64,000 nucleotides of DNA from Flavobacterium rhamnosiphilum. GTDB taxonomy: Bacteria > Bacteroidota > Bacteroidia > Flavobacteriales > Flavobacteriaceae. This document shows, one piece after another, positions 1-64,000 of this stretch (position 1 is its first letter; every line of letters begins with the position of its first letter). Location: NCBI RefSeq assembly GCF_004349195.1, contig NZ_SMLG01000010.1, positions 62,001 through 126,000 of the forward strand. Reading direction: 5' to 3'. The notes under the pieces were generated by a model. The model saw only the letters and a list, made by a program, of their open reading frames with translations. It had not been told where the DNA came from and ran no database searches. A program made the position numbers and the translations under genes.

Positions 1-739
1 ATTCGGTAATATCAGCTTCAGCACCTACAGAAAGTACGATAACTTCAGCATCTTCATCTTTAACCAATTCACGAACCTGATCTACATACTTATTTCCGTT
101 AACTGCCGAATTTTCATCAACATTACAAACATATAATACTGGTTTCGCCGTAATCAATTGAAAACCTTCCATCAAAACTTCTTCGTCATTGTTTTGTGGC
201 GTTATAGTTCTCGCTGATTTCGCTTGAAGCAGCGTTTCTCTAATTCTATTCAACAACGCTTCTTCAACGATTGCTTCTTTATTTCCAGTTTTAGCAGCAC
301 GTTTTACTTTTTCTAAACGTTTTTCAACATTCTCCAAATCTTTCAACTGCAACTCAATATCAATTGTTTCTTTGTCACGAATCGGGTTTACATTCCCGTC
401 AACGTGAACAATATTATCGTTATCAAAACAACGCAAAACGTGAATAATTGCATTACACTCTCTAATATTTCCTAGAAACTGATTTCCCAAGCCTTCTCCT
501 TTACTGGCTCCTTTTACCAATCCTGCAATATCAACGATATCAACAGTCGCCATTTGCACACGCTCCGGTTTTACTAATTCTTCCAGTTTTTCTATTCTAG
601 AATCCGGAACATTTACAACACCAATATTAGGCTCGATTGTACAAAAAGGAAAGTTGGCACTTTGCGCTTTTGCATTTGATAAACAATTGAATAATGTTGA
701 TTTTCCAACATTCGGTAATCCTACAATTCCTGCTTTCAT
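1..739 (-). CDS. ychF: Redox-regulated ribosome-binding ATPase YchF (C-terminal part outside window)
   Basis: The reading frame runs from an ATG at 739 leftwards off the window edge, giving about 246 of the usual 360-odd residues. The start MKAGIVGLPNVGKST carries the P-loop G1 motif. A DIAGLVKGASKGEGLGNQF stretch forms the switch II region. NVDE replaces the NKxD guanine-specificity motif, which is the hallmark of the Obg-family ATPase YchF, known to bind ATP and ribosomes. The 3' end, including the expected TGS-like domain, lies outside the window. It stands alone, divergent from the TonB receptor gene across 223 bp. The family call is confident. Confidence 0.95.
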   Translation of the reverse strand, partial: MKAGIVGLPNVGKSTLFNCLSNAKAQSANFPFCTIEPNIGVVNVPDSRIEKLEELVKPERVQMATVDIVDIAGLVKGASKGEGLGNQFLGNIRECNAIIHVLRCFDNDNIVHVDGNVNPIRDKETIDIELQLKDLENVEKRLEKVKRAAKTGNKEAIVEEALLNRIRETLLQAKSARTITPQNNDEEVLMEGFQLITAKPVLYVCNVDENSAVNGNKYVDQVRELVKDEDAEVIVLSVGAEADITE

Positions 740-962
740 GATATTTTTGTTTACTGACAGCCTTTCCAGCCAAAAGTTTTAGTACTTACTTTAAAAGTTT
801 GCAAATATAAGATTTATTAGATGCTGAAAAACCAAAAAAAGCACATTAATCCACAGTTGATAATTTTTTTATATAATTTTTATTGATTTGTTAATGATAC
901 GTTAAAAAATTATTATATTGCCACCGATTAACTAACCAAAAAACAACCAAACTCAACTTATT

Positions 963-3827
963 ATGAAAAAACTTGCATTATTATTATTCCTATTAAACGT
1001 CTCGTTTCTTTTTGCACAAAAAGAAATTTCAGGTGTTGTTAAAGACAATACCGGTAATGCCTTGATTGGCGTTAATATTATTGAAAAAGGGACTCAGAAT
1101 GGCGTCTCTACTGACATCGATGGGGCATACAAGATAAAAGTTAAAGAAGGAGCAACTTTAGTTTTCAGTTATGTTGGTTTTTCTAAATTAGAAAAAGCGG
1201 CTACTGATGCTGTTATAAATGTTGTTTTATCAGAAGAAGGCGGACAAAATCTGGATGAAGTTGTAGTTACTGGAACCAGAACGGCGCCAAGAAGTAATAC
1301 AACAACCGCACTTCCAATAGATGTATTGTCTTCAAAAGATTTGACATCAACTGGACAAGCTTCTTTTGACAAAGCGTTACAGTACAAAATCCCTTCGTTT
1401 AACACGGTTCAAACGCCTGTAAATGATGCAACTTCATTACTTGATCCTTATGAAATTAGAAATATGGGACCTAGTAGAACTTTAATCCTTATCAACGGAA
1501 AACGTAAAAACTTAAGTTCATTACTTTACGTACAAACGTCTCCAGGCCGTGGAGAAACAGGGGCTGATATCTCTGCCATTCCTACTGACGCTATCGAAAG
1601 AGTAGAAATACTTCGTGATGGAGCTTCGGCTCAATATGGTTCTGATGCTATTGCAGGAGTTATGAATATTATCTTGAAAAAGAATACAAACGGTGGATCT
1701 GTAACTGTAAGAAGTGGCATGACTTCTGAAGGTGATGGCGAAATGTTAGGCGTAAGTTTGAACAATGGCTCTACTGTAGGAGAAAAAGGATTTGTAAATT
1801 ATACAGTCGATTTTTCTAAAGTAAACTTGGCTAATAGACCAGGTAAAGTAGATGCAGAAGGAGATTTTAATGATTTTGTTAAAATAAACCCTGCTGCATA
1901 CGGTAGTTATATTAATAAAGATAATACTCTTGGAGGAACAGACATAACTGGAATGACAGAAGCTCAAAAAGAAGCAACTTTTAGCTCATACCAAGGTTCT
2001 GCAGATTACAATGCAAAATTTGCCACTATAAATCAGGGAAATATTGCAGGTAGGCAAGCCGTTGATGATTTTTTAAAAGAAAAACCTGATGGAGGAAACA
2101 TCAATGGTTCTCCAGAAACAGCTTCTGCAAAATTCTTGGTAAACGGTGGATTTGAGTTATCCGATGAAACACAATTGTATTATAATGCTGCTTATGTGTA
2201 CAAAAAAGTAAACTCTTTTGCGAACTACAGAACACCATATTGGAGATCAATAAAAAATCCCTTTGAAAATGCCAGTATCTCAGATTGGAGTACTTCAGAA
2301 GCTTATCCTACCTATTTAAAGGATTTCTTTGGTAACGGAACGGCAGCTTCTTACAAAGGCTATGTACCAACATTTACAGGAGACTTAAACGATTATAACG
2401 CTACTTTAGGTTATAAATCAACAAAAAACGATTGGAATACCGATGCCAGTATTACTGTTGGTGGCAATACACAAACCTATACCGTAGAAAACTCACAAAA
2501 TAGATCTGGATTAACTGATCCAATCACCGGGCAAAACATTTACCAAGAAAACAGTCCGATAACCTTCAAACCTGGAGGAACTTCTTTCAACCATGTTGTA
2601 GGTAATTTAGACATCTCTAAAGTATTGTCGGATAAAATCAGTATTGGTTTTGGTTCTGAGTTTAGAACAGAAACTTTTGAAGTAACTGAAGGCGATAAAG
2701 TATCTTGGGAAGGAATGGGAGCTGATTCATTCGCTGGTAACAGACCTGAAAATTCAGGAAAATGGAACCGTTATAATTTAGGTGCTTATTTTGACCTTGC
2801 TTATGACGTAACTGAAGATTTCTTAATAAATGGTACCGTTCGTTACGAAGACTATAGCGATTTTGGAGGCGCAACGGTTTGGAAATTGAGTTCTAGATAT
2901 AAATTTTTAGATGACAAAGTTACATTAAGAGGATCTATTTCTACTGGATTTAGAGCACCTACGTTACACCAAATTTACACTCAAAAATCACAATATTCAT
3001 TCGTTCCCGGAGAAGGAATTCAAGTTAGTGGAATTATAAATAACGTTTCTCCACAAGCGCGCCAATTAGGAATTGATCGTTTAGACGCTGAGAAATCAAC
3101 AAACATCACTATAGGAATTGGAGCAAAACCTATGAAAAACTTTAATTTCACTATCGATTACTATAACATTAAAGTGGAAGACAGAATCGTTTTAGGAGAC
3201 ATTGTACCTACTACTTTTGGAGATGTTGCTTGGTTTGAAAACTCATTTGACTCTAGAACTTCAGGTTTAGATGTGGTTGCCAATTACAACAACATCGAAT
3301 TAGGAACTGGAAAACTTGGATTCAATTTATCTGGAAACATAACTTTTCAAAATGAAAGAATCTCTCCAGTAAAAAGCAACAATTTTAGTGCAACACTAGA
3401 TGCATTAATGTTTACTTCCAGACCAGAAACAAAATGGATTTTAGGAGCAAACTACGAAGTTGGAAAATTTGGCTTTTCTCTTAACAACACTTATTTTGGA
3501 AAATCTACATTTAAACAAGCTGGTTTAGATTCTAATTTAAGAACTGAATTCACTCCTAAAATTGTTACAGATTTAGGAATTACTTTCTCTGCTACTGACA
3601 AATTAACTTTGGCATTGAATGTAAATAACTTGTTGAATGTACTTCCTGAATGGAAATTCAAAGCAGAAAACGCAGCTGGAACTGCAATATTAGCAGATCC
3701 TGCTCAAGTAAAAAATCAATCTAACTTAATCACTTTCAACCAACGTTATTCTCAAATGACGTATGACGGATATCACTTTAGCCAATTAGGAACTATGTTT
3801 AATTTATCTTTAAACTATAAATTCTAA
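963..3827 (+). CDS. TonB-dependent outer-membrane receptor with N-terminal carboxypeptidase-regulatory domain
   Basis: This 954-residue protein has a signal peptide (MKKLALLLFLLNVSFLFAQ), a CarboxypepD_reg-like beta-sandwich at about residues 20-95, a TonB-box-like LDEVVVTGTR near residue 100, a plug domain with the typical GPSRTLILINGKR and ERVEILRDGASAQYGSDAIAG motifs, and a long beta-barrel ending in an aromatic residue (LNYKF). It imports a substrate through the outer membrane using TonB energy. No SusD partner follows, so this is not a classical SusCD pair and the substrate cannot be read from the sequence. It is a single-gene unit closed by a clear terminator. Confidence 0.93.
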   Translation: MKKLALLLFLLNVSFLFAQKEISGVVKDNTGNALIGVNIIEKGTQNGVSTDIDGAYKIKVKEGATLVFSYVGFSKLEKAATDAVINVVLSEEGGQNLDEVVVTGTRTAPRSNTTTALPIDVLSSKDLTSTGQASFDKALQYKIPSFNTVQTPVNDATSLLDPYEIRNMGPSRTLILINGKRKNLSSLLYVQTSPGRGETGADISAIPTDAIERVEILRDGASAQYGSDAIAGVMNIILKKNTNGGSVTVRSGMTSEGDGEMLGVSLNNGSTVGEKGFVNYTVDFSKVNLANRPGKVDAEGDFNDFVKINPAAYGSYINKDNTLGGTDITGMTEAQKEATFSSYQGSADYNAKFATINQGNIAGRQAVDDFLKEKPDGGNINGSPETASAKFLVNGGFELSDETQLYYNAAYVYKKVNSFANYRTPYWRSIKNPFENASISDWSTSEAYPTYLKDFFGNGTAASYKGYVPTFTGDLNDYNATLGYKSTKNDWNTDASITVGGNTQTYTVENSQNRSGLTDPITGQNIYQENSPITFKPGGTSFNHVVGNLDISKVLSDKISIGFGSEFRTETFEVTEGDKVSWEGMGADSFAGNRPENSGKWNRYNLGAYFDLAYDVTEDFLINGTVRYEDYSDFGGATVWKLSSRYKFLDDKVTLRGSISTGFRAPTLHQIYTQKSQYSFVPGEGIQVSGIINNVSPQARQLGIDRLDAEKSTNITIGIGAKPMKNFNFTIDYYNIKVEDRIVLGDIVPTTFGDVAWFENSFDSRTSGLDVVANYNNIELGTGKLGFNLSGNITFQNERISPVKSNNFSATLDALMFTSRPETKWILGANYEVGKFGFSLNNTYFGKSTFKQAGLDSNLRTEFTPKIVTDLGITFSATDKLTLALNVNNLLNVLPEWKFKAENAAGTAILADPAQVKNQSNLITFNQRYSQMTYDGYHFSQLGTMFNLSLNYKF

Positions 3828-3846
3828 TTCGGTTATCGAATAATTT

Positions 3847-3877
3847 AAAAGGGCTGTCTTTCGACAGTCCTTTTTTT
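3847..3877 (+). terminator. Intrinsic terminator of the TonB receptor gene
   Basis: GGGCTGTC (3851-3858) pairs with GACAGTCC (3863-3870) around a TTTC loop and is followed by seven T. One pair is G-U. It lies 23 nt after the stop codon. Confidence 0.85.
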
Positions 3878-3922
3878 ATTTCGTTTATTCTCCCTAAATT
3901 TAGTACTTAATATACAAATATC

Positions 3923-4663
3923 ATGGCAAATCTTTACGACGGAAAAATGGCGGCAATTTTTGATGCTATGTACCAAACCTTTATCGATTATGATGAAGAG
4001 TATCATTTTTATAATAGTTTAATCCAAGAAAACAATTGTAAAACCATACTGGAGATTGGAAGCGGCACAGGAAATCTTGCCAAACGATTTCAGGAAAACA
4101 ATCAAGATTACATTGGTCTGGATTATAGTCAAAGTATGATTGCGATTGCCAAAGAGAGGAATAAAAACGGCACTTTCATACATGGCGACATGAGAGAGTT
4201 TGAACTTGAAAAACCGGTTGATTGCATCCTAATTACGGGGCGCTCCACCAGTTATTTAATAACAAATGAAGATGTGAACAATACTTTTGACTCTATTCAT
4301 AAAAACCTAAATAAAGACGGAATTATCATTTTTGATTTTATTGATGCCAATCGATTTATTCCTTTCACCAAAGAAAATGAAATCATAATTCACAAAGCTG
4401 AATATGATGGAGTAAAATATTATAGAAACAGCAACTGGAAAACAACTTCGTCAGAAAATTTTATGCTGGAGTGGACCGCACAATATTATACCCTTAAAAA
4501 TGATGAAAAAGAAATAATTGCAGACGATTTTTCTACAGTTCGCGTTTTTACCTTAAATGAAATACAATTGTTTTTATATCTAAATGACTTTGAAATCATT
4601 AGAACAATTGACCGAAAAACCTATGCGTATGACACTTTTGTAATTGTTGCTAGACAAAAATAA
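3923..4663 (+). CDS. Class I SAM-dependent methyltransferase
   Basis: A 246-residue soluble protein with SAM-binding motif I LEIGSGTGNLA at about residue 41, then an acidic strand end (GLDYSQSMI) and GDMREF as motif II/III. The rest follows the Methyltransf_25/11 Rossmann fold. Flavobacterial proteins like this are annotated only as class I methyltransferases; the substrate is unknown. It is monocistronic between the TonB receptor terminator and a secreted-protein gene. No membrane segment or signal peptide is visible. Confidence 0.88.
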   Translation: MANLYDGKMAAIFDAMYQTFIDYDEEYHFYNSLIQENNCKTILEIGSGTGNLAKRFQENNQDYIGLDYSQSMIAIAKERNKNGTFIHGDMREFELEKPVDCILITGRSTSYLITNEDVNNTFDSIHKNLNKDGIIIFDFIDANRFIPFTKENEIIIHKAEYDGVKYYRNSNWKTTSSENFMLEWTAQYYTLKNDEKEIIADDFSTVRVFTLNEIQLFLYLNDFEIIRTIDRKTYAYDTFVIVARQK

Positions 4664-4744
4664 AAACATAGTTTTTATCTCCCTTTATGTAAATTATATA
4701 ATCTTTTATCATAATTACGTAACAAGTACTCAGCCAGAGGATTG

Positions 4745-4752
4745 TAAATTTG
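4745..4752 (+). promoter_or_regulatory. Putative -7 promoter box (TAAATTTG)
   Basis: TAAATTTG matches the Bacteroidetes -7 consensus TAnnTTTG and lies 28 nt before the start codon of the secreted protein at 4781. No good -33 TTG is seen, so support is moderate. Confidence 0.4.
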
Positions 4753-4780
4753 TTTCATATTAATCACAAAATTAAATATT

Positions 4781-5317
4781 ATGAAAACTATAATTCTTGG
4801 AATGGTTGCTTTTCTATTTTCAGTAAATATTCAAGCTCAAAATAAAAATGTTAAATCGGAAGTTAAAACGACAGTTACTACTGTAAAAAATTCTGATGGT
4901 CAGAAAAAATCAATAAAAACTCAAGAAGTAAAAGAAATTCAAAAAATTGAATTAAAAGACGCCGAATCTAATGTTTTAAACAAAGAAAGAAAAGAAACAC
5001 CAGTTGAAGTTACTGCAATTACTACAATTACTACAAATGGAGTTACAAATATTGTTGACATTGACAGATCAGCTTATTATGATTTAAACGGAGAAAAATA
5101 TCAGGTTAAACTAGCTGAAAGTGGATATAACATGTATTTGCCCAACAGTGAGAAAACAGCCATTTTGAGAAAAACATCAAATAATAATTATATTTATAAA
5201 GCAAAAAACAAAACATCATTTGCTTATTTTGATACCAATGGAAATCTAGTTTTAGAATCCTATGATGAGCAAACGGATAAAATAAACAAGGAGATTTTTA
5301 TCATAGTTAAAGAATAA
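4781..5317 (+). CDS. Secreted protein of unknown function
   Basis: This 178-residue protein has a clear signal peptide (MKTIILGMVAFLFSVNIQAQ). A charged, Thr/Lys-rich low-complexity region follows (about residues 22-75), then a C-terminal part of short beta-strands with aromatic/Gly repeats (YDLNGEKYQVKL, FAYFDTNGNLVLESYD). I recognise no catalytic motif or named domain. Export to the periplasm or surface is inferred from the signal peptide. It ends at a strong shared terminator facing the ferredoxin gene. Confidence 0.8.
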   Translation: MKTIILGMVAFLFSVNIQAQNKNVKSEVKTTVTTVKNSDGQKKSIKTQEVKEIQKIELKDAESNVLNKERKETPVEVTAITTITTNGVTNIVDIDRSAYYDLNGEKYQVKLAESGYNMYLPNSEKTAILRKTSNNNYIYKAKNKTSFAYFDTNGNLVLESYDEQTDKINKEIFIIVKE

Positions 5318-5332
5318 AAAAACAGTTAAAAC

Positions 5333-5367
5333 AAAAAAATCCTGAGTTCGCACTCAGGATTTTTTTT
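5333..5367. terminator. Bidirectional intrinsic terminator
   Basis: ATCCTGAG (5339-5346) pairs with CTCAGGAT (5353-5360) around a 6-nt loop, with seven A on the left and seven T on the right. It can end both the secreted-protein gene (+) and the ferredoxin gene (-). Confidence 0.9.
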
Positions 5368-5388
5368 AACCCAATTCAGGATTATATG

Positions 5389-5739
5389 TTATTCGTTATG
5401 TAAAAACGCTTGTCTGTTTAGTAACGTTTCTTCGCTTTCTACATGATTATCATCCGGAATACAACAGTCTACAGGACATACTGCAGCACATTGCGGCTCA
5501 TCGTGAAAACCTTTACACTCGGTACATTTCCCTGGCACAATGTAATACACTTCGTCAGAAATTGGAGTTTGAGCTTCATCAGAATCTATTTCGGAACCAT
5601 CAGGTAAAATTACTTTTCCTTTCAGTTTTGTTCCGTCTTTATATCTCCAATCATCTGCTCCTTCGTATATTGCTGTATTTGGGCACTCTGGTTCACAAGC
5701 ACCACAATTGATACATTCGTCTGTTATAATAATTGCCAT
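5389..5739 (-). CDS. 2[4Fe-4S] dicluster ferredoxin
   Basis: A 116-residue electron carrier. The first cluster motif is C9-x2-C12-x2-C15-x3-C19-P ([12 protein letters not shown]). The second is [18 protein letters not shown], where the widened spacing between the second and third cysteines is typical of the Allochromatium-type (Alvin) bacterial ferredoxins. An acidic insertion of about 40 residues separates the two. It is divergent from the acyl-CoA reductase gene at 5874. That pairing is one I remember as usual in flavobacteria, but the redox partner is not shown by the sequence. Confidence 0.93.
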
Positions 5740-5827
5740 TGTTCTTTGTTTTAAAGTATAAAATTTTAGGTTTAAAGTTTGTTTTTAAAACTTATGTTTT
5801 TTTAACAATGCCTAATTACTTTATCCT

Positions 5828-5835
5828 TATTTTTG
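5828..5835 (+). promoter_or_regulatory. Putative -7 promoter box (TATTTTTG)
   Basis: TATTTTTG fits TAnnTTTG and sits 38 nt before the ATG of the LuxC-like gene. No TTG lies at the expected -33 distance. Confidence 0.4.
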
Positions 5836-5873
5836 TGCAAAATTACAATCAAAACTATTCATAAGCAAACATT

Positions 5874-6932
5874 ATGACATTAGAAACAAAAAAAAGTGTT
5901 TTTGTTGAATTAGGGAAATTCTTAAGTCAATTTTCCGAAGATAATACTTCTAAGAATCCAACTGTTTTGCACAACGATCTGTTTTTTGATGATTTTATCG
6001 AATTAATAAAATTATCTCAATCCCACAATGGATGGTATACGCCGGAACAAGTGTATTTTGCTATTCAATCTTGGGCAGAAGCATTAACTGCAGAAAACTT
6101 AAATCAATGGCTTTCTGCTTATGATTTTCCAATAAATGAACCTAAAAACATCGCCTTAATTCTTGCCGGAAATATTCCGTTGGTGGGTTTTCATGATTTT
6201 CTTTCGGTTTTGATCACAGGAAATAATGTATTAGTAAAAACATCATCAAATGACCAACATTTGTTGCCTTTTTTGGCAAAATACATCATTGCAGTTGATT
6301 CTGAATTAGCCAACAACATCACTTTTGTAGAAGGGAAATTAGAAAATTTTGATGCTGTAATAGCTACAGGAAGCAATAATACAGCCCGTTATTTTGAATA
6401 TTATTTCAAAAACAAACCTTCTATCATTCGAAAAAGCAGAAACTCAATTGCAGTTTTGAATGGAAAAGAAACCAAAGAGCAACTAACTGCTTTAGGGGAA
6501 GATATATTCCGATATTTTGGATTGGGTTGTCGCAATGTTTCTAAACTTTTTGTTCCAAAAGGATACTCATTTGACGCCTTTTTTGAAGCAATATTCGAAT
6601 ACCAAGACGTGATACATTATGAAAAATATGCTAATAATTACGATTACAATAAAGCCGTTTTCCTGATGAGTAATTTTAAATTATTAGACAATGGTTTTTT
6701 GACAATAAAAGAAGATCAAAGTCATGCCTCACCTATTTCTAGTGTGTTTTATGAGTTTTATGACGACATCAATGATTTGAAAATAAGATTACAATCAGAA
6801 AATGAGCAAATTCAGTGCATTGTAAGTGACAATCTTATAGAGAACAGCATTGGTTTTGGGCAAACCCAAAAACCTAAATTGTGGAATTACGCAGATAACA
6901 TCGATACTATTTCGTTTTTGTTAACAACATAG
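5874..6932 (+). CDS. LuxC-family acyl-CoA reductase
   Basis: A 352-residue cytosolic protein. It resembles the LuxC/acyl-CoA reductase family of the aldehyde dehydrogenase superfamily, which reduces acyl-CoA to aldehyde with NADPH. Seen motifs are NIALILAGNIPLVGFHDFLS (cofactor-binding start, residues about 90-110), NVLVKTSSND, IATGSNNTARYFEYYF and the catalytic-Cys context YFGLGCRNVSKLFVP (Cys near residue 221). It is divergent from a ferredoxin and followed by serC. The family call is good; the natural acyl substrate is unknown. Confidence 0.85.
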   Translation: MTLETKKSVFVELGKFLSQFSEDNTSKNPTVLHNDLFFDDFIELIKLSQSHNGWYTPEQVYFAIQSWAEALTAENLNQWLSAYDFPINEPKNIALILAGNIPLVGFHDFLSVLITGNNVLVKTSSNDQHLLPFLAKYIIAVDSELANNITFVEGKLENFDAVIATGSNNTARYFEYYFKNKPSIIRKSRNSIAVLNGKETKEQLTALGEDIFRYFGLGCRNVSKLFVPKGYSFDAFFEAIFEYQDVIHYEKYANNYDYNKAVFLMSNFKLLDNGFLTIKEDQSHASPISSVFYEFYDDINDLKIRLQSENEQIQCIVSDNLIENSIGFGQTQKPKLWNYADNIDTISFLLTT

Positions 6933-7025
6933 TTGAAATATGTTCAATTATTTCGAATTAATTAACGCCTTTTAAATTCCTATTCCCGAAATTTGCACTT
7001 TAATTTTTTGGACTTAAACTACACC

Positions 7026-8096
7026 ATGAAAAAACACAACTACAGCGCAGGACCTTGTATTTTACCACAAGAAGTTTTCGAAAAATCAGCACAAGCAATT
7101 TTAAATTTTAACGATTCCGGGTTATCTCTTTTAGAAATTTCGCATAGAAGCAAAGACTTCGTTGCCGTTATGGATGAGGCTAGAGCAATTGTTATTGAAC
7201 TTTTAGGCCTTGAAGGCAAAGGTTATCAAGCATTATTTCTTGCTGGCGGAGCCAGTTTAGAATTTTTGATGGTTCCTTATAACTTAATGAAAGAAGGCGG
7301 AAAAGCGGCTTATCTTGATACAGGAACATGGGCTTCAGGCGCTATAAAAGAAGCAAAACTTTTTGGAGATACCGTTGTTGTAGCTTCTTCTAAAGAACAA
7401 AATTACAATCACATTCCAAAAGGATATACTGTACCTGCAGATGCTGATTATTTCCACTGTACGAGTAACAATACGATTTTTGGTACACAAATGAAGGAAT
7501 TTCCGTCAGTTGATATGCCTCTTGTATGTGACATGAGCTCTGATATTTTTTCAAGAGAATTGGATTTTTCTAAATTTGATTTAATTTATGCAGGAGCACA
7601 AAAAAATATGGGCCCAGCAGGAACTACTTTGGTTGTTGTAAAAGAAGAAATTCTTGCTAAAAACGACCGAATTATCCCAAGTATGTTGGATTATACTAAA
7701 CACATCAAAGCAGAAAGTATGTATAATACTCCTCCTGTTTTCCCCGTTTATGCTTCATTATTGACATTACAATGGTTGAAAAACCTTGGTGGAATTGCTG
7801 CTATTGAAAAAATAAACAATGCTAAAGCGGCATTACTTTATACAGAAATAGACAGAAACCCATTATTCAAAGGAGCTGCAGTTGTTGAAGACCGTTCCAA
7901 TATGAATGCCACTTTCTTATTAAATGATGAAGCGCATGCTCCAACATTTGATGCGATGTGGAAAGCAGCAGGAATATCTGGATTACCTGGACATCGTTCC
8001 GTAGGTGGTTACAGAGCTTCTATGTACAATGCACTTCCATTAGAAAGTGTTCAAGTATTAGTTGATGTAATGAAAGAATTAGAGTCAAAAGTTTAA
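7026..8096 (+). CDS. serC: Phosphoserine aminotransferase SerC
   Basis: This PLP enzyme makes 3-phosphoserine from 3-phosphohydroxypyruvate in serine biosynthesis. I chose the ATG at 7026 because MKKHNYSAGPCILP is the conserved N-terminus; an upstream in-frame ATG at 6993 would add 11 unconserved residues. The motifs HRSKDF, FLAGGASLEFLM, CTSNNTIFGTQ, the PLP-lysine segment YAGAQKNMGPAG and the end motif GLPGHRSVGGYRASMYNA are all present. Length 356 is normal. It is followed by serA after 155 bp, so the two consecutive serine-pathway steps sit together. Confidence 0.97.
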   Translation: MKKHNYSAGPCILPQEVFEKSAQAILNFNDSGLSLLEISHRSKDFVAVMDEARAIVIELLGLEGKGYQALFLAGGASLEFLMVPYNLMKEGGKAAYLDTGTWASGAIKEAKLFGDTVVVASSKEQNYNHIPKGYTVPADADYFHCTSNNTIFGTQMKEFPSVDMPLVCDMSSDIFSRELDFSKFDLIYAGAQKNMGPAGTTLVVVKEEILAKNDRIIPSMLDYTKHIKAESMYNTPPVFPVYASLLTLQWLKNLGGIAAIEKINNAKAALLYTEIDRNPLFKGAAVVEDRSNMNATFLLNDEAHAPTFDAMWKAAGISGLPGHRSVGGYRASMYNALPLESVQVLVDVMKELESKV

Positions 8097-8103
8097 TCGT
8101 TGA

Positions 8104-8134
8104 TTTGGTTATTTGTTTAATCGAAATAACCAAA
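8104..8134 (+). other. Hairpin just after serC
   Basis: TTTGGTTATTT (8104-8114) pairs with AAATAACCAAA (8124-8134) around a 9-nt loop. There is no T-run, so it is more likely an mRNA-end or processing structure between serC and serA than a full terminator. GTTTAATCG occurs at the serC stop and again in the loop. Confidence 0.5.
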
Positions 8135-8189
8135 GAAAATAATATCATGTTGATTTAATTATTTAAACCAACAATCAAATTAATTAATA

Positions 8190-8235
8190 ATTCAGTTATT
8201 TTTTATCCAAAATACGATTAAATAAATAACTGAAT
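8190..8235 (+). promoter_or_regulatory. Inverted repeat in the serA leader
   Basis: ATTCAGTTATTT (8190-8201) is the exact reverse complement of AAATAACTGAAT (8224-8235), ending 16 nt before the serA ATG. It could be an operator or a leader hairpin affecting serA translation; function is inferred only. Confidence 0.45.
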
Positions 8236-8251
8236 AAACAAATAAACACAA

Positions 8252-9202
8252 ATGAAAGTATTAGCCAACGATGGAATTTCAAAAAGTGGAATTCTAGCTT
8301 TAGAAAAAGGTGGATTTGAAGTTATAACTACAAAAGTAGCTCAAGAACAAGTAGCTAATTTTGTAAACGAAAATAATGTAAGTGTAGTTTTGGTAAGAAG
8401 TGCGACTAAAGTTCGTAAAGATATCATTGACGCTTGCCCAGGATTAAAAATCATAGGCCGTGGTGGTGTAGGAATGGATAATATTGATGTGGATTATGCT
8501 AAAAGCAAAGGAATTCACGTGATCAATACTCCGGCTTCGTCATCAGAATCAGTGGCAGAATTGGTTTTTGCACACTTATTTTCCGGTGTTCGTTTTTTAC
8601 ATGATTCTAATAGAAATATGCCTCTTGAAGGAGATACAAACTTTGAAGGTTTGAAAAAGGCCTATGCAAACGGTGTTGAATTAAGAGGAAAAACGCTTGG
8701 AGTAGTCGGAATTGGCCGTATTGGTCAAGCTACAGCTAAAATGGCATTAGGTTTAGGAATGAAAGTAATTGCTGCGGATATGTTTATCCCACAAGTTGAT
8801 GTTAAAGTGGAGTTTTTTGACGGTCAATCGATTACAACTACTATCGTTTCGCAATCATTGGAATCTTTATTCAAAGAAGCTGATTTCATCACTTTACACG
8901 TTCCTGCTCAAGATGGCTACATCATTGGAGAGAAAGAATTGGCAATCATGAAAGACGGTGTAGGTATTGTAAACTGTGCTCGTGGTGGTGTTATTGACGA
9001 AGTTGCATTAGTAAAAGCATTAGACAGCGGAAAAGTATTATTCGCTGGATTAGACGTTTTTGAAAACGAACCAACTCCTGAAATGGCTATTTTAATGAAT
9101 CATAAAATCTCGTTGACTCCACATATTGGAGCAGCAACAGGAGAAGCTCAAGACAGAATTGGTACTGAATTAGCACAACAAATCATTAGCATATTAGGCT
9201 AG
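8252..9202 (+). CDS. serA: D-3-phosphoglycerate dehydrogenase SerA (short form, no ACT domain)
   Basis: A 316-residue D-2-hydroxyacid dehydrogenase that oxidises 3-phosphoglycerate with NAD, the first step of serine synthesis. The NAD-binding motif GVVGIGRIGQATAK lies near residue 150. Catalytic Arg is in NCARGGVID, and the catalytic His is in LTPHIGAATGEAQ. The N-terminal substrate domain has IGRGGVGMDNIDVDYAKSKG. It stops after the catalytic domains, so the C-terminal ACT serine-sensing domain of longer SerA proteins is absent; feedback control by that route is not expected. Its position next to serC supports the role over other hydroxyacid dehydrogenases. Confidence 0.92.
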   Translation: MKVLANDGISKSGILALEKGGFEVITTKVAQEQVANFVNENNVSVVLVRSATKVRKDIIDACPGLKIIGRGGVGMDNIDVDYAKSKGIHVINTPASSSESVAELVFAHLFSGVRFLHDSNRNMPLEGDTNFEGLKKAYANGVELRGKTLGVVGIGRIGQATAKMALGLGMKVIAADMFIPQVDVKVEFFDGQSITTTIVSQSLESLFKEADFITLHVPAQDGYIIGEKELAIMKDGVGIVNCARGGVIDEVALVKALDSGKVLFAGLDVFENEPTPEMAILMNHKISLTPHIGAATGEAQDRIGTELAQQIISILG

Positions 9203-9222
9203 TATTTTTTGACTAAATAAAT

Positions 9223-9264
9223 AAAAAGGGATTTATTAACTTTGTTTAATAAATCCCTTTTTTT
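9223..9264 (+). terminator. Intrinsic terminator after serA
   Basis: GGGATTTATTAA (9228-9239) pairs perfectly with TTAATAAATCCC (9246-9257) around a 6-nt loop, followed by seven T. It overlaps a false upstream start of the next gene, which helps place the true start at 9299. Confidence 0.9.
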
Positions 9265-9298
9265 ATTAAATTTGATTTCTAATCTAAAAACACTATTC

Positions 9299-9862
9299 AT
9301 GTTTGAACAATTAACACAATTAGCACAACAGTTTGGGGTCGAATCAGTTGTTAAAAATAACGCTATTCCAAACGAGCAAAATGAAGCGGTTATTACTGAA
9401 GCCAGTAATTCTATTTTTTCTGGATTACAGAAAATAGTTTCAGAAGGCGGAGCAGATCAACTTGCAGGTTTATTTCAAGGAAATAATGCTCAAGACAGTT
9501 CAAATCCTGTGGTGCAAAAACTCACCGAAGAGCTTACCGGGAACTTAGGCGAAAAATTTGGTATCAACAGTGAAACTGCCTCTGGTGTTGCAGGAAGTTT
9601 AATTCCACAAATTTTAGGCTCGTTAGTCAATAAAGCTAAAGACCCAAATGATAGTAGTTTTCAAATTTCAGATGTGATAGCGGCTATTTCTGGTAATAGT
9701 ACCCAGAATTCAGGCGTAATGGATGCTATATCTAAATACGGAGGTCAATTTGGTTTAGACCAAAATGCAGATGGTAAAGTAGATCTAGGCGATGCCATGT
9801 CAGCGGTGACAAAAAAAGGTGGTGGATTAGGTAGCTTACTAGGCAAACTTTTTGGAAAATAA
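9299..9862 (+). CDS. DUF937-like protein
   Basis: I start at the ATG at 9299 (MFEQLTQLAQQFGVES) because the ATG-like start at 9242 falls inside the serA terminator. The 187-residue protein is rich in Gly/Ala/Ser, with helices such as GVAGSLIPQILGSLVNKAKDP and a C-terminal Gly-rich tail (KKGGGLGSLLGKLFGK). An acidic loop DQNADGKVDLGDA resembles a dockerin/EF-hand-like calcium loop. This pattern fits DUF937, whose function is unknown. No signal peptide is seen. It is monocistronic. Confidence 0.8.
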   Translation: MFEQLTQLAQQFGVESVVKNNAIPNEQNEAVITEASNSIFSGLQKIVSEGGADQLAGLFQGNNAQDSSNPVVQKLTEELTGNLGEKFGINSETASGVAGSLIPQILGSLVNKAKDPNDSSFQISDVIAAISGNSTQNSGVMDAISKYGGQFGLDQNADGKVDLGDAMSAVTKKGGGLGSLLGKLFGK

Positions 9863-9884
9863 TTAAAAAACAAAAAATATCTAT

Positions 9885-9918
9885 AAAAAATCATCTACTC
9901 GTTGCAGATGATTTTTTT
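9885..9918 (+). terminator. Intrinsic terminator after the DUF937 gene
   Basis: TCATCT (9891-9896) pairs with AGATGA (9906-9911), extended by A/T flanks and followed by a T-run. Confidence 0.8.
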
Positions 9919-9979
9919 ATGTTAAAACATTACTGACAAACCATTTAATTTTGTAAATTTAATATTCAATTTTCTGATT

Positions 9980-10414
9980 ATGAAAAATAGTGTTTACCTA
10001 TTAGCGATTATTTTAGTTTCTCTTTTTAGTTGTAAAACTTCAAATTCAAGTTTTTCAAAAACAGACAAACCAATTGCAACTAAAGGCGATACCGTACGAA
10101 TTGCCAACGATGCCCTTGAATACGAAGTGATTATTATTGATCCCGGTTTTAGTTCGTGGCTTAGCTCAAGAGCTTTACCGCGAAACTATCATTCCCAATC
10201 TTATTTAGAAAACAAAAATCGAATTTGGATTAGCGAATGGAACAGTCGTGTTTTACAACCGCAACGATATAATCCCAATCTGTATGAAATGACAATCAAC
10301 TATGATTCTAACATTGATTATGGATATGAAGTAAATTATTTGATTTATAATTACATGATTTATTTTCAAAACACGTACAAACAAAAACTTTTTGGTTATG
10401 TCCCCATAAGATAA
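9980..10414 (+). CDS. DUF6146-like lipoprotein
   Basis: This 144-residue protein starts with a lipoprotein signal (MKNSVYLLAIILVSLFSC, lipobox Cys at 18). The mature part is Tyr/Asn-rich: IDPGFSSWLSSRALPRNYHSQ and YLENKNRIWISEWNSR are the best-conserved-looking stretches. It matches my memory of DUF6146, small envelope proteins of flavobacteria with no assigned function. The next gene starts 32 nt later, so the two are probably co-transcribed. Confidence 0.75.
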   Translation: MKNSVYLLAIILVSLFSCKTSNSSFSKTDKPIATKGDTVRIANDALEYEVIIIDPGFSSWLSSRALPRNYHSQSYLENKNRIWISEWNSRVLQPQRYNPNLYEMTINYDSNIDYGYEVNYLIYNYMIYFQNTYKQKLFGYVPIR

Positions 10415-10446
10415 TGTTACTATATTTGTAATCATTATAAATAAAA

Positions 10447-10749
10447 ATGAACAAACTAAAACAACGTTGGGGGATAGACACTAATTTCCAACTCACCATC
10501 ATATTTATCGTTTTTGCAATTACCGGTTCGGCTTCGGCTTGGCTGTCAAAACCATTTTGTTTTTGGTTGGGAATTACAAAATCAGATTTGGGTTATTGGT
10601 TTACACCAGTGCGATTAATTTTAATTTTTCCAATATACCAAGTGCTTTTAGTCCTAATTGGATTTCTTTTCGGGCAGTTCAAATTCTTTTGGGCATTCGA
10701 AAAAAAGATGCTGAAACGCATGGGATTGGGATTTCTTTTTAAAGAATAA
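10447..10749 (+). CDS. DUF6787-like small inner-membrane protein
   Basis: A 100-residue protein with about two membrane helices (residues about 15-35 and 55-80) and a basic C-terminus. The N-terminal motif KQRWGIDTNFQLTIIFIVFAITGS is characteristic of DUF6787 in flavobacteria. These are sometimes mislabelled diacylglyceryl transferase, but none of the Lgt catalytic motifs is present. It sits 32 nt after the DUF6146 gene. Function unknown. Confidence 0.72.
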   Translation: MNKLKQRWGIDTNFQLTIIFIVFAITGSASAWLSKPFCFWLGITKSDLGYWFTPVRLILIFPIYQVLLVLIGFLFGQFKFFWAFEKKMLKRMGLGFLFKE

Positions 10750-10750
10750 C

Positions 10751-10784
10751 AAAAACGCCTCAATTACGAGGCGCTTTTGTTTTT
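10751..10784. terminator. Bidirectional terminator
   Basis: CGCCTC (10756-10761) pairs with GAGGCG (10768-10773) between an A-run and a T-rich tail. It overlaps the stop codon of the minus-strand gene at 10764. Confidence 0.8.
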
Positions 10785-11063
10785 AATCCAATACTTATAA
10801 ATCCAAGTTAATGTAAACGTTGGTATAAAATCCGAAAAGGGTAAAATTTCTTCCAGAAAAGTGACGACTCCTCCTACTCGTCCTATGGTTCCTTTATACA
10901 TCCAAGTCATTAGAAACCCTGCCAAAGGTGCCCAAATCACATCGGAGAACTCACCAACCAGCGGAACTGTAAACGATAGCAATCCTATTGCATCAAAGAG
11001 AATTCCTAATATAAGATTTCTAGTTTTATTGTTTTCTGTTATAACCTGTGCTTGCTCTGTCAT
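10764..11063 (-). CDS. Small membrane protein of unknown function
   Basis: A 99-residue protein with a short polar N-terminus (MTEQAQVITENNKTRN) and two or three hydrophobic segments (about residues 17-40, 43-55 and 75-92), containing APLAGFLMTWMYKG and TFTLTWIYKYWI. No enzymatic motif is visible. Its stop codon lies inside a terminator shared with the convergent gene. Upstream, msrA ends 43 bp away on the same strand, so the two may be one transcript. Confidence 0.7.
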   Translation of the reverse strand: MTEQAQVITENNKTRNLILGILFDAIGLLSFTVPLVGEFSDVIWAPLAGFLMTWMYKGTIGRVGGVVTFLEEILPFSDFIPTFTLTWIYKYWIKNKSAS

Positions 11064-11106
11064 ATCTATTTCAATTTTTCAGAAAATTGTACAAATCCAA
11101 TGCCAA

Positions 11107-11757
11107 TTATTTTTTAAGCTTGTCTTGATACACTTTTTTCAGTTTCTCAATTTTTGGAGTAATTACATAACTGCAATATCCTTGTGTTTTGTTTTGATTG
11201 TAATAGTTTTGATGATAGTCTTCGGCTTCGTAAAATTTAGAAGCCGCAGAAATCTTGGTTACAATTGGTTTGCCAAATGTATTCTCGCTGGTCATCAAAG
11301 CGATGTAATCTTCGGAGAGTTGCTTTTGAATAGGATTGTGGTAAAAAACCTCACTACGATATTGTGTCCCAACATCATTTCCCTGACGATTTAACGTAGT
11401 AGGATCATGTGTGGCAAAAAATATTTCCAATAGTTCTCCAAAACTTATTTCGTTAGGATCAAAAGTAATTTCAATAGCTTCCGCATGACCGGTATCTCCA
11501 TTGCAAATATCCTTGTACGTTGGGTTTACAGTATTGCCGCCAATATATCCCGAAACAACTTTTTTCACTCCCGCCAATTCTAAAAAAACTGCTTCGGTAC
11601 ACCAAAAACAACCTCCTGCAAAGGTTGCAATTTCCAATCCGTTTTGTATTTCCATATTTTTTGTTTCTTTACTTTTCGGCACAGTACTATTCTTTTCTTT
11701 CGCACAAAATGAAAAAGGCAATAGTGCCAGAAAAATTCCAATTATTTTTTTCATCAT
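11107..11757 (-). CDS. msrA: Peptide methionine-S-sulfoxide reductase MsrA, exported form
   Basis: MsrA reduces methionine-S-sulfoxide in damaged proteins. The catalytic motif GGCFWCTEAVF, the segments GYIGGNTVNPTYKDIC and GDTGHAEAIEITFDP, and a late Cys (GYCSYVITPKI) that can act in disulfide resolution are present. The N-terminal MKKIIGIFLALLPFSFCAKE is a signal sequence, so the enzyme probably works in the periplasm or on the outer-membrane face. I prefer a start at 11757 just before that signal; an ATG at 11784 would add nine polar residues. The lipobox is poor (Phe before Cys), so lipidation is uncertain. Confidence 0.93.
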   Translation of the reverse strand: MMKKIIGIFLALLPFSFCAKEKNSTVPKSKETKNMEIQNGLEIATFAGGCFWCTEAVFLELAGVKKVVSGYIGGNTVNPTYKDICNGDTGHAEAIEITFDPNEISFGELLEIFFATHDPTTLNRQGNDVGTQYRSEVFYHNPIQKQLSEDYIALMTSENTFGKPIVTKISAASKFYEAEDYHQNYYNQNKTQGYCSYVITPKIEKLKKVYQDKLKK

Positions 11758-11900
11758 TCCCGATTTAGAATCAAATTTATTCATTAAAACGAACCGATTA
11801 TCCGATATTAACTAAAGTTTATATTTTGTCAAAGCAAAATATATGGCGATGCATTTAATAATCATTAAAATCTTTGTTTCTTTGTGAAAACAGTTTCAAA

Positions 11901-12563
11901 ATGATACAAGCCAAAAATCTACATAAATATTACGATCAACTACATGTGTTGAAAGGGGTTGATTTACATATTCAAAAAGGAGAAATTGTCTCTATCGTTG
12001 GTGCTTCGGGAGCCGGAAAAACGACACTTTTGCAAATCCTTGGAACTTTAGACAAGCCGACCGTTGAAAATGGAATTGAATTGCGCATCAACAATGAAGA
12101 CATTCTGACTATGAATGACAAAAACTTATCTAAATTCAGAAATCTAAATTTAGGTTTTATTTTTCAATTTCATCAATTATTACCGGAATTTACGGCATTA
12201 GAAAATGTTTGTATTCCCGCTTTTATTGCCAATAAATCAAAACTGGAAACAGAGATAGAAGCAAAAAAACTGCTGACGTATCTTGGACTTTCCCATCGAA
12301 TGAATCATAAACCCAATGAACTTTCCGGCGGAGAACAACAACGTGTGGCTGTCGCAAGAGCATTAATCAACAAACCGGCAATCATTTTTGCAGATGAACC
12401 TTCGGGAAATCTCGATACTGCTTCGGCTGAAAACCTGCATCAATTATTCTTTAAATTGCGTGATGAGTTGGGACAAACCTTTGTTATTGTGACCCATAAT
12501 GAAGATTTAGCGAATATGGCCGATAGAAAGCTAGTAATGATAGATGGACAAATTAGTAATTAG
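11901..12563 (+). CDS. lolD: Lipoprotein-releasing ABC transporter ATPase LolD
   Basis: A 220-residue ATP-binding subunit. It has Walker [14 protein letters not shown]-loop [16 protein letters not shown], signature [15 protein letters not shown], Walker [13 protein letters not shown] and switch His in VTHNED. The [16 protein letters not shown] segment and overall length point to LolD, which drives release of lipoproteins from the inner membrane, rather than FtsE or MacB. I start at the ATG at 11901 ([11 protein letters not shown]). No LolC/E permease is adjacent, as in many Bacteroidetes. A dispersed repeat begins at its stop codon. Confidence 0.88.
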
Positions 12564-12699
12564 GAGCTATTTCCAGCTATACGTTGCAACCTTTCTAGTC
12601 CTGAAACAAGTTCAGGACTAGAAAGGATTTACACTGCAAACGAAGTTCACTGAACTCCTATGAAAATAGAAATCAAGTGAAGTAATCTGGGCTAAACGT
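12562..12699 (+). repeat. Dispersed palindromic repeat, copy A
   Basis: The element starts GGAGCTATTTCCAGCTATACG and ends ATCTGGGCTAA. In its centre CCTTTCTAGTCCTGAA (12590-12605) pairs perfectly with TTCAGGACTAGAAAGG (12611-12626). Related copies lie at 47038-47192 and, inverted, at 59195-59296. It abuts the lolD stop codon, so it could act as that gene's 3' end structure. Confidence 0.7.
12642..12686 (+). repeat. Short repeat GAAGTTCACTGAACTCC..., copy 1
   Basis: This segment aligns with 23436-23480 along its whole length with a few mismatches and one gap. TTCACT near its start and AGTGAA near its end are inverted. It lies inside dispersed repeat copy A, suggesting nested insertion. Confidence 0.6.
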
Positions 12700-12753
12700 A
12701 TTTGCTGTAATCTGTAATGTTTTTTTTTAATCTGTGTCATCTGCGTTTCAATT

Positions 12754-13530
12754 ATGAATCATTCTGAACTCAAATCCTTCCTCGACGAAAAAGTGATACA
12801 GTACAACACACTTGACTTCATAGAAAGTGATCCTGTCCAAATTCCGCATTTATTTTCACAAAAAGAGGATATCGAAATCGCCGGTTTTCTAAGTGCTACA
12901 ATAGCTTGGGGCAATCGCAAAATGATTATCAAAAATTCCCATAAAATGATGGATTTAATGGGGAATGCACCTTATGATTTTGTTATGTCACATACCGAAA
13001 ATGATTTGGAGCGACTAGAAACTTTTGTCCATCGGACTTTTAACGGACAGGATTTCGCAAGCTTTATCAGAAGTTTACAGCATATTTATAAAAACCACAA
13101 CGGATTGGAAGCTGTTTTTAGTACCAATCAATCCCGAAGCGTCGGGACCGATTCAATGCAAAAAAGCATTCATGAATTCAAGAAAACTTTTTTTGAAATC
13201 CCGCATCAATATAGAACTCAAAAACACATTTCAGACCCTCTGAACAATTCTGCCGCCAAGCGAATCAACATGTATTTACGCTGGATGGTGCGCCAAGACA
13301 CTAAAGGTGTCGATTTAGGAATATGGAAAAGTATTTCTCCAGCTTCTTTATCCTGTCCTTTGGATGTGCATTCCGGTAATGTAGCGCGAAAATTAGGATT
13401 GCTGACCCGAAAACAAAATGATGCAAAAGCATTAGCCGAATTAGATTTAAGACTACGTGAATTCGACCCGACTGATCCCGCTAAATATGACTTTGCATTA
13501 TTTGGATTGGGTGTTTTCGAAAAATTTTAA
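12754..13530 (+). CDS. TIGR02757 family protein
   Basis: A 258-residue soluble protein. The motifs FLSATIAWGNRKMIIKNS near residue 45, AKRINMYLRWMVRQD (about 170), and PLDVHSGNVARKLGLLTRKQNDAKA (about 200) match the Bacteroidetes family TIGR02757. The C-terminal pattern of helices, DVHSGNVARKLGL and DPTDPAKYDFALFGLGVFE recalls helix-hairpin-helix DNA glycosylases, which is inference. A palindrome sits inside the reading frame at 13132-13147 and encodes the odd segment SRSVGTD. Confidence 0.85.
   Translation: MNHSELKSFLDEKVIQYNTLDFIESDPVQIPHLFSQKEDIEIAGFLSATIAWGNRKMIIKNSHKMMDLMGNAPYDFVMSHTENDLERLETFVHRTFNGQDFASFIRSLQHIYKNHNGLEAVFSTNQSRSVGTDSMQKSIHEFKKTFFEIPHQYRTQKHISDPLNNSAAKRINMYLRWMVRQDTKGVDLGIWKSISPASLSCPLDVHSGNVARKLGLLTRKQNDAKALAELDLRLREFDPTDPAKYDFALFGLGVFEKF
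13132..13147 (+). repeat. Palindrome inside the TIGR02757 coding region
   Basis: TCCCGA (13132-13137), loop AGCG, TCGGGA (13142-13147). It is GC-rich compared with the gene around it and stays in frame. Confidence 0.5.
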
Positions 13531-13744
13531 GTTTCTCTAATCTAAAAATCGATTATCCCAATTTTCAGAAAAGTAAAAAATTTGATTAAAAAGATGCCTT
13601 TAATTTTTATAAAATATTCTTTTTATAAAAAATTGAAGTGTAAATTTTGTTGAAATTTTATTTAAAATCATACTATTTAACTCACTTTTAAACACTTAAT
13701 CTATTTTTTTTGCACTTTATCGGATGTTTTCAAAAAAATTACAT

Positions 13745-13770
13745 TATATTTGATTAGTAAAATTACTAAT
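13745..13770 (+). promoter_or_regulatory. Promoter -7 box with overlapping perfect palindrome (glycan operon)
   Basis: TATATTTG (13745-13752) fits TAnnTTTG. Directly after it, ATTAGTAA-AA-TTACTAAT (13753-13770) is a perfect palindrome covering the expected transcription start, where a repressor would block initiation. No good -33 TTG is present. Operator function is inferred from position and symmetry. Confidence 0.5.
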
Positions 13771-13785
13771 AAAATAAAGTTAAAA

Positions 13786-13869
13786 ATGATAACTTTTTTT
13801 ATTAAAAAAATCACTAAACAAATAAAAACTCAAATTATAAATAAGTCGAGTCTACTTAGAACAAAATAA
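13786..13869 (+). CDS. Possible 27-residue leader peptide
   Basis: ATG at 13786 with an A-rich leader (AAAGTTAAAAATG), as expressed flavobacterial genes often have, and a stop at 13867-13869. The product MITFFIKKITKQIKTQIINK... is basic and has no recognised motif. It begins about 28 nt after the inferred transcription start. It may be a chance ORF or a translated leader affecting the hairpins downstream. Confidence 0.25.
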   Translation: MITFFIKKITKQIKTQIINKSSLLRTK

Positions 13870-13955
13870 AAAGGGTAATTAATAATACTATTAACCAATT
13901 ATTTTTTCAGCATTTTAAATCTGAATTATTAACTTAAGTAATGTGATTGAAATAA

Positions 13956-14019
13956 TGTCGTATTTGTTCTTAGAGGCAACCTCTGTAGTTATTGAGGTTT
14001 GGCACTATAAAATACGACA
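13956..14019 (+). promoter_or_regulatory. Structured leader with competing hairpins
   Basis: TGTCGTATTT (13956-13965) and AAATACGACA (14010-14019) form a closing stem. Inside it AGAGG-CAA-CCTCT (13972-13984) competes with AACCTC (13978-13983) pairing GAGGTT (13994-13999), since they share the same bases. The stem ends 40 nt before the response-regulator ATG. The layout resembles a cis-regulatory switch; no known riboswitch class is recognised. Confidence 0.45.
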
Positions 14020-14059
14020 ACATATCGTTCCTGTTACTTAATTCAAACCAATAAGACTA

Positions 14060-14428
14060 ATGGGTAACAGCAAAAAAATAGTTTTAGCCGAAGATAATTC
14101 AGTCCTTTCATTACTACTGAAATTTAGATTGGAAAAAGAAGGATATGAACTTCTTATAGCAATAGACGGAAAACAAGCAATTGAATTAATTGAAGAGCAC
14201 AAACCGGAATTAATTTTGACCGATATTATGATGCCTTTTGTTAGCGGACTAGAAGTAATCAGTCATGTAAGAAACAAATTGAATTTACAAACTCCAATTA
14301 TCGTTTTTTCATCAGCAGGGCAAGAAGAAATCGTACTTAAAGCATTTGATTTGGGCGCTACTGATTTTATGAGTAAGCCTTTAAGTCCGCATGAATTAGT
14401 AATCCGGGTAAAAAGATTGCTGATTTAA
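14060..14428 (+). CDS. Single-domain response regulator (CheY-like)
   Basis: A 122-residue receiver domain with all key residues: acidic E11-D12, phospho-acceptor D55 in LILTDIMMP, Ser84-Ser85 and K106 in MSKPLSP. It has no output domain, so it must act by protein-protein contact. First gene of a tightly spaced five-gene operon; HEAT-like protein, GT2, LtaS-like enzyme and YaiO follow. It probably gates polysaccharide synthesis through one of these partners (inference). No histidine kinase lies nearby. Confidence 0.93.
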   Translation: MGNSKKIVLAEDNSVLSLLLKFRLEKEGYELLIAIDGKQAIELIEEHKPELILTDIMMPFVSGLEVISHVRNKLNLQTPIIVFSSAGQEEIVLKAFDLGATDFMSKPLSPHELVIRVKRLLI

Positions 14429-14456
14429 TAGTTCAAATAAATTAAAGTATCTGGAT

Positions 14457-15533
14457 ATGAACGAAAACGTATATATTTTAGAAAATCTTAAACAGTCTTC
14501 ACCAATAATCCAATTGGCATGGTGTCTGAGCGGTATTTTTTTCGTAATTATTACAATGCTAATCATGTATCTAAAATACTTAAGAAACCATTTAAGAGAG
14601 AATGAAAAGATAGAGACAAAATACCAAGAGGAATATGAAACCCATCTCATAACCTATTTGTATGCCGGAAATGATGATGATACTTTAAGTTTGGAACAAC
14701 AATCAATTATCAACGAATTGAAAACTTGTATTGTTGACCCTTTTAAAAGAAAGATTGTAGTTTCAACATTATTGAAGTTAAGAAATGAAATATCCGGAGA
14801 AATAGCTGAATCTATTGATAAACTTTACATTGAATTAGGGCTTTTAAGTTATTCATTAGCCAAACTGAGAAATAAAAAATGGGATATTATCGCTATAGGC
14901 ATAAGGGAACTTACACAATTTAAAGTAAAAGGAGTTCACAAAGTTGTAATGAATAACATCAACCATCCAAAAAAAGAAGTTCGTAAAGAAATGCAATTAT
15001 ACTTGATTCATTTATTTTCTTTTAAGGGACTTAATTTTTTGAATGTTTTAGAGACCTCCTTATCTGAGTGGGATCAGATTCAGCTGCTAGAAGTCCTTCA
15101 AGTAGCCAATAATACAGAAATTGCAGATATTAGACCATGGTTGAAATCTTCAAATGATTCTGTGGTGATTTTTTCTTTAAAACTTGCTAAAGTTTACAAT
15201 CAATTTGAAGCAAAAGAAGAACTTATTGAATTATTAGATAGTAAAAGTGAAAACGTAAGAGTTAATACAATTGCTGCATTGAGTCATTTGAATATTATTG
15301 AAGCCAAAAATATTTTGAAAACTAATTTTGCTGAACGTAGTCATGAAGAGCAAATCGCTTTTCTTAAAATGATGGAAAATGTATATGAAAGTAGTGACAA
15401 AGCATTTTTATTGGAACATATGCAACATAAAAATTTTGAAATTAAGCTATTAGTGATGGAAATTTTGAAGAATATCAATTTTGAAGAGTACCCATTCTAT
15501 GAGAGCGAATTTCAAAAATCATTAATAGCTTAA
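14457..15533 (+). CDS. Membrane-anchored HEAT-repeat-like protein
   Basis: This 358-residue protein has one N-terminal membrane helix (about residues 18-42) and then a long run of helical pairs. Repeating units such as VMNNINHPKKEVRKEMQLYL and LLDSKSENVRVNTIAALSHL are typical of HEAT repeats, which form protein-binding solenoids. It starts 28 nt after the response regulator. A plausible role is a cytoplasmic scaffold linking the phosphorylated regulator to the membrane glycosyltransferase encoded next; this is inference from order. No enzyme motif. Confidence 0.8.
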   Translation: MNENVYILENLKQSSPIIQLAWCLSGIFFVIITMLIMYLKYLRNHLRENEKIETKYQEEYETHLITYLYAGNDDDTLSLEQQSIINELKTCIVDPFKRKIVVSTLLKLRNEISGEIAESIDKLYIELGLLSYSLAKLRNKKWDIIAIGIRELTQFKVKGVHKVVMNNINHPKKEVRKEMQLYLIHLFSFKGLNFLNVLETSLSEWDQIQLLEVLQVANNTEIADIRPWLKSSNDSVVIFSLKLAKVYNQFEAKEELIELLDSKSENVRVNTIAALSHLNIIEAKNILKTNFAERSHEEQIAFLKMMENVYESSDKAFLLEHMQHKNFEIKLLVMEILKNINFEEYPFYESEFQKSLIA

Positions 15534-15545
15534 AACCAATTGACT

Positions 15546-16976
15546 ATGAATACAAGTACTGTAGAAATTATAATGTTAATAATTCATTATTTCTTTCTTG
15601 TTTTTTCTGTAATTGCAATTTCATCTTATAGCATATTAGCTGTAATTTCAGCAATTGAGACAATTGAATACATGAAAAAAAATAGCTTTGTCAATTACAA
15701 AGAAATATTGTCTTCTACTTTTTCTCCTTCAATTTCAATTATAGCACCTGCCTATAATGAAAGTTTAAACATTGTTGAAAACGTACGTTCTTTATTATCA
15801 AGCCACTATGTTAATTATGATGTTATCATTGTAAATGACGGAAGTAAAGATGATAGCTTGAGCAAACTTATTGAAGCCTATGATCTCATTCAAATAAGCT
15901 ATCATATCAATGAACAAATAAAAACAAAACAACTAAGAAAAGGCATATATAAATCTACTAATCCTGCATTTGACAAATTAACCGTTGTAGATAAAGAAAA
16001 CGGAGGAAAAGCAGATGCTTTAAATATGGGGTTGAACATAAGTAAAAATAAATATGTTGCTTGCATAGATGTAGATTGTTTGCTATTGGAAGATGCACTT
16101 CAAAAAATGATAAAACCTTTTCTGGAAACAACAGATGCTAGAGTAATTGCAGCTGGAGGAGTAATCAGAATCGCCAATTCATGTATTGTTAAAGACGGTA
16201 AATTACTTGATATAAACTTTCCTAAAACGTGGCTGGAACAAGGACAAATTTTAGAATACTTGAGAGCCTTTTTATTAGGAAGAATGGCTTGGAGCAGACT
16301 AAATGGTTTGTTAGTTATTTCTGGTGCTTTTGGTTTATTTGACAAAAAAATAGCTATTACAGTTGGTGGTTATGACACAAATACCGTAGGGGAAGACATG
16401 GAGATTATTGTACGAATGAGGCGACACATGGAAGATGAGAAGCAAAAATATAAAGTTGCTTATATTCCTGACCCACTATGTTGGACAGAAGCTCCAGATA
16501 ATTATAAAACATTTATTTCTCAAAGAAACAGATGGACTCGTGGAACTATCGAAACACTTAAAAAACATAATAAGATAGGGTTTAATCCAAAATATAATTG
16601 CTTGGGACTTATCAGTTACCCGTATTGGTTCTTTTTCGAAAGAATGGCTCCAATTATAGAAGTCGCAGGTATCATTTATTTTGGAATTCTTACAGTTCTT
16701 AATGAAGTAAGATGGGATTATACATTTGCATTTGTTATTTTAGCCTACTTATTTTCGGTGCTGTTTTCTATAGTTGCAATTGTTTCAGAAGAACTTACGT
16801 ATCATCAATATAAAAAGAAGTCTATAGGATTTAAATTAGTAATGATAGCTTTCCTAGAACCTTTTGTCAATCATCCATATATCCTATATTCAGCAATTAA
16901 AGGAAATATAGACTACTATTTTTACAAAAAAATAGAATGGGGAGATATGACACGAAAAGGAATGACTAAAGCATAA
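15546..16976 (+). CDS. Processive family-2 glycosyltransferase (membrane polysaccharide synthase)
   Basis: I start at the ATG at 15546, as the frame upstream offers only a TTG two codons earlier. The 476-residue protein has an N-terminal helix (about 10-35), a GT2 catalytic domain with APAYNES, NDGSKDD, DVDC, GED and the processivity motif QRNRWTRG, then four or five C-terminal membrane helices. This is the layout of PgaC/BcsA/hyaluronan-type synthases that polymerise and extrude a glycan across the inner membrane. The sugar is unknown. Spacing to neighbours is 12 and 13 nt, so it is translationally linked to the operon. Confidence 0.9.
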   Translation: MNTSTVEIIMLIIHYFFLVFSVIAISSYSILAVISAIETIEYMKKNSFVNYKEILSSTFSPSISIIAPAYNESLNIVENVRSLLSSHYVNYDVIIVNDGSKDDSLSKLIEAYDLIQISYHINEQIKTKQLRKGIYKSTNPAFDKLTVVDKENGGKADALNMGLNISKNKYVACIDVDCLLLEDALQKMIKPFLETTDARVIAAGGVIRIANSCIVKDGKLLDINFPKTWLEQGQILEYLRAFLLGRMAWSRLNGLLVISGAFGLFDKKIAITVGGYDTNTVGEDMEIIVRMRRHMEDEKQKYKVAYIPDPLCWTEAPDNYKTFISQRNRWTRGTIETLKKHNKIGFNPKYNCLGLISYPYWFFFERMAPIIEVAGIIYFGILTVLNEVRWDYTFAFVILAYLFSVLFSIVAIVSEELTYHQYKKKSIGFKLVMIAFLEPFVNHPYILYSAIKGNIDYYFYKKIEWGDMTRKGMTKA

Positions 16977-16989
16977 TTTTTAAAAAAAA

Positions 16990-19440
16990 ATGGAGATTAA
17001 AAAAATTAAAAACATTTTAAACAATAGTTATTTTAATAATAGTTATGTCTATATCTATTTAACTTTTTCGTTAATTATTACATTTTGGTTATTAAGTTTA
17101 TTTGAAATTTACTCAACGGGATCAAATGGTTCCGAAGGTCAGAATATTGGAGCGACTTTAGTCTATAAATTACTGAATGATTTTTGGGCAGGAATAGGTA
17201 TCGGATTATTATTCATTCCATTTTATTTTGCATTACTTTATATAAAAAAGCCTCTTGAAGTAGTATTAATTAAAGTGTTGTTTGCTCTAGTTATCATTAT
17301 TCAGTTTGCTTTGGTAAAATACAGTCTTACCACACATATAAATCTGGGAGCGGATCTATTGGGATATTCCATGGATGACATGTACACTACGGTTACTGCA
17401 TCTGAATCGTTGTCTCTTCTCTATTTCTTGCCTTTTATAATAATGCCTTTAGTTTATTTGGGAATAAATTATCTTTTGAATAAGTATACAAATGAGCGAC
17501 AAATTTTTGCTACTTCATTCATTTTTGTAATTATTTTGGGGAGTGTAAAGCTTGTAGTTCCTGATTCATCTGGTGTAGTTTTTCAAAACAAACTTAATTT
17601 CCTGACTACAGATATCATTAAGTTTCAAAATGAAAAAAGCGCGCTGGACGCTTCTAATTTATTTTATAAGAAAGAGTTTCCTTTGATGAAGCCATTTAAA
17701 GAAACAGAAGATGTATTAGCTCCGTTTTTTAACATTCAAAGTGAGAAACCCAATATTGTAATAATTATGGCAGAAGGGTTAGGCAGCGATTTTATAGGTA
17801 AAAATTCTTATAGAGGCTTTACACCTTATCTCGATTCCTTAACCTCAAAATCCCTGTATTGGGAAAACTTTGTCAGCAATACCGGAAGAACTTTTGGTGT
17901 GGCATCATCATTATTGGGATCGCTGCCGTATGGAGAAAAAGGCTTCTTGGAATTAGGCTCTCAGCCTTCACACATTTCGCTTATGAGTGTCCTAAAAGCA
18001 AATGATTACACAACTTCTTATTATTGTGGTGATGATTCCAGTTTTGACAGAAAAATAAACTTTCTGGAATACAATGACATCGACCATGTAACCGATATAA
18101 ATAAATTTGGCACTGGCTATGTTAAAACTAAAGAGAATTCAGGTGGTTTCTCTTGGGGATACCCCGATGCCGAAATATTCAAAAAAACATTATCGGAACT
18201 GGATGGCAAAAAAATGCCACGATTAGATGTTATAATGACACTTTCGAATCACGAACCTTTTGATTTTCCTTCAAAGGATATTTATTTGAAAAAAGTTGAC
18301 GCCATTGTAAATACAAATAAGACTTTGGGAGTAAAAAAAGGAGAGGTTGAGACTTACAAAGATATTTTTGCGGCTCTTCTTTATACAGATACGTCTATTA
18401 AAAACTTTATGGAGGCTTACGCCAAAAGACCCGAATACAACAATACTATTTTTATCATTACAGGCGATCACCGATTGATTCCTATCCCTCAAAAAGATGA
18501 ATTATGTCGTTTTCATGTACCGCTATTGATCTATAGCCCGATGTTAAAAAAAGCGAAGAAATTTAAATCCGTTTCTTCTCATTGGGATGTAACCCCAAGT
18601 TTACTTTCTTTTTTAATGAATAATTACAAGTTTAACAAGCTTGAGAAGACAGCTTGGATGGGTCAGGGATTAGATACAGCAAAAGAATTTAGAAATATTC
18701 ACCAAATCCCTTTAATGAGATATAAAGGAAGCATAAACGATTATATTTATAAAGATTATTTGTATTCCGGTGGAGAATTATATAAAATAAATGAAAATTT
18801 TGGGACTTATAAAGTTCATGAAGAAAAAATATCTAAAATAATAGCGGACTCCTTGTTGAGTTTTAAAAAGCTAAATGCTTATTTAACCAAGAAAAATAAA
18901 ATTTTCCCCGCTTCTTTAAATATTTATTCACAACCGGCTGTTCAATTTTCAAAGACTGAATTAGCGACAATTAAAGAGTTAACAAAGGGATTGAATTTTG
19001 ACCAGACTTTTCTTCTCGCAAGAGATTTTGCGTTTAAAAAAGACTATAAAAAGGCAAAACTGCTTTGTAATTACATTTTAAATGAACTTCCTAATTATTC
19101 CGAAGTACGAACTTTAAAAGGAAGAATGCTGGCTTGGGAAGGAAAATTTCCAATTGCTGAATCCGAATTATTAAATGCGATTAAAAGAACTCCTTTTGAG
19201 AACGATAGTTATCTGGCATTAATGGATGTCTATTGGTGGTCAGACCAGAACAAAAAAGCAATTGAAATCGCAAATAAGGCTGTTAGTAATGGAATTAAAA
19301 ACCCAGAAATCAGCTTTAAATTGGCGGAGACATACAAGCGAATGAATAATCTTAAAGATGCAAATAGTATTATAAATAATCTTCTGAAAAGATATCCAGG
19401 AAATACTAACTATTTAATTTTTAAAAAATCCTTGCAATAA
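16990..19440 (+). CDS. LtaS-like sulfatase/phosphoglycerol transferase with C-terminal TPRs
   Basis: An 816-residue protein. About five membrane helices occupy residues 18-195. An alkaline-phosphatase-superfamily catalytic domain (about 250-590) follows, with NIVIIMAEGLGSDF (metal Glu near 261), nucleophile Thr near 300 in SNTGRTFGVASSLLGSLP, TLSNHEPFDFP near 420, and TGDH near 493. These match the Mn ligands and catalytic Thr of lipoteichoic acid synthase. TPR-like helices fill residues about 660-816. It probably transfers phosphoglycerol (or a related group) onto the operon's glycan on the periplasmic side. Its stop overlaps the YaiO start by one base (TAATG). Confidence 0.85.
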   Translation: MEIKKIKNILNNSYFNNSYVYIYLTFSLIITFWLLSLFEIYSTGSNGSEGQNIGATLVYKLLNDFWAGIGIGLLFIPFYFALLYIKKPLEVVLIKVLFALVIIIQFALVKYSLTTHINLGADLLGYSMDDMYTTVTASESLSLLYFLPFIIMPLVYLGINYLLNKYTNERQIFATSFIFVIILGSVKLVVPDSSGVVFQNKLNFLTTDIIKFQNEKSALDASNLFYKKEFPLMKPFKETEDVLAPFFNIQSEKPNIVIIMAEGLGSDFIGKNSYRGFTPYLDSLTSKSLYWENFVSNTGRTFGVASSLLGSLPYGEKGFLELGSQPSHISLMSVLKANDYTTSYYCGDDSSFDRKINFLEYNDIDHVTDINKFGTGYVKTKENSGGFSWGYPDAEIFKKTLSELDGKKMPRLDVIMTLSNHEPFDFPSKDIYLKKVDAIVNTNKTLGVKKGEVETYKDIFAALLYTDTSIKNFMEAYAKRPEYNNTIFIITGDHRLIPIPQKDELCRFHVPLLIYSPMLKKAKKFKSVSSHWDVTPSLLSFLMNNYKFNKLEKTAWMGQGLDTAKEFRNIHQIPLMRYKGSINDYIYKDYLYSGGELYKINENFGTYKVHEEKISKIIADSLLSFKKLNAYLTKKNKIFPASLNIYSQPAVQFSKTELATIKELTKGLNFDQTFLLARDFAFKKDYKKAKLLCNYILNELPNYSEVRTLKGRMLAWEGKFPIAESELLNAIKRTPFENDSYLALMDVYWWSDQNKKAIEIANKAVSNGIKNPEISFKLAETYKRMNNLKDANSIINNLLKRYPGNTNYLIFKKSLQ

Positions 19441-20705
19441 TGATTCCAAAAATAGGTATTAAGCTCACTTTTGTATTGGCATTTTTAGTTGCTTTTCCAA
19501 TGTTTGGACAAGAACAAAAATACAATGGCGACCCTGACAGTTCTTTTGAGAAAGCTCGTGAATTGGCTTTTAACAAACAACGTCAACAAGCACAGGACAC
19601 CTTGTTGTCTATTCTGACTAAATATCCTAATTATCACGAAATTCGTTCCTTTTTAGCGACAACTTATTCATGGGACGGTGAATACAAAAAAGCCAGAAAA
19701 GAGTTTGCAACTATTTTTGAGAAAGACACCAAGAATAAAAGTATCTGGGAAGCAGCAATTAAAAATGAATTATGGGGAGATATGCCTTATCCTGCTTTAG
19801 AAATGACAACTGAGGCTTTGAAAAATTTCCCTGATGATCCTGAAATATTGTATTTAAAGGCCAGTGCTCAAGAAAATACAAACAATCCAATAGAAGCATT
19901 AAATACAGTTCAATTTATATTAGATAAAAATCCAGAGGATAAAAAAGCTAACGATTATAAAATAAGTTTAAATAAAATACTGAGTCAAAATTCTATTGGA
20001 ATTAATTCAATTGTTGATTTATATTCGGATGTATTTGATCCAATGCAATATCATACTCTTAAATATGGCCGCCAAACAAAATACGGAAGTATAATAGCAA
20101 AAGTAAATTTCAATAGAAGATTCAAGGAAAATGGGTTACAGTATGAAGTCGATTTATACCCAAAAATTTCAAAAGGATTTTACGCCTATATTAATGTTGG
20201 TTTGTCAAATTCTTTTCTGTTTCCAGATGTTAGATTTGGTGCAGAATTATACAAATCTTTACCTAAAAGCTTCGAAGTTTCATTAGGGTTCCGAACTTTA
20301 AAATATAGTACAACCACTACTATATATACCGGATCTGTTGGCTGGTATTATGGAAATAGTTATTGGTCATTTCGTCCTTATATAACACCAGGCGGAGTCG
20401 GAACCAGCACCTCAGGAACTATTGCATATCGCAAATATCGTAGTGATGCTGATAATTATTTAGGACTTTCATTAGGAATTGGTTTTTCCCCTGAAACAAA
20501 TCAATTTAATTTTAATGAAAATGAAGCCTCTATCATAAATTTAAAGTCGCAAAAAATTAATTTGGGATATTATTTTACTTCGTCAAACAAACAAAATGCT
20601 TGGGGAACTCAATTTGCAGTTACGCACCAAGAAATAATATTTGACCCAGGTAAATACTTTTGGATCTATTCACTTAATTTATCGTGGGAAATAAGATTCA
20701 AATAG
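19440..20705 (+). CDS. YaiO-family outer-membrane beta-barrel protein with TPR domain
   Basis: A 421-residue protein with a signal peptide (about residues 1-23, ending MFGQ). TPR-like repeats run to about 185 (FEKARELAFNKQRQQAQ, FLATTYSWDGEYKKARKEF, YLKASAQENTNNPIEAL). A C-terminal barrel of amphipathic strands ends in a charged-aromatic strand (LSWEIRFK). This order fits the YaiO outer-membrane family. With the synthase and the LtaS-like enzyme it would complete a trans-envelope route: the TPRs bind the nascent glycan or partners and the barrel gives an exit. Export function is inferred. Confidence 0.85.
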   Translation: MIPKIGIKLTFVLAFLVAFPMFGQEQKYNGDPDSSFEKARELAFNKQRQQAQDTLLSILTKYPNYHEIRSFLATTYSWDGEYKKARKEFATIFEKDTKNKSIWEAAIKNELWGDMPYPALEMTTEALKNFPDDPEILYLKASAQENTNNPIEALNTVQFILDKNPEDKKANDYKISLNKILSQNSIGINSIVDLYSDVFDPMQYHTLKYGRQTKYGSIIAKVNFNRRFKENGLQYEVDLYPKISKGFYAYINVGLSNSFLFPDVRFGAELYKSLPKSFEVSLGFRTLKYSTTTTIYTGSVGWYYGNSYWSFRPYITPGGVGTSTSGTIAYRKYRSDADNYLGLSLGIGFSPETNQFNFNENEASIINLKSQKINLGYYFTSSNKQNAWGTQFAVTHQEIIFDPGKYFWIYSLNLSWEIRFK

Positions 20706-20758
20706 AGGATAGATTATTGAAGTTTAGTATCAAAACTTAACATTCCTTTCAAAAAGAC

Positions 20759-20766
20759 TATCTTTG
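20759..20766 (+). promoter_or_regulatory. Putative -7 box (TATCTTTG)
   Basis: TATCTTTG fits TAnnTTTG, 16 nt before the helicase ATG, giving a very short leader. It suggests the helicase has its own promoter separate from the operon before it. Confidence 0.5.
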
Positions 20767-20782
20767 CACAAAATTTAAGCAA

Positions 20783-22135
20783 ATGAGTACTTTCGAACAA
20801 TTCAATCTCCCTAAATCTGTGCAAAAAGCAATAGATGATTTAGGATTTATTTCTCCAACTCCCATCCAGGAAAAAACTTTTTCTGTGATAATGTCTGGAA
20901 GAGATATGATGGGAATTGCACAAACTGGTACCGGTAAAACATTTGCCTATCTGTTGCCTTTATTAAAATTATATAAATTTACTCCGGGACATACCCCTAA
21001 AATAGTAATTCTGGTTCCTACCCGTGAGCTTGTCGTGCAAGTAGTGGAAGAAGTAGAAAAATTGACAAAATATATGTCGGTTCGTACTGTTGGCATTTTT
21101 GGAGGTGTCAATATTAATACTCAAAAAACAACTGTCTATCAAGGTTGCGACATACTAGTGGGAACTCCAGGAAGAATCATGGATTTAACGCTGGATAATG
21201 TGATTCGTTTTGAAGAAATGCAAAAGCTGGTAATCGATGAGTTTGATGAAATGCTTAATTTGGGTTTCCGTACCCAATTGACCGCTATTTTGGCCATGAT
21301 GCCTAAAAAACGTCAAAACATCCTATTTTCGGCAACTATGACGGATGAAGTAGATGCTATTTTGAATGACTATTTTGATTATCCGGAAGAAGTTACGCTT
21401 TCAGCATCAGGAACTCCTTTGGAAAACATCAAACAAATTGCCTATAATGTTCCCAATTTTAATACCAAAATAAACCTTCTGAAACACTTATTGCAAAACA
21501 ACGAAGACATGAGTCGCGTTTTGGTATTTGTCAATAATAAGAAGATTTCAGATATGGTTCACGAACGTATCGAAGAAGATTTTGAAGGGCAATTTGGAGT
21601 GATTCACTCGAATAAATCACAAAATTATCGTTTGAGTACGATGGCTTCCTTTCAAGAAGGAAATCTTCGTGGTTTGATTACCACAGATATTATGGCAAGA
21701 GGCTTAGATATTTCTAATATCACCCACGTTATCAACTTTGAAATGCCGGAAATGCCAGAATTGTACATGCACAGAATTGGTAGAACCGGTCGTGCAGATG
21801 CTACAGGAACCGCAATAAGTCTTATCGCACCTCGTGAAGAAGAATCCAAAGTGGAAATAGAAGTGCTGATGAATATGGAATTAGCTATCGAGCCTTTCCC
21901 GGAAACAGTTGAAGTTTCTTCAAAATTAATCGAACCTGAAAAAGACAGACAACCGATTAAGTTTATGATGAAAAAACAGAAACTTGACGGAGATGGGGCT
22001 TTTCAAGAGAAAAGTAAAAAGAATAAGAAAGTCAATTTAGGTGGACCTGGGGTAACAAAGAAAAAAACGCACGGTTCAGTAAATAGAAACATGCTAAAAA
22101 CCAGAGACAAAAAGAGAAAAGACAAGAATAAATAG
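20783..22135 (+). CDS. DEAD-box-type RNA helicase (motif II DEFD)
   Basis: A 450-residue helicase with Q motif PTPIQEKTF, motif I AQTGTGKT, Ia PTRELVVQ, GG/TPGR in VGTPGRIMDLT, motif II VIDEFDEML, motif III SAT, motif V TTDIMARGLDI and motif VI HRIGRTGRA. Motif II reads DEFD in place of DEAD. The C-terminus (about 380-450) is Lys-rich (KKKTHGSVNRNMLKTRDKKRKDK), which suits RNA binding. It probably works in ribosome assembly or mRNA unwinding, as cold-shock DEAD helicases do. Monocistronic with its own -7 box and a strong terminator. Confidence 0.93.
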   Translation: MSTFEQFNLPKSVQKAIDDLGFISPTPIQEKTFSVIMSGRDMMGIAQTGTGKTFAYLLPLLKLYKFTPGHTPKIVILVPTRELVVQVVEEVEKLTKYMSVRTVGIFGGVNINTQKTTVYQGCDILVGTPGRIMDLTLDNVIRFEEMQKLVIDEFDEMLNLGFRTQLTAILAMMPKKRQNILFSATMTDEVDAILNDYFDYPEEVTLSASGTPLENIKQIAYNVPNFNTKINLLKHLLQNNEDMSRVLVFVNNKKISDMVHERIEEDFEGQFGVIHSNKSQNYRLSTMASFQEGNLRGLITTDIMARGLDISNITHVINFEMPEMPELYMHRIGRTGRADATGTAISLIAPREEESKVEIEVLMNMELAIEPFPETVEVSSKLIEPEKDRQPIKFMMKKQKLDGDGAFQEKSKKNKKVNLGGPGVTKKKTHGSVNRNMLKTRDKKRKDKNK

Positions 22136-22140
22136 TAATA

Positions 22141-22179
22141 AAAAAAGGCTAAAAATGATACTCATTTTTAGCCTTTTTT
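22141..22179. terminator. Bidirectional terminator
   Basis: GGCTAAAAATGA (22147-22158) pairs with TCATTTTTAGCC (22162-22173), triloop TAC, six A before and six T after. It ends both the helicase gene and the convergent lactonase-like gene. Confidence 0.92.
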
Positions 22180-22196
22180 CTTGAATCGTATCTATT

Positions 22197-23309
22197 TTAA
22201 TTCTTTGTAAAAACCAAACAAACCGGCGAACACAAAGCAATTTTTTTTCCAGTATCTGCAATGGCTCCCGTAGTTTTGTTTCTTTTAAAAATCACAATGT
22301 CATTTGTATATTGATGTGCTACCAAAAGAAAATTTCCAGTAGGATCAATCACAAAATTTCTAGGTCCTTTTCCTAAAGTACTGGTTTGCTCTTTCAATAC
22401 TAATTTTCCATTTTTTAGGATTTTAAAAATTGTAATATTATTTGCTTCACCTCGATTAGAAGCATATAAAAACTTCCCGTCAGGCGAAATATGAATATCC
22501 GCAGAACTAAAATCCCCTTTGAAGTCTTTTGCTAAAATAGTGGTTTCATCAATCTTTTTCAATATCCCGTTTGAATAACTAAATACGGTTAACGCTCCGT
22601 CAAGTTCCTGTAATAGATAAACAAATCTCCCGTCTTTACTGAACGTCAAATGTCTTGGTCCACTACCCGATTTCACAGAAATACTATCTTTTAATTCTAA
22701 AACAGTACTTGCAGCATTAGGATTATAAGCATACGAATATACTTTGTCATTCCCTAAATCATTAGACAAAACAAACTCTTTGTCTGGAGAAAAATAAACC
22801 ATATGCACATGAGGACCTTCTTGTCTTTGTGTGTTAATTCCTTTTCCATGATGTTGAATAACTTGCTTTGCTTCAGCTATACTTCCGTCGTTATTTTTAC
22901 TAAAAACGGAGATATTTCCACCGGAATAATTGGCAACTATCACATTTTTATCGTCATTAATGATATAACAAGGATCTGCTCCTTTTGAATTTTGCTTGTT
23001 GATTAAGTCTAATTTTCCGCTTGATGGAGTGTAACTGAAAGAACTTATCGTACTTTCAGCACCATTTTCATTTACGGAATAGATAAAGTTATTCTCTTTT
23101 GAAACCGTCAAATAACTCGGATTTATAACTTTTTCCGTAGCATTTTTAAAACTGAAATCACCTGTCTTTGAATCAAAATCATATACATAAATTCCTTTGC
23201 TGTCACAACTTTGGGTGTAGGTTCCAATCAGTAAATTGAATTTATTTTCTTGTGCCTGAACACTTGTAAAAATGAAAATTAACAGAACAACAGCAAACGG
23301 TTTTTTCAT
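22197..23309 (-). CDS. Lactonase-family seven-bladed beta-propeller protein, exported
   Basis: I start at the ATG at 23309 because MKKPFAVVLLIFIFTSVQAQ is a signal peptide. The 370-residue protein has repeated blades (FLLIGTYTQSCDSKGIYVYDFD, GPHVHMVYFSPDKEFVLSNDLGNDKVY, GPRHLTFSKDGRFVYLLQE, ADIHISPDGKFLYASNRG), the pattern of the lactonase/6-phosphogluconolactonase (YbhE/Pgl) propeller family. Export to the periplasm argues against a role in the cytosolic pentose phosphate pathway; a periplasmic lactone hydrolase is more likely, but no activity is shown. Confidence 0.87.
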   Translation of the reverse strand: MKKPFAVVLLIFIFTSVQAQENKFNLLIGTYTQSCDSKGIYVYDFDSKTGDFSFKNATEKVINPSYLTVSKENNFIYSVNENGAESTISSFSYTPSSGKLDLINKQNSKGADPCYIINDDKNVIVANYSGGNISVFSKNNDGSIAEAKQVIQHHGKGINTQRQEGPHVHMVYFSPDKEFVLSNDLGNDKVYSYAYNPNAASTVLELKDSISVKSGSGPRHLTFSKDGRFVYLLQELDGALTVFSYSNGILKKIDETTILAKDFKGDFSSADIHISPDGKFLYASNRGEANNITIFKILKNGKLVLKEQTSTLGKGPRNFVIDPTGNFLLVAHQYTNDIVIFKRNKTTGAIADTGKKIALCSPVCLVFTKN

Positions 23310-23421
23310 GTTTTTAAATTTTATTGAAAAGCTAAAATACACATTATATCCATAATGAATGTCAATTGTTTATTCCTTTGAAAAATTATAACAACTTCAT
23401 CTAAAACTGTCAACAAATTTG

Positions 23422-23429
23422 TATTTTTG
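23422..23429 (+). promoter_or_regulatory. Putative -7 box (TATTTTTG)
   Basis: TATTTTTG fits TAnnTTTG, 63 nt before the BatA-domain gene. The short repeat at 23436-23480 lies in the resulting leader. Confidence 0.35.
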
Positions 23430-23435
23430 ACTCAC

Positions 23436-23480
23436 GAAATTCAATGAACTCCATTGAAAATAAAATCCAGTGAAGTAAAC
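23436..23480 (+). repeat. Short repeat GAAATTCAATGAACTCC..., copy 2
   Basis: Aligns with 12642-12686. It occupies most of the leader between the putative -7 box and the BatA-domain start codon. Confidence 0.6.
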
Positions 23481-23491
23481 TCAACCTCAGA

Positions 23492-25420
23492 ATGCATTTT
23501 AAACATCCCGAAATTTTATACTTTCTGTTCTTGTTGATTGTTCCAATTTTGGTTCATTTATTTCAATTACGCCGTTTCAAAAAAGAATATTTCACTAATG
23601 TTCGTTTCTTAAAAGCACTTTCAATTCAAACCAGAAAAAGTTCTAAGATCAAGAAATGGTTGCTTCTCGCCTGCCGATTATTATTGTTAACTTTTATTAT
23701 TATAGCATTTGCACAGCCTTATTTTGAGTCAAAAGACAGTAAAAATGCCAGTAATGAACTGTATATTATTTTAGACAATTCTTTTAGTATGCAAGCCAAA
23801 GGCAAAAAAGGCGAATTACTAAAAAGAGCCGTTCAGGAATTACTCGAAGAAACTCCGGAAAATGTAAATTTTTCTTTGCTCACTAATTCCGAAAATTATT
23901 GGAACACGGATATAAAATCAGTTCGTAGTGCTTTGCAAAATCTAAAATACAGCGCCACTCCTTTCCAATTGGATAACATAATGGCAAAAATAAAAGCCCA
24001 TAAATCAGCTTTTAAAAAGGATATCGTTATCATTACCGATGCTGTAGGTCTTGATGAAAAACAACTGAAAAATAGTGACGCAACTGATTCTCCTTTATTT
24101 ATAATCCCAAAAGCAGAACAAAAAAACAATGTTTCTATCGATAGTGTTTTCATCAATAAAACATTAGAAAATTTTTATGAAATTAGCGTCCAAATATCCG
24201 GTTATGGAGATGATTTTAACCCGATTCCTATTTCTTTATACAATGAAAACAAGCTCATTGCGAAGACAATAGTAACATTAGACACAAAGAAAAAAAATCT
24301 AAATTTTACGATTCCAAAACAATCCTTTCACGGCTATTTCTCAATAGTTGACAATGGGTTGAATTATGATAACACGTTGTATTTCAGTATTTCTAAAACC
24401 AAGAAAACCAATATTATCAGCATTGGAGAACCGACGAAAAGCAACTTTCTTTCCCGAATTTACACCAGTGAAGAATTCAGTTTTAACAATTATACTTTAA
24501 GCGCATTAGATTACAATAAACTGGAAGAACAAGACGCGATTATTTTAAATGAATTGGATGAAATTCCGCAAGCTTTGGCGACCACTTTGAAATCTTTTGT
24601 AGGGAAAGGCGGCAATTTAATTGTGATTCCTTCGGCAATAAGTTCAATTACAAATATGAATTCTTTGGTGTCGAATTTTGGAAATCTTACATTCAATTCT
24701 TTAGAAAACAGAGAAAAACTGATTACTAAAATCAACTTTAATCATCCTATATTCAATAGTGTTTTTGAAAATAAAGTGACTAATTTTCAATATCCAAAAA
24801 CAAAAAGTTCGTTTGTATTATCAAGCCCAAACCCTGCCGCTTTGTCTTATGAGGATCAAAGTGTTTTCTTGACTTCGATAGCAAATTCGGTTTCAGCAGT
24901 TGCTATTTTTGCAGCTCCTATCAACATCGAAAATTCAAATTTCCAACAATCTCCATTAATTGTGCCTACATTTTACAAGATGGCGATGAACAATCAAAAA
25001 AACGGTGTAAATGCTTTGATAATAGGGAATAATAACCCGCACTTGACAGAAGCATCGTTAAACAAAGACGCCATTTTAACTGTAAAAGGCTTGGACGAAC
25101 AATTTATTCCTATCCAACAAATTCTGAATAACAAAGTCAAAATGACTTTCAATGATTATCCGGAACAAGCGGGAAATTTTCGCATTTACAATAAAAAAGA
25201 GTGGATTGAAAACATCAGTTTCAATTATAACAGAACCGAAAGTGATTTGGCTTCAGCCAATGACAATATTCTTTCGGACTATAAAACAATCGAATCAATC
25301 CCATCACTATTTGACACTTTACAAACTGACAGAACTGATAATCAAATTTGGAAATGGTTTGTTATCTTTGCACTGTTATTTCTAATAACCGAAATGGCAA
25401 TTATACGATTCTTAAAGTAA
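23492..25420 (+). CDS. BatA-domain membrane protein
   Basis: A 642-residue protein. The N-terminal BatA motif spans about residues 1-80 (FKHPEILYFLFLLIVPILVHLFQLRR, then KSSKIKKWLLLACRLLLL), giving two membrane helices. A von Willebrand A-like segment starts at about 92 (LYIILDNSFSMQAKGKKG, metal-site-like DNSFSM). A final helix near 620-640 anchors the C-terminus. Most of the protein is periplasmic. It belongs to the aerotolerance-like Bacteroidetes family, function uncertain. The dihydroorotase-like gene follows after 120 bp; this pairing looks fixed in flavobacteria from memory. Confidence 0.85.
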   Translation: MHFKHPEILYFLFLLIVPILVHLFQLRRFKKEYFTNVRFLKALSIQTRKSSKIKKWLLLACRLLLLTFIIIAFAQPYFESKDSKNASNELYIILDNSFSMQAKGKKGELLKRAVQELLEETPENVNFSLLTNSENYWNTDIKSVRSALQNLKYSATPFQLDNIMAKIKAHKSAFKKDIVIITDAVGLDEKQLKNSDATDSPLFIIPKAEQKNNVSIDSVFINKTLENFYEISVQISGYGDDFNPIPISLYNENKLIAKTIVTLDTKKKNLNFTIPKQSFHGYFSIVDNGLNYDNTLYFSISKTKKTNIISIGEPTKSNFLSRIYTSEEFSFNNYTLSALDYNKLEEQDAIILNELDEIPQALATTLKSFVGKGGNLIVIPSAISSITNMNSLVSNFGNLTFNSLENREKLITKINFNHPIFNSVFENKVTNFQYPKTKSSFVLSSPNPAALSYEDQSVFLTSIANSVSAVAIFAAPINIENSNFQQSPLIVPTFYKMAMNNQKNGVNALIIGNNNPHLTEASLNKDAILTVKGLDEQFIPIQQILNNKVKMTFNDYPEQAGNFRIYNKKEWIENISFNYNRTESDLASANDNILSDYKTIESIPSLFDTLQTDRTDNQIWKWFVIFALLFLITEMAIIRFLK

Positions 25421-25540
25421 ATAACGAAGGTCCAATACTTAAAAAATCAATATGAAATGAGCATGACCGTAATTTGGTCGTAAAAGTTAATGTAACTATG
25501 CAAATTCCATATTCCATTAAAAAACAAATATTATCTACAT

Positions 25541-26794
25541 ATGAAATTAATCCTCAGAGGCGCCAAAATTATCGATTCGAAAAGTCCCTTTCATAATAAG
25601 ACTGCAGATATTTTAATTGTTGATGGTTTTATAAAAAAAATTGGAACATCGCTTCCCAATCCAGATAAAGCAGACGAAGTAAAACTTGATAATTTACATG
25701 TTTCACAAGGCTGGTTTGACAGTAGCGTTTCTCTTGGAGAACCTGGTTTTGAAGACCGAGAAACGATATCAAACGGACTCAATGTGGCTGCCAAAAGCGG
25801 TTTTACGGCAATCGCTTTACAACCCAACTCCTTCCCTATTATTGACAATCAATCCCAAGTGAATTTTGTTTTAAATAAAGCACTAGGATTTGCAACTCAA
25901 CTGTATCCTATTGGCGCTTTAAGCAAAGAAAGTGCAGGAAAAGACATGGCCGAATTGTATGATATGAAAAAAGCGGGTGCAATTGCTTTTGGAGATTATA
26001 ATAAAAGTTTGGATAATGCTAATTTGCTGAAAATCGCCTTACAATACGTTCAGGATTTTGATGGATTACTTCTTGCTTTTCCCCAAGACGAAAATATAAA
26101 AGGAAACGGAGTGGCGAATGAAGGCATTGTTTCTACCCGATTAGGCTTGAAAGGAATTCCAAATCTTGCCGAAGAATTGCAAATCTCAAGAAATTTATTC
26201 CTGTTAGAATATACTGGAGGAAAACTTCACATTCCGACTATTTCGACTAAAAAATCAGTTCAATTAATCAAAGAGGCTAAAGCCAATGGATTAAATGTAA
26301 CCTGCAGTGTCGCTGTACATAATTTGGTTTTAACCGATGAAAAATTGGAGGGTTTTGATACCCGTTATAAAGTTTCGCCGCCACTTAGAACTGAAGCTGA
26401 TAGAAAAGCATTACTGAAAGGAATAAAAGACGGAACAATCGATATGATTACATCTGACCATAATCCGATAGACATTGAACACAAGAAAATGGAATTTGAT
26501 GGTGCCAAAAATGGAACAATTGGATTGGAAAGTGCTTTTGGTGCTTTGATGACCGTATTACCATTAGAAACCATAATAGATAAATTGACTGCTGGGAAAT
26601 CTAGATTCGGTATTGATATCCAAGTCATAAATGAAGGTTCAAAAGCAAATATTACCTTATTTAATCCTGAACCAAAAAGCATTTTCACAAAATCATCCAT
26701 TTTATCAAAATCGAAAAACTCCGCGTTTCTGGAAACAGAAATCAAAGGAAAAGTGCTTGGGATCATCAATCAAGGAAAATTAATTTTAGCATAA
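25541..26794 (+). CDS. Dihydroorotase-like protein lacking metal ligands (probable pseudoenzyme)
   Basis: A 417-residue amidohydrolase-fold protein, full-length for type I dihydroorotase. Family landmarks are kept (EPGFEDRETI, GAIAFGDYNK, NEGIVSTRLGLKGIPNLAEELQISRNL, TSDHNPIDIEHK). However, the metal motif DxHxH reads FDSSVSLGEPG, so both His and the usual Arg are gone; HxED reads FPQDEN; and the HVST motif reads IPTIST. It therefore probably cannot bind the catalytic zinc. By analogy with inactive PyrC' of Pseudomonas, it could be a scaffold for aspartate transcarbamoylase, but pyrB is not here. The frame is intact, so it is not a decaying gene. Confidence 0.85.
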   Translation: MKLILRGAKIIDSKSPFHNKTADILIVDGFIKKIGTSLPNPDKADEVKLDNLHVSQGWFDSSVSLGEPGFEDRETISNGLNVAAKSGFTAIALQPNSFPIIDNQSQVNFVLNKALGFATQLYPIGALSKESAGKDMAELYDMKKAGAIAFGDYNKSLDNANLLKIALQYVQDFDGLLLAFPQDENIKGNGVANEGIVSTRLGLKGIPNLAEELQISRNLFLLEYTGGKLHIPTISTKKSVQLIKEAKANGLNVTCSVAVHNLVLTDEKLEGFDTRYKVSPPLRTEADRKALLKGIKDGTIDMITSDHNPIDIEHKKMEFDGAKNGTIGLESAFGALMTVLPLETIIDKLTAGKSRFGIDIQVINEGSKANITLFNPEPKSIFTKSSILSKSKNSAFLETEIKGKVLGIINQGKLILA

Positions 26795-26834
26795 ATAAAA
26801 AATATCACCAACCTCAAGGTGAGCACAAATAAAA

Positions 26835-27161
26835 ATGAATAATACTACCGAAACAGGAAAAACTGCCGCCATCACAAGTTATATTTTAGGAATTGGCGTG
26901 TTTATAGCGATGTCTATGAACTCCGAAGATAGAAATGCGTTTGCTTCTTTTCACATTCGCCAAGGACTGGGACTCACATTAACTTTCATATCACTTGGAT
27001 TAATCATCAGTAATTTTGACAGCTTAATGATTTCAGCTCCAATGTGGATTTTCGTATTTGTTTTATGGTCTTATGGCATTACCAGTGCTATAAAAGGAGA
27101 AACAAAACCGGTTCCTTTATTGGGAACTTATTTTCAAAAATGGCTTAAAAACATATCATAA
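26835..27161 (+). CDS. DUF4870/Tic20-like small membrane protein
   Basis: A 108-residue protein with three or four membrane helices. The motif FASFHIRQGLGL after the first helix and the end PVPLLGTYFQKWL match the DUF4870/Tic20-like pattern. Function in bacteria is not known. It follows the dihydroorotase-like gene by 40 nt and precedes the esterase gene by 4 nt, so the latter two are one operon. Confidence 0.75.
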   Translation: MNNTTETGKTAAITSYILGIGVFIAMSMNSEDRNAFASFHIRQGLGLTLTFISLGLIISNFDSLMISAPMWIFVFVLWSYGITSAIKGETKPVPLLGTYFQKWLKNIS

Positions 27162-27165
27162 TCCG

Positions 27166-27810
27166 ATGAATTTATCTTTAGAATATAAAATACGAGAACC
27201 TAAAATAAAATTAGACAAAAATCCTCTTATCCTTTTATTACATGGATATGGCAGCAATGAAGAAGATTTGTTTTCATTCGCTACCGAACTTCCAGATGAA
27301 TATTATATTATATCAGCACGTGCGCCTTATGACTTACAATACGGCAGTTATGCTTGGTATGCAATAAACTTTGATGCGGATCAAAATAAATTTTCAGACC
27401 ACGAACAAGCCAAAGTTTCAAGGGATTTAATTGCTGGATTTATTGATGAGTTAATTGCTAATTATCCAATCGATGGGACACAAATTGCTTTAGTTGGCTT
27501 CAGCCAAGGATCAATCTTGAGTTATGCTGTGGCACTTTCCTACCCAGAAAAAGTTCAAAAAGTAGTAGCTATGAGTGGCTATTTGAATTTAGAGATTGTG
27601 GCTGATGATTACCTTAAAAATAACTTTACAAACTTGAAAATATTTGCTTCACACGGAACTGTAGATCAAGTAATCCCTGTAGAATGGGCTAGAAAAACAC
27701 CTGCAATAGTAGAAAATTTAGGAATAAATACAACCTATAAAGAATATCCTGTGGGTCATGGAGTTGCACCACAAAATTTCTATGACTTTAAAAATTGGTT
27801 AGAAGAATAA
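27166..27810 (+). CDS. Phospholipase/carboxylesterase-family alpha/beta hydrolase
   Basis: A 214-residue cytosolic serine hydrolase. The nucleophile elbow is GFSQGS near residue 117. The Asp is in HGTVDQVIPVEWA, and the His is in YPVGHGVAP. The oxyanion segment LLLHGYGSNEEDLF follows strand 3. This is the Abhydrolase_2 pattern (acyl-protein thioesterase/carboxylesterase). The natural substrate is not evident. It is translated 4 nt after the Tic20-like gene. Confidence 0.9.
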   Translation: MNLSLEYKIREPKIKLDKNPLILLLHGYGSNEEDLFSFATELPDEYYIISARAPYDLQYGSYAWYAINFDADQNKFSDHEQAKVSRDLIAGFIDELIANYPIDGTQIALVGFSQGSILSYAVALSYPEKVQKVVAMSGYLNLEIVADDYLKNNFTNLKIFASHGTVDQVIPVEWARKTPAIVENLGINTTYKEYPVGHGVAPQNFYDFKNWLEE

Positions 27811-27818
27811 CTAACCAA

Positions 27819-28265
27819 TTATTGTCCTGTATATTTAATTTCTTCGGCTTTTTTCAAAACATAACCTTTCCAAGGAATCAATTGCCAATCATCCTTAACC
27901 CATGGTTGGCCTTCGGATTTTCGTTCTAAAATAATCGATTCCTTTTGGGTATCCAGAAACAATTCAGCTTTATTTCCGTTATTGGCATCAAAAATTACAA
28001 AAGCTGACGTGGTTGCAGTTTCTCCACTTTGCTCGTAATGATTTAATCGTGTCCCGATTTCAAAAACTCGAATACACTCCTTTCTCAACACAGACCAAGT
28101 ATAACCGGCAGAAGCTTTACAACCGTGTTCATCCAAATCTCCACCTACTAATTGTGGTTTTTCTTCTTTTAGAATCAGACTCTTAGATTCCTTTTTTTGA
28201 TCCATTTGCTTTGCACAAGAAAAAGCAAAAATGATCATTACCGAAAACAACAATCCCTTTTTCAT
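27819..28265 (-). CDS. Lipoprotein of unknown function
   Basis: A 148-residue protein with a lipoprotein signal (MKKGLLFSVMIIFAFSC, Cys17). The mature part has GCKASAGYTWSVLRKECIRVFEIGTRL, with two Cys that may pair, and a C-terminal beta-rich part (AFVIFDANNGNKAELFL, WQLIPWKGYVLKKA). No named domain is recognised. It starts 2 nt after the stop of the gene at 28268, so it is the last gene of a three-gene minus-strand operon. Confidence 0.78.
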   Translation of the reverse strand: MKKGLLFSVMIIFAFSCAKQMDQKKESKSLILKEEKPQLVGGDLDEHGCKASAGYTWSVLRKECIRVFEIGTRLNHYEQSGETATTSAFVIFDANNGNKAELFLDTQKESIILERKSEGQPWVKDDWQLIPWKGYVLKKAEEIKYTGQ

Positions 28266-28267
28266 AT

Positions 28268-28768
28268 TTATTTTTGATATAACAATGATTGATTTACTTC
28301 GAATGAAATACTGTCATCAGCATTTACAAAATATTTCAATAAAACCTCTCCCCAAATCTCACCGTCACTAAAGTCAGCTATAATCCATCTGTGATTTAGA
28401 ATTCTTACTTTATTGACAATAAATTTATTAGTGCCAATTTGATCTTGACCAGTGTAAGGATTTCCTTTTGGGTTGGAGTTAAAGTCCAATAATTTTTCGG
28501 TAACAACAGGAATTAATTTTTCGTATTGAATCATTTTTTCGGAACTTCCTGAATCAAAATAATTCTGGGCATTTTCATTTTTTGTCAAAGAAAAATAGTT
28601 AGCATCAGCTAACTGATTCGAAACTAAACTTAGACTGTCTCTTAACTTTTTTGTGGTTTTTTCATACCTTGCTTGTTCAAATGCTACCTGTTTACTCAAA
28701 AACATATAAGTAAAAACTGAAGAAAGTACCGCTAAAATAGTGAGATAAAGGAATAATGACTGTTTCAT
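28268..28768 (-). CDS. Membrane-anchored protein of unknown function
   Basis: A 166-residue protein with an N-terminal signal anchor (about residues 5-25). A coiled-coil-like segment follows (VAFEQARYEKTTKKLRDSL), then a compact C-terminal beta domain (KVRILNHRWIIADFSDGEIWGEVLLKYF). Similar flavobacterial proteins are often just called hydrolase without support. It lies 11 nt after the MBL-fold gene and 2 nt before the lipoprotein gene. The fold suggests a periplasmic domain on an anchor. Confidence 0.72.
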   Translation of the reverse strand: MKQSLFLYLTILAVLSSVFTYMFLSKQVAFEQARYEKTTKKLRDSLSLVSNQLADANYFSLTKNENAQNYFDSGSSEKMIQYEKLIPVVTEKLLDFNSNPKGNPYTGQDQIGTNKFIVNKVRILNHRWIIADFSDGEIWGEVLLKYFVNADDSISFEVNQSLLYQK

Positions 28769-28779
28769 TGTGAATTGAA

Positions 28780-29544
28780 TTATAGTGTAATTTCTAAATT
28801 GTCGTACGCTAGGAAAACATTTTTTGGAAGGTTTTTTTGAACCTCTTCATGATATCCCATAATGTGACTAATGTGTGTAAGATATGTTGTTTTTGGTTGC
28901 ACCAAAGTTATAAAATCTAATGCTTCTTTCAAATTGAAATGAGTATCATGAGGCTCTTCCCGTAAAGCATTTATTACCAATACTTTTAAGTTTTTTAATT
29001 TTTCAATTTCGCTTTTTTCAATAGTTTTCACATCAGTTAAATAGGCAAAATCATCTATTCTATACCCAAAAACCTGTAGATTTCCATGCATAACATCAAT
29101 AGGAATTACCGTTTTATTTCCGAGGGAAAATGGTTCATTATTGACAACTTCAATAGTTGCAACAGAAGGAGCTCCAGGGTATTTATTTACCGTTTCAAAA
29201 ACGTATTCAAACCGTCTTCTCAAATTATCGATGACCCTTTGATGTGCATAAATTGGAATTTCACCTTGTTTAAAATTAAACGGGCGAATATCATCTATTC
29301 CCGCTGTATGGTCAGAATGTTCGTGGGTAAACAAGATTCCATCTACTTTTTGACAATTTGAAGAAAGCATTTGCTGCCTGAAATCAGGTCCGCAATCAAT
29401 TACAAAAGAATGATTTCCCCAAGATATCCAAACGGAAACTCTTAGTCTTTTGTCTTTAAAATCAGTGCTTTTACATACTGGATGATTGCTCCCAATAACA
29501 GGAATCCCTTGTGATGTACCAGTTCCTAAAAAATATACCTTCAA
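28780..29544 (-). CDS. PhnP-like MBL-fold metallo-hydrolase
   Basis: A 254-residue metallo-beta-lactamase-fold enzyme. The two-zinc motif is THEHSDHTAGIDD, with further ligands in DVMHGN and the C-terminal LTHISHIMGYH. The N-terminus KVYFLGTGTSQGIPVIG is typical of the PhnP/RNase Z-like subgroup, which cleaves phosphodiesters. The only possible initiation codon before this conserved start is TTG at 29544; no ATG or GTG fits. First gene of an operon with two small envelope proteins. Confidence 0.9.
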   Translation of the reverse strand: MKVYFLGTGTSQGIPVIGSNHPVCKSTDFKDKRLRVSVWISWGNHSFVIDCGPDFRQQMLSSNCQKVDGILFTHEHSDHTAGIDDIRPFNFKQGEIPIYAHQRVIDNLRRRFEYVFETVNKYPGAPSVATIEVVNNEPFSLGNKTVIPIDVMHGNLQVFGYRIDDFAYLTDVKTIEKSEIEKLKNLKVLVINALREEPHDTHFNLKEALDFITLVQPKTTYLTHISHIMGYHEEVQKNLPKNVFLAYDNLEITL

Positions 29545-29604
29545 TTTTATTGCTTTTATTTACAAAAATAGGGTTAATTATCTTTCATTAGAAACCTATT
29601 TCAT

Positions 29605-29612
29605 TAACTTTG
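29605..29612 (+). promoter_or_regulatory. Putative -7 box (TAACTTTG)
   Basis: TAACTTTG fits TAnnTTTG and lies 26 nt before the ATG at 29639, a typical short flavobacterial leader. Confidence 0.5.
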
Positions 29613-29638
29613 CAACATATTAGCCATATTAAAAGAAA

Positions 29639-31099
29639 ATGGATACAGAAATAAAATTAAAAGGTGACAAAATCATCGAACAAATCCCTTCAATTAAAGA
29701 CAAAGCACTTCGTATTAATTTAAATGAAAATATATACGGAACTTTTGCAGAGATTGGAGCTGGACAGGAAACTGTAAGACATTTTTTTAGATCTGGTGGT
29801 TCTTCAGGTACAATTGCAAAAGCGATGTCTGCCTATGACAAAGACTTTAGCGATGCCGTTTATGGCGTTGAAGAGGACGGCCGTTACGTAACCGAAAGCC
29901 GACTAAAAAAAATGCTTTCTCATGAAGTAAATCTAATAGAAAAAAGATTGAGCAGAGAGAAACATCCCAACAAAATGTTTTTTAGTTATGCCAATACCGT
30001 AGCTACTATTGACTTTGCAAAACAATTCAAAGGACATGGTTGGGTTGGAATTAGTTACCAAATTGAACCGGATGAGGATTATAATGAAATTATCATTCAC
30101 ATTCGATTTAAAGAAACTGATGTCCGCTTGCAACAAGAAACGCTTGGTATTCTTGGTGTAAACTTAATTTATGGAGCGTATTATAAATACAATGATCCTA
30201 AACGATTGTTGCGCTATTTATACGATCACTTAGATAAAGATCAATTAGAAATAGACACTATAAATTTCTCAGGACCCCGTTTTGCTGATGTTGACAATCG
30301 TTTGATGAGTTTACAATTAGTAAAAAACGGAATGACTGATGCGGTAATGTTTAACCCCGAAGGTAAAAACATTCTTCCTGCAGCAATTTTATACAAAAAA
30401 AATATTCTTGCTTTTAGAGGTAGTTTTCGTCCCGTTACAAAAGTGAACATGGACATGTATGAGAAATCATTGAAAATGTTCCTGAATGAAAATAAAGTAA
30501 ATGCCGAAAATACTCTGGTAGTTTTTGAAATTACATTATCAAACTTACGTTCTGATGGTGAAATCGATGAAAGAGATTTTATGGATAGGGCTGAGTTACT
30601 GTGTTCACTTGGACAAACAGTAATGATTTCAAACTTCCAGGAATACTATAAAGTGGTGGAGTATTTTGCTAATTATACCAAGGCCAGAATGGGATTAGCC
30701 ATGGGCGTGAATAATTTAGTAGATATTTTTGATGAGAAATATTACCGTCATTTAAGCGGTGGAATTTTGGAAGCGTTTGGAAAATTATTCTATCGCGATA
30801 TGAAAGTTTTCTTGTATCCAATGATTGGAGAAGATGGAGAAATCATCACATCAGAAAACTTGAAAGTACATCCTAGAATGAAAGAGTTATACAAATTCTT
30901 TAAATTCAACGGAAAAGTTGTTGATATAGATGATTATGACCCTTCTATTTTAGAAGTTTTCTCTCGTGAAGTTTTAAATATGATTAATAATGGAAAACCG
31001 GGTTGGGAAACAATGCTTCCTACTGGTATTGCTGAAATAATCAAAGAACACCGCCTTTTTGGGTATGACCCAAATAAAGTTTTGAAGGAAAGCAATTAG
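29639..31099 (+). CDS. Large conserved protein of unknown function
   Basis: A 486-residue soluble protein with no signal or membrane helix. It has notable segments EIGAGQETVRHFFRSGGSSGTIAKAMSAYDK near residue 38, NFSGPRFADVDNRLMSLQL near 208, ILAFRGSFRPVTKVNMDMYEKSL near 260, and SNFQEYYKVVEYFANYTKARMGLAMGV near 335. I know this family only as a Bacteroidetes conserved protein that has carried misleading labels (nicotinate-nucleotide adenylyltransferase, TonB receptor). Neither the HxGH motif nor barrel features are present, so I give no function. Its strength of composition and strong terminator show an expressed gene. Confidence 0.75.
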   Translation: MDTEIKLKGDKIIEQIPSIKDKALRINLNENIYGTFAEIGAGQETVRHFFRSGGSSGTIAKAMSAYDKDFSDAVYGVEEDGRYVTESRLKKMLSHEVNLIEKRLSREKHPNKMFFSYANTVATIDFAKQFKGHGWVGISYQIEPDEDYNEIIIHIRFKETDVRLQQETLGILGVNLIYGAYYKYNDPKRLLRYLYDHLDKDQLEIDTINFSGPRFADVDNRLMSLQLVKNGMTDAVMFNPEGKNILPAAILYKKNILAFRGSFRPVTKVNMDMYEKSLKMFLNENKVNAENTLVVFEITLSNLRSDGEIDERDFMDRAELLCSLGQTVMISNFQEYYKVVEYFANYTKARMGLAMGVNNLVDIFDEKYYRHLSGGILEAFGKLFYRDMKVFLYPMIGEDGEIITSENLKVHPRMKELYKFFKFNGKVVDIDDYDPSILEVFSREVLNMINNGKPGWETMLPTGIAEIIKEHRLFGYDPNKVLKESN

Positions 31100-31114
31100 T
31101 ATTTTCCAAAGTAC

Positions 31115-31170
31115 AAAAAGAGCCAAGAAACAAGACTATCTTAATGTCTTTTTCTTGGCTCTTTTTTTTT
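31115..31170. terminator. Bidirectional terminator
   Basis: AAAAAGAGCCAAGAAA (31115-31130) pairs exactly with TTTCTTGGCTCTTTTT (31151-31166), with an inner AGAC/GTCT helix in the loop. It serves both flanking convergent genes. Confidence 0.9.
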
Positions 31171-31183
31171 AATTTTATAAAGA

Positions 31184-31636
31184 TTATTTCAATATCTGAG
31201 CGGCATGAGCCTTAGTTTTCACATCTGAAATCACGTCCTCGATGATTCCTTTTTCATCAATTACAAATGTGGTTCTGTGAATGCCATCGTATTCTCTTCC
31301 CATGAATTTTTTTGGTCCCCAAACTCCAAAAGCTTCAATTACAGATTTATCTTCATCAGCCAATAAAGGAAAAGGAAAGTCAAATTTTTCTTTGAATTTG
31401 GCTTGTGCTTTTTGCGCATCTGCACTAACACCCAGCAGTTCATAATTATTAGCTTGGAATCGCACGAAATTATCTCTTAAGTCACAAGCTTCTGCGGTGC
31501 ATCCCGGTGTATTTGCTTTTGGATAAAAGAAAACGACTAATTTTTTACCTGCATAATCCGCTAATTGATGTGATTTCCCGTCTTGGTCCAGACCAGAAAA
31601 ATTAGGTGCTTTATCTCCTTTTTTTAATGTTGTCAT
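31184..31636 (-). CDS. bcp: Thioredoxin-dependent thiol peroxidase (Bcp/PrxQ)
   Basis: A 150-residue peroxiredoxin that reduces peroxides. The motif PKANTPGCTAEACDLRD holds the peroxidatic Cys and, five residues on, the resolving Cys of the PrxQ type. The N-terminal KKGDKAPNFSGLDQDGKSHQL and VFFYPKA strand are standard. No signal peptide, so cytosolic. Divergent from nth across 88 bp. Confidence 0.95.
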   Translation of the reverse strand: MTTLKKGDKAPNFSGLDQDGKSHQLADYAGKKLVVFFYPKANTPGCTAEACDLRDNFVRFQANNYELLGVSADAQKAQAKFKEKFDFPFPLLADEDKSVIEAFGVWGPKKFMGREYDGIHRTTFVIDEKGIIEDVISDVKTKAHAAQILK

Positions 31637-31724
31637 TACTTATATTTTTATTTATTTGAATTGAAATTGAATTTTGCTATTCCCATTGAAATTGTTTTTC
31701 TTTACAAATCAAATTTAATGAATA

Positions 31725-32375
31725 ATGAATAAACAAGAACGTGTAACGTTTGTTATAAATACGTTAAAAGAGTTATATCCAACGATTCCAGTTCCTTTAG
31801 ACCATAAGGATCCTTATACTTTATTGATTGCCGTTTTACTTTCGGCACAATGCACGGATGTTCGCGTGAACCAAATCACACCGTTACTTTTTGCTAAGGC
31901 TGACAATCCATACGATATGATAAAAATGTCTGTTGAGGAAATTAAGGAAATCATTCGTCCCTGCGGCTTATCGCCAATGAAATCAAAAGGGATTCATGGT
32001 TTATCCCATATTTTAATTGACAAACATGGTGGAAAAGTACCTCAGAGTTTTGAATTTTTAGAGGAATTACCCGCCGTAGGGCATAAAACCGCAAGTGTTG
32101 TAATGTCGCAAGCCTTTGGAGTGCCTGCTTTTCCTGTCGACACACACATTCATAGGTTGATGTACCGATGGAATTTGACAAACGGAAAAAATGTTGTTCA
32201 GACGGAGAAAGATGCTAAACGTATTTTTCCTGAAGAACTTTGGAATGATCTGCACCTTCAGATTATATGGTACGGAAGGGAATATTCTCCGGCTCGTGGC
32301 TGGGATTTAGATAAAGATATTATCACTAAAACAATAGGAAGAAAAACGGTTATTGATTCCTATCATAAAAAATAA
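31725..32375 (+). CDS. nth: Endonuclease III homologue without Fe-S cluster cysteines
   Basis: A 216-residue base-excision-repair glycosylase/AP lyase. The helix-hairpin-helix segment LEELPAVGHKTASVVMSQAFG contains the catalytic Lys, and FPVDTHIHRLMYRW contains the catalytic Asp. E. coli Nth ends with four Cys binding a [4Fe-4S] cluster; here the same stretch (YGREYSPARGWDLDKDIITKTIG) has none, so the cluster must be absent. Length is otherwise normal, and the active site is intact, so I expect an active, cluster-free enzyme. Confidence 0.9.
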   Translation: MNKQERVTFVINTLKELYPTIPVPLDHKDPYTLLIAVLLSAQCTDVRVNQITPLLFAKADNPYDMIKMSVEEIKEIIRPCGLSPMKSKGIHGLSHILIDKHGGKVPQSFEFLEELPAVGHKTASVVMSQAFGVPAFPVDTHIHRLMYRWNLTNGKNVVQTEKDAKRIFPEELWNDLHLQIIWYGREYSPARGWDLDKDIITKTIGRKTVIDSYHKK

Positions 32376-32390
32376 ACTCTCATTGAACAA

Positions 32391-32434
32391 AAAATCCCAT
32401 TATTTTTTTTAAAAAAAATAATGGGATTTTTTAA
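32391..32434 (+). terminator. Intrinsic terminator after nth
   Basis: The 20 bases at 32391-32410 (AAAATCCCATTATTTTTTTT) pair perfectly with 32411-32430, and T continues on the right. Confidence 0.85.
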
Positions 32435-32491
32435 TAATTTAAAACCAAATCAAACCTACATAAGACCAAACATAATTGGAGTTAGGCTATT

Positions 32492-32635
32492 TTAATTCGA
32501 TATGATTTCGAAACTTTTATTGTCTATTTTTATTATGCTCAACGCTTTGGAATAGCTTAATAAGAAAGAAATTGTTTCTTTACTTGGTTTCCTGTTTTTT
32601 GAAACTGATGCTTTTTTTGAGTAAGTTTTTGCCAT
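32492..32635 (-). CDS. Small basic protein of unknown function (47 aa)
   Basis: Reading from the ATG at 32635 gives MAKTYSKKASVSKNRKPSKE followed by a hydrophobic-leaning helix ISFLLSYSKALSIIKID. The basic N-terminus with a compact C-terminal helix looks like a real small protein. It lies 53 nt downstream of the ECF sigma factor on the same strand and may be co-transcribed. A longer start at 32674 exists but adds Cys/Asn-rich residues that look like noise. No function is known to me. Confidence 0.6.
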   Translation of the reverse strand: MAKTYSKKASVSKNRKPSKETISFLLSYSKALSIIKIDNKSFEIISN

Positions 32636-32688
32636 AGAGTAATATATATTTTTCTTTATATTACAACGCAGCAAGTTTAAACATATTG

Positions 32689-33273
32689 TTAATTGGTCAA
32701 AACAATTTGGTGTTTGTCAATCACTTTTCTCAAATTCATCAGAGCATAACGCATTCTACCTAAAGCGGTATTGATACTAACTCCAGTCGATTCCGATATT
32801 TCCTTAAAGCTCATATCCTGATACATTCGCATTACTAATACTTCTTTTTGATCAGCTGGAAGTCCTTCGATCAGCTTTTTTAAATCCATTTCGACTTGTT
32901 CCGAAATTATTTTATTTTCTATAGTCTGGGCCCCATCAGACATTATAGAGAAAATAGAGAACTCTTCTGTTTCCCTGAACATGGGCATTTTTTTTGTTTT
33001 CCTGTAATGATCTACAACCAGATTATGGGATATACGCATAACCCAAGGTAAGAATTTACCTTCCTCATTGTATGAATTTGATTTCAAAGTTTTAATTACT
33101 TTGATAAAAGTATCTTGAAAAATATCGTTGGTAATATCTTTATCCGGGATTTTTGAATAAATAAAACCATAAATTTTTGATTCGTGCCTTTTTATTAATT
33201 TAGCTAAGGCATCCTCGTTACCTGCGACATAATCCTTTACCAATGACGCGTCAGGGAGTTGTATATTAACCAT
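32689..33273 (-). CDS. ECF-family RNA polymerase sigma factor
   Basis: A 194-residue sigma-70 family protein. Region 2 (about residues 25-95) includes DITNDIFQDTFIKVIKTLKS and the DNA-melting/-10 segment FLPWVMRISHNLVVDHYRKTK. Region 4 (about 135-185) has VLVMRMYQDMSFKEISESTGVSINTALGRMRYAL, a helix-turn-helix for the -35 element. No anti-sigma gene is adjacent; the small basic protein at 32492 follows instead. A good promoter for this gene lies at 33368-33399. Confidence 0.93.
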   Translation of the reverse strand: MVNIQLPDASLVKDYVAGNEDALAKLIKRHESKIYGFIYSKIPDKDITNDIFQDTFIKVIKTLKSNSYNEEGKFLPWVMRISHNLVVDHYRKTKKMPMFRETEEFSIFSIMSDGAQTIENKIISEQVEMDLKKLIEGLPADQKEVLVMRMYQDMSFKEISESTGVSINTALGRMRYALMNLRKVIDKHQIVLTN

Positions 33274-33367
33274 AATAATACTTTTTAGTTTTAAAATAAA
33301 ATAAGAGATGTCTCTAAAAAGTAGTTTTCTATTATAGGCTAGTGTTTGTTTAGGTTTGTTAAGTTTT

Positions 33368-33399
33368 CAAATTTAACTAATTATTGTTTTAACATGCAA
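33368..33399 (-). promoter_or_regulatory. Promoter of the ECF sigma gene
   Basis: On the minus strand TTG (33397-33399) is followed after 21 nt by TAAATTTG (33368-33375), matching TTG-N17-23-TAnnTTTG. Predicted leader about 90 nt. Confidence 0.5.
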
Positions 33400-33737
33400 G
33401 TAAAATTAATAAAAATTAACATAACTAGCTCCAAATTTGTTAAAATTTTTCTCCTTTTTTTACATTTATCTTACAAATAGTGTACTGATAAATAAATAGA
33501 AGTGTGTTTTTTTTCGAAATGAATTCTGAAACTAAAAAAACAAAACAATACTTGACTAACAGCGAACTTTGACAAACCTTATTCAGTTCCCTAATCTGCT
33601 GATATTCTTCAATACATCAGCGAATAATACCACCTGAAGAGATAAAAGCTACAATCCTTTTTTTATGATTATTTGTGACTTATTCAATCCTTTTAGTCAG
33701 TTGAAAATTGATTACTTTTGTAAAAATTATCATTTTT
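33400..33737. other. Intergenic region before uvrA
   Basis: AT-rich sequence with no credible ORF. A weak CTGAT...ATCAG hairpin lies at about 33598-33619 and TACTTTTG at 33713-33720 can act as the uvrA -7 box. I see no repeat or RNA gene here. Confidence 0.5.
33713..33720 (+). promoter_or_regulatory. Putative uvrA -7 box (TACTTTTG)
   Basis: Fits TAnnTTTG and lies 17 nt before the ATG at 33738. This also argues against the TTG at 33708 as uvrA start, since the box would then be inside the gene. Confidence 0.45.
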
Positions 33738-36524
33738 ATGCAAGTTGACCTTTCGAAATTAGATCCCAAGAAAAATATCATCATAAAAGGAGCGCAAGTA
33801 CATAATCTGAAAAATGTAGATGTTGCGATTCCTCGAAATAAACTAGTGGTTATCACAGGACTTTCGGGTTCCGGAAAATCAAGTTTGGCTTTCGATACTT
33901 TATATGCCGAAGGTCAACGCCGTTATGTAGAAAGCCTATCTTCCTATGCAAGACAATTTCTTGGAAGATTGGACAAACCAAAAGTGGAATATATCAAAGG
34001 AATTGCTCCTGCGATCGCGATCGAACAAAAGGTGAATACGACAAACGCACGTTCAACAGTAGGAACTTCAACCGAAATATACGATTATATAAAATTGCTT
34101 TTTGCTCGAATAGGACGAACTTATTCTCCAGTTTCCGATCGTGAAGTCAAAAAAAATACGGTTACTGATGTGGTTACTGATGTAAAAAGCTTTGAACTTG
34201 ACAGCAAATGGTTGCTTCTTGCCCCTATTCATTTAGAAGAAGGACGAAAACTGGAAGACAAACTAAAAGTACTTCTACAACAAGGTTTTGCAAGGATTCT
34301 GATGAATAATGAAATGGTTCGGTTAGACGAAATAGACCAACATTCTTTAGACAATAAAGACATAAAGCTCATTATTGATAGGATTGTGGTCAAAGACGAA
34401 GAAGAATTCTACAATCGATTGGCTGATGCGGTACAAACTGCTTTCTTTGAAGGAAAAGGAATTTGCCATTTACAGGAATTAAACTCCGATAAAAAGTTTT
34501 TGTATTCCAATAATTTCGAATTGGATGGAATCATATTTTTGGAACCCAACGTTCATTTATTCAGCTTCAATAATCCGTATGGAGCGTGCCCCGTTTGTGA
34601 AGGCTATGGAAATATTATAGGAATTGATGCCGAATTAGTGGTGCCAAATACAACTTTATCCATTTTTGAAAATGCTATTTTTCCTTGGCGTGGTGAAAGT
34701 ATGAGTTGGTTTAGGGATGAATTAGTAAATAACGCTTACAAATTTGATTTCCCAATTCACAAACCTTATTATCAATTATCTGAAGATCAAAAGGAATTGA
34801 TTTGGAATGGAAATAACTATTTTCAAGGTTTAAATGATTTCTTCAAAGAACTGGAAGAAAAGAATTATAAAATTCAAAATAGAGTTATGCTTTCGCGTTA
34901 CAGAGGAAAAACCAAATGTCATTCCTGCAAAGGAAAACGCTTGAGAATTGAAGCTTCGTATGTGAAAATTAACTCAAAAACAGTTTCTGATTTAGTTGAT
35001 TTGCCTATTAAACATTTGGTTACTTTTTTCGAAAACATTGATTTAGATGTGTATGAAAAACAAATAGCAAAACGATTATTGGTGGAAATCAACAATCGCT
35101 TATCTTTTTTAACCGAAGTAGGACTGGATTATCTCACATTAAACAGAAATTCAGCAACGCTTTCCGGAGGAGAATCGCAACGCATCAACTTAGCGACCTC
35201 ATTAGGAAGCAGTTTAGTTGGCTCCATGTATATTCTGGATGAACCCAGCATTGGTTTACATCCAAAAGACACGGAACGCCTGATAAAAGTATTGCTCTCG
35301 TTAAGAGATTTAGGAAACACGGTTATTGTGGTAGAACATGACGAAGATATCATGAAAGCTGCTGATATGATTATTGATATTGGTCCGGAAGCAGGTACTT
35401 TTGGAGGTAATTTGGTCGCGCAAGGAACCTATGATGAAATATTAAAATCGACTTCACTTACAGCGAAATATCTGAATGGAGACTTAGAAATTACCGTTCC
35501 CAAAAAACGCAGGCTTTTTAAGAATTTTATAGAAATAAAAGGAGCACGAGAAAACAATCTACAAAATATAGATGTAACTTTTCCGCTGGATGTATTGACC
35601 GTTATCACCGGAGTTTCAGGAAGTGGAAAAAGTACATTGGTAAAGAAAATCCTTTTTCCGGCGATGCAAAAAAAGCTCGAGAATGTTGGTGAAAAAGCGG
35701 GGCAATTCAGCGAAATATCCGGTTCTTTTTCGCAAATTAAACATATTGAATATGTAGATCAAAACCCAATAGGAAGAAGTTCCCGTTCTAATCCTGTGAC
35801 CTATATTAAAGCGTATGATGACATTCGGGAATTGTATGCCAAAGAAAAACTATCAAAAATAAGAGGCTATCAGGCCAAACATTTCTCTTTTAATGTTGAT
35901 GGTGGAAGATGTGAAACCTGTAAAGGAGAAGGTTCTATAAACGTAGAAATGGTTTTCATGGCGGATGTACAATTACCATGTGAAACCTGTAACGGGAAAC
36001 GATTTAAGAAAGAAGTTTTGGAAGTCGCTTTTGAGGGTAAAAACATTCACGATATTCTCACCATGACTATAGACGATGCGATTGCCTTTTTTATAGCCAA
36101 TAAACAAACTAAAATCACTCAAAAATTACAACCTTTACAGGATGTGGGATTGGGTTATGTACAATTGGGACAATCATCTTCTACACTTTCCGGCGGAGAA
36201 GCGCAACGTATAAAACTCGCTTCCTTTTTAGTAAAAGGAGCTACAAAAGACAAAGCTCTATTTGTTTTTGACGAACCTACAACCGGATTGCATTTTCATG
36301 ACATCAAGAAACTATTGGCTTCTTTTGATGCATTGATAGACAAAGGCCATTCAATATTAGTAATTGAACACAATCTTGATCTTATCAAATGTGCCGACTG
36401 GATTATTGATTTAGGTCCTGAAGGAGGAGAAAATGGAGGAAAATTATTAGCAGTTGGAACTCCGGAACAAGTTGCAAAAATAAAGGGATCTGTTACTGGA
36501 AAATATTTGAAAGATAAATTATAA
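33738..36524 (+). CDS. uvrA: Excinuclease ABC subunit A (UvrA)
   Basis: A 928-residue nucleotide-excision-repair damage sensor. I start at the ATG at 33738. It has two ABC modules: Walker [10 protein letters not shown] and GVSGSGKST; signatures [15 protein letters not shown] and [15 protein letters not shown]; Walker [14 protein letters not shown] and [12 protein letters not shown]. Zinc-finger Cys pairs lie at [16 protein letters not shown] and [16 protein letters not shown]. The insertion domain is present and the length is normal. Single gene. Confidence 0.97.
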
Positions 36525-36528
36525 AAGA

Positions 36529-36834
36529 TTACCCCATATAACAATTTTCTTCAAAAGCATTTCCGTCTTCATCAATTGCTATTAGTATTTTTTTAGCTTT
36601 AGAGGAAACCTGTGTAATGTAAATCCAAGCTATAGACCAAAGTCCAAGAGTAACACAAAAGATACAAAAATTAAAAACATGGTCGACCTTTTGTCTTTTT
36701 TTCAATAAAACAGCATAAGGCAACTTATCGTTTCGTTCTAAAACTATAAATCCATTACTGGTTTTATCATCTAGAATAGATGAAAATTTAATCATATCCT
36801 CATCAATTGTGCAGGTTTTGCTTTTCATAATCAT
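36529..36834 (-). CDS. Small membrane protein of unknown function
   Basis: A 101-residue protein (or 99 from a second ATG at 36828). A polar N-terminal domain with KTSNGFIVLERNDKLPYAVLLKKRQKVDHV is followed by one membrane helix (about residues 57-76) and an acidic tail (AIDEDGNAFEENCYMG). It is convergent with uvrA, with 4 bp between stops. It has a well-formed promoter at 36888-36918, which supports it being a real gene. I recognise no family. Confidence 0.65.
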   Translation of the reverse strand: MIMKSKTCTIDEDMIKFSSILDDKTSNGFIVLERNDKLPYAVLLKKRQKVDHVFNFCIFCVTLGLWSIAWIYITQVSSKAKKILIAIDEDGNAFEENCYMG

Positions 36835-36887
36835 TGGGGTAAATTATTTTAGCTATTTATTATTGTCTTATATAAAGATAACAACTG

Positions 36888-36918
36888 CAAAAGTAAGCAT
36901 AGTCGCTTATTTGTACAA
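36888..36918 (-). promoter_or_regulatory. Promoter of the small membrane protein gene
   Basis: Minus strand: TTG (36916-36918), 20 nt, TACTTTTG (36888-36895). This is one of the best matches to the Bacteroidetes consensus in the window. Confidence 0.6.
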
Positions 36919-37198
36919 TACCCACTTTTAGTGATTTTTGATCTATCCAAAAACAATTAAACGACTATGATTTTCACTGTTAAAGTTATCTACAAATATA
37001 TTTTTTTAGATACTTTAAAAGTTACACAATAATTGTTTAAAGTTATAATATTCACATATAAAACTCTTTAATCATTTATAGAATAAAGACTCCTACCATT
37101 ATTTTCTCAAAGGAGAAAACCCAAATCTCTGATGAAATTTTGTTAGGAAGATTATTTTTAGAAATTAAGATTAGTTATTATTTTGAACTAAAAAAAAA
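36919..37198. other. AT-rich intergenic region
   Basis: Holds no ORF of note. TCTCAAAGGAGA at about 37107-37118 is a small imperfect hairpin. Nothing else is recognised. Confidence 0.4.
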
Positions 37199-38668
37199 TT
37201 ACAACTTAATTCTCAACTTTTTCAAAACTACATCTAAAGCTTGATTAATTTCAGTGGAAATTACAAATTTATAATTAATATAAACATATAAAACGGTAAT
37301 CAAGACCGATTTTAATCCTATGCTTAATATGGGATCAAAAGGAAATTCCCAGAAATAAAACAATAGAAATAATACAAATGTAATCCCAAGAGAATATACC
37401 GTTTGATTTGTGAAAGGATATAAATGCAAACGTTTGACCACAAAAAGCAGTTTAGCTAAACTGTATAATGTAATCGACAATAAGGTAGCAAAAGCGGAAC
37501 CCATAATACCATATAAAGGAATAAAAATCATATTCAATCCGATGGTTAAGGCGACTAATCCAACACCCAAAAACAAAACCGTTCGATAATATTTTGTATT
37601 GAAAATAATGGCATTATTGTTCCCTAAAATCAAATCAAAATATTTAGAAATTCCAATCATAAAAACAACTGGAATACCCCCTCTATATACTTCTGGAACT
37701 ATTTCATACAACTGATTGATATTAACAAAAATCCCCAACATAACAAAACCGCCGACTACTTGTAAATTGATGGATGTTTTTTTGTACAAATCATTTAACT
37801 CATCATATTTATTTTCATGCATTAACCTTGCCGTAATTGGATACACAATTTGATGCATCGCCCGGCTTGGAACTGATATGACCAGAGCGATAAATGTGGC
37901 AATTGAATAGTAGGCAATATTTTCAATTACCATATACTGGTTGAGCATAATTTTATCACCATCCAGTAGCAAATTAGCCACACTTCCTGATAAAATAATA
38001 TAAAAAGTATACTCCATTAAATTTTTCACGTTATGAGGTATGGCAAATTGAAAACTTGGTCTTTTAATGTAAAAGGCATAACCCATTGTAATAATTAGTG
38101 CTAAAAAATAAATTCCGGCAGTAATATAAACAAAATCCACAACCGATATCCATTTATAATAGACACCAATCAACGCAAATAAAGAAAACAATCTTAGTCC
38201 TACTTCTTTAACAAAATTCCCAAAAACCGAATGCATGTGGACTCTGGCCCAAGCATAAAAAATTTCGAAATAAGCCATACATAATCCGATAAATGGAATA
38301 AGCCAAATAAAATCCTTGACTACCGGGTTTTTCTTTGACACAAAAAATAAAATATCATCAAAGAAAATATATCCAATCAGAATTAGAGGAATAGACAAAA
38401 GCAAGGGGAACAATACTGTAAAAGATAAAAATCGGGATCGCTCTTCATCTGTTTCGTATTGCGAATAAAATTTCACTAACGTATTTTGCATTCCTATTGC
38501 AAATAATGGCATGATCACATTAGCGACAGAAAGGATATAATTAGTTAAGGCATAATAAGTAGCTCCCAAAAAAATAGGATACAAATAAAGGGTATTTATT
38601 GCACCAATTCCAAAACCTAAATAAGTGATTATTGTATTCTTTAAAGATTGATTTAATACTATTCCCAT
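37199..38668 (-). CDS. Polysaccharide flippase (Wzx/MATE-like)
   Basis: A 489-residue protein with about 12-14 membrane helices. I start at the ATG at 38668 (MGIVLNQSLKNTIITYLGFGIGAINTLYLYP), the usual N-terminus of the flavobacterial lipopolysaccharide biosynthesis/flippase family; the longer frame reads into a dispersed repeat. It is expected to flip lipid-linked glycans or O-antigen units across the inner membrane. It follows a glycosyltransferase and YfhO on the same strand, so the three look like a surface-glycan operon. Confidence 0.85.
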   Translation of the reverse strand: MGIVLNQSLKNTIITYLGFGIGAINTLYLYPIFLGATYYALTNYILSVANVIMPLFAIGMQNTLVKFYSQYETDEERSRFLSFTVLFPLLLSIPLILIGYIFFDDILFFVSKKNPVVKDFIWLIPFIGLCMAYFEIFYAWARVHMHSVFGNFVKEVGLRLFSLFALIGVYYKWISVVDFVYITAGIYFLALIITMGYAFYIKRPSFQFAIPHNVKNLMEYTFYIILSGSVANLLLDGDKIMLNQYMVIENIAYYSIATFIALVISVPSRAMHQIVYPITARLMHENKYDELNDLYKKTSINLQVVGGFVMLGIFVNINQLYEIVPEVYRGGIPVVFMIGISKYFDLILGNNNAIIFNTKYYRTVLFLGVGLVALTIGLNMIFIPLYGIMGSAFATLLSITLYSLAKLLFVVKRLHLYPFTNQTVYSLGITFVLFLLFYFWEFPFDPILSIGLKSVLITVLYVYINYKFVISTEINQALDVVLKKLRIKL

Positions 38669-38674
38669 TTTTTT

Positions 38675-38700
38675 GTCATTGCGAGGCACGAAGCAATCTC
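38675..38700 (-). repeat. Dispersed repeat (GTCATTGCGAGGCACGAAGC...)
   Basis: The 26-bp element has ATTGC/GCAAT inverted ends and lies in the 41-bp gap between flippase and glycosyltransferase genes. A related inverted copy sits at 47106-47131 inside another repeat. I recall this element as widespread in flavobacterial genomes. Confidence 0.6.
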
Positions 38701-38709
38701 ACTTTTAAT

Positions 38710-40035
38710 TTACGATTTATTAAGTAATTCAACCAATGCTTTGGTAAGATTTTTTCTGGAATAGCGTTGTAATCCAACTCCGTTTGCTTGTAATTTTCCC
38801 TCCAAAAACTGATTATAAAAGTCCAAAATTACACTTTTAAGTTTCATTTTCTCCGAATAATCAAAAAATACACCTGTATTGGTTTCCGTTATGATTTCGG
38901 CAAAATCAGAACCGTTAGGGCCAATCGCAATAATAGGTCTGTTAGAAACCAAATATTCAAATAATTTCCCAGGAATAATGCTTTTTGTGTCCTCGGAATC
39001 AATTTCTATAAGCAACAAAACCTGTGATTTTCGTTGGTGTGCAATCGCTTCTGAATGCGAAACATAACCCAAATTATTCAAATAGGAATTTAGCCCGAAT
39101 TGAGTAATCGTTTCCAAAACTTCCTGACTCACAGCTCCAATTAGTTTTATTTCCAAATGCGATTTGAAATTTGGAATTTCATTAATCAATTCAACCAAAC
39201 TCTCCCATAAAATCAAAGGATTTCTCTCGGAAAGAAAGGAACCAATATGTGCTAAGCTAAACTTTGAATCCAAAATTTGTTTCCCAACTTCTTCCGTATC
39301 ATAACCGTTGGTTATTACCGCAATTGGTTTATTTGTAATCGCTTGAAATTCCGTTTTAGTAGTCTTACTAGTTACTATAATTGTATCGGCTGTATTCAAA
39401 ACCTGATGCTCTAATGTTTTGTGTTTTTTGGCAGCAAAACTGGACAATCGCAAGGATTTGTGATAGCCAATAGTGGTCCATGGATCCCGAAAATCGGCAA
39501 ACCATTTTAGATCTAATTTTTGTTTTAATTCTAATCCAATAAGATGCAAACTGTGTGGTGGTCCCGAAGTAACAATGGTGTCAATATTATTTTCAACAAT
39601 GTATTTCTCCAGATAAGCAACCGACGGTTTTACCCAAAAAACACGTGCATCCGGAATAAAAAGATTTCCACGAATCCAAAGAAAGGTTTTGTCCAGAAAA
39701 GATTGCTTTTTCTGATTTGGAATAATTCCCGAACTGATTTTTTTGGTTTTGTTTTTCGAAAGAAAAGAAGCCAATTGATACGGTTCAAAGATTTTGTGTT
39801 TCAGAATAATCGCTTTATCCGAAACTTCTTTAACCAAGTTTTCATCAACAATAGGATACGTTGGATTTTCCGGAATATATACAATCGGTTGAATCCCAAA
39901 ATCTGGCAAGTACTTAACAAACTTGAGCCAACGTTGTACTCCAGGTCCGCCAGCCGGTGGCCAATAATAGGTAATGATTAAAATTTTCTTGGGTTCTGGT
40001 TTCAATTTAATTTTTTTATGGTAGTAGAGAGGCAC
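38710..40035 (-). CDS. GT-B glycosyltransferase with unusual start region
   Basis: A 441-residue glycosyltransferase. The N-terminal KILIITYYWPPAGGPGVQRWLKFVKYL and the late KLFEYLVSNRPIIAIGPNGSDFAEII segment (nucleotide-sugar-binding Glu region) fit GT4-type enzymes. No ATG precedes the conserved start: the candidates are GTG at 40035, which lies inside a 28-bp palindromic repeat, or TTG at 40005. Repeat insertion may thus have replaced the original start. It is 30 nt from the YfhO stop and 41 nt from the flippase. Confidence 0.85.
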   Translation of the reverse strand: MPLYYHKKIKLKPEPKKILIITYYWPPAGGPGVQRWLKFVKYLPDFGIQPIVYIPENPTYPIVDENLVKEVSDKAIILKHKIFEPYQLASFLSKNKTKKISSGIIPNQKKQSFLDKTFLWIRGNLFIPDARVFWVKPSVAYLEKYIVENNIDTIVTSGPPHSLHLIGLELKQKLDLKWFADFRDPWTTIGYHKSLRLSSFAAKKHKTLEHQVLNTADTIIVTSKTTKTEFQAITNKPIAVITNGYDTEEVGKQILDSKFSLAHIGSFLSERNPLILWESLVELINEIPNFKSHLEIKLIGAVSQEVLETITQFGLNSYLNNLGYVSHSEAIAHQRKSQVLLLIEIDSEDTKSIIPGKLFEYLVSNRPIIAIGPNGSDFAEIITETNTGVFFDYSEKMKLKSVILDFYNQFLEGKLQANGVGLQRYSRKNLTKALVELLNKS

Positions 40036-40064
40036 TGCAGTGCCTCTCTACAGTGCGTCTCTAC
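40022..40064 (-). repeat. Perfect 28-bp palindrome plus partial arm
   Basis: From 40022, GTAGAGAGGCACTG is followed directly by its reverse complement CAGTGCCTCTCTAC, and then by AGTGCGTCTCTACC, a variant of the same arm. It fills the gap between YfhO and the glycosyltransferase and supplies the latter's GTG codon. Confidence 0.75.
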
Positions 40065-42473
40065 CTAATTACACGTTTTTTTTCTTTCGAAATAAATTCC
40101 ACCTGCTAAAAGTAACAGCATTCCTATTGAACTTATCAACGTAATTGTGCTTCCGGTTTTTATCACTTGAGGCTCAAACTTGAATTCAATCGTGTGTTTT
40201 CCCGCTGGAATATTTAAAGCTCTTAAAACGTAATCAACTCTAATATGAGCCACACTTTTTCCATCAATATAGGCATTCCAACCTTTTCCATAATACATTT
40301 CGGAGAAAACAGCTAAACCTTCATTTGAATTATTAGACACATATTTCAAGTAATTAGGTTTACATTTTTCTAAAGTTATAGTCGCTGAACTGTCTTTGGC
40401 GAAAGCCGTATTTTTAATTTCAAAATCTTTACTATTTACAACCGCCACATTTTTAGAATCCAAACTATCCAACGCTTTCATCTCTTCATCAGCAGAATTC
40501 ACTAATTTCACTTGGCTCACAAACCATGCATTTCCATTAACATCCGGATTTGATACTGGGAATTCTTTTCCTTCTTTGTCTTTTTGGATAACATACTTTA
40601 CATTAAGCATATTAAGGACCTCAATGTTATTTTTTGAAATTTGATAATCAATTAACTGCTGCATTCTTCTAGGTCTTACGGCGCTGTAACCACCAATAGA
40701 TTTATGGAAATAAGAAGCTCTTGCACCCATTAAATCTCCCACTTCAAAAACGCGGTAATTAGCCGTGTCTTTTAGAATCTCTGCATCAGAAGGTGACTCT
40801 TGAAAAGGCACTTCAACTTGGCTTCCGCTTACAAAATCTTTCCCGGAAACATATTTTTTATCCACAAAAAACAAATCGGAAACCATCAATAAACCTACTA
40901 TTATAATGGCAGTATTTTGAGCAAATCTATCTTTAATGAACAACCATAAAACGCCAGCTGTTAACACTATAAAAAATCCTGAACGCAATAAATCAGCACT
41001 ATATAAGCTCATTCGATCCAGCTTAAGGGCGCTTACAAATTCAGGACCATAACTTTCTTGAAAATAAGCATCGTTTCCTCCTGAAAAGCTGAACATGCTT
41101 TTGCTTAAAAATAAAATCAAAATAATTCCTAAACCTAAAATTGTCGTTTCATACAATGCTTTCCATTGCCGTTTTTTGTCTAATTTGAAGAAAGACTGTA
41201 ATCCCATAATAGCCAAAACTGGAAAACACAATTCCAAAACAACTTGAATAGAGGATACCGCTCTGAATTTATCATACATTGGAACATAATCAATAAAAAA
41301 GTCCGTCAAAACAGGGAAATTTTTACCCCATGAAAGAACTAACGCAACTATTGAACCGGAGAGAAATACATATTTAATCTTTCTTTTATCGATAAATAAA
41401 GCCAAAATAGCCAAAAAGAATACTACAATACCAATATATGCAGGAGCTGCCACAATAGGTTGATCTCCCCAATACGTTGGCATTCCCGAAACAAAATCAG
41501 TTGCCTGATCCTCTGGAACTCCCTGACCTATCATGAATTCATACATATTACTGTCTTTTCCAACGACCTCATTATTTGAACCACCAAAAAGTCGGGGTGC
41601 AATAAGATTAAAACTTTCCATTACCCCATAACTGTACTCCGTGATATAGTCCTTAGACATTGAAGATGTAGTCTCATTTTTTGAACCGTTTGGATTGAAT
41701 GTCAGTTCGCTTTTACCACGAATACTAAAATCAGCATACTCAGAAGTTGCTAATAGATTCGTAGCATTGGCACCAATAGCTAAAATCCCTGCCGCTGCTA
41801 ATATCCCAAAAGAATACAACAGTGATTTATATTCTTTCTCTTTTACTTGCTGATATAAAAAATAAGCAGAAAGTATCAATAGGAAAATCAATAAGTAATA
41901 GGTCATTTGGAAGTGATTCGCATTGATTTCTAATGCTGTCGCAAAAAGCGTAATCAAACCTCCCAGAATATATTTTTTTTGAAATACCAAAATAAATCCA
42001 GCAATAACCAGTGGCATATAGGCAATAGCATGTGCTTTGGCATTATGACCAACTCCAAGAATAATAATCAAATACGTAGATAATCCAAAGGCTAATGCTC
42101 CAAAAAAGGCTTTCAAAGGATCTACTTTTAACACTAGCATCAAGCCATAAAACCCAAGAAAATATAAAAATAAATAATCCGCAGGGCGAGGTAAAAATCG
42201 CAATGCATCGTCTATCGCTCCAATATAATCGTGCGGATATTTTGCTCCCAATTGATAGGTTGGCATTCCACCAAATGCTGAATTAGTCCAATACGGTTCA
42301 ACATCATCCGTGGCTCTAAAGTCATTTTGTTCTTTGGCCATTCCTGTATACTGCACGATATCAGACTGGAAAATTTGTTTTCCTTGCAATACAGGATAAA
42401 AATATAGGAGAGAAATTACAACAAAACCAAGTATGGCTAGGGCGTGCGGATAGAACTTATTTATTATTTTCAA
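40065..42473 (-). CDS. YfhO-family membrane protein
   Basis: An 802-residue protein with about 12-13 membrane helices and a large periplasmic C-terminal domain (about residues 540-770), ending in another helix. Motifs include LYFYPVLQGKQIFQSDIVQYTGM and YWGDQPIVAAPAYIGIVVFFLA. This is the GT-C-like YfhO family, implicated in transferring sugars to envelope polymers in Gram-positives; in Bacteroidetes its substrate is unknown. The start codon is TTG at 42473, as no ATG precedes MKIINKFYPHALAILGF. Heads the operon with a glycosyltransferase and flippase. Confidence 0.87.
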   Translation of the reverse strand: MKIINKFYPHALAILGFVVISLLYFYPVLQGKQIFQSDIVQYTGMAKEQNDFRATDDVEPYWTNSAFGGMPTYQLGAKYPHDYIGAIDDALRFLPRPADYLFLYFLGFYGLMLVLKVDPLKAFFGALAFGLSTYLIIILGVGHNAKAHAIAYMPLVIAGFILVFQKKYILGGLITLFATALEINANHFQMTYYLLIFLLILSAYFLYQQVKEKEYKSLLYSFGILAAAGILAIGANATNLLATSEYADFSIRGKSELTFNPNGSKNETTSSMSKDYITEYSYGVMESFNLIAPRLFGGSNNEVVGKDSNMYEFMIGQGVPEDQATDFVSGMPTYWGDQPIVAAPAYIGIVVFFLAILALFIDKRKIKYVFLSGSIVALVLSWGKNFPVLTDFFIDYVPMYDKFRAVSSIQVVLELCFPVLAIMGLQSFFKLDKKRQWKALYETTILGLGIILILFLSKSMFSFSGGNDAYFQESYGPEFVSALKLDRMSLYSADLLRSGFFIVLTAGVLWLFIKDRFAQNTAIIIVGLLMVSDLFFVDKKYVSGKDFVSGSQVEVPFQESPSDAEILKDTANYRVFEVGDLMGARASYFHKSIGGYSAVRPRRMQQLIDYQISKNNIEVLNMLNVKYVIQKDKEGKEFPVSNPDVNGNAWFVSQVKLVNSADEEMKALDSLDSKNVAVVNSKDFEIKNTAFAKDSSATITLEKCKPNYLKYVSNNSNEGLAVFSEMYYGKGWNAYIDGKSVAHIRVDYVLRALNIPAGKHTIEFKFEPQVIKTGSTITLISSIGMLLLLAGGIYFERKKTCN

Positions 42474-42521
42474 TGTAAAATGGTTTGGATTAGAGTAAAA
42501 ACGGTGCTAATAACGACAAAT

Positions 42522-42803
42522 TTAATCTATTTCTTCGTAATCAACATAATCTCCCACTTTTTTGGTTTCGCGTGGATTTTTTGCATTCGCCGTATTGTAT
42601 ATTACTTCGTCTTTACTTTGTGTTTTTTTCCAAGTATTATCTTGTGCATACTGTTGTTGCTTCTGCATATTTTCTCCTGCTTTCTCCACTACTTTTTTAA
42701 GCAATAAAGGCAAAAATAGTTTTGCTAAAAATTTAAAAATATAATAGAAAGCGATCATATAAAAAAGCGCTTTTATAAAACCAATGAAAGAGGCTGTTTG
42801 CAT
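42522..42803 (-). CDS. DUF4834-like small membrane protein
   Basis: A 93-residue protein with one or two N-terminal membrane helices (about residues 5-35), then a Gln/Lys-rich segment and an acidic end (VGDYVDYEEID). The FYYIFKFLAKLFLPLLLKK and final DYVDYEEI motifs match DUF4834. Function unknown. It ends 48 bp from YfhO, on the same strand, and may be co-transcribed with it. Confidence 0.8.
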   Translation of the reverse strand: MQTASFIGFIKALFYMIAFYYIFKFLAKLFLPLLLKKVVEKAGENMQKQQQYAQDNTWKKTQSKDEVIYNTANAKNPRETKKVGDYVDYEEID

Positions 42804-42883
42804 ATAAGTGTAATTTTTTCCAAAATTAATAAATCAACCGTTCAAAATTAAAATATCTCTCTTAAATAAATAATAAAATATAG

Positions 42884-42891
42884 TACATTTG
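42884..42891 (+). promoter_or_regulatory. Putative -7 box (TACATTTG)
   Basis: Fits TAnnTTTG, 36 nt before the ATG at 42928. Confidence 0.4.
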
Positions 42892-42927
42892 AAAAGCGTT
42901 ATTACTTTTTAACCCAAAAAAAATAAG

Positions 42928-43863
42928 ATGTCCAAAATCAAAATCTTACTTATCGTAGCTATTTCAATGATTCCAAGTATTCATTATGGCCAACATACCG
43001 ATCAAATAAATTCTAACAGACCAGGTGAAACCATGTCGGCTTATGCAGTTGGAAAATCCGTAATTCAAATAGAAACAGGTATTTATGGAATAAAACAAAA
43101 CCATCGTTTATTGAATTATGATGCCAATGGTTTTGGGATTGATGCCACATTACGATGGGGTTTATTCATGGAAAAACTGGAATTGATAGCTGATATACAA
43201 TACCAAAATGAAAAATACACCACCTTATTTAACAGTTCAAATCAAGCAGATTTCAAACAAACTGTTTTAGGAGCCAAATATTTGATTTACGATCCTTTCA
43301 AAAATTACGAAAAAAAGGTAAACATATACAGTTGGAAAGCCAATCGAGCATTTAATTGGCGCCAATTAATTCCGGCCGTTTCAGTATTTGCGGGAGCTAA
43401 TTTTACGATGGCAGACAATCCCTATTCTTTTTCTCCAGAATCCAGTATATCACCAAAAATTATGTTGATTACCCAAAATCACTTAGGCGACGGAAAATGG
43501 GTTTTTGTAACCAATATAATAGCCGATTATGTGACAACTGATTATCCAAGTTATGGTTATGTGTTGACTTTAACAAGAGGATTTAATGATAAATGGTCTG
43601 GTTTTGTAGAAAATCAGGGATTTAAAAGCGATTTTTACAGCGATGCCATTGTTCGTGGTGGCGCGGCTTATTTATTGAATAAAGACATGCAAATTGATGC
43701 ATCGATAAGTACAAGTCTTAAAGATACTCCTTCTGTACTTTATGGAGGTATTGGTTTTTCTTGGCGTTATGATGCCAATTATCAAGAAGTCAGAATAAAC
43801 ATTGACAATAATCATTCTGATAAAAAAGCATTGAGAAGAGCAAAAAAGACAAAAAAAGGATAA
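42928..43863 (+). CDS. Outer-membrane beta-barrel protein, transporter-like
   Basis: A 311-residue protein with a signal peptide (about 1-21, ending SIHYGQ). The motif INSNRPGETMSAYAVGKSVIQIETG at the mature N-terminus is typical of Phenol_MetA_deg-like barrels. Alternating strands follow (ADIQYQNEKYTTLF, NHLGDGKWVFVTNIIADYV, YGYVLTLTRGFNDKWSGFVENQG). A basic tail (KKALRRAKKTKKG) is unusual for a barrel and probably faces the periplasm. The transported substrate is unknown. GNAT-like gene follows by 23 nt. Confidence 0.75.
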   Translation: MSKIKILLIVAISMIPSIHYGQHTDQINSNRPGETMSAYAVGKSVIQIETGIYGIKQNHRLLNYDANGFGIDATLRWGLFMEKLELIADIQYQNEKYTTLFNSSNQADFKQTVLGAKYLIYDPFKNYEKKVNIYSWKANRAFNWRQLIPAVSVFAGANFTMADNPYSFSPESSISPKIMLITQNHLGDGKWVFVTNIIADYVTTDYPSYGYVLTLTRGFNDKWSGFVENQGFKSDFYSDAIVRGGAAYLLNKDMQIDASISTSLKDTPSVLYGGIGFSWRYDANYQEVRINIDNNHSDKKALRRAKKTKKG

Positions 43864-43886
43864 TTTATAGAATTTCAAAAAACATA

Positions 43887-45005
43887 ATGATTACAATAAA
43901 AGAAGCTAAAACAAAAAGTGAATTAACTGATTATATCACATTCCCTTTTTCCTTATACAAGAACAATAAATATTGGGTTCCGCCAATCATTGCTGATGAA
44001 CTGGAAACTTTTGACAAAACAAAAAATCCAGCTTTTGAAAATGCCGAAGCGTATTTTTATATTGCCTACAAAAACAATGAAATTGTAGGTAGAATTGCGG
44101 CAATCATTAATTGGAGTGAGGTAAATGGCCAACAAAAAAAGAAAGTTCGTTTTGGTTGGTTTGATGTGATTGATGATATCGAAGTGACAAAAGCACTTTT
44201 GGAAAAAGTATATGAATTAGGTCGGAAAAATAATTTAGACCATGCTGAAGGTCCAATGGGATTTTCCAATTTAGATAAAGTCGGCGTCTTAACGGAAGGT
44301 TTTGACGAGATTGGAACTATGATTACGTGGTACAATCATCCGTATTATGCCAGTCATTTTGAGCAATTGGGCTATCGCGTAGAAAAAGAATACTTAGAAA
44401 GTAAATTTCCTTTCGAAAACGTAAAACCAGAATTTTTTGAAAAGGCAAATGATTTGGTAAAAAGAAGATACCAATTAAGTCCGCTCAATTTCAAAACTAC
44501 TAAAGAAGTGATGCCACATGTAGATAAAATGTTTGATTTGTTCAATGAATCTTATGCTTCTTTGTCGTCTTTTGTAGCTATTTCAGACATTCAAAAAGAA
44601 TATTTCAAGAAAAAATACATCAGTTTTATCAATCCTGAATTCATCAAATTTGTGGAAGATAAAGACCATAACATTGTTGCTTTTAGCATTGTAATGCCTT
44701 CTTTTTCTGAAGCGTTACAAAAATCAAAAGGAAAATTATTCCCATTTGGATTCCTTCATTTGCTAAAAGCAAAAAACCAGAGTAAGGATATGATTTTCTA
44801 TTTGATAGGCGTTCATCCAGATTATCAAAACAAAGCGGTTACAGCGATAATTTTCAATGAATATTACCATACTTTCAAAGAAAAAGGAGTTATCAACTGT
44901 TTCAGAACTCCTGAATTAGCGGACAACCTTGCCATTCATAACTTATGGAAACATTTTAATCCTGTTGTTCACAAAAGAAGATGTACTTTTCTAAAGAATT
45001 TATAG
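43887..45005 (+). CDS. GNAT-like acyltransferase-family protein
   Basis: A 372-residue soluble protein with a double-GNAT layout. The N-terminal part has YFIAYKNNEIVGRIAAIIN-like strand turn (read as YFYIAYKNNEIVGRIAAII, residues about 53-71). The C-terminal part contains MIFYLIGVHPDYQNKAVTAIIFNEYYHTF, the acetyl-CoA-binding region equivalent. Flavobacterial homologues are sometimes labelled GTP cyclohydrolase without support. The acceptor is unknown. Strong terminator follows. Confidence 0.75.
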   Translation: MITIKEAKTKSELTDYITFPFSLYKNNKYWVPPIIADELETFDKTKNPAFENAEAYFYIAYKNNEIVGRIAAIINWSEVNGQQKKKVRFGWFDVIDDIEVTKALLEKVYELGRKNNLDHAEGPMGFSNLDKVGVLTEGFDEIGTMITWYNHPYYASHFEQLGYRVEKEYLESKFPFENVKPEFFEKANDLVKRRYQLSPLNFKTTKEVMPHVDKMFDLFNESYASLSSFVAISDIQKEYFKKKYISFINPEFIKFVEDKDHNIVAFSIVMPSFSEALQKSKGKLFPFGFLHLLKAKNQSKDMIFYLIGVHPDYQNKAVTAIIFNEYYHTFKEKGVINCFRTPELADNLAIHNLWKHFNPVVHKRRCTFLKNL

Positions 45006-45025
45006 CAATTTAGATTGTACTATTT

Positions 45026-45069
45026 AAAACAAAAAATCCATTCGTTGCGGCGAATGGATTTTTTGTTTT
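45026..45069. terminator. Bidirectional terminator
   Basis: AAAACAAAAAATCCATTCG (45026-45044) pairs exactly with CGAATGGATTTTTTGTTTT (45051-45069) around TTGCGG. Serves the GNAT gene and the convergent lipoprotein gene. Confidence 0.93.
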
Positions 45070-45094
45070 AAATAATCTTGTTTTATCACGAAAA

Positions 45095-45568
45095 TTACAT
45101 TTTGCAATCTACTTTTGACAAAACGATATTTCCTTCAAATTTTAGCTGTTTCGTATCTTTAAAAGTGACTTTTCCTTTGTTGTCATCTATAACATCGCCA
45201 TAACCTTCAACATACGTATTTCCTTTTTTCAAAAAGGAAACTTGACGAATTGACAAAACTCCTTCGGACATAAAAGTATACTCTGCAAAAAGCGTATCGC
45301 CTTTTATTTCCCCAACTAAAGTTCCTTCGTTTTTATCTTTTTCAAAAAAATTATAACTCAATTTTCCTGATGCTATTTGATTCCCTTTTATATTCAAAGA
45401 CATAGAAATAGTATCTTTTTTAATAATCGCACTATAACATTCTTCCGAAACAGGTTCTTCTACAACAATTTCTTCTGATGGAACTGGGACTTCTTCCATT
45501 TCTTTTTCTTTTTTACAAGAAGCTAAAACACTCATAAAAACGACACTCAATAAAATTACTTTTTTCAT
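45095..45568 (-). CDS. Lipoprotein of unknown function
   Basis: A 157-residue protein with a lipoprotein signal (MKKVILLSVVFMSVLASC, Cys18). A Glu/Pro/Val-rich linker (about residues 23-43) leads to a beta-rich domain (YSAIIKKDTISMSLNIKG, LSYNFFEKDKNEGTLVGEIKG). The domain looks like a small barrel of repeated beta-hairpins. No named family. Single gene. Confidence 0.78.
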   Translation of the reverse strand: MKKVILLSVVFMSVLASCKKEKEMEEVPVPSEEIVVEEPVSEECYSAIIKKDTISMSLNIKGNQIASGKLSYNFFEKDKNEGTLVGEIKGDTLFAEYTFMSEGVLSIRQVSFLKKGNTYVEGYGDVIDDNKGKVTFKDTKQLKFEGNIVLSKVDCKM

Positions 45569-45622
45569 AAACTTTAAATTTTAAGTTCCATAAATATACT
45601 CTTTATTGGCTAGATACATTTC

Positions 45623-45657
45623 AAAAAAAATCCATCAACAAAAGCTGATGGATTTTT
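45623..45657 (-). terminator. Terminator of the alpha-oxoamine synthase gene
   Basis: TCCATCA (45631-45637) pairs with TGATGGA (45646-45652), with eight A on the left (U-run on the minus strand) and five T on the right. Confidence 0.85.
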
Positions 45658-45687
45658 ATAAACTTAAAATTGCAATAATTTTAGAAA

Positions 45688-46950
45688 CTAAGCATCTAAA
45701 TCTACTGTAGTTTTAGCTGCAATTTCTTTGTAAGTTCCGTTTACTAATTTCTCACGAATAGCTTCAAAAGCCGTTAGTGTTTCGTCAATATCATCCAATG
45801 TATGAGGAGCAGTAGGAATAACACGCAATAAAATCATTCCTTTTGGAATAACTGGATAAATTACGATTGACAAGAAAATACCATAATTCTCTCTTAAGTC
45901 ATTTACCATTACCATCGCTTCTGGTACGCTTCCTTCCAAATAAACTGGTGTAACGCAAGTATTGGTATCACCAATATTAAATCCTTTGCTTCTCAAACCA
46001 TTTTGCAAAGCATTTACATTCTCCCAAAGTTTGTCTTTCAATCCTGGGTTATCACGCAACAATTGCAAACGTTTCAACGAACCAACTGTTTGAATCATCG
46101 GTAATGCTTTAGCAAACATTTGCGAACGTAAGTTGTATTTCAGGTAATCGATAATGTCTTTATCAGCCGCTACAAAAGCACCAATATTAGCCATCGATTT
46201 TGCAAAAGTAGAAAAATAAACATCAATTCCATCTTGGCAACCTTGCTCCTCACCTGCTCCAGCTCCTGTTTTACCAAGAGTACCAAAACCGTGAGCATCA
46301 TCAACCAAAAGACGGAAATTGTATTTCTTTTTCATTTCTACAATCTCTTTCAACTTTCCTTGTTGACCGCGCATTCCAAAAACACCTTCAGTAATAAAAA
46401 GAATTCCTCCACCTGTTTCCGTAGCTATTTTGGTAGCACGCTGCAGATTTTTCTCCATACTTTCGATATCGTTGTGTTTGTAAGTAAAACGTTTTCCACT
46501 ATGCAAACGAACTCCGTCAATAATACAAGCGTGCCCATCAACATCATATACAATCACATCATTTCTAGTCACCAAAGCATCAATTATAGAAACCATTCCT
46601 TGGTAACCAAAATTTAATAAATAAGCCGATTCTTTCATTACAAAAGCAGCTAGCTCATTCTCTAATTGTTCGTGATATTTAGTATGACCACTCATCATAC
46701 GAGCACCCATTGGAGCAGCTGCACCAAATTCTAACGCTGCATCCGCATCTGCTTTACGCACTTCTGGATGGTTTGCAAGACCTAAATAGTCATTCAAACT
46801 CCAATTCAAAACCTCTTTTCCTTGAAATTTCATTCTTGGGCCTAAATCTCCTTCTAATTTTGGAAATACAAAATATCCTTCTGCTTGTGAAGCCCATTTA
46901 CCTAACGGTCCTTTATTGTTTTGAATTCTTTCGAATAAATCTTTTACCAT
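45688..46950 (-). CDS. PLP-dependent alpha-oxoamine synthase (KBL/SPT-type)
   Basis: A 420-residue fold-type I PLP enzyme. Motifs: NDYLGLANHPEV, MGARMMSGHTKYHEQLE, VYDVDGHACIIDGVRLHSG, LVDDAHGFGTLGKTGAG (Asp and His contacting PLP), and the Schiff-base Lys in YFSTFAKSMANIGAF. This family condenses amino acids with acyl-CoA (glycine C-acetyltransferase, serine palmitoyltransferase, cysteate acyltransferase for sulfonolipids). The neighbours do not resolve which. In Flavobacterium a sphingolipid- or sulfonolipid-type role is a fair guess. Single gene. Confidence 0.87.
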   Translation of the reverse strand: MVKDLFERIQNNKGPLGKWASQAEGYFVFPKLEGDLGPRMKFQGKEVLNWSLNDYLGLANHPEVRKADADAALEFGAAAPMGARMMSGHTKYHEQLENELAAFVMKESAYLLNFGYQGMVSIIDALVTRNDVIVYDVDGHACIIDGVRLHSGKRFTYKHNDIESMEKNLQRATKIATETGGGILFITEGVFGMRGQQGKLKEIVEMKKKYNFRLLVDDAHGFGTLGKTGAGAGEEQGCQDGIDVYFSTFAKSMANIGAFVAADKDIIDYLKYNLRSQMFAKALPMIQTVGSLKRLQLLRDNPGLKDKLWENVNALQNGLRSKGFNIGDTNTCVTPVYLEGSVPEAMVMVNDLRENYGIFLSIVIYPVIPKGMILLRVIPTAPHTLDDIDETLTAFEAIREKLVNGTYKEIAAKTTVDLDA

Positions 46951-47276
46951 AATATATTGAAGTAATAATTTTAATTTTAAGAAGTTGCAAAAATAATTAT
47001 TTAAATTTTATAATGGTATTGAAAGTAAATTTATTTTTCAGGAGCTATTTAGCTACGCTGAATCTTCGATGTCCTGCTCTCCACTGTATCTTTTGTGCCG
47101 TCAAAGAAGATTGCTTCGACCCTCGCAATTACGGCACAAAAGGATACCTCCCGATAGTCATCGGATCATCAGGGCTAATACCGAAAATTCGGGGCGATTC
47201 CAAATTATAAACTTTGTATATTTGGTACGTATTTTTAATATCAATACAACAATTCATTTTTTAAATTTTAAATATT
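46951..47276. other. Repeat-filled intergenic region
   Basis: Between divergent synthase and M28 genes. The middle is taken up by repeat copy B (47038-47192); the rest is AT-rich with no ORF that looks real. Confidence 0.6.
47038..47192 (+). repeat. Dispersed palindromic repeat, copy B, with a second repeat nested in it
   Basis: Begins GGAGCTATTTAGCTACG and has ATCAGGGCTAATACC near its end. Arms ATCTTTTGTGCCGT (47088-47101) and ACGGCACAAAAGGAT (47131-47145) pair with one bulge. The loop (47106-47131) holds an inverted copy of the element at 38675-38700. CCCGATAGTCATCGG and CCGAAAATTCGG are further small palindromes. Confidence 0.7.
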
Positions 47277-48257
47277 ATGCCATCTCATTACAATTATAAA
47301 TTCGTTCTTGCCCTTGTTTTCACACTATTGCTAAACAAAAATTTGATTGCTCAACATACCATTAATACCCGCACTTTTTATAAGCATGAAAAATATTTAG
47401 CTTCCGATGAATTACAAGGTCGCTTTCCGGGAACAAAAGGCAATAATGATGCGGCGGCATATATAGCAAAGTATTTTAAAAAATATGGACTGCAAAAATT
47501 TGGTGGCAGTTATATGCAATCTTTTAAATTATTTGTAAAACCGGAAACAAACCATGCAAAATCAGATAGTGTAACCACTCAAAATGTGGTCGGATATATA
47601 GAAGGTTCAGATGAAACTTTAAAAAACGAATTCATTGTTATTGGTGCGCATTATGACCATTTGGGTTGGGGAGGAAAAGGAACGGGAAGCAAAAAGAAAG
47701 ACACTATCGCTATTCACAATGGCGCTGACGACAATGCTTCGGGAGTTTCGGCTTTGTTGTCGATTTTAAAAGAAGTATCAAAAACGAATAAGCGACCGCT
47801 GAGAAGCATCATTTTTATAGGATTCAGTGGAGAAGAAGGAGGATTACTGGGTTCAAAATATTTTGCAAACCATCCTCCGGTTGCCAATACTGCCATCAAA
47901 TTGATGATTAACATGGATATGGTAGGCCGATTGAACAAAGAAAAACATTTATCCATGGGAGGTGCCGGAACCTTTCCTGACGGAGTAGCATTAATGAAAA
48001 AATTAGGAGAAGGCAGCGGACTCAACCCTATTGTGATTGCTGGCGACGTTGGAGGATCTGATCATGTTTCTTTTTACAAAAAAAACATTTCAGTTCTTGG
48101 GTTTCACACCGGAGGACATCCTCAATACCATACCCCAGAAGATAATGCACATTTAATCAACCAAGAAGGCGCTGTTTTAGTTTGCAAGTATATTTATAAT
48201 GCATTAGTAACAATAGCCAACTACAATCAACCTTTGTACTTTATTAAACAGGATTAA
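47277..48257 (+). CDS. M28-family zinc metallopeptidase, exported
   Basis: A 326-residue aminopeptidase-like enzyme with signal peptide (about residues 1-25, ending LIAQ). All zinc ligands are visible: His in GAHYDHLG, bridging Asp in NGADDNASGV, Glu-Glu in SGEEGGLLGS, Asp in NMDMVGRL, and His in PQYHTPEDN. It should cleave N-terminal residues of peptides in the periplasm or outside the cell. Single gene. Confidence 0.92.
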   Translation: MPSHYNYKFVLALVFTLLLNKNLIAQHTINTRTFYKHEKYLASDELQGRFPGTKGNNDAAAYIAKYFKKYGLQKFGGSYMQSFKLFVKPETNHAKSDSVTTQNVVGYIEGSDETLKNEFIVIGAHYDHLGWGGKGTGSKKKDTIAIHNGADDNASGVSALLSILKEVSKTNKRPLRSIIFIGFSGEEGGLLGSKYFANHPPVANTAIKLMINMDMVGRLNKEKHLSMGGAGTFPDGVALMKKLGEGSGLNPIVIAGDVGGSDHVSFYKKNISVLGFHTGGHPQYHTPEDNAHLINQEGAVLVCKYIYNALVTIANYNQPLYFIKQD

Positions 48258-48379
48258 AAAAGATACTCTAGTCTGCAAAATGAAACTGTTGTACAAACTA
48301 ATTTGGCTTAGCACCCACAACAGTGAGTCTAAATAAGGGTCAGATAAACTGGCTTCGGAACAATTTAGACAAATATTTG

Positions 48380-48387
48380 TATATTTG
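48380..48387 (+). promoter_or_regulatory. Putative -7 box (TATATTTG)
   Basis: Fits TAnnTTTG, 41 nt before the NYN-domain gene. No clear -33 TTG. Confidence 0.45.
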
Positions 48388-48428
48388 AAAAGCATTGTAT
48401 AGACTAATGCCAATTAAAACAATAATAT

Positions 48429-49214
48429 ATGTCACAAGACACAAAAGAATTAAAACTGGCCGTTCTCATTGATGCTGACAACGTTCCTTATAGTAATGTA
48501 AAAGGAATGATGGAAGAAATTGCCAAATTCGGAACACCAACCACCAAACGTATTTATGCTGATTGGACTAAACCTAATGCTAACGGCTGGAAATCAGTTT
48601 TACTGGAACACGCTATTACTCCTATTCAACAATACAGTTACACAATAGGTAAAAACTCCTCAGATTCTGCTATGATAATCGATGCCATGGATTTATTATA
48701 TTCAGACAAAGTGGATGGATTTTGTATCGTATCAAGTGACAGTGATTTTACACGTTTGGCCATCAGACTGAGAGAATCAGGAATGAAAGTCATTGGAATT
48801 GGAGAGAAAAAAACGCCCAACTCATTTATAGTTGCCTGCGATCGTTTTATCTATATCGAAGTATTAGACGGAGCCATAAAGAAAAAACAACCGAAACGTT
48901 CCTCAGACACTAAAAAACCAATTGGAAAACCCGTTGAAAAACCTATTGAAAAATCACTCAGTAAAATAGATTTACATACCATAGAACTTATTGAAACGAC
49001 AATAGAAGATATTTGTGATGATGATGGCTGGGCATTTCTTGGTGATGTAGGAAACCTAATTGTAAAGAGAAAACCTGAATTCGACCCAAGAAACTATGGT
49101 TTTGCTAAATTAACCCCAATGCTAAAATCCCTAACCGATATTCTTGAAATTGACGAAAGAGATTCAGATAAAAAAGGCATCAAACACGTTTATGTTCGAT
49201 TAAGATTTAGCTAA
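48429..49214 (+). CDS. NYN-domain (PIN-like) protein with C-terminal LOTUS/OST-HTH-like domain
   Basis: A 261-residue protein. The N-terminal NYN domain (about 1-150) carries the acidic residues of PIN-like nucleases: LIDADNVPY, SSDSAMIIDAMDLL and IVSSDSDFTRLAIRLRE. A Lys/Pro-rich linker (about 155-180) leads to a C-terminal winged-helix-like domain (about 185-260) with the LOTUS pattern DDDGWAFLGDVGNLIVKRKPEFDPRNYGF. NYN proteins are ribonucleases or RNA binders. Its 3' end faces the tandem ncRNA cluster, whose first terminator lies 82 bp away. A functional link is possible but unproven. Confidence 0.88.
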   Translation: MSQDTKELKLAVLIDADNVPYSNVKGMMEEIAKFGTPTTKRIYADWTKPNANGWKSVLLEHAITPIQQYSYTIGKNSSDSAMIIDAMDLLYSDKVDGFCIVSSDSDFTRLAIRLRESGMKVIGIGEKKTPNSFIVACDRFIYIEVLDGAIKKKQPKRSSDTKKPIGKPVEKPIEKSLSKIDLHTIELIETTIEDICDDDGWAFLGDVGNLIVKRKPEFDPRNYGFAKLTPMLKSLTDILEIDERDSDKKGIKHVYVRLRFS

Positions 49215-49295
49215 TAGACCACTATTTCCATCAATGCCATAAAGACTCCTAATTTATCTGCTTCTAATCTAAATACTTTTTTTATTCTATAACAC

Positions 49296-49437
49296 AAAAA
49301 AGGAGGACCCTTAGAGTCCTCCAGTTGTCGGTTCTGATTTACCATTATCAACTCATACAATTATATTAGTATAGCTGACTATTGAATTATCATATCTTAT
49401 TGTAAGACTGATATACTCAAGTAATTAATCAAAACCA
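49296..49437 (-). ncRNA. Tandem small RNA, copy 1 (most downstream)
   Basis: The transcript should start about 49437 and end at the T-run at 49296, about 140 nt. The 5' GGUUUUGAUU (49427-49436) pairs with AAUCAGAACC (49330-49339), ten pairs with one G-U. After the 5' strand comes the conserved ACUUGAG. Inside, UAUCAGUCUU/AAGAUAUGAUA forms an imperfect hairpin. The end is GGAGGAC/GUCCUCC (49302-49308 with 49316-49322 on +) and six U. I recognise no Rfam class. Confidence 0.75.
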
Positions 49438-49441
49438 CACT

Positions 49442-49471
49442 CAAAGATACAATTTACTCTCACCAAAACAA
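49442..49471 (-). promoter_or_regulatory. Promoter of small RNA copy 1
   Basis: TTG (49469-49471), 19 nt, TATCTTTG (49442-49449) on the minus strand; full consensus match. Confidence 0.75.
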
Positions 49472-49497
49472 TTAAAAATCAACCATTTAACGAATCA

Positions 49498-49503
49498 TTA
49501 ACG
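49498..49503 (-). promoter_or_regulatory. Conserved upstream motif, copy 1
   Basis: CGTTAA (TTAACG on +) in an ATGAATCAGTGCGTTAAT context, 48 nt upstream of the -7 box. Confidence 0.5.
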
Positions 49504-49631
49504 CACTGATTCATAACGTAGCAATTACATTCAAATAGTAATTTTGCACTTATAAAATTCATCCCTCTAATTCTAATTTTAAAAATTCTTTAAATTCCTT
49601 TTAAAATTAAAATTCTTTAAAATTGAACCAT

Positions 49632-49771
49632 AAAAAAAGGAGGCCTTTTTAAAGGGCCTCCTATGTGATTCTGAATTACCTATACTAACTCTTACCGTTA
49701 CTGATATAGTCTATTGTGATTTATCAATCTCATTATAAGATTGATATTCTCAAGTATTCAATCAGAATCAC
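49632..49771 (-). ncRNA. Tandem small RNA, copy 2
   Basis: About 140 nt. The closing helix is a perfect 12-bp match: AUGUGAUUCUGA (49762-49773) with UCAGAAUCACAU (49663-49674); its outer pairs reach the assumed start. ACUUGAG follows. AUCAAUCU/AGAUUGAU makes a perfect inner hairpin and CUAUA/UAUAG a second. The terminator is GGAGGCC/GGCCUCC (49639-49645, 49655-49661) with seven U. Compared with copy 1, a G-C pair is A-U and a U-G pair is C-G in the closing helix. Confidence 0.78.
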
Positions 49772-49775
49772 ATAT

Positions 49776-49806
49776 CAAAGATATTATTTTTTACCAAAAA
49801 ACACAA
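49776..49806 (-). promoter_or_regulatory. Promoter of small RNA copy 2
   Basis: TTG (49804-49806), 20 nt, TATCTTTG (49776-49783) on the minus strand. Confidence 0.75.
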
Positions 49807-49832
49807 CTAAGAATCAGTACTTTAACCAATAA

Positions 49833-49838
49833 TTAACG
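49833..49838 (-). promoter_or_regulatory. Conserved upstream motif, copy 2
   Basis: CGTTAA (TTAACG on +) in an ATAAATCCACACGTTAAT context, 49 nt upstream of the -7 box. Confidence 0.5.
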
Positions 49839-49910
49839 TGTGGATTTATAGCAGTAAAATTGCTTTTAAAAAAAGCAAAAAGGAAATTATTACTCTGGCA
49901 TATAGCCACA

Positions 49911-50048
49911 AAAAAGGAGGCCTTTTAAAGGGCCTCCGAATGTAGATTTTGATTTACCATTTATCAAACATACCGTTCAGTATGAAATGACAATTTGAAT
50001 ACTCTTCTCTTTGCAGATGGTTTTTACTCAAGTGATTAATCAAAACCA
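49911..50048 (-). ncRNA. Tandem small RNA, copy 3 (most upstream)
   Basis: About 138 nt. GGUUUUGAUU (50038-50047) pairs with AAUCAAAAUC (49945-49954), ten pairs with one G-U. ACUUGAG follows the 5' strand. CAUAC/GUAUG forms an inner hairpin. The terminator is GGAGGCC/GGCCUCC (49916-49922, 49931-49937) and a U-run. The sequence UGGUAAAUC before the 3' strand is shared with copy 1 and nearly with copy 2. Confidence 0.75.
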
Positions 50049-50052
50049 CACT

Positions 50053-50060
50053 CAAAGATA
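50053..50060 (-). promoter_or_regulatory. -7 box of small RNA copy 3
   Basis: TATCTTTG on the minus strand, same position relative to the RNA as in copies 1 and 2. The -33 TTG is lost or weak here. Confidence 0.6.
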
Positions 50061-50107
50061 CAACTTATGTTAGTTGAATTTAAAAAAAACAGCACTTTAA
50101 CTCTAAA

Positions 50108-50113
50108 TTAACG
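50108..50113 (-). promoter_or_regulatory. Conserved upstream motif, copy 3
   Basis: CGTTAA (TTAACG on +) in an AAAAATCAACACGTTAAT context, 47 nt upstream of the -7 box. Confidence 0.5.
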
Positions 50114-50238
50114 TGTTGATTTTTAATTAATTACAGTTGAATACATTCTTTGAATTCCAAACAATATAGAGATCGCTATGATTAACAGCTAGTTTGAACT
50201 GCTAATGACATCATCCCGATGAAATATCTAAAAAAATG

Positions 50239-50246
50239 TATCTTTG
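50239..50246 (+). promoter_or_regulatory. Putative -7 box of rdgB (TATCTTTG)
   Basis: Fits TAnnTTTG, 24 nt before the rdgB ATG at 50271. It overlaps an in-frame TTG at 50244, ruling that out as start. Confidence 0.5.
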
Positions 50247-50270
50247 GAGAGTCAAATTAAAACTAAAATA

Positions 50271-50849
50271 ATGCAACTTGTTTTCGCTTCCAATAACAAA
50301 AATAAAATACTGGAGATACAAAGTATACTTCCAGACACGATTGAAATTCTTAGTTTAGAAAGTATCGGTTGTCATGAAGACATTCCCGAAACCGCTGAAA
50401 CAATTGAAGGCAATGCTGTTCTAAAAGCCAATTATGTTACACAAAAATATGGTTACAATTGCTTTGCCGATGATACTGGACTGGAAGTGGATTCCCTGAA
50501 TGGCGAACCTGGCGTTTACTCTGCAAGATATGCAGGAGAGCAACGCAATTCTGATGACAATATGAATAAATTATTGGAGTGCTTATCCGGCAAAAGCAAT
50601 AGAAAAGCACAATTCAAAACAGTGATTGCATTGAATTTAAACGGGAAACAGCATCTTTTTACAGGAATTGCCCGAGGCGAAATTACTTTAGAAAAAACAG
50701 GGAATCAAGGATTTGGCTACGATCCTATTTTCAAACCTGAAGAATACCAAGAAACTTTTGCCCAATTATCATTGGACATAAAAAACAAAATCAGCCACAG
50801 AGGAAAAGCTACACAACAACTAATTGATTTTTTGAAAGTAAATAAATAA
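50271..50849 (+). CDS. rdgB: RdgB/HAM1-family non-canonical purine NTP pyrophosphatase
   Basis: A 192-residue enzyme that hydrolyses dITP/XTP to monophosphates, keeping deaminated purines out of DNA. It has [15 protein letters not shown] (substrate loop) and [25 protein letters not shown] (metal Asp residues). The late motifs [10 protein letters not shown] and ISHRGKA are also present. Start at the ATG at 50271. Single gene with a short leader. Confidence 0.96.
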
Positions 50850-51025
50850 ACGCTCTGAAATACAACATTTTTATAACAAAGAAACAGATTTCAAGTCGTA
50901 ATTTCACACTAAAATCCTAAATCAAAACCCATAATTTGCAAATAAAAAGTATAACTTTCTGATAATCAAATTATAATAAATCATTAAATCTTAAAATAGC
51001 ATTAGTTTATATCGATTATTAACAG

Positions 51026-51033
51026 TAATTTTG
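51026..51033 (+). promoter_or_regulatory. Putative -7 box of the DeaD-like helicase gene (TAATTTTG)
   Basis: Fits TAnnTTTG, 21 nt before the ATG at 51055. The in-frame TTG at 51031 is part of this box and not a start. A very similar stretch (AGTAATTTTGCAC) occurs at 49538-49550 in the ncRNA region. Confidence 0.5.
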
Positions 51034-51054
51034 CACCCTATTTTAAAAATACAT

Positions 51055-52986
51055 ATGAATAAATTTGAACAATTAGGATTGAGTGAATCGTTACTGAAGG
51101 CGATTTTAGATCTAGGATTTGAAAATCCGACCGAAGTACAGGAGAAAGCGATTCCCCTATTATTGGAAAAAGACACAGATATGGTTGCGTTGGCTCAGAC
51201 AGGGACAGGGAAAACGGCAGCTTTTGGTTTTCCAGTTATTCAGAAAATTGATGCCAACAACAGAAACACACAAGCATTAATTTTATCTCCAACACGCGAA
51301 CTTTGTTTGCAGATTACCAACGAAATTAAAAACTACTCTAAATACGAAAAAGGTATTAATGTGGTAGCAGTTTACGGTGGAGCTAGCATTACAGAACAAG
51401 CGAGAGACATAAAGAGAGGCGCACAAATTATTGTGGCAACTCCAGGAAGAATGCAAGACATGATTAATAGAGGATTGGTAAACATTTCTCAAATTAATTT
51501 TTGTATTCTTGACGAAGCTGACGAAATGTTGAACATGGGTTTCTACGAAGATATCGTAAACATCCTTTCTACTACGCCAGACGAAAAAAACACATGGTTA
51601 TTCTCTGCAACAATGCCTGCTGAAGTAGCACGTATTGGAAAACAATTCATGAAAGACCCGATTGAAATTACAGTTGGTGCTAAAAACTCAGGTTCTGCTA
51701 CAGTTTCTCACGAATTTTACCTTGTAAATGCACGTGACCGTTACGAAGCTTTGAAACGTTTAGCTGATGCTAATCCAGACATTTTCTCAGTAGTTTTCTG
51801 TCGTACCAAAAGAGATACACAAGCTGTTGCTGAAAAATTGGTTGAAGACGGATACAGTGCTGCTGCATTGCACGGAGATTTATCTCAAGCGCAACGTGAT
51901 GGTGTAATGAAATCTTTTAGAGGAAGACAAATTCAAATGCTTGTAGCTACTGACGTTGCTGCACGTGGAATTGACGTTGATAACATTACTCACGTAGTGA
52001 ATTATCAATTACCTGACGAAATCGAAACGTACAATCACCGTTCAGGTCGTACTGGTCGTGCTGGAAAATTAGGAACTTCTATCGTAATCGTTACTAAAAG
52101 TGAATTGCGTAAGATTTCTTCAATTGAAAGAATCATCAAACAAAAATTCGAAGAAAAAACGATTCCTTCTGGAATTGAAATCTGCGAAATCCAATTGTTA
52201 CACTTAGCTAATAAAATTAAAGATGTAGAAGTTGATCACGAAATTGACAACTATCTTCCTGCAATTAACAGCGTTCTTGAAGATTTAACGAAAGAAGAAT
52301 TAATCAAGAAAATGGTATCGGTTGAATTTAATCGTTTTATCAATTACTACAAGAAAACTAGAGATATTTCTAATCAAGCTTCAGGTTCTGAAAGACGTGA
52401 TCGTGATGATAGAGATGGTGCTCCAAGAGAAAATAACAATGGTGGTGCAACAAGATATTTCGTGAACATAGGTTCTAGAGATAACTTTGATTGGATGTCA
52501 TTGAAAGATTACTTGAAAGAAACATTAGACTTAGGTCGTGATGACGTTTTCAAAGTAGATGTAAAAGAAGGTTTCTCTTTCTTTAACACAGATCCTGAAC
52601 ATACTGATAAAGTAATGGAAGTATTGAACAACGTACAATTAGAAGGACGTAGAATCAATGTTGAAATTTCTAAAAATGACGGTGGCGGAAGACGTGACCA
52701 TAATGGAAGAAGTTCAGGTGGAAGTTTTGGTGGTGGAAGAAGTGCTGCTCCAAGAAGAGAAGGAAGCTTTGCTCCAAGAAGAGAAGGTTCAGGCGGTGGA
52801 TTTAGAAGCGACAGAAGTTCAGCTCCAAGAGAAGGTGGATTCGGACCAAGAAGCTCATCAGCTCCAAGAAGAGAAGGTGGTTTTTCATCTGACAGACCTA
52901 GAACTGAAGGTTCATCTGACAGAGCACCAAGACGTTCTGAAAGCTTTGGTGATGCACCAAGACCAAGAAGACCAAGAAGAGATTAA
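51055..52986 (+). CDS. DeaD/CsdA-like DEAD-box RNA helicase with RGG-like tail
   Basis: A 643-residue helicase. Core motifs: PTEVQEKAIP, AQTGTGKTAAFG, PTRELCLQ, ATPGRMQDM, DEADEMLNMGF, SATMP, ATDVAARGIDV, HRSGRTGRAG. A helical dimerisation-like region (about 375-450) and a DbpA/CsdA-type RNA-binding domain (about 465-545, YFVNIGSRDNFDWMSLKDYLKE) follow. The final 100 residues repeat APRREG/GGG/SSDR units, an intrinsically disordered RNA-binding tail. It likely acts in cold-adapted ribosome assembly and mRNA turnover. Confidence 0.94.
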   Translation: MNKFEQLGLSESLLKAILDLGFENPTEVQEKAIPLLLEKDTDMVALAQTGTGKTAAFGFPVIQKIDANNRNTQALILSPTRELCLQITNEIKNYSKYEKGINVVAVYGGASITEQARDIKRGAQIIVATPGRMQDMINRGLVNISQINFCILDEADEMLNMGFYEDIVNILSTTPDEKNTWLFSATMPAEVARIGKQFMKDPIEITVGAKNSGSATVSHEFYLVNARDRYEALKRLADANPDIFSVVFCRTKRDTQAVAEKLVEDGYSAAALHGDLSQAQRDGVMKSFRGRQIQMLVATDVAARGIDVDNITHVVNYQLPDEIETYNHRSGRTGRAGKLGTSIVIVTKSELRKISSIERIIKQKFEEKTIPSGIEICEIQLLHLANKIKDVEVDHEIDNYLPAINSVLEDLTKEELIKKMVSVEFNRFINYYKKTRDISNQASGSERRDRDDRDGAPRENNNGGATRYFVNIGSRDNFDWMSLKDYLKETLDLGRDDVFKVDVKEGFSFFNTDPEHTDKVMEVLNNVQLEGRRINVEISKNDGGGRRDHNGRSSGGSFGGGRSAAPRREGSFAPRREGSGGGFRSDRSSAPREGGFGPRSSSAPRREGGFSSDRPRTEGSSDRAPRRSESFGDAPRPRRPRRD

Positions 52987-53004
52987 CATTCATTGTTAAT
53001 TTTC
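52982..53004 (+). terminator. Weak terminator after the helicase gene
   Basis: ATTAACA (52982-52988) pairs with TGTTAAT (52994-53000), followed by four T. It overlaps the stop codon; AT-only pairing apart from one G-C makes it weak. Confidence 0.4.
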
Positions 53005-53074
53005 TTATAATTATATACTGGAACTACAAAATATTTAATCCTGTTTTATTACTTTTAAAGTCTTAAATCAGTTT

Positions 53075-53842
53075 ATGAAATATTTTGTAGTTTTCTTTTT
53101 TTTAGTACTATCTGTAACTGCTTTTGCGCAAGTTAAAGAACCCTCCCAAAAAGTTAATGGTATCATTATCAGCAATACTACTAGACAGCCCTTATCTAGT
53201 GTAAATATCATTAATATCAATAAAGTTAGAGGTGCAACTACCGATTCAGGAGGATACTTCGAAATAGACGTACAGCTGAACGATACACTTCACATTACTA
53301 GTTTAGGATTTCAATCGCTTCGTGTTCGAGTGACCAATGACTGGATAAAAAACAAAAGTACCAAAATACAACTTACTGAAAAAGCCATTGCGCTTGAAGA
53401 AGTGGTAATCAGACCCTTTAATTTAACCGGATATCTTGAAGTAGACACTAAAATCATCCCGGTTAGAGAAAACTACAGGTATAGTATTTCCGGTTTAACG
53501 CAAGGATATGAGGCAGGCGAATATTCTCCAAATGCTTTTGGAAGAGTTCTCGGCTCTATATTCAATCCAGCGGACATGCTCTATAATTTCTTTGGTAACA
53601 ACCCAAAAGAGCTCAAGAAACTGAAAGAAATGAAGAAAGATGATACGGTACGAAATCTTTTGGAATCTAAATTTGACAGAGAAACTATAGCTGTTCTTTT
53701 AGGTGTTGACAAAAATGAAATAGCCGAAATTCTGCAACGTTGTAACTACTCCGAATCGTTTATAAAAACAGCTAATGATTTACAAATCATGGATGCTATT
53801 AGTGGCTGTTACGAGGAATATAAGATTCTGAAGAAAAAATAA
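53075..53842 (+). CDS. Exported protein with carboxypeptidase-like regulatory domain
   Basis: A 255-residue protein with a signal peptide (about 1-19, ending TAFAQ). Residues about 25-105 form a CarboxypepD_reg-like domain (NGIIISNTTRQPLSSVNIININKVRGATTDSGGYFEI), as found at the N-terminus of TonB receptors. No plug or barrel follows; the rest is helical (FNPADMLYNFFGNNPKELKKLKEMKKD). It may be an envelope adaptor. Function unknown. Confidence 0.82.
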   Translation: MKYFVVFFFLVLSVTAFAQVKEPSQKVNGIIISNTTRQPLSSVNIININKVRGATTDSGGYFEIDVQLNDTLHITSLGFQSLRVRVTNDWIKNKSTKIQLTEKAIALEEVVIRPFNLTGYLEVDTKIIPVRENYRYSISGLTQGYEAGEYSPNAFGRVLGSIFNPADMLYNFFGNNPKELKKLKEMKKDDTVRNLLESKFDRETIAVLLGVDKNEIAEILQRCNYSESFIKTANDLQIMDAISGCYEEYKILKKK

Positions 53843-53896
53843 ACGTAGTATTTCATTACACAAACAGCTAGTTATTTTGAAATAAAAAAATAATTT

Positions 53897-53930
53897 AATC
53901 CCCGATTCAGAAAAGTAATTGGGGATTTTT
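53897..53930 (+). terminator. Terminator after the regulatory-domain gene
   Basis: AATCCCC (53897-53903) pairs with GGGGATT (53921-53927), and T continues to 53931. The 17-nt loop is long. Confidence 0.7.
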
Positions 53931-53944
53931 TATTTTAAAGCGCT

Positions 53945-53952
53945 TAAATTTG
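53945..53952 (+). promoter_or_regulatory. Putative -7 box (TAAATTTG)
   Basis: Fits TAnnTTTG, with TTG at 53919-53921 23 nt upstream (inside the terminator arm) and the cupin ATG 27 nt downstream. Confidence 0.45.
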
Positions 53953-53979
53953 AGTTTTAATAATCTAAAAATAAAATCT

Positions 53980-54318
53980 ATGTCTAGTATACCTTTTCAG
54001 ACTATCAATTGGGATACAATAGAAAAAACAGAACATATCGGTACAACGGGAATAGCCTATTGGCAAACGATACAATTAGGCGGACTTAGAATTCGCAAAG
54101 TAACGTATTCCAAAGGTTACTTGGTAGATCATTGGTGTCAAAAAGGGCATATTGTTCATTGTCTTGAAGGGGATTTTATTAGTGAATTAGATTCGGGAGA
54201 GCATGTCCAACTTTCTAAAGGAATGACTTATGCGGTTTCAGATGATGTAAGTTCCCATCGCTCTATAACTGCTAATGGAGTTGAATTATTAATCATAGAT
54301 GGGGATTTTTTGAAATAA
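53980..54318 (+). CDS. DHCW-motif cupin-fold protein
   Basis: A 112-residue single-domain cupin. I start at the ATG at 53980 (MSSIPFQTINWDTIEKTEH); the longer frame would begin inside the promoter box. The family signature is VDHWCQKGHIVHCLEGDF, followed by the second cupin motif LSKGMTYAVSDDVSSHRS. His residues suit metal binding. Substrate unknown; such proteins are common stand-alone cupins in Bacteroidetes. Confidence 0.88.
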   Translation: MSSIPFQTINWDTIEKTEHIGTTGIAYWQTIQLGGLRIRKVTYSKGYLVDHWCQKGHIVHCLEGDFISELDSGEHVQLSKGMTYAVSDDVSSHRSITANGVELLIIDGDFLK

Positions 54319-54393
54319 TATTTAAAACAAACCAAAATATTATATACATTTACTCAAATCATAAAATAAAAACACAATCTAAACACCTATATC

Positions 54394-54504
54394 ATGGCAA
54401 AAAGTCAAGACGCTAAGAAAACACAAAAGAAAGAGCCACTAAAAACGGCTAAAGAAAAGAAAGAAGAAAAAAGAGACAAGAAAAATAGTCCTAAAAGAGA
54501 CTAA
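54394..54504 (+). CDS. 36-residue lysine-rich protein
   Basis: ATG at 54394 to TAA at 54502-54504: MAKSQDAKKTQKKEPLKTAK and a further 16 residues, mostly Lys, Glu and Arg. More than a third is Lys. The ATG has a good flavobacterial context (TATATCATGGC) and a strong terminator lies 17 nt after the stop. It looks like a small nucleic-acid- or ribosome-associated protein; I have seen similar short Lys-rich ORFs in flavobacteria but know no function. Confidence 0.65.
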   Translation: MAKSQDAKKTQKKEPLKTAKEKKEEKRDKKNSPKRD

Positions 54505-54521
54505 TTCTTTTTTATAAAAAC

Positions 54522-54557
54522 AAACCCTCGTTTAGTGATAAACGAGGGTTTATTTTT
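54522..54557. terminator. Bidirectional terminator
   Basis: AAACCCTCGTTTA (54522-54534) pairs with TAAACGAGGGTTT (54539-54551), loop GTGA, then T. The stem core is the same as in the terminator at 55028-55070. Confidence 0.88.
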
Positions 54558-54567
54558 TGAAAAAAAA

Positions 54568-54969
54568 TTAATCATTTAAAACAATCATTAATTTAAAAAC
54601 AAACGTATTATCTTCACCCTTTTTCTTTAAATTATCTTGTTCTAAATAGTCAACAGCAGCTATTAGATTCCCATTTCGATCCAAAATTATTCGAGAACCT
54701 ATAAATTTACTATAACTATTATCTCTATATGGTTTTCCTTGTCCTACTTCTGATATAATTCCATTAACAATTTTAACTGACACTTTATCATAAGGATTAT
54801 CATTTGAAGGTTTTAGAAATGATTTTTTTAATATTTTCACCACATAATGACCATCCTTTAATAGTGGGGGAGAAACATTTACTTCTTTTTTTTCTTTTAC
54901 ATTTTTACCCTGAGAAAAAACAATTACAGAAAACGACAAAAAAGCTAGTAATAAAATAATTTTTTTCAT
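54568..54969 (-). CDS. Exported protein of unknown function
   Basis: A 133-residue protein with a signal peptide (about 1-19, MKKIILLLAFLSFSVIVFSQ). The mature part is small and charged, with VKIVNGIISEVGQGKPYRDNSYSKFIGSRIILDRNGNLIAAVDYLEQDN. No known domain. It lies between two terminators that share the same stem, so it is a closed single-gene unit. Confidence 0.75.
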   Translation of the reverse strand: MKKIILLLAFLSFSVIVFSQGKNVKEKKEVNVSPPLLKDGHYVVKILKKSFLKPSNDNPYDKVSVKIVNGIISEVGQGKPYRDNSYSKFIGSRIILDRNGNLIAAVDYLEQDNLKKKGEDNTFVFKLMIVLND

Positions 54970-55027
54970 GAAAATTTAGTTTTAATTAATAATTTCAATT
55001 AAAACACAAAAATCATACCAATTAATT

Positions 55028-55070
55028 AACAAGAAAACCCTCGTTTATACTAAACGAGGGTTTTCTTGTT
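55028..55070. terminator. Strong bidirectional terminator
   Basis: A perfect 20-bp stem (55028-55047 with 55051-55070), loop TAC, containing ACCCTCGTTTA/TAAACGAGGGT. It ends pepD on the minus strand. Confidence 0.88.
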
Positions 55071-55085
55071 ACTCTATATTTTAAA

Positions 55086-56549
55086 TTATTTCACCGGAAT
55101 ATTGGCTAAAATTTCCAATACAAATTTCCAGAATTTTTGAGAAGAAGAAATACTTGCTCTTTCATCTGGAGAATGCGCACCGTGAATCGTTGGTCCAAAA
55201 GAAATCATATCCATATCCGGATAATTCGTTCCCAGAATTCCACATTCTAATCCTGCATGACACGCTACAACTTTTGGTTTTTCACCATTTTGTTTTTCGT
55301 AAATTGGAACTAAAACATCCAAAATCTCTGATTTAGAATTCGGTGTCCAACCCGGATACGCACCCGAAAATTCCACTTCACAACCCATTAATTCAAAAGC
55401 GGAACGCAAGGCATTAGCCAAATCAAATTTAGATGTTTCAACAGAAGAACGTGTTAAGCATTGTGCCGAAAGTTGCCCTTCCCCAACAATTACTTTTGCG
55501 ATATTGTTCGATGTTTCCACCAAGTTATCAAAATCAGCACTCATTCTATAAACTCCATTATGAGCCGTATACATTGCTCTTACAAAGTAAAATTGAGCAA
55601 TTGAAGGCATTACTTTAGCAGGAGTTGCATCCATTTTTTCAAAAACAACTTCTAAATTAGGTTCCGTTGTTTTTAACTCCGTTTTGATTTCGTTTACAAT
55701 TTGCTGCATGTCAAAAACAAAAGCTTCATCATACACTTCAGCGATAATTACTTTTGCCTGACTTTCACGCGGAATCGCATTACGCAAACTTCCTCCTTTT
55801 ATTTCGGAAATTTGCAAACCAAAATTATCAAAACCATCAAATAATAATCGGTTCATTATTTTATTGGCATTACCCAACCCTTTGTGAATATCCATTCCTG
55901 AATGCCCGCCTTTCAAGCCTTTTACAGTAATCGTATATCCTACAGAACCTTCCGGAGTTTCCTCTTCATCATACTCAGCAGTAGCCGTCACATCAATTCC
56001 TCCAGCACAACCAATATCTATTTCATCATCTTCCTCCGTATCTAAATTCAAAAGAATTTGACCTTGTAAAATACCTCCTTTTAAGTTCAACGCTCCTGTC
56101 ATTCCCGTTTCCTCGTCAATCGTAAACAAAGCTTCTATAGCAGGATGTGGAATATCTGTACTTTCTAAAATTGCCATGATAGCTGCAACACCAAGACCGT
56201 TATCAGCACCAAGAGTTGTTCCTCGAGCACGAACCCAATCTCCATCCACATACATATCGATTCCTTGTGTATCAAAATCAAAAACGGTATCCGAATTTTT
56301 TTGATGCACCATATCCAAATGCCCTTGAAGCACGATTGCTTTTCGGTTTTCCATTCCAGCAGTAGCCGGCTTGCGGATAATTACGTTGCGAATTTCATCT
56401 TCAAAAGTTTCCAATCCAAGACTGTTTCCGAAATTTTTCATAAACTCAATCACACGCTCTTCTTTTTTAGAAGGACGAGGTACAGCGTTCAAATCGGCAA
56501 ACTTATTCCAAAGCGCTTTTGGTTCCAGATTTCTTATTTCTTGACTCAT
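55086..56549 (-). CDS. pepD: Aminoacyl-histidine dipeptidase PepD (M20)
   Basis: A 487-residue di-zinc peptidase. Ligand motifs: QGHLDMVHQK (His), RGTTLGADNGLGV (Asp bridging), TIDEETGMTGA (Glu pair), LNLDTEEDDEIDIGCAGG (Asp), and the terminal IHGAHSPDERASI (His). ACHAGLECG and the lid domain with GGHSGMDIHKGLGNANKIMNRLL are as in PepD/carnosinase. Cytosolic, no signal. It cleaves Xaa-His and other dipeptides. Confidence 0.95.
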   Translation of the reverse strand: MSQEIRNLEPKALWNKFADLNAVPRPSKKEERVIEFMKNFGNSLGLETFEDEIRNVIIRKPATAGMENRKAIVLQGHLDMVHQKNSDTVFDFDTQGIDMYVDGDWVRARGTTLGADNGLGVAAIMAILESTDIPHPAIEALFTIDEETGMTGALNLKGGILQGQILLNLDTEEDDEIDIGCAGGIDVTATAEYDEEETPEGSVGYTITVKGLKGGHSGMDIHKGLGNANKIMNRLLFDGFDNFGLQISEIKGGSLRNAIPRESQAKVIIAEVYDEAFVFDMQQIVNEIKTELKTTEPNLEVVFEKMDATPAKVMPSIAQFYFVRAMYTAHNGVYRMSADFDNLVETSNNIAKVIVGEGQLSAQCLTRSSVETSKFDLANALRSAFELMGCEVEFSGAYPGWTPNSKSEILDVLVPIYEKQNGEKPKVVACHAGLECGILGTNYPDMDMISFGPTIHGAHSPDERASISSSQKFWKFVLEILANIPVK

Positions 56550-56659
56550 TTATTTTTGTTTGAGGTTTAACATTTAGAAAGCCCAAAGTTACAAAGTTTA
56601 AATTCTTTATTGATACTAATTGATATTGTAATTATATTTACAGTATTAAAATTCATCCT

Positions 56660-57721
56660 GTGCGAACAAAATATTTTCTTTCTTTCTTTCTTTTTGTCCA
56701 AATACTAATTTTGCAGATTCTGCCATATTTTCCGCTACAAGTAGAACAATTTTACAGTAATGGTTTTTATCCGATACTTTCAAAATTTTCAAGATTAGCA
56801 TTGGGCAGCATTCCATTTTCTTTGGGGGATTTAATTTATATTATCGTTATTGCTTTTGTTTTGAAATGGTTTTGGAACCAACGAAAATCTTGGAAATTAA
56901 AATGGAAAAATAATATATTATCTATTTTAAGTTTTGTTTCGGTATTCTATTTCTTGTTTCATTCTCTTTGGGCGTTTAATTATTACCGCCAACCGCTTTT
57001 TGAAAAAATGGAAATTAAAAAAGACTATTCAGATACTGATTTATTGGTTTTCACCAAAAAGTTAATCACTAAAACAAATTCAATCCAAAAGCAGATTACA
57101 AAAAATGATAGTTTGAAAGTAGTATTTCCTTACTCACAAAATCAGGTTTTTAAGATGAATTTGAATGGATACAAAAAACTAGCTGAAGAACATTCGTATT
57201 TCACTTATAACCACTTAAGCACCAAAAAATCACTTATCAGTTTGCCTTTGACCTACATGGGTTTTGGAGGTTATCTGAATCCGTTTACCAATGAAGCGCA
57301 GGTTAATTATCTGGGTCCAATGTACAGTTTTCCCATGACTACCAATCATGAAATGGCACATCAAATGGGTTTTGCCAGCGAAAGTGAATGCAACTTTATT
57401 GGATTTTTAGCATCCATAAAAAATGAAAATACATACATTCAATATTCAGGCTATAGTATGGCTTTACGTTATTGCTTAGGCAATTGGCAAGTTCGAGATG
57501 AAAAAATTTTTAAAGAACTCCTAAAAACAATTCATCCCGGAATTTTGAAAAACTACAAAGAAAGTGAGCGTTTTTGGAAACAATATGAAACTCCTCTTGA
57601 AACCGCTTTTCATGCTTTTTACGATAGATTTCTTAAAATAAACCAGCAAAAAGACGGCATGGAAGGATATAGTAAATTTGTGAATTTAATGGTGAATTAT
57701 TACAAGAAAAAAGGGTTATGA
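56660..57721 (+). CDS. DUF3810-like membrane protein with HExxH motif
   Basis: A 353-residue protein starting with GTG at 56660; no ATG precedes the conserved hydrophobic start. Two or three membrane helices fill residues 5-115. The rest is soluble and contains PMTTNHEMAHQMGFASESECNFIGF at about residue 230, an HExxH zinc motif with a downstream Glu, as in zincins. This fits DUF3810, thought from this motif to be a membrane metallopeptidase. Terminator follows. Confidence 0.85.
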   Translation: MRTKYFLSFFLFVQILILQILPYFPLQVEQFYSNGFYPILSKFSRLALGSIPFSLGDLIYIIVIAFVLKWFWNQRKSWKLKWKNNILSILSFVSVFYFLFHSLWAFNYYRQPLFEKMEIKKDYSDTDLLVFTKKLITKTNSIQKQITKNDSLKVVFPYSQNQVFKMNLNGYKKLAEEHSYFTYNHLSTKKSLISLPLTYMGFGGYLNPFTNEAQVNYLGPMYSFPMTTNHEMAHQMGFASESECNFIGFLASIKNENTYIQYSGYSMALRYCLGNWQVRDEKIFKELLKTIHPGILKNYKESERFWKQYETPLETAFHAFYDRFLKINQQKDGMEGYSKFVNLMVNYYKKKGL

Positions 57722-57727
57722 GTTTTG

Positions 57728-57769
57728 AATTATGAGTTAGTCCAGAAAACTAATAACTCATAATTTTTT
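57728..57769 (+). terminator. Terminator after the DUF3810 gene
   Basis: AATTATGAGTTA (57728-57739) pairs with TAACTCATAATT (57754-57765), then T. Confidence 0.75.
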
Positions 57770-59072
57770 AAACTTCATCGCTTGTAAATGTCGTGAAACT
57801 TTTCTTTTTATAGGGTCTGATAATCAAACGCCCTTCACGATCAAAACGAATGTAATTGTACACCCAATTTAAAAAAACTACGGCTTTATTTTTGAATCCA
57901 ATAAGTGAAAATAAGTGCACAAACATCCATACAAACCATGCAAAAACGCCGTTGAAATGGTATTTAGGCAAATCGACAACCGCTTTATTTCTTCCTATGG
58001 TTGCCATGGAACCTTTATCATTGTATTCAAAAGCTTCCATAGGTTGGTTTTGAATTAATTTTACTAAGTTTTCACCCAATAATTCCCCTTGCTGCATTGC
58101 GGGTTGCGCCATCATGGGATGCCCTTGCGGATAAGTTTCGGATTCCATGGAGGCAATATCACCCACTGCAAAAATATTGTCATAACCAATCACTTGATTG
58201 TATTCATTTACCCGAATGCGTTCTACTTTTTCAACCAAAGATTTACCGTCCAATCCAGCAACAAGAGCACCTTGAACTCCTGCTGTCCAAATTACGGTGG
58301 CGGTTTCAAAAGTCAAATCGGAATTTGTGGTTATGGTGCGTCCATCGTAATTAGTCACTCGGACGTTTTTCCAGATTTTCACACCCAGACTGGTTAGAAA
58401 TTTTTCGGCGGCTTGAGAGGATTCTTCGCTCATCGTGTTCAGGATCCTATCCCCACTTTGAATCAGATTGATTTCCATTTTGGTAATATCAAGATCAGGA
58501 TAATCTTTTTGCAGAATGGCTTTTTTCATTTCGGCCAAAGCACCGGAAAGTTCTACTCCTGTTGGTCCGCCACCAACGAGTACAAAATTAATGAGACTAT
58601 TTTGTTCGGCTACATCAGTTGTTAAAACTGCTTGTTCAAAATTCTCTAAAATCAGACTTCGGATGTTGAGTGATTGCGGTATGGTTTTCATGGCCATACT
58701 GTTACGCTCGATTTCTTTGTTTCCAAAATAATTGGTTTTGGAACCGGTGGCAATAACCAGATAATCATACTTTAATTCACCAATTTCGGCGATTATCTTT
58801 TTATTTTTAGTGTCGATTTCTTGTACATTGGTGAGTCGAAAGTAAACGTCATCGTATTCCTGAATTACTTTTCGGATGGGATATGCTATAGAGCCGGCTT
58901 CAAGACCGCCAGTGGCAACTTGATATAATAAAGGTTGGAAAGTATGGTAATTGTGTTTGTCTAAAAGAACAACCTGAACTTTTTTGTTTTTTAGTTTTTT
59001 GGCTAATGCGATTCCTGCGAAACCTCCACCTATGATTACTATTCTGGGTAAAGTTGAATTTGGGATATTCAT
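57768..59072 (-). CDS. Type-2 NADH dehydrogenase-like flavoprotein
   Basis: A 434-residue FAD/NAD oxidoreductase. I start at the ATG at 59072 (MNIPNSTLPRIVIIGGGFAG); upstream residues in the frame look random. First dinucleotide motif: VIIGGGFAGIALAK. Second, for NADH: FVLVGGGPTGVELSGALAEM. The FAD C-terminal motif GYDNIFAVGDIA and the quinone-side AQPAMQQGELLGENL are typical of NDH-2. The C-terminal amphipathic region with aromatic residues (NGVFAWFVWMFVHLFSLIGF) should sit on the inner membrane and pass electrons to quinone without pumping protons. Confidence 0.9.
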   Translation of the reverse strand: MNIPNSTLPRIVIIGGGFAGIALAKKLKNKKVQVVLLDKHNYHTFQPLLYQVATGGLEAGSIAYPIRKVIQEYDDVYFRLTNVQEIDTKNKKIIAEIGELKYDYLVIATGSKTNYFGNKEIERNSMAMKTIPQSLNIRSLILENFEQAVLTTDVAEQNSLINFVLVGGGPTGVELSGALAEMKKAILQKDYPDLDITKMEINLIQSGDRILNTMSEESSQAAEKFLTSLGVKIWKNVRVTNYDGRTITTNSDLTFETATVIWTAGVQGALVAGLDGKSLVEKVERIRVNEYNQVIGYDNIFAVGDIASMESETYPQGHPMMAQPAMQQGELLGENLVKLIQNQPMEAFEYNDKGSMATIGRNKAVVDLPKYHFNGVFAWFVWMFVHLFSLIGFKNKAVVFLNWVYNYIRFDREGRLIIRPYKKKSFTTFTSDEV

Positions 59073-59383
59073 GTTTAAAAAAGTTCTGAATTGTTGATAC
59101 TCAAAGATACAATGTTTTTTAATGTTGAATTTCATCAAATAGTATCGAAATTTTTGCTTTTTGGAAAAGGTCTTCAAAAAACTAAACGTGTCAATTAGCC
59201 CCGATGGTAATGGAAATCCTTTCTAGTCCTGAACTTGTTTCAGGATCCTGAAAACAAGTTCAGGACTAGAAAGATTGTAATGTACAGCGGGACGAGTATT
59301 AATTATGAAATGAATACTGTTGTGCTACTAAAAAAAATGTGCTACTTTGTAACAAAATCTACTTTTGAATTACTAACGTATAT
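59073..59383. other. Intergenic region with repeat copy C
   Basis: Divergent region between the NADH dehydrogenase and the ECF sigma gene. It holds repeat copy C and, at 59320-59349, TTG-N20-TACTTTG, a near-match to the promoter consensus for the sigma gene. Confidence 0.55.
59195..59296 (-). repeat. Dispersed palindromic repeat, copy C (inverted)
   Basis: TTAGCCCCGATGG...GGAAATCCTTT on the left and AGCGGGACGAG on the right match copy A read backwards. The central stem CTTTCTAGTCCTGAACTTGTTT (59219-59240) pairs with 59252-59273 around CAGGATCCTGA. Its CTAGTCCTGAA arm is identical to that of copy A. Confidence 0.7.
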
Positions 59384-59887
59384 ATGAGTGATAATTTAGA
59401 ACATTCTTTTGTAAAGCAGTTGCAGGAAAATCAGAATATAATCCACAAGATTTGTAGGTTGTATACTAATGGCGATGATGCACATAAGGATTTGTTTCAG
59501 GAAATTACGATTCAGTTATGGAAAGCTTTTCCAAAATTTAGGGGCGACAGTAAATTTTCTACCTGGGCCTATCGAGTCGCGCTGAATACGGCGATTACTT
59601 TGTACCGAAAAACAAAACGATCCATAAACACTATTGAATTTGAAGGACGACAACATTTCCTGAATGATGTGGAATATGATTATGAGGAGGAAGAACAATT
59701 AAAGCTAATGTATAAAGCGGTTTATCAGCTGAATGACATTGAGAAAGCATTGATATTCATGTATCTGGAAGACAAAGATTATCAGGAAATATCGGAAACA
59801 TTGGGAATTAGCGAGGTAAATGCAAGGGTGAAAATGAATAGAATAAAAGGGAAATTAAAAAAAATATTAAATCCATTAGGCGTATGA
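59384..59887 (+). CDS. ECF-family RNA polymerase sigma factor
   Basis: A 167-residue sigma factor. Region 2: DAHKDLFQEITIQLWKAFPKFRGDSKFSTWAYRVALNTAI (about 32-72). Region 4: LIFMYLEDKDYQEISETLGISEVNARVKMNRIKGKLKKIL (about 125-163). Its stop overlaps the start of the next gene (ATGA), so the membrane protein behind it is translationally coupled, the usual place of an anti-sigma factor. Confidence 0.92.
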   Translation: MSDNLEHSFVKQLQENQNIIHKICRLYTNGDDAHKDLFQEITIQLWKAFPKFRGDSKFSTWAYRVALNTAITLYRKTKRSINTIEFEGRQHFLNDVEYDYEEEEQLKLMYKAVYQLNDIEKALIFMYLEDKDYQEISETLGISEVNARVKMNRIKGKLKKILNPLGV

Positions 59888-60516
59888 AAGAGTTGGATTT
59901 ATTAAAAAAAGACTGGCAGAAGAATACTAATTCTTTTGAGCAGGTATCGGAAATCGAGATTTATAAAATGATCCATAAAAAATCATCTTCGATTGTGAAG
60001 TGGATTTTTATAATTAGTATTTTAGAGGTTTTGTTATGGACATCCCTTAATGTTTGTTTTAGTAGTGATGATTATTTAAAGAAAATGAATCATGAAGAAA
60101 TCATTCTTTATCTTGATATTTTTAACTATTTCAGTTATGGAGTAATGTTAGTTTTTATTTATTTTTTCTATAAAAACTACGTCACTATTTCGGCTACCGT
60201 TTCTACAAAACAGTTAATGAAAGACATTTTAAAAACTCGCAAAACAGTACAATATTATGTTTGGTATAATCTCGGAATGATTGTTCTGAGTTCAATCATC
60301 GCCTTCTATATAACTTTTGCATATAATCCGGAAATGAATGTTTTGAAGAATCAAATTACCACTAATGGGAAAGCAATGGCAATAACAATAGGATTCTTAA
60401 TACTTACAACTTTAGTATTCTTTGGTGCTTTTTGGTTGTTTTACCGAGTAGTGTATGGTATACTGCTTCGAAGATTGTATGCAAATTATAAAGAATTGAA
60501 AAAGATAGATTTATAA
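59884..60516 (+). CDS. Four-helix membrane protein, candidate anti-sigma factor
   Basis: A 210-residue protein with a short cytosolic N-terminus (LLKKDWQKNTNSFEQVSEIEIYKMIHKKSSS) and about four membrane helices (residues about 40-60, 78-98, 130-152, 165-190). It has no zinc HxxxCxxC motif. The ATGA overlap with the sigma gene, length of the N-terminal cytosolic part and membrane location suggest that it holds the sigma factor at the membrane. That role is inference. Confidence 0.7.
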   Translation: MKELDLLKKDWQKNTNSFEQVSEIEIYKMIHKKSSSIVKWIFIISILEVLLWTSLNVCFSSDDYLKKMNHEEIILYLDIFNYFSYGVMLVFIYFFYKNYVTISATVSTKQLMKDILKTRKTVQYYVWYNLGMIVLSSIIAFYITFAYNPEMNVLKNQITTNGKAMAITIGFLILTTLVFFGAFWLFYRVVYGILLRRLYANYKELKKIDL

Positions 60517-60542
60517 AAAAAAGAGGCAATTGCCTCTTTTTT
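60515..60542. terminator. Palindromic bidirectional terminator
   Basis: AAAAAAGAGGCAA (60517-60529) pairs with TTGCCTCTTTTTT (60530-60542). It has no spare loop bases, and A/T runs extend both sides. Confidence 0.88.
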
Positions 60543-60547
60543 GTACT

Positions 60548-61357
60548 CTAATATTCCCATTTTCGTAATCGATTCAATTCTTCCTGTTCTTTAATTTCTT
60601 CAGCAGGAATAACTTTCAGGAATGAAGGATGTTGCTCGATTGCATATTCTACTTTTTCTACAATTTCCTCGATTGTATCATTATCGTAATCAATATCAAG
60701 AGGTTCTTTGATAATAAAGGATTGTAGAATCCCTTTTTTCTTCATGCGAAATCCTTTTTTGTCAAACGAACGACGAAACCCATCTATAACAATAGGAACC
60801 ACGATAGGCCTGTGTTGTTTAATAATATGTGCTGTTCCTTTACGAACCGGTTTGAAAGATTTTGTTGTCCCTTGTGGAAAAGTGATTACCCAACCATCGG
60901 CTAGCGCAATTTTAATATTCTCAGTATCATTAGGGTTTACGTCTCGTTTTTCGGTTACATCAACGCCTTTGGCCCGCCAAGTTCTTTCAACAGTTATTGC
61001 GCCTACATAGGACAAAATTCTTGGTAACAAACCTGCCTGCATGGTTTCTTTGGCAGCAACGTAATAAATATTCATTTTAGGTTGCCAGAGATAGCAAACA
61101 TTTTTAATGCTATCATCACGTCCGCTCAAACTCGCATTAAAAACATGAAACATAGCAACGACATCCGCGAAATACGTTTGATGATTGGAAATAAAAAGTA
61201 CGTTGTTGTCCGGTAAATTTCTAATAATTTCTGAACCTTCAATCTGTAATTCGTTAAATCCTCTGTAGCGTCTATGCGTCATGGCTCCAAAGATTCGGAT
61301 TAGCCATTTTTTTATAAATAATATGTGTCCGAAAGGATTTCTCTTCAACAATCCCAT
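60548..61357 (-). CDS. PlsC-like acyltransferase with altered catalytic motifs
   Basis: A 269-residue membrane-associated acyltransferase of the 1-acylglycerol-3-phosphate acyltransferase fold. The first motif reads NHQTYFAD, spacing His and Asp by five residues where NHxxxxD is usual. The third reads FPQGTTKS instead of FPEGTR. The region IVPIVIDGFRRSF matches motif IV. The spacing and Glu/Arg changes suggest a different acceptor or mechanism, or a subfamily I cannot name. No signal peptide; peripheral to the inner membrane. Confidence 0.8.
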   Translation of the reverse strand: MGLLKRNPFGHILFIKKWLIRIFGAMTHRRYRGFNELQIEGSEIIRNLPDNNVLFISNHQTYFADVVAMFHVFNASLSGRDDSIKNVCYLWQPKMNIYYVAAKETMQAGLLPRILSYVGAITVERTWRAKGVDVTEKRDVNPNDTENIKIALADGWVITFPQGTTKSFKPVRKGTAHIIKQHRPIVVPIVIDGFRRSFDKKGFRMKKKGILQSFIIKEPLDIDYDNDTIEEIVEKVEYAIEQHPSFLKVIPAEEIKEQEELNRLRKWEY

Positions 61358-61497
61358 AAAATTTGTATTTTTTTTTGTGAATTTGGACTACAAACTTACG
61401 AAATTTATATTTGAAGTTGGTTGCTGAATTCAACTGAACAATTTGAAAACTACAACCAATTAATCCACATTTTTCTAATACTAAAAATTAAAATTTA

Positions 61498-62139
61498 TTA
61501 TCCAATAACCTCTTTCAAGACTTCTTTTAACTCACTCAACATCATTGCTGTAGCGCCCCACACAATATGCTCCTCAATTTTGAAAGCCGGAATACTGATG
61601 TTATCAGCATAGGAAGTTGACAAATTCGTATCCACTACAAGTGCATCGTCTAAGAAAACCGACAAAGGCAATTCGATAATATTTGCCACTTCAGAAGCTT
61701 GGGGTATAAATACCAATTCTTCTTTACTGATACCTAAAAAAGGATGCACCATAAAGTTACTTGGCGGAATATATAATTCTGTAAATGGTTTAAGAATTTC
61801 AATTTTATCCGGATGAATTCCTACCTCTTCATGCGTTTCCCGAAGAGCAGTTTTAGCAAAATTTTCATCATCCAATTCGTATTTACCTCCAGGAAATGCA
61901 ATTTGAGCAGAATGAACACCTTTATAGGAATTTCGGACAATCAATACCAAATGTGTTGTGTCATTTTTAGGATAAAAAAGCATCATTACAGCTGCTATTC
62001 TTGGTTTTTTATCTTCAACATTGATGTTTTTTAAGCTTTCTAATCGCTCTAAAGGTGCCATTTTTACATGTGCATCAAAAGCTGGAAGCCTTGCCTCAAT
62101 TAATTTAGGAACATACCGTAAAAATTCTTGAAAATCCAT
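61498..62139 (-). CDS. NudL-like CoA pyrophosphatase (Nudix hydrolase)
   Basis: A 213-residue Nudix enzyme. I start at the ATG at 62139; the longer frame starts at TTG. The box AFPGGKYELDDENFAKTALRETHEEVGI has the REThEEvG core, with an Asp in place of the first Glu, as in CoA-type Nudix enzymes. The upstream segment RIAAVMMLFYPKNDTTHLVLIVR is the UPF0035-like CoA motif region. It should split CoA (or oxidised CoA) to phosphopantetheine and ADP. Confidence 0.88.
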   Translation of the reverse strand: MDFQEFLRYVPKLIEARLPAFDAHVKMAPLERLESLKNINVEDKKPRIAAVMMLFYPKNDTTHLVLIVRNSYKGVHSAQIAFPGGKYELDDENFAKTALRETHEEVGIHPDKIEILKPFTELYIPPSNFMVHPFLGISKEELVFIPQASEVANIIELPLSVFLDDALVVDTNLSTSYADNISIPAFKIEEHIVWGATAMMLSELKEVLKEVIG

Positions 62140-62232
62140 AATCAAAGTCTATTTTTGCATATAAAACAGCATATAAATATAGTTTAGAAAATACAATTGC
62201 ACAAGTTTTCTATAACCAAAAAGTCATTACAG

Positions 62233-62673
62233 ATGTACAGCAAAGAAGAAACACAAAGATTAAAGCGAGAGTTCTGGATTGCATTCGCAGAAAAATATCC
62301 CCGAAAATGGGTATTATACGATACTAAAATCAAGGATTTTTCTTTTAAATTTTATGTGGACAATAAAAAAGCTCAAGTTTTAATCGATATTGAACACCGA
62401 AGCGATGAAAAAAGAATTGCTTATTTTGAAAAATTGGAAGCGCTAAGAAATATTCTCGAAGAGGATTTTATCAAAGACTTGGTTTTCGAAAAAGAATACA
62501 CACTGGAGAGTGGCAAAACCATCAGCAGGATTTGGGTTGAAAAACTAGGAGTCGGTGTCAGTAATCGCAACTATTGGGATGAAATATTTGACTTTTACAA
62601 TGAAAAAATGAATGCTCTGGAACTGTTTTATTTGGAGTACGACGATTTTATAAAAGACATTGAAAAGCTTTAA
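62233..62673 (+). CDS. DUF4268-like protein
   Basis: A 146-residue soluble protein. I start at the ATG at 62233 (MYSKEETQRLKREFWIAFAEKYPRKW). The first helix REFWIAFAEKYP and the stretch QVLIDIEHRSDEKRIAYFEKLEALRNIL match the DUF4268 pattern; the domain is related by fold to nuclease-like proteins, though no catalytic PD-(D/E)xK is obvious. Function unknown. Single gene. Confidence 0.83.
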   Translation: MYSKEETQRLKREFWIAFAEKYPRKWVLYDTKIKDFSFKFYVDNKKAQVLIDIEHRSDEKRIAYFEKLEALRNILEEDFIKDLVFEKEYTLESGKTISRIWVEKLGVGVSNRNYWDEIFDFYNEKMNALELFYLEYDDFIKDIEKL

Positions 62674-62706
62674 TGACATTAATCAATATATAGTCCAATA
62701 TATTTT

Positions 62707-62764
62707 TGTCTCATCGAGAGCAGTCGAGATGCAATACAGGTTCTCGACTGCGCTCGAACTGACA
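62707..62764. repeat. Inverted-repeat element (CTCGACTGCGCTCGAACTGACA type)
   Basis: TCGAGAGCAGTCGAGA (62714-62729) pairs with TCTCGACTGCGCTCGA (62742-62757) with one mismatch; TGTC and GACA extend the stem. I recall this GC-rich element as a common intergenic repeat in flavobacteria. Confidence 0.7.
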
Positions 62765-62807
62765 AATTAGAAATAATAATATAAATTGGAAAGCCATTCA
62801 CGATTAA

Positions 62808-62858
62808 AAAAAATGCATTAATTTGAACGATTTAATTGTTCAAATTAATGCATTTTTT
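62808..62858. terminator. Bidirectional terminator
   Basis: A 21-bp perfect stem: 62808-62828 (AAAAAATGCATTAATTTGAAC with its complement at 62838-62858). Confidence 0.88.
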
Positions 62859-62868
62859 ATCCAAATCA

Positions 62869-63279
62869 TCACATATTGAAGATATTATACACGATAATCC
62901 GATCTTCATAATTGATATACAATTGCTTTCTATTATCCTGTTTTTTTCTGGTGATTATAGAAACGGTACAGTCTAATCCTTCATTATCCTTACAGGTAAA
63001 CGAATAAACAATATCAGTATCATTCTCTTCGATAGGTTGATACTCTATGATTTCAAATAATTGAATGATTTGAGAATAAACCACTATCCTATTTTTATTG
63101 GTATCCAATGTGACTAAAATATTGACCAGATCCAAATCAGACCATTTGCCCCATTTCCCTTTTTCTGTTTTTTCTAAAACACTAAAACCCGAAGTTTTAA
63201 ACTTGTAATTTTGTCCAAAAGAATGTTGTAATCCCATTACTAAAAAAAGCAATACTATATATATTTTTGTCTTTGTCAT
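62869..63279 (-). CDS. Exported protein of unknown function
   Basis: A 136-residue protein with a signal peptide (about 1-22, ending HSFGQ). The mature part is a small beta-rich domain with KWGKWSDLDLVNILVTLDTNKNRIVVYS and DGLDCTVSIITRKK-like strands (read DNEGLDCTVSIITRKK). Weakly similar in style to small periplasmic flavobacterial proteins; no named family. The upstream gene is 10 bp away on the same strand, so they are probably one transcript. Confidence 0.78.
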   Translation of the reverse strand: MTKTKIYIVLLFLVMGLQHSFGQNYKFKTSGFSVLEKTEKGKWGKWSDLDLVNILVTLDTNKNRIVVYSQIIQLFEIIEYQPIEENDTDIVYSFTCKDNEGLDCTVSIITRKKQDNRKQLYINYEDRIIVYNIFNM

Positions 63280-63289
63280 TCCTTATAAA

Positions 63290-64000
63290 TTAAAAATCAA
63301 AATTATTTATTTCTTTTCTGGCTGTTTCAAAATCGGTTATCATTTCCTGAATGATTGTTGCGGCTGGTTTTATCTCATGAATCAATCCGGCTATTTGTCC
63401 AATCTCTAATTCCCCTTCGATTAAATCGCCTTCAAACATTCCTCGTTTTGCCCTTGCTCTACCTAACAAACCAATAAGTTCTTCTTTGGTTGGGCATTTT
63501 TCATACAATTGCTGAACATCCTGATAAAACTTATTTTTAATCAATCGAACAGGAGCGAGTTCTTTCAAAGTCAGTTGTGTATCGCCTTCTTTAACATTTA
63601 CTATCGTTTCCTTAAAATTAGCATGTGCGGATGATTCTAATGATGCTGCAAATCTACTTCCTACCTGAACTCCATCTGCTCCCAGTACCATTGTTGCAAG
63701 CATACCGCGACCCGTAGCAATACCACCAGCAGCAATCAACGGGATAGAAATCTTTTCTTTCACCATCGGAATCAGCGTAAGCGTAGTTGTTTCCTCTCTA
63801 CCATTATGCCCACCGGCTTCAAAACCTTCGGCAACAACAGCGTCAACACCGGCGTCTTGTGCTTTTAATGCAAAAACAGAACTGCTGACCACATGTACAA
63901 CCGTTATGCCATTTTCTTTCAAATAAGGAGTCCATGTTTTTGGATTCCCAGCCGATGTGAAAACGATTTTTACACCTTCATCAACGATAATTTTCATGAT
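63290..64000 (-). CDS. Nitronate monooxygenase-like FMN enzyme (N-terminus outside window)
   Basis: The frame is open through the right edge, and the first in-window Met (63997) lies at a position that is internal in the family, so the true start is outside. About 236 residues are seen. The TIM-barrel motifs GVDAVVAEGFEAGGHNG (catalytic-His region), IPLIAAGGIATGRGMLATMVLGADGVQVGSRF (FMN phosphate site) and a helical tail fit nitronate monooxygenase/2-nitropropane dioxygenase. These oxidise alkyl nitronates. Partial. Confidence 0.9.
   Translation of the reverse strand: MMKIIVDEGVKIVFTSAGNPKTWTPYLKENGITVVHVVSSSVFALKAQDAGVDAVVAEGFEAGGHNGREETTTLTLIPMVKEKISIPLIAAGGIATGRGMLATMVLGADGVQVGSRFAASLESSAHANFKETIVNVKEGDTQLTLKELAPVRLIKNKFYQDVQQLYEKCPTKEELIGLLGRARAKRGMFEGDLIEGELEIGQIAGLIHEIKPAATIIQEMITDFETARKEINNFDF

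Follow-up and report, generated by a model that had tools for sequence, protein, structure and literature searches.

A small RNA family of Flavobacterium encoded in tandem arrays and its predicted link to an RprX/RprY-like regulatory system

The three-unit array

Three similar units lie on the minus strand of the Flavobacterium rhamnosiphilum genome, between rdgB and a gene encoding a protein with NYN and OST-HTH domains. They were found in a stretch of 64,000 nt (GCF_004349195.1, contig NZ_SMLG01000010.1, positions 62,001-126,000, forward strand), which we call the window, and all three are present at 49296-50113, as a first-pass annotation had claimed. The proposed make-up was recovered in each of them: a promoter box TATCTTTG, an RNA close to 140 nt long (142-146 nt by covariance-model span), and a GGAGG...CCTCC intrinsic terminator with a T run. 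Among the letters said to be shared, ACTTGAG occurs in all three copies, TGGTAAATC in two, and AGGTAATTC in the middle copy. The features are listed below in window coordinates, with bit scores from our covariance model R1, whose seed contains c1, c2 and c3.

50271..50849, plus strand: rdgB (non-canonical purine NTP diphosphatase; NF011398, 330 bits, cut-off 272), given for context only
50097..50112, minus strand: c1 putative regulator box GTTAATTTAGAGTTAA, an 11-bp direct repeat
50053..50060, minus strand: c1 promoter -7 box TATCTTTG
49910..50052, minus strand: sRNA copy c1 (121.2 bits, z -6.1)
49910..49937, minus strand: c1 intrinsic terminator, GGAGGCC...GGCCTCC and T run
49822..49837, minus strand: c2 putative regulator box GTTAATTATTGGTTAA
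49776..49783, minus strand: c2 promoter -7 box TATCTTTG
49633..49774, minus strand: sRNA copy c2 (105.3 bits, z -6.7)
49633..49661, minus strand: c2 intrinsic terminator
49487..49502, minus strand: c3 putative regulator box GTTAATGATTCGTTAA
49442..49449, minus strand: c3 promoter -7 box TATCTTTG
49296..49441, minus strand: sRNA copy c3 (143.2 bits, z -5.7)
49296..49322, minus strand: c3 intrinsic terminator

The true 5' end of c1 is probably a few nucleotides inside the covariance-model span. When aligned, the copies show differences in the form of single-base gaps. Two features had escaped the first-pass annotation: a similar block of 42 nt (repeat D1) further upstream of the units, containing GTTAA-N6-GTTAAA, and a fourth copy elsewhere in the same genome (G000:C33:271363-271516), with 92% identity over the matched 153-154 nt.

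We rejected the possibility that the RNAs act as cis-antisense transcripts on rdgB. As judged by eye, rdgB has its own TATCTTTG box at 50239-50246 on the plus strand, outside the sRNA units, and the rdgB and sRNA transcripts should therefore not overlap.

Several other elements of the neighborhood were recorded. The NYN and OST-HTH/LOTUS domain protein (48429-49214, plus strand) sits beside the array, and RNA-related domains adjoin the RNA genes in many loci. An A-T-rich 16-nt inverted repeat (94%) lies between c3 and c2, at 49569-49614. The window also contains two Flavo-1 RNAs (Rfam RF01705), at 59193-59298 on the plus strand (71.4 bits) and at 12566-12651 on the minus strand (47.1 bits), and in three relatives a Flavo-1 RNA is found near the array between the NYN gene and the next gene (L032:5959-6038, L033:11072-11215 and L034:11323-11398).

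Fold and distribution of the RNA family

The minimum free energies of c1, c2 and c3 are -47.7, -46.9 and -48.2 kcal/mol (z -6.1, -6.7 and -5.7), and none of 200 shuffles of any copy was as stable as the native RNA. Both sets of covarying pairs that had been pointed out earlier (U-G, C-G and U-A; G-C and A-U) are present in our alignments when the copies are counted from low to high coordinate. Double-sided changes occur at 13 of 29 pairs in a plain MAFFT alignment of 28 copies. The structure on 144 copies has 49 pairs, with 88.3% of cells paired and 42 pairs changed on both sides; since this alignment (A3) was fitted to R1, the pair counts lean towards the 29 pairs of that model. Its covariation score was 0.298, versus 0.187 for shuffled and 0.049-0.074 for slid alignments. 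Fold averages were taken over 139 of the 144 matches, with five short or weak ones omitted, and redundancy cuts at 90% and 85% left 98 and 74 sequences.

Compensatory change supports every part of the architecture: the terminator, both arms (P2 and P3), and P1, the closing helix, which contains a one-base mismatch. Letter conservation is highest in P1 towards the junction, and the arm tips and loops are variable. The original reading of the units as paralogous sRNA genes with a preserved closing helix is supported by the existence of homologues that show compensatory changes and by the lack of a matching Rfam family. Over the three units, Rfam 15 (6S and the Flavo families included) gave no family at the gathering threshold, and the 15 matches obtained at E values up to 10 were all far below threshold. 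No family matched the sRNA copies of seven homologous loci, and blastn against phage records gave no match.

With blastn, 23 of 60 relatives gave matches, and many of the weaker matches were short. A profile of the four F. rhamnosiphilum copies, run with nhmmer, retrieved 28 copies in 14 genomes, that of F. rhamnosiphilum included, at the retention limit of E <= 1e-6; six weaker matches sit on terminators on the opposite strand. The covariance-model search that the first-pass annotation had suggested did detect the family in other flavobacterial genomes: R1 matched 85 of 299 Flavobacterium genomes (E <= 0.01), with up to 7 matches per genome. Over 75 sources R1 gave 144 matches, the last few of them weak. 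A second model, R2, had convincing matches only in the window's own genome among 397 genomes drawn from the bacterial family. Four marginal R2 matches (in 4 of the 397 genomes, E 6e-5 to 4e-4) were rejected as members because inspection showed that mostly the terminator was matched, and weak matches in other named genomes, F. hydatis among them, were likewise not counted. The searches of the 299 and 397 genomes were both run with Infernal's stricter filters, so weak family members can be missed. The RNA family has so far been found only in Flavobacterium, where its distribution is patchy (85 of 299 genomes); one genome, G029, has no match although its copy of the sensor kinase described below is 95% identical. 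One locus with a strong R1 match (L199) is titled as a Klebsiella metagenome-assembled genome, a label contradicted by an rdgB that is 77% identical to that of the window.

Judged by titles and abstracts, mostly of papers outside subscription journals, the literature on Flavobacterium sRNAs, on Rfp18 and on RprY with sRNA contained no account of the family. This is a new RNA family, in that no Rfam family covers it, of a known kind of regulation.

The 74 loci with matches, to which a few genomes contribute two, hold one copy in 41 cases and two to seven in 33. The rdgB gene is within 3 kb of the array in 51 of these loci and divergent from the RNAs in 50. Some of the loci without rdgB still have the NYN gene in position and run up against the end of their contig, so rdgB may be missing there for lack of sequence. 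Viewed from the rdgB side, strong R1 matches were found at 25 of 80 named rdgB loci, including those of F. yafengii, F. gawalongense, F. sinopsychrotolerans, F. fryxellicola, F. xueshanense and F. caseinilyticum. In three genomes there is a second sRNA locus (L031, L092 and L108), in each case close to one and the same uncharacterised protein of 169 aa; the locus L108 has two copies about 3.3 kb apart.

In loci with at least three copies, the nearest relative of 47 of 71 copies is in another locus, which indicates that diverged subtypes have been kept and that the copies are not all interchangeable. Each of c1, c2 and c3 matches a different copy of locus L091 (99, 93 and 95%), and the arrays L032, L090 and L110 contain runs of near-identical copies. 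These cross-locus matches and near-identical runs together indicate that subtypes persist and that single subtypes have been amplified. The first-pass interpretation is partly supported: the paralogous array is upheld, and a role of the RNAs as sponges or graded regulators stays conjectural.

The promoter box and the RprX/RprY-like pair

An exact GTTAA-N6-GTTAA box, an 11-bp direct repeat, was found in 98 of 143 upstream regions of the sRNA copies (one of the 144 copies had less than 110 nt upstream). Its position is narrow: 68 of the exact boxes are at -61, and 95 are between -63 and -60. Mononucleotide shuffles contained the box in 30 of 28,600 cases, and gaps other than N6, from 0 to 13, were found in 0 to 4 upstream regions. 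The remaining 45 upstream regions have a best match of 6 to 9 of the 10 letters. Outside the units, the same loci contain 5 boxes in 1,559,196 strand-bases; among 618 ORFs of at least 150 amino acids, 2 have the box in their upstream region. With a slightly looser box-plus-promoter pattern, 23 of 25 rdgB loci with a strong R1 match were positive versus none of 41 others, in a test of 66 named loci in which R1 matches weaker than E 1e-3 (L180, L178, L200, L171 and L176) were scored as no copy.

The box-plus-promoter pattern occurs at 11 sites in the F. rhamnosiphilum genome (versus 1 for the reversed pattern): four sRNAs, one sensor kinase and six others. The gene order at the kinase is coaE (assigned by eye), the sensor kinase, and an OmpR-family regulator. 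The best of 96 NCBIfam models for the regulator is RprY (NF051850), at 282.4 bits, with the next at 165; because this is below the curated RprY cut-off of 370 bits, we call the protein RprY-like only. The kinase was present in 50 of 60 relatives searched, and the promoter of the kinase operon has the repeat in all 30 loci read, the best 30 of the 50, all of them Flavobacterium. R1 found no sRNA in 13 of those 30 genomes, though the kinase promoter has the box, which suggests that the RNAs were added to a regulon that already existed.

When the pattern was made stricter, 14 genomes yielded 75 box-plus-promoter sites versus 4 for the reversed pattern; 14 of the 75 are kinase promoters and 17 are sRNA promoters. 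At the 34 site loci that we read, the site was followed by a kinase like the one beside coaE (10 loci, one of them with a different kinase), by DUF4870 (8 loci), by a TetR-type gene (4) or by a gene for a DUF5117/Met-zincin protein (2). Three more sites are sRNA promoters, and the other seven occur once each; searches annotated two of these seven, htrA (TIGR02037, 406 bits, just below the cut-off of 416) and an ankyrin-repeat protein. In F. rhamnosiphilum, PadR and PspC come next after the DUF4870 gene, and an outer-membrane efflux gene follows the TetR-type gene. The DUF4870-PadR-PspC operon (L050 1501-3063, G000:C22) has the GTTAA repeat shortly before TACTATG. HtrA, PspC and efflux pumps are textbook components of envelope-stress responses.

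The htrA promoters have GTTAA-N5-GTTAA in all 14 genomes, with the N6 form also present in only 2. Upstream of htrA (L319-L332), a well-conserved promoter block with several TTAA half-sites was seen in 14 of 14 Flavobacterium genomes, and it is likely a multi-site regulator array. As judged by eye, some sites are at another distance from the likely promoter or beside an apparent PadR or TetR operator, so activation is not assured.

The putative regulator box shared by the sRNA promoters points to an RprY-like two-component regulator, a link absent from the first-pass annotation. The OmpR-family regulator beside the RprX-like kinase would bind the GTTAA-N6-GTTAA repeat and, through the same repeat, would control its own operon. 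RprX/RprY of Porphyromonas gingivalis and Bacteroides is the best family match of the regulator. P. gingivalis RprY is reported to have bound its own promoter in EMSA and to be linked to heat-shock chaperones (PMC3646045), and rprX/rprY was reported to be essential in B. fragilis (PMC4072883). The titles and abstract openings of the literature on RprY with sRNA revealed no sRNA arm of RprX/RprY. Judged by the shared DNA motif, control of the sRNAs by the RprY-like regulator is likely. Because the switch sequence is common to a stress-sensing gene pair and to protective envelope genes, it suggests that the sRNAs are made under cell-surface stress. The RNAs would then respond to envelope stress by activation, along with other genes, among them htrA, PspC/PadR and TetR/efflux.

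Alternative explanations and possible modes of action

The tandem arrangement of the units might suggest plain repeats or remnants of mobile DNA that give no product, but the compensatory changes and the conservation of promoters, boxes, terminators and position make this scarcely credible. Identity or kinship of the family with Rfp18, an sRNA of F. psychrophilum that regulates proteases, is also very improbable. Like the present RNAs, Rfp18 is a structured sRNA of the genus, and it is described as conserved there (PMC9723704). Against this identity, R2 finds nothing convincing in F. psychrophilum DSM 3660 (best E 0.94) and there is no copy at the F. psychrophilum rdgB locus; we rejected it on this genome search, since no homologue was found in the genome tested. 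A different regulator that shares the half-site, such as a PhoB relative of the OmpR family, might be the one that acts on the box, in which case the RNAs would answer another signal such as phosphate. Spaced 11-bp direct repeats are general for OmpR/PhoB-type regulators, GTTAA resembles the PhoP half-site of B. subtilis, and the RprY model cut-off was not reached. A phosphate box was our first idea from the 11-bp repeat, and it was put second because the box led to the kinase operon. We consider another regulator improbable, because the kinase operon's own promoter has the box in 30 of 30 loci and the genes that recur downstream of it serve the envelope or efflux (with two of the seven single-case genes annotated).

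The best reading, and on balance a probable one, is that each of the three units is a small RNA gene with a promoter of its own, that the three are paralogues acting in trans, and that they are joined to an RprY-like switch and envelope stress. Several observations weigh against it: the regulator's score below the RprY cut-off, the 45 upstream regions with an inexact box, the N5 spacing at htrA, the patchy distribution with the gap at G029, and the 13 genomes whose kinase promoter has the box but in which R1 found no sRNA.

How such RNAs would act is the least certain part of the proposal. Outside the terminator, the family alignment contains no stretch that is both conserved and unpaired and no conserved accessible seed; a shared loop seed was rejected, as a single isolated column there is conserved and mostly unpaired. 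The conserved letters lie in P1, which is evidence against pairing through one shared seed. No match to Hfq was found in the F. rhamnosiphilum genome, which encodes one RRM protein, and that protein or the fold itself would therefore have to serve in place of Hfq. P1 and the junction, being conserved, may be a scaffold common to all copies and perhaps the site of a protein, and the arms, which differ between paralogues, might pair with mRNAs of envelope proteins; an array would then provide dosage as well as more than one target specificity. A scaffold that stays fixed while the arms vary and subtypes are kept would suit mRNA pairing specific to each paralogue, and the conserved P1 and junction would suit a protein site equally well; we regard arm pairing with mRNAs as a tentative possibility. 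The RNAs could instead titrate an RNA-binding protein, such as the single RRM protein, through P1 and the junction in the manner of CsrB and CsrA, without pairing to mRNAs. The greater conservation of P1 near the junction than of the loops, the near-identical runs in L032, L090 and L110, and the one RRM protein of a genome with no Hfq match would all suit titration. However, no motif repeated in loops as in CsrB is apparent by eye, and simple dosage would not need the distinct subtypes that have been kept (nearest copies in another locus for 47 of 71), and titration appears rather unlikely to us.

OmrA and OmrB of Escherichia coli are OmpR-controlled tandem sRNAs that need Hfq and share a conserved 5' seed. 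Like them, the present RNAs are tandem paralogues, each with its own promoter, and would have an OmpR-family regulator at an upstream site and an envelope setting; the 11-bp direct repeat upstream of the sRNA copies, a predicted OmpR-family site, is also in the RprXY-like promoter. In contrast to OmrA/OmrB, these RNAs have their 5' end enclosed in a long helix and reach up to 7 matches per genome, and the F. rhamnosiphilum genome has no Hfq match. Hfq-dependent pairing of the OmrA/OmrB type finds no counterpart here, where neither an Hfq match nor a conserved unpaired seed was detected. OmrA/B and FopS pair with mRNAs by other means than a fixed scaffold with varying arms. The FopS (GibS) sRNAs of Bacteroides thetaiotaomicron are reported to be a multi-copy paralogous family of the same phylum, which has RbpB as a protein partner and possibly a stress regulator (PMC11697453). 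FopS has a single-stranded 5' seed stretch followed by a terminator, in contrast to the P1-P2-P3 fold with its paired 5' end; three single folds and the covarying structure place the 5' end of the present RNAs in P1, and no single-stranded seed of the FopS kind was found there. The available description of FopS does not present its 14 members as one tandem array, whereas the present family forms tandem arrays that are often beside rdgB. No homologue of the present family was found in the F. psychrophilum genome tested, the species of Rfp18.

To our knowledge, envelope-stress control in Flavobacteria has been little studied, and within the phylum sRNAs have been described chiefly in Bacteroides. 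One broad generalization, which we think somewhat unlikely, is that bacteria without a recognisable Hfq handle envelope stress by way of an RprXY-like system whose sRNA arm consists of expandable tandem three-way-junction arrays, in which a fixed scaffold and copy-varying arms would provide modular regulators by gene amplification. The analysis yields covariance models for an RNA family, a defined DNA site for a predicted regulator, and a predicted regulon of htrA, pspC/padR, efflux and metalloprotease genes and the regulator itself. All of these steps are accessible to testing in common laboratory strains, and the loci of 1 to 7 copies are a natural experiment on sRNA copy number.
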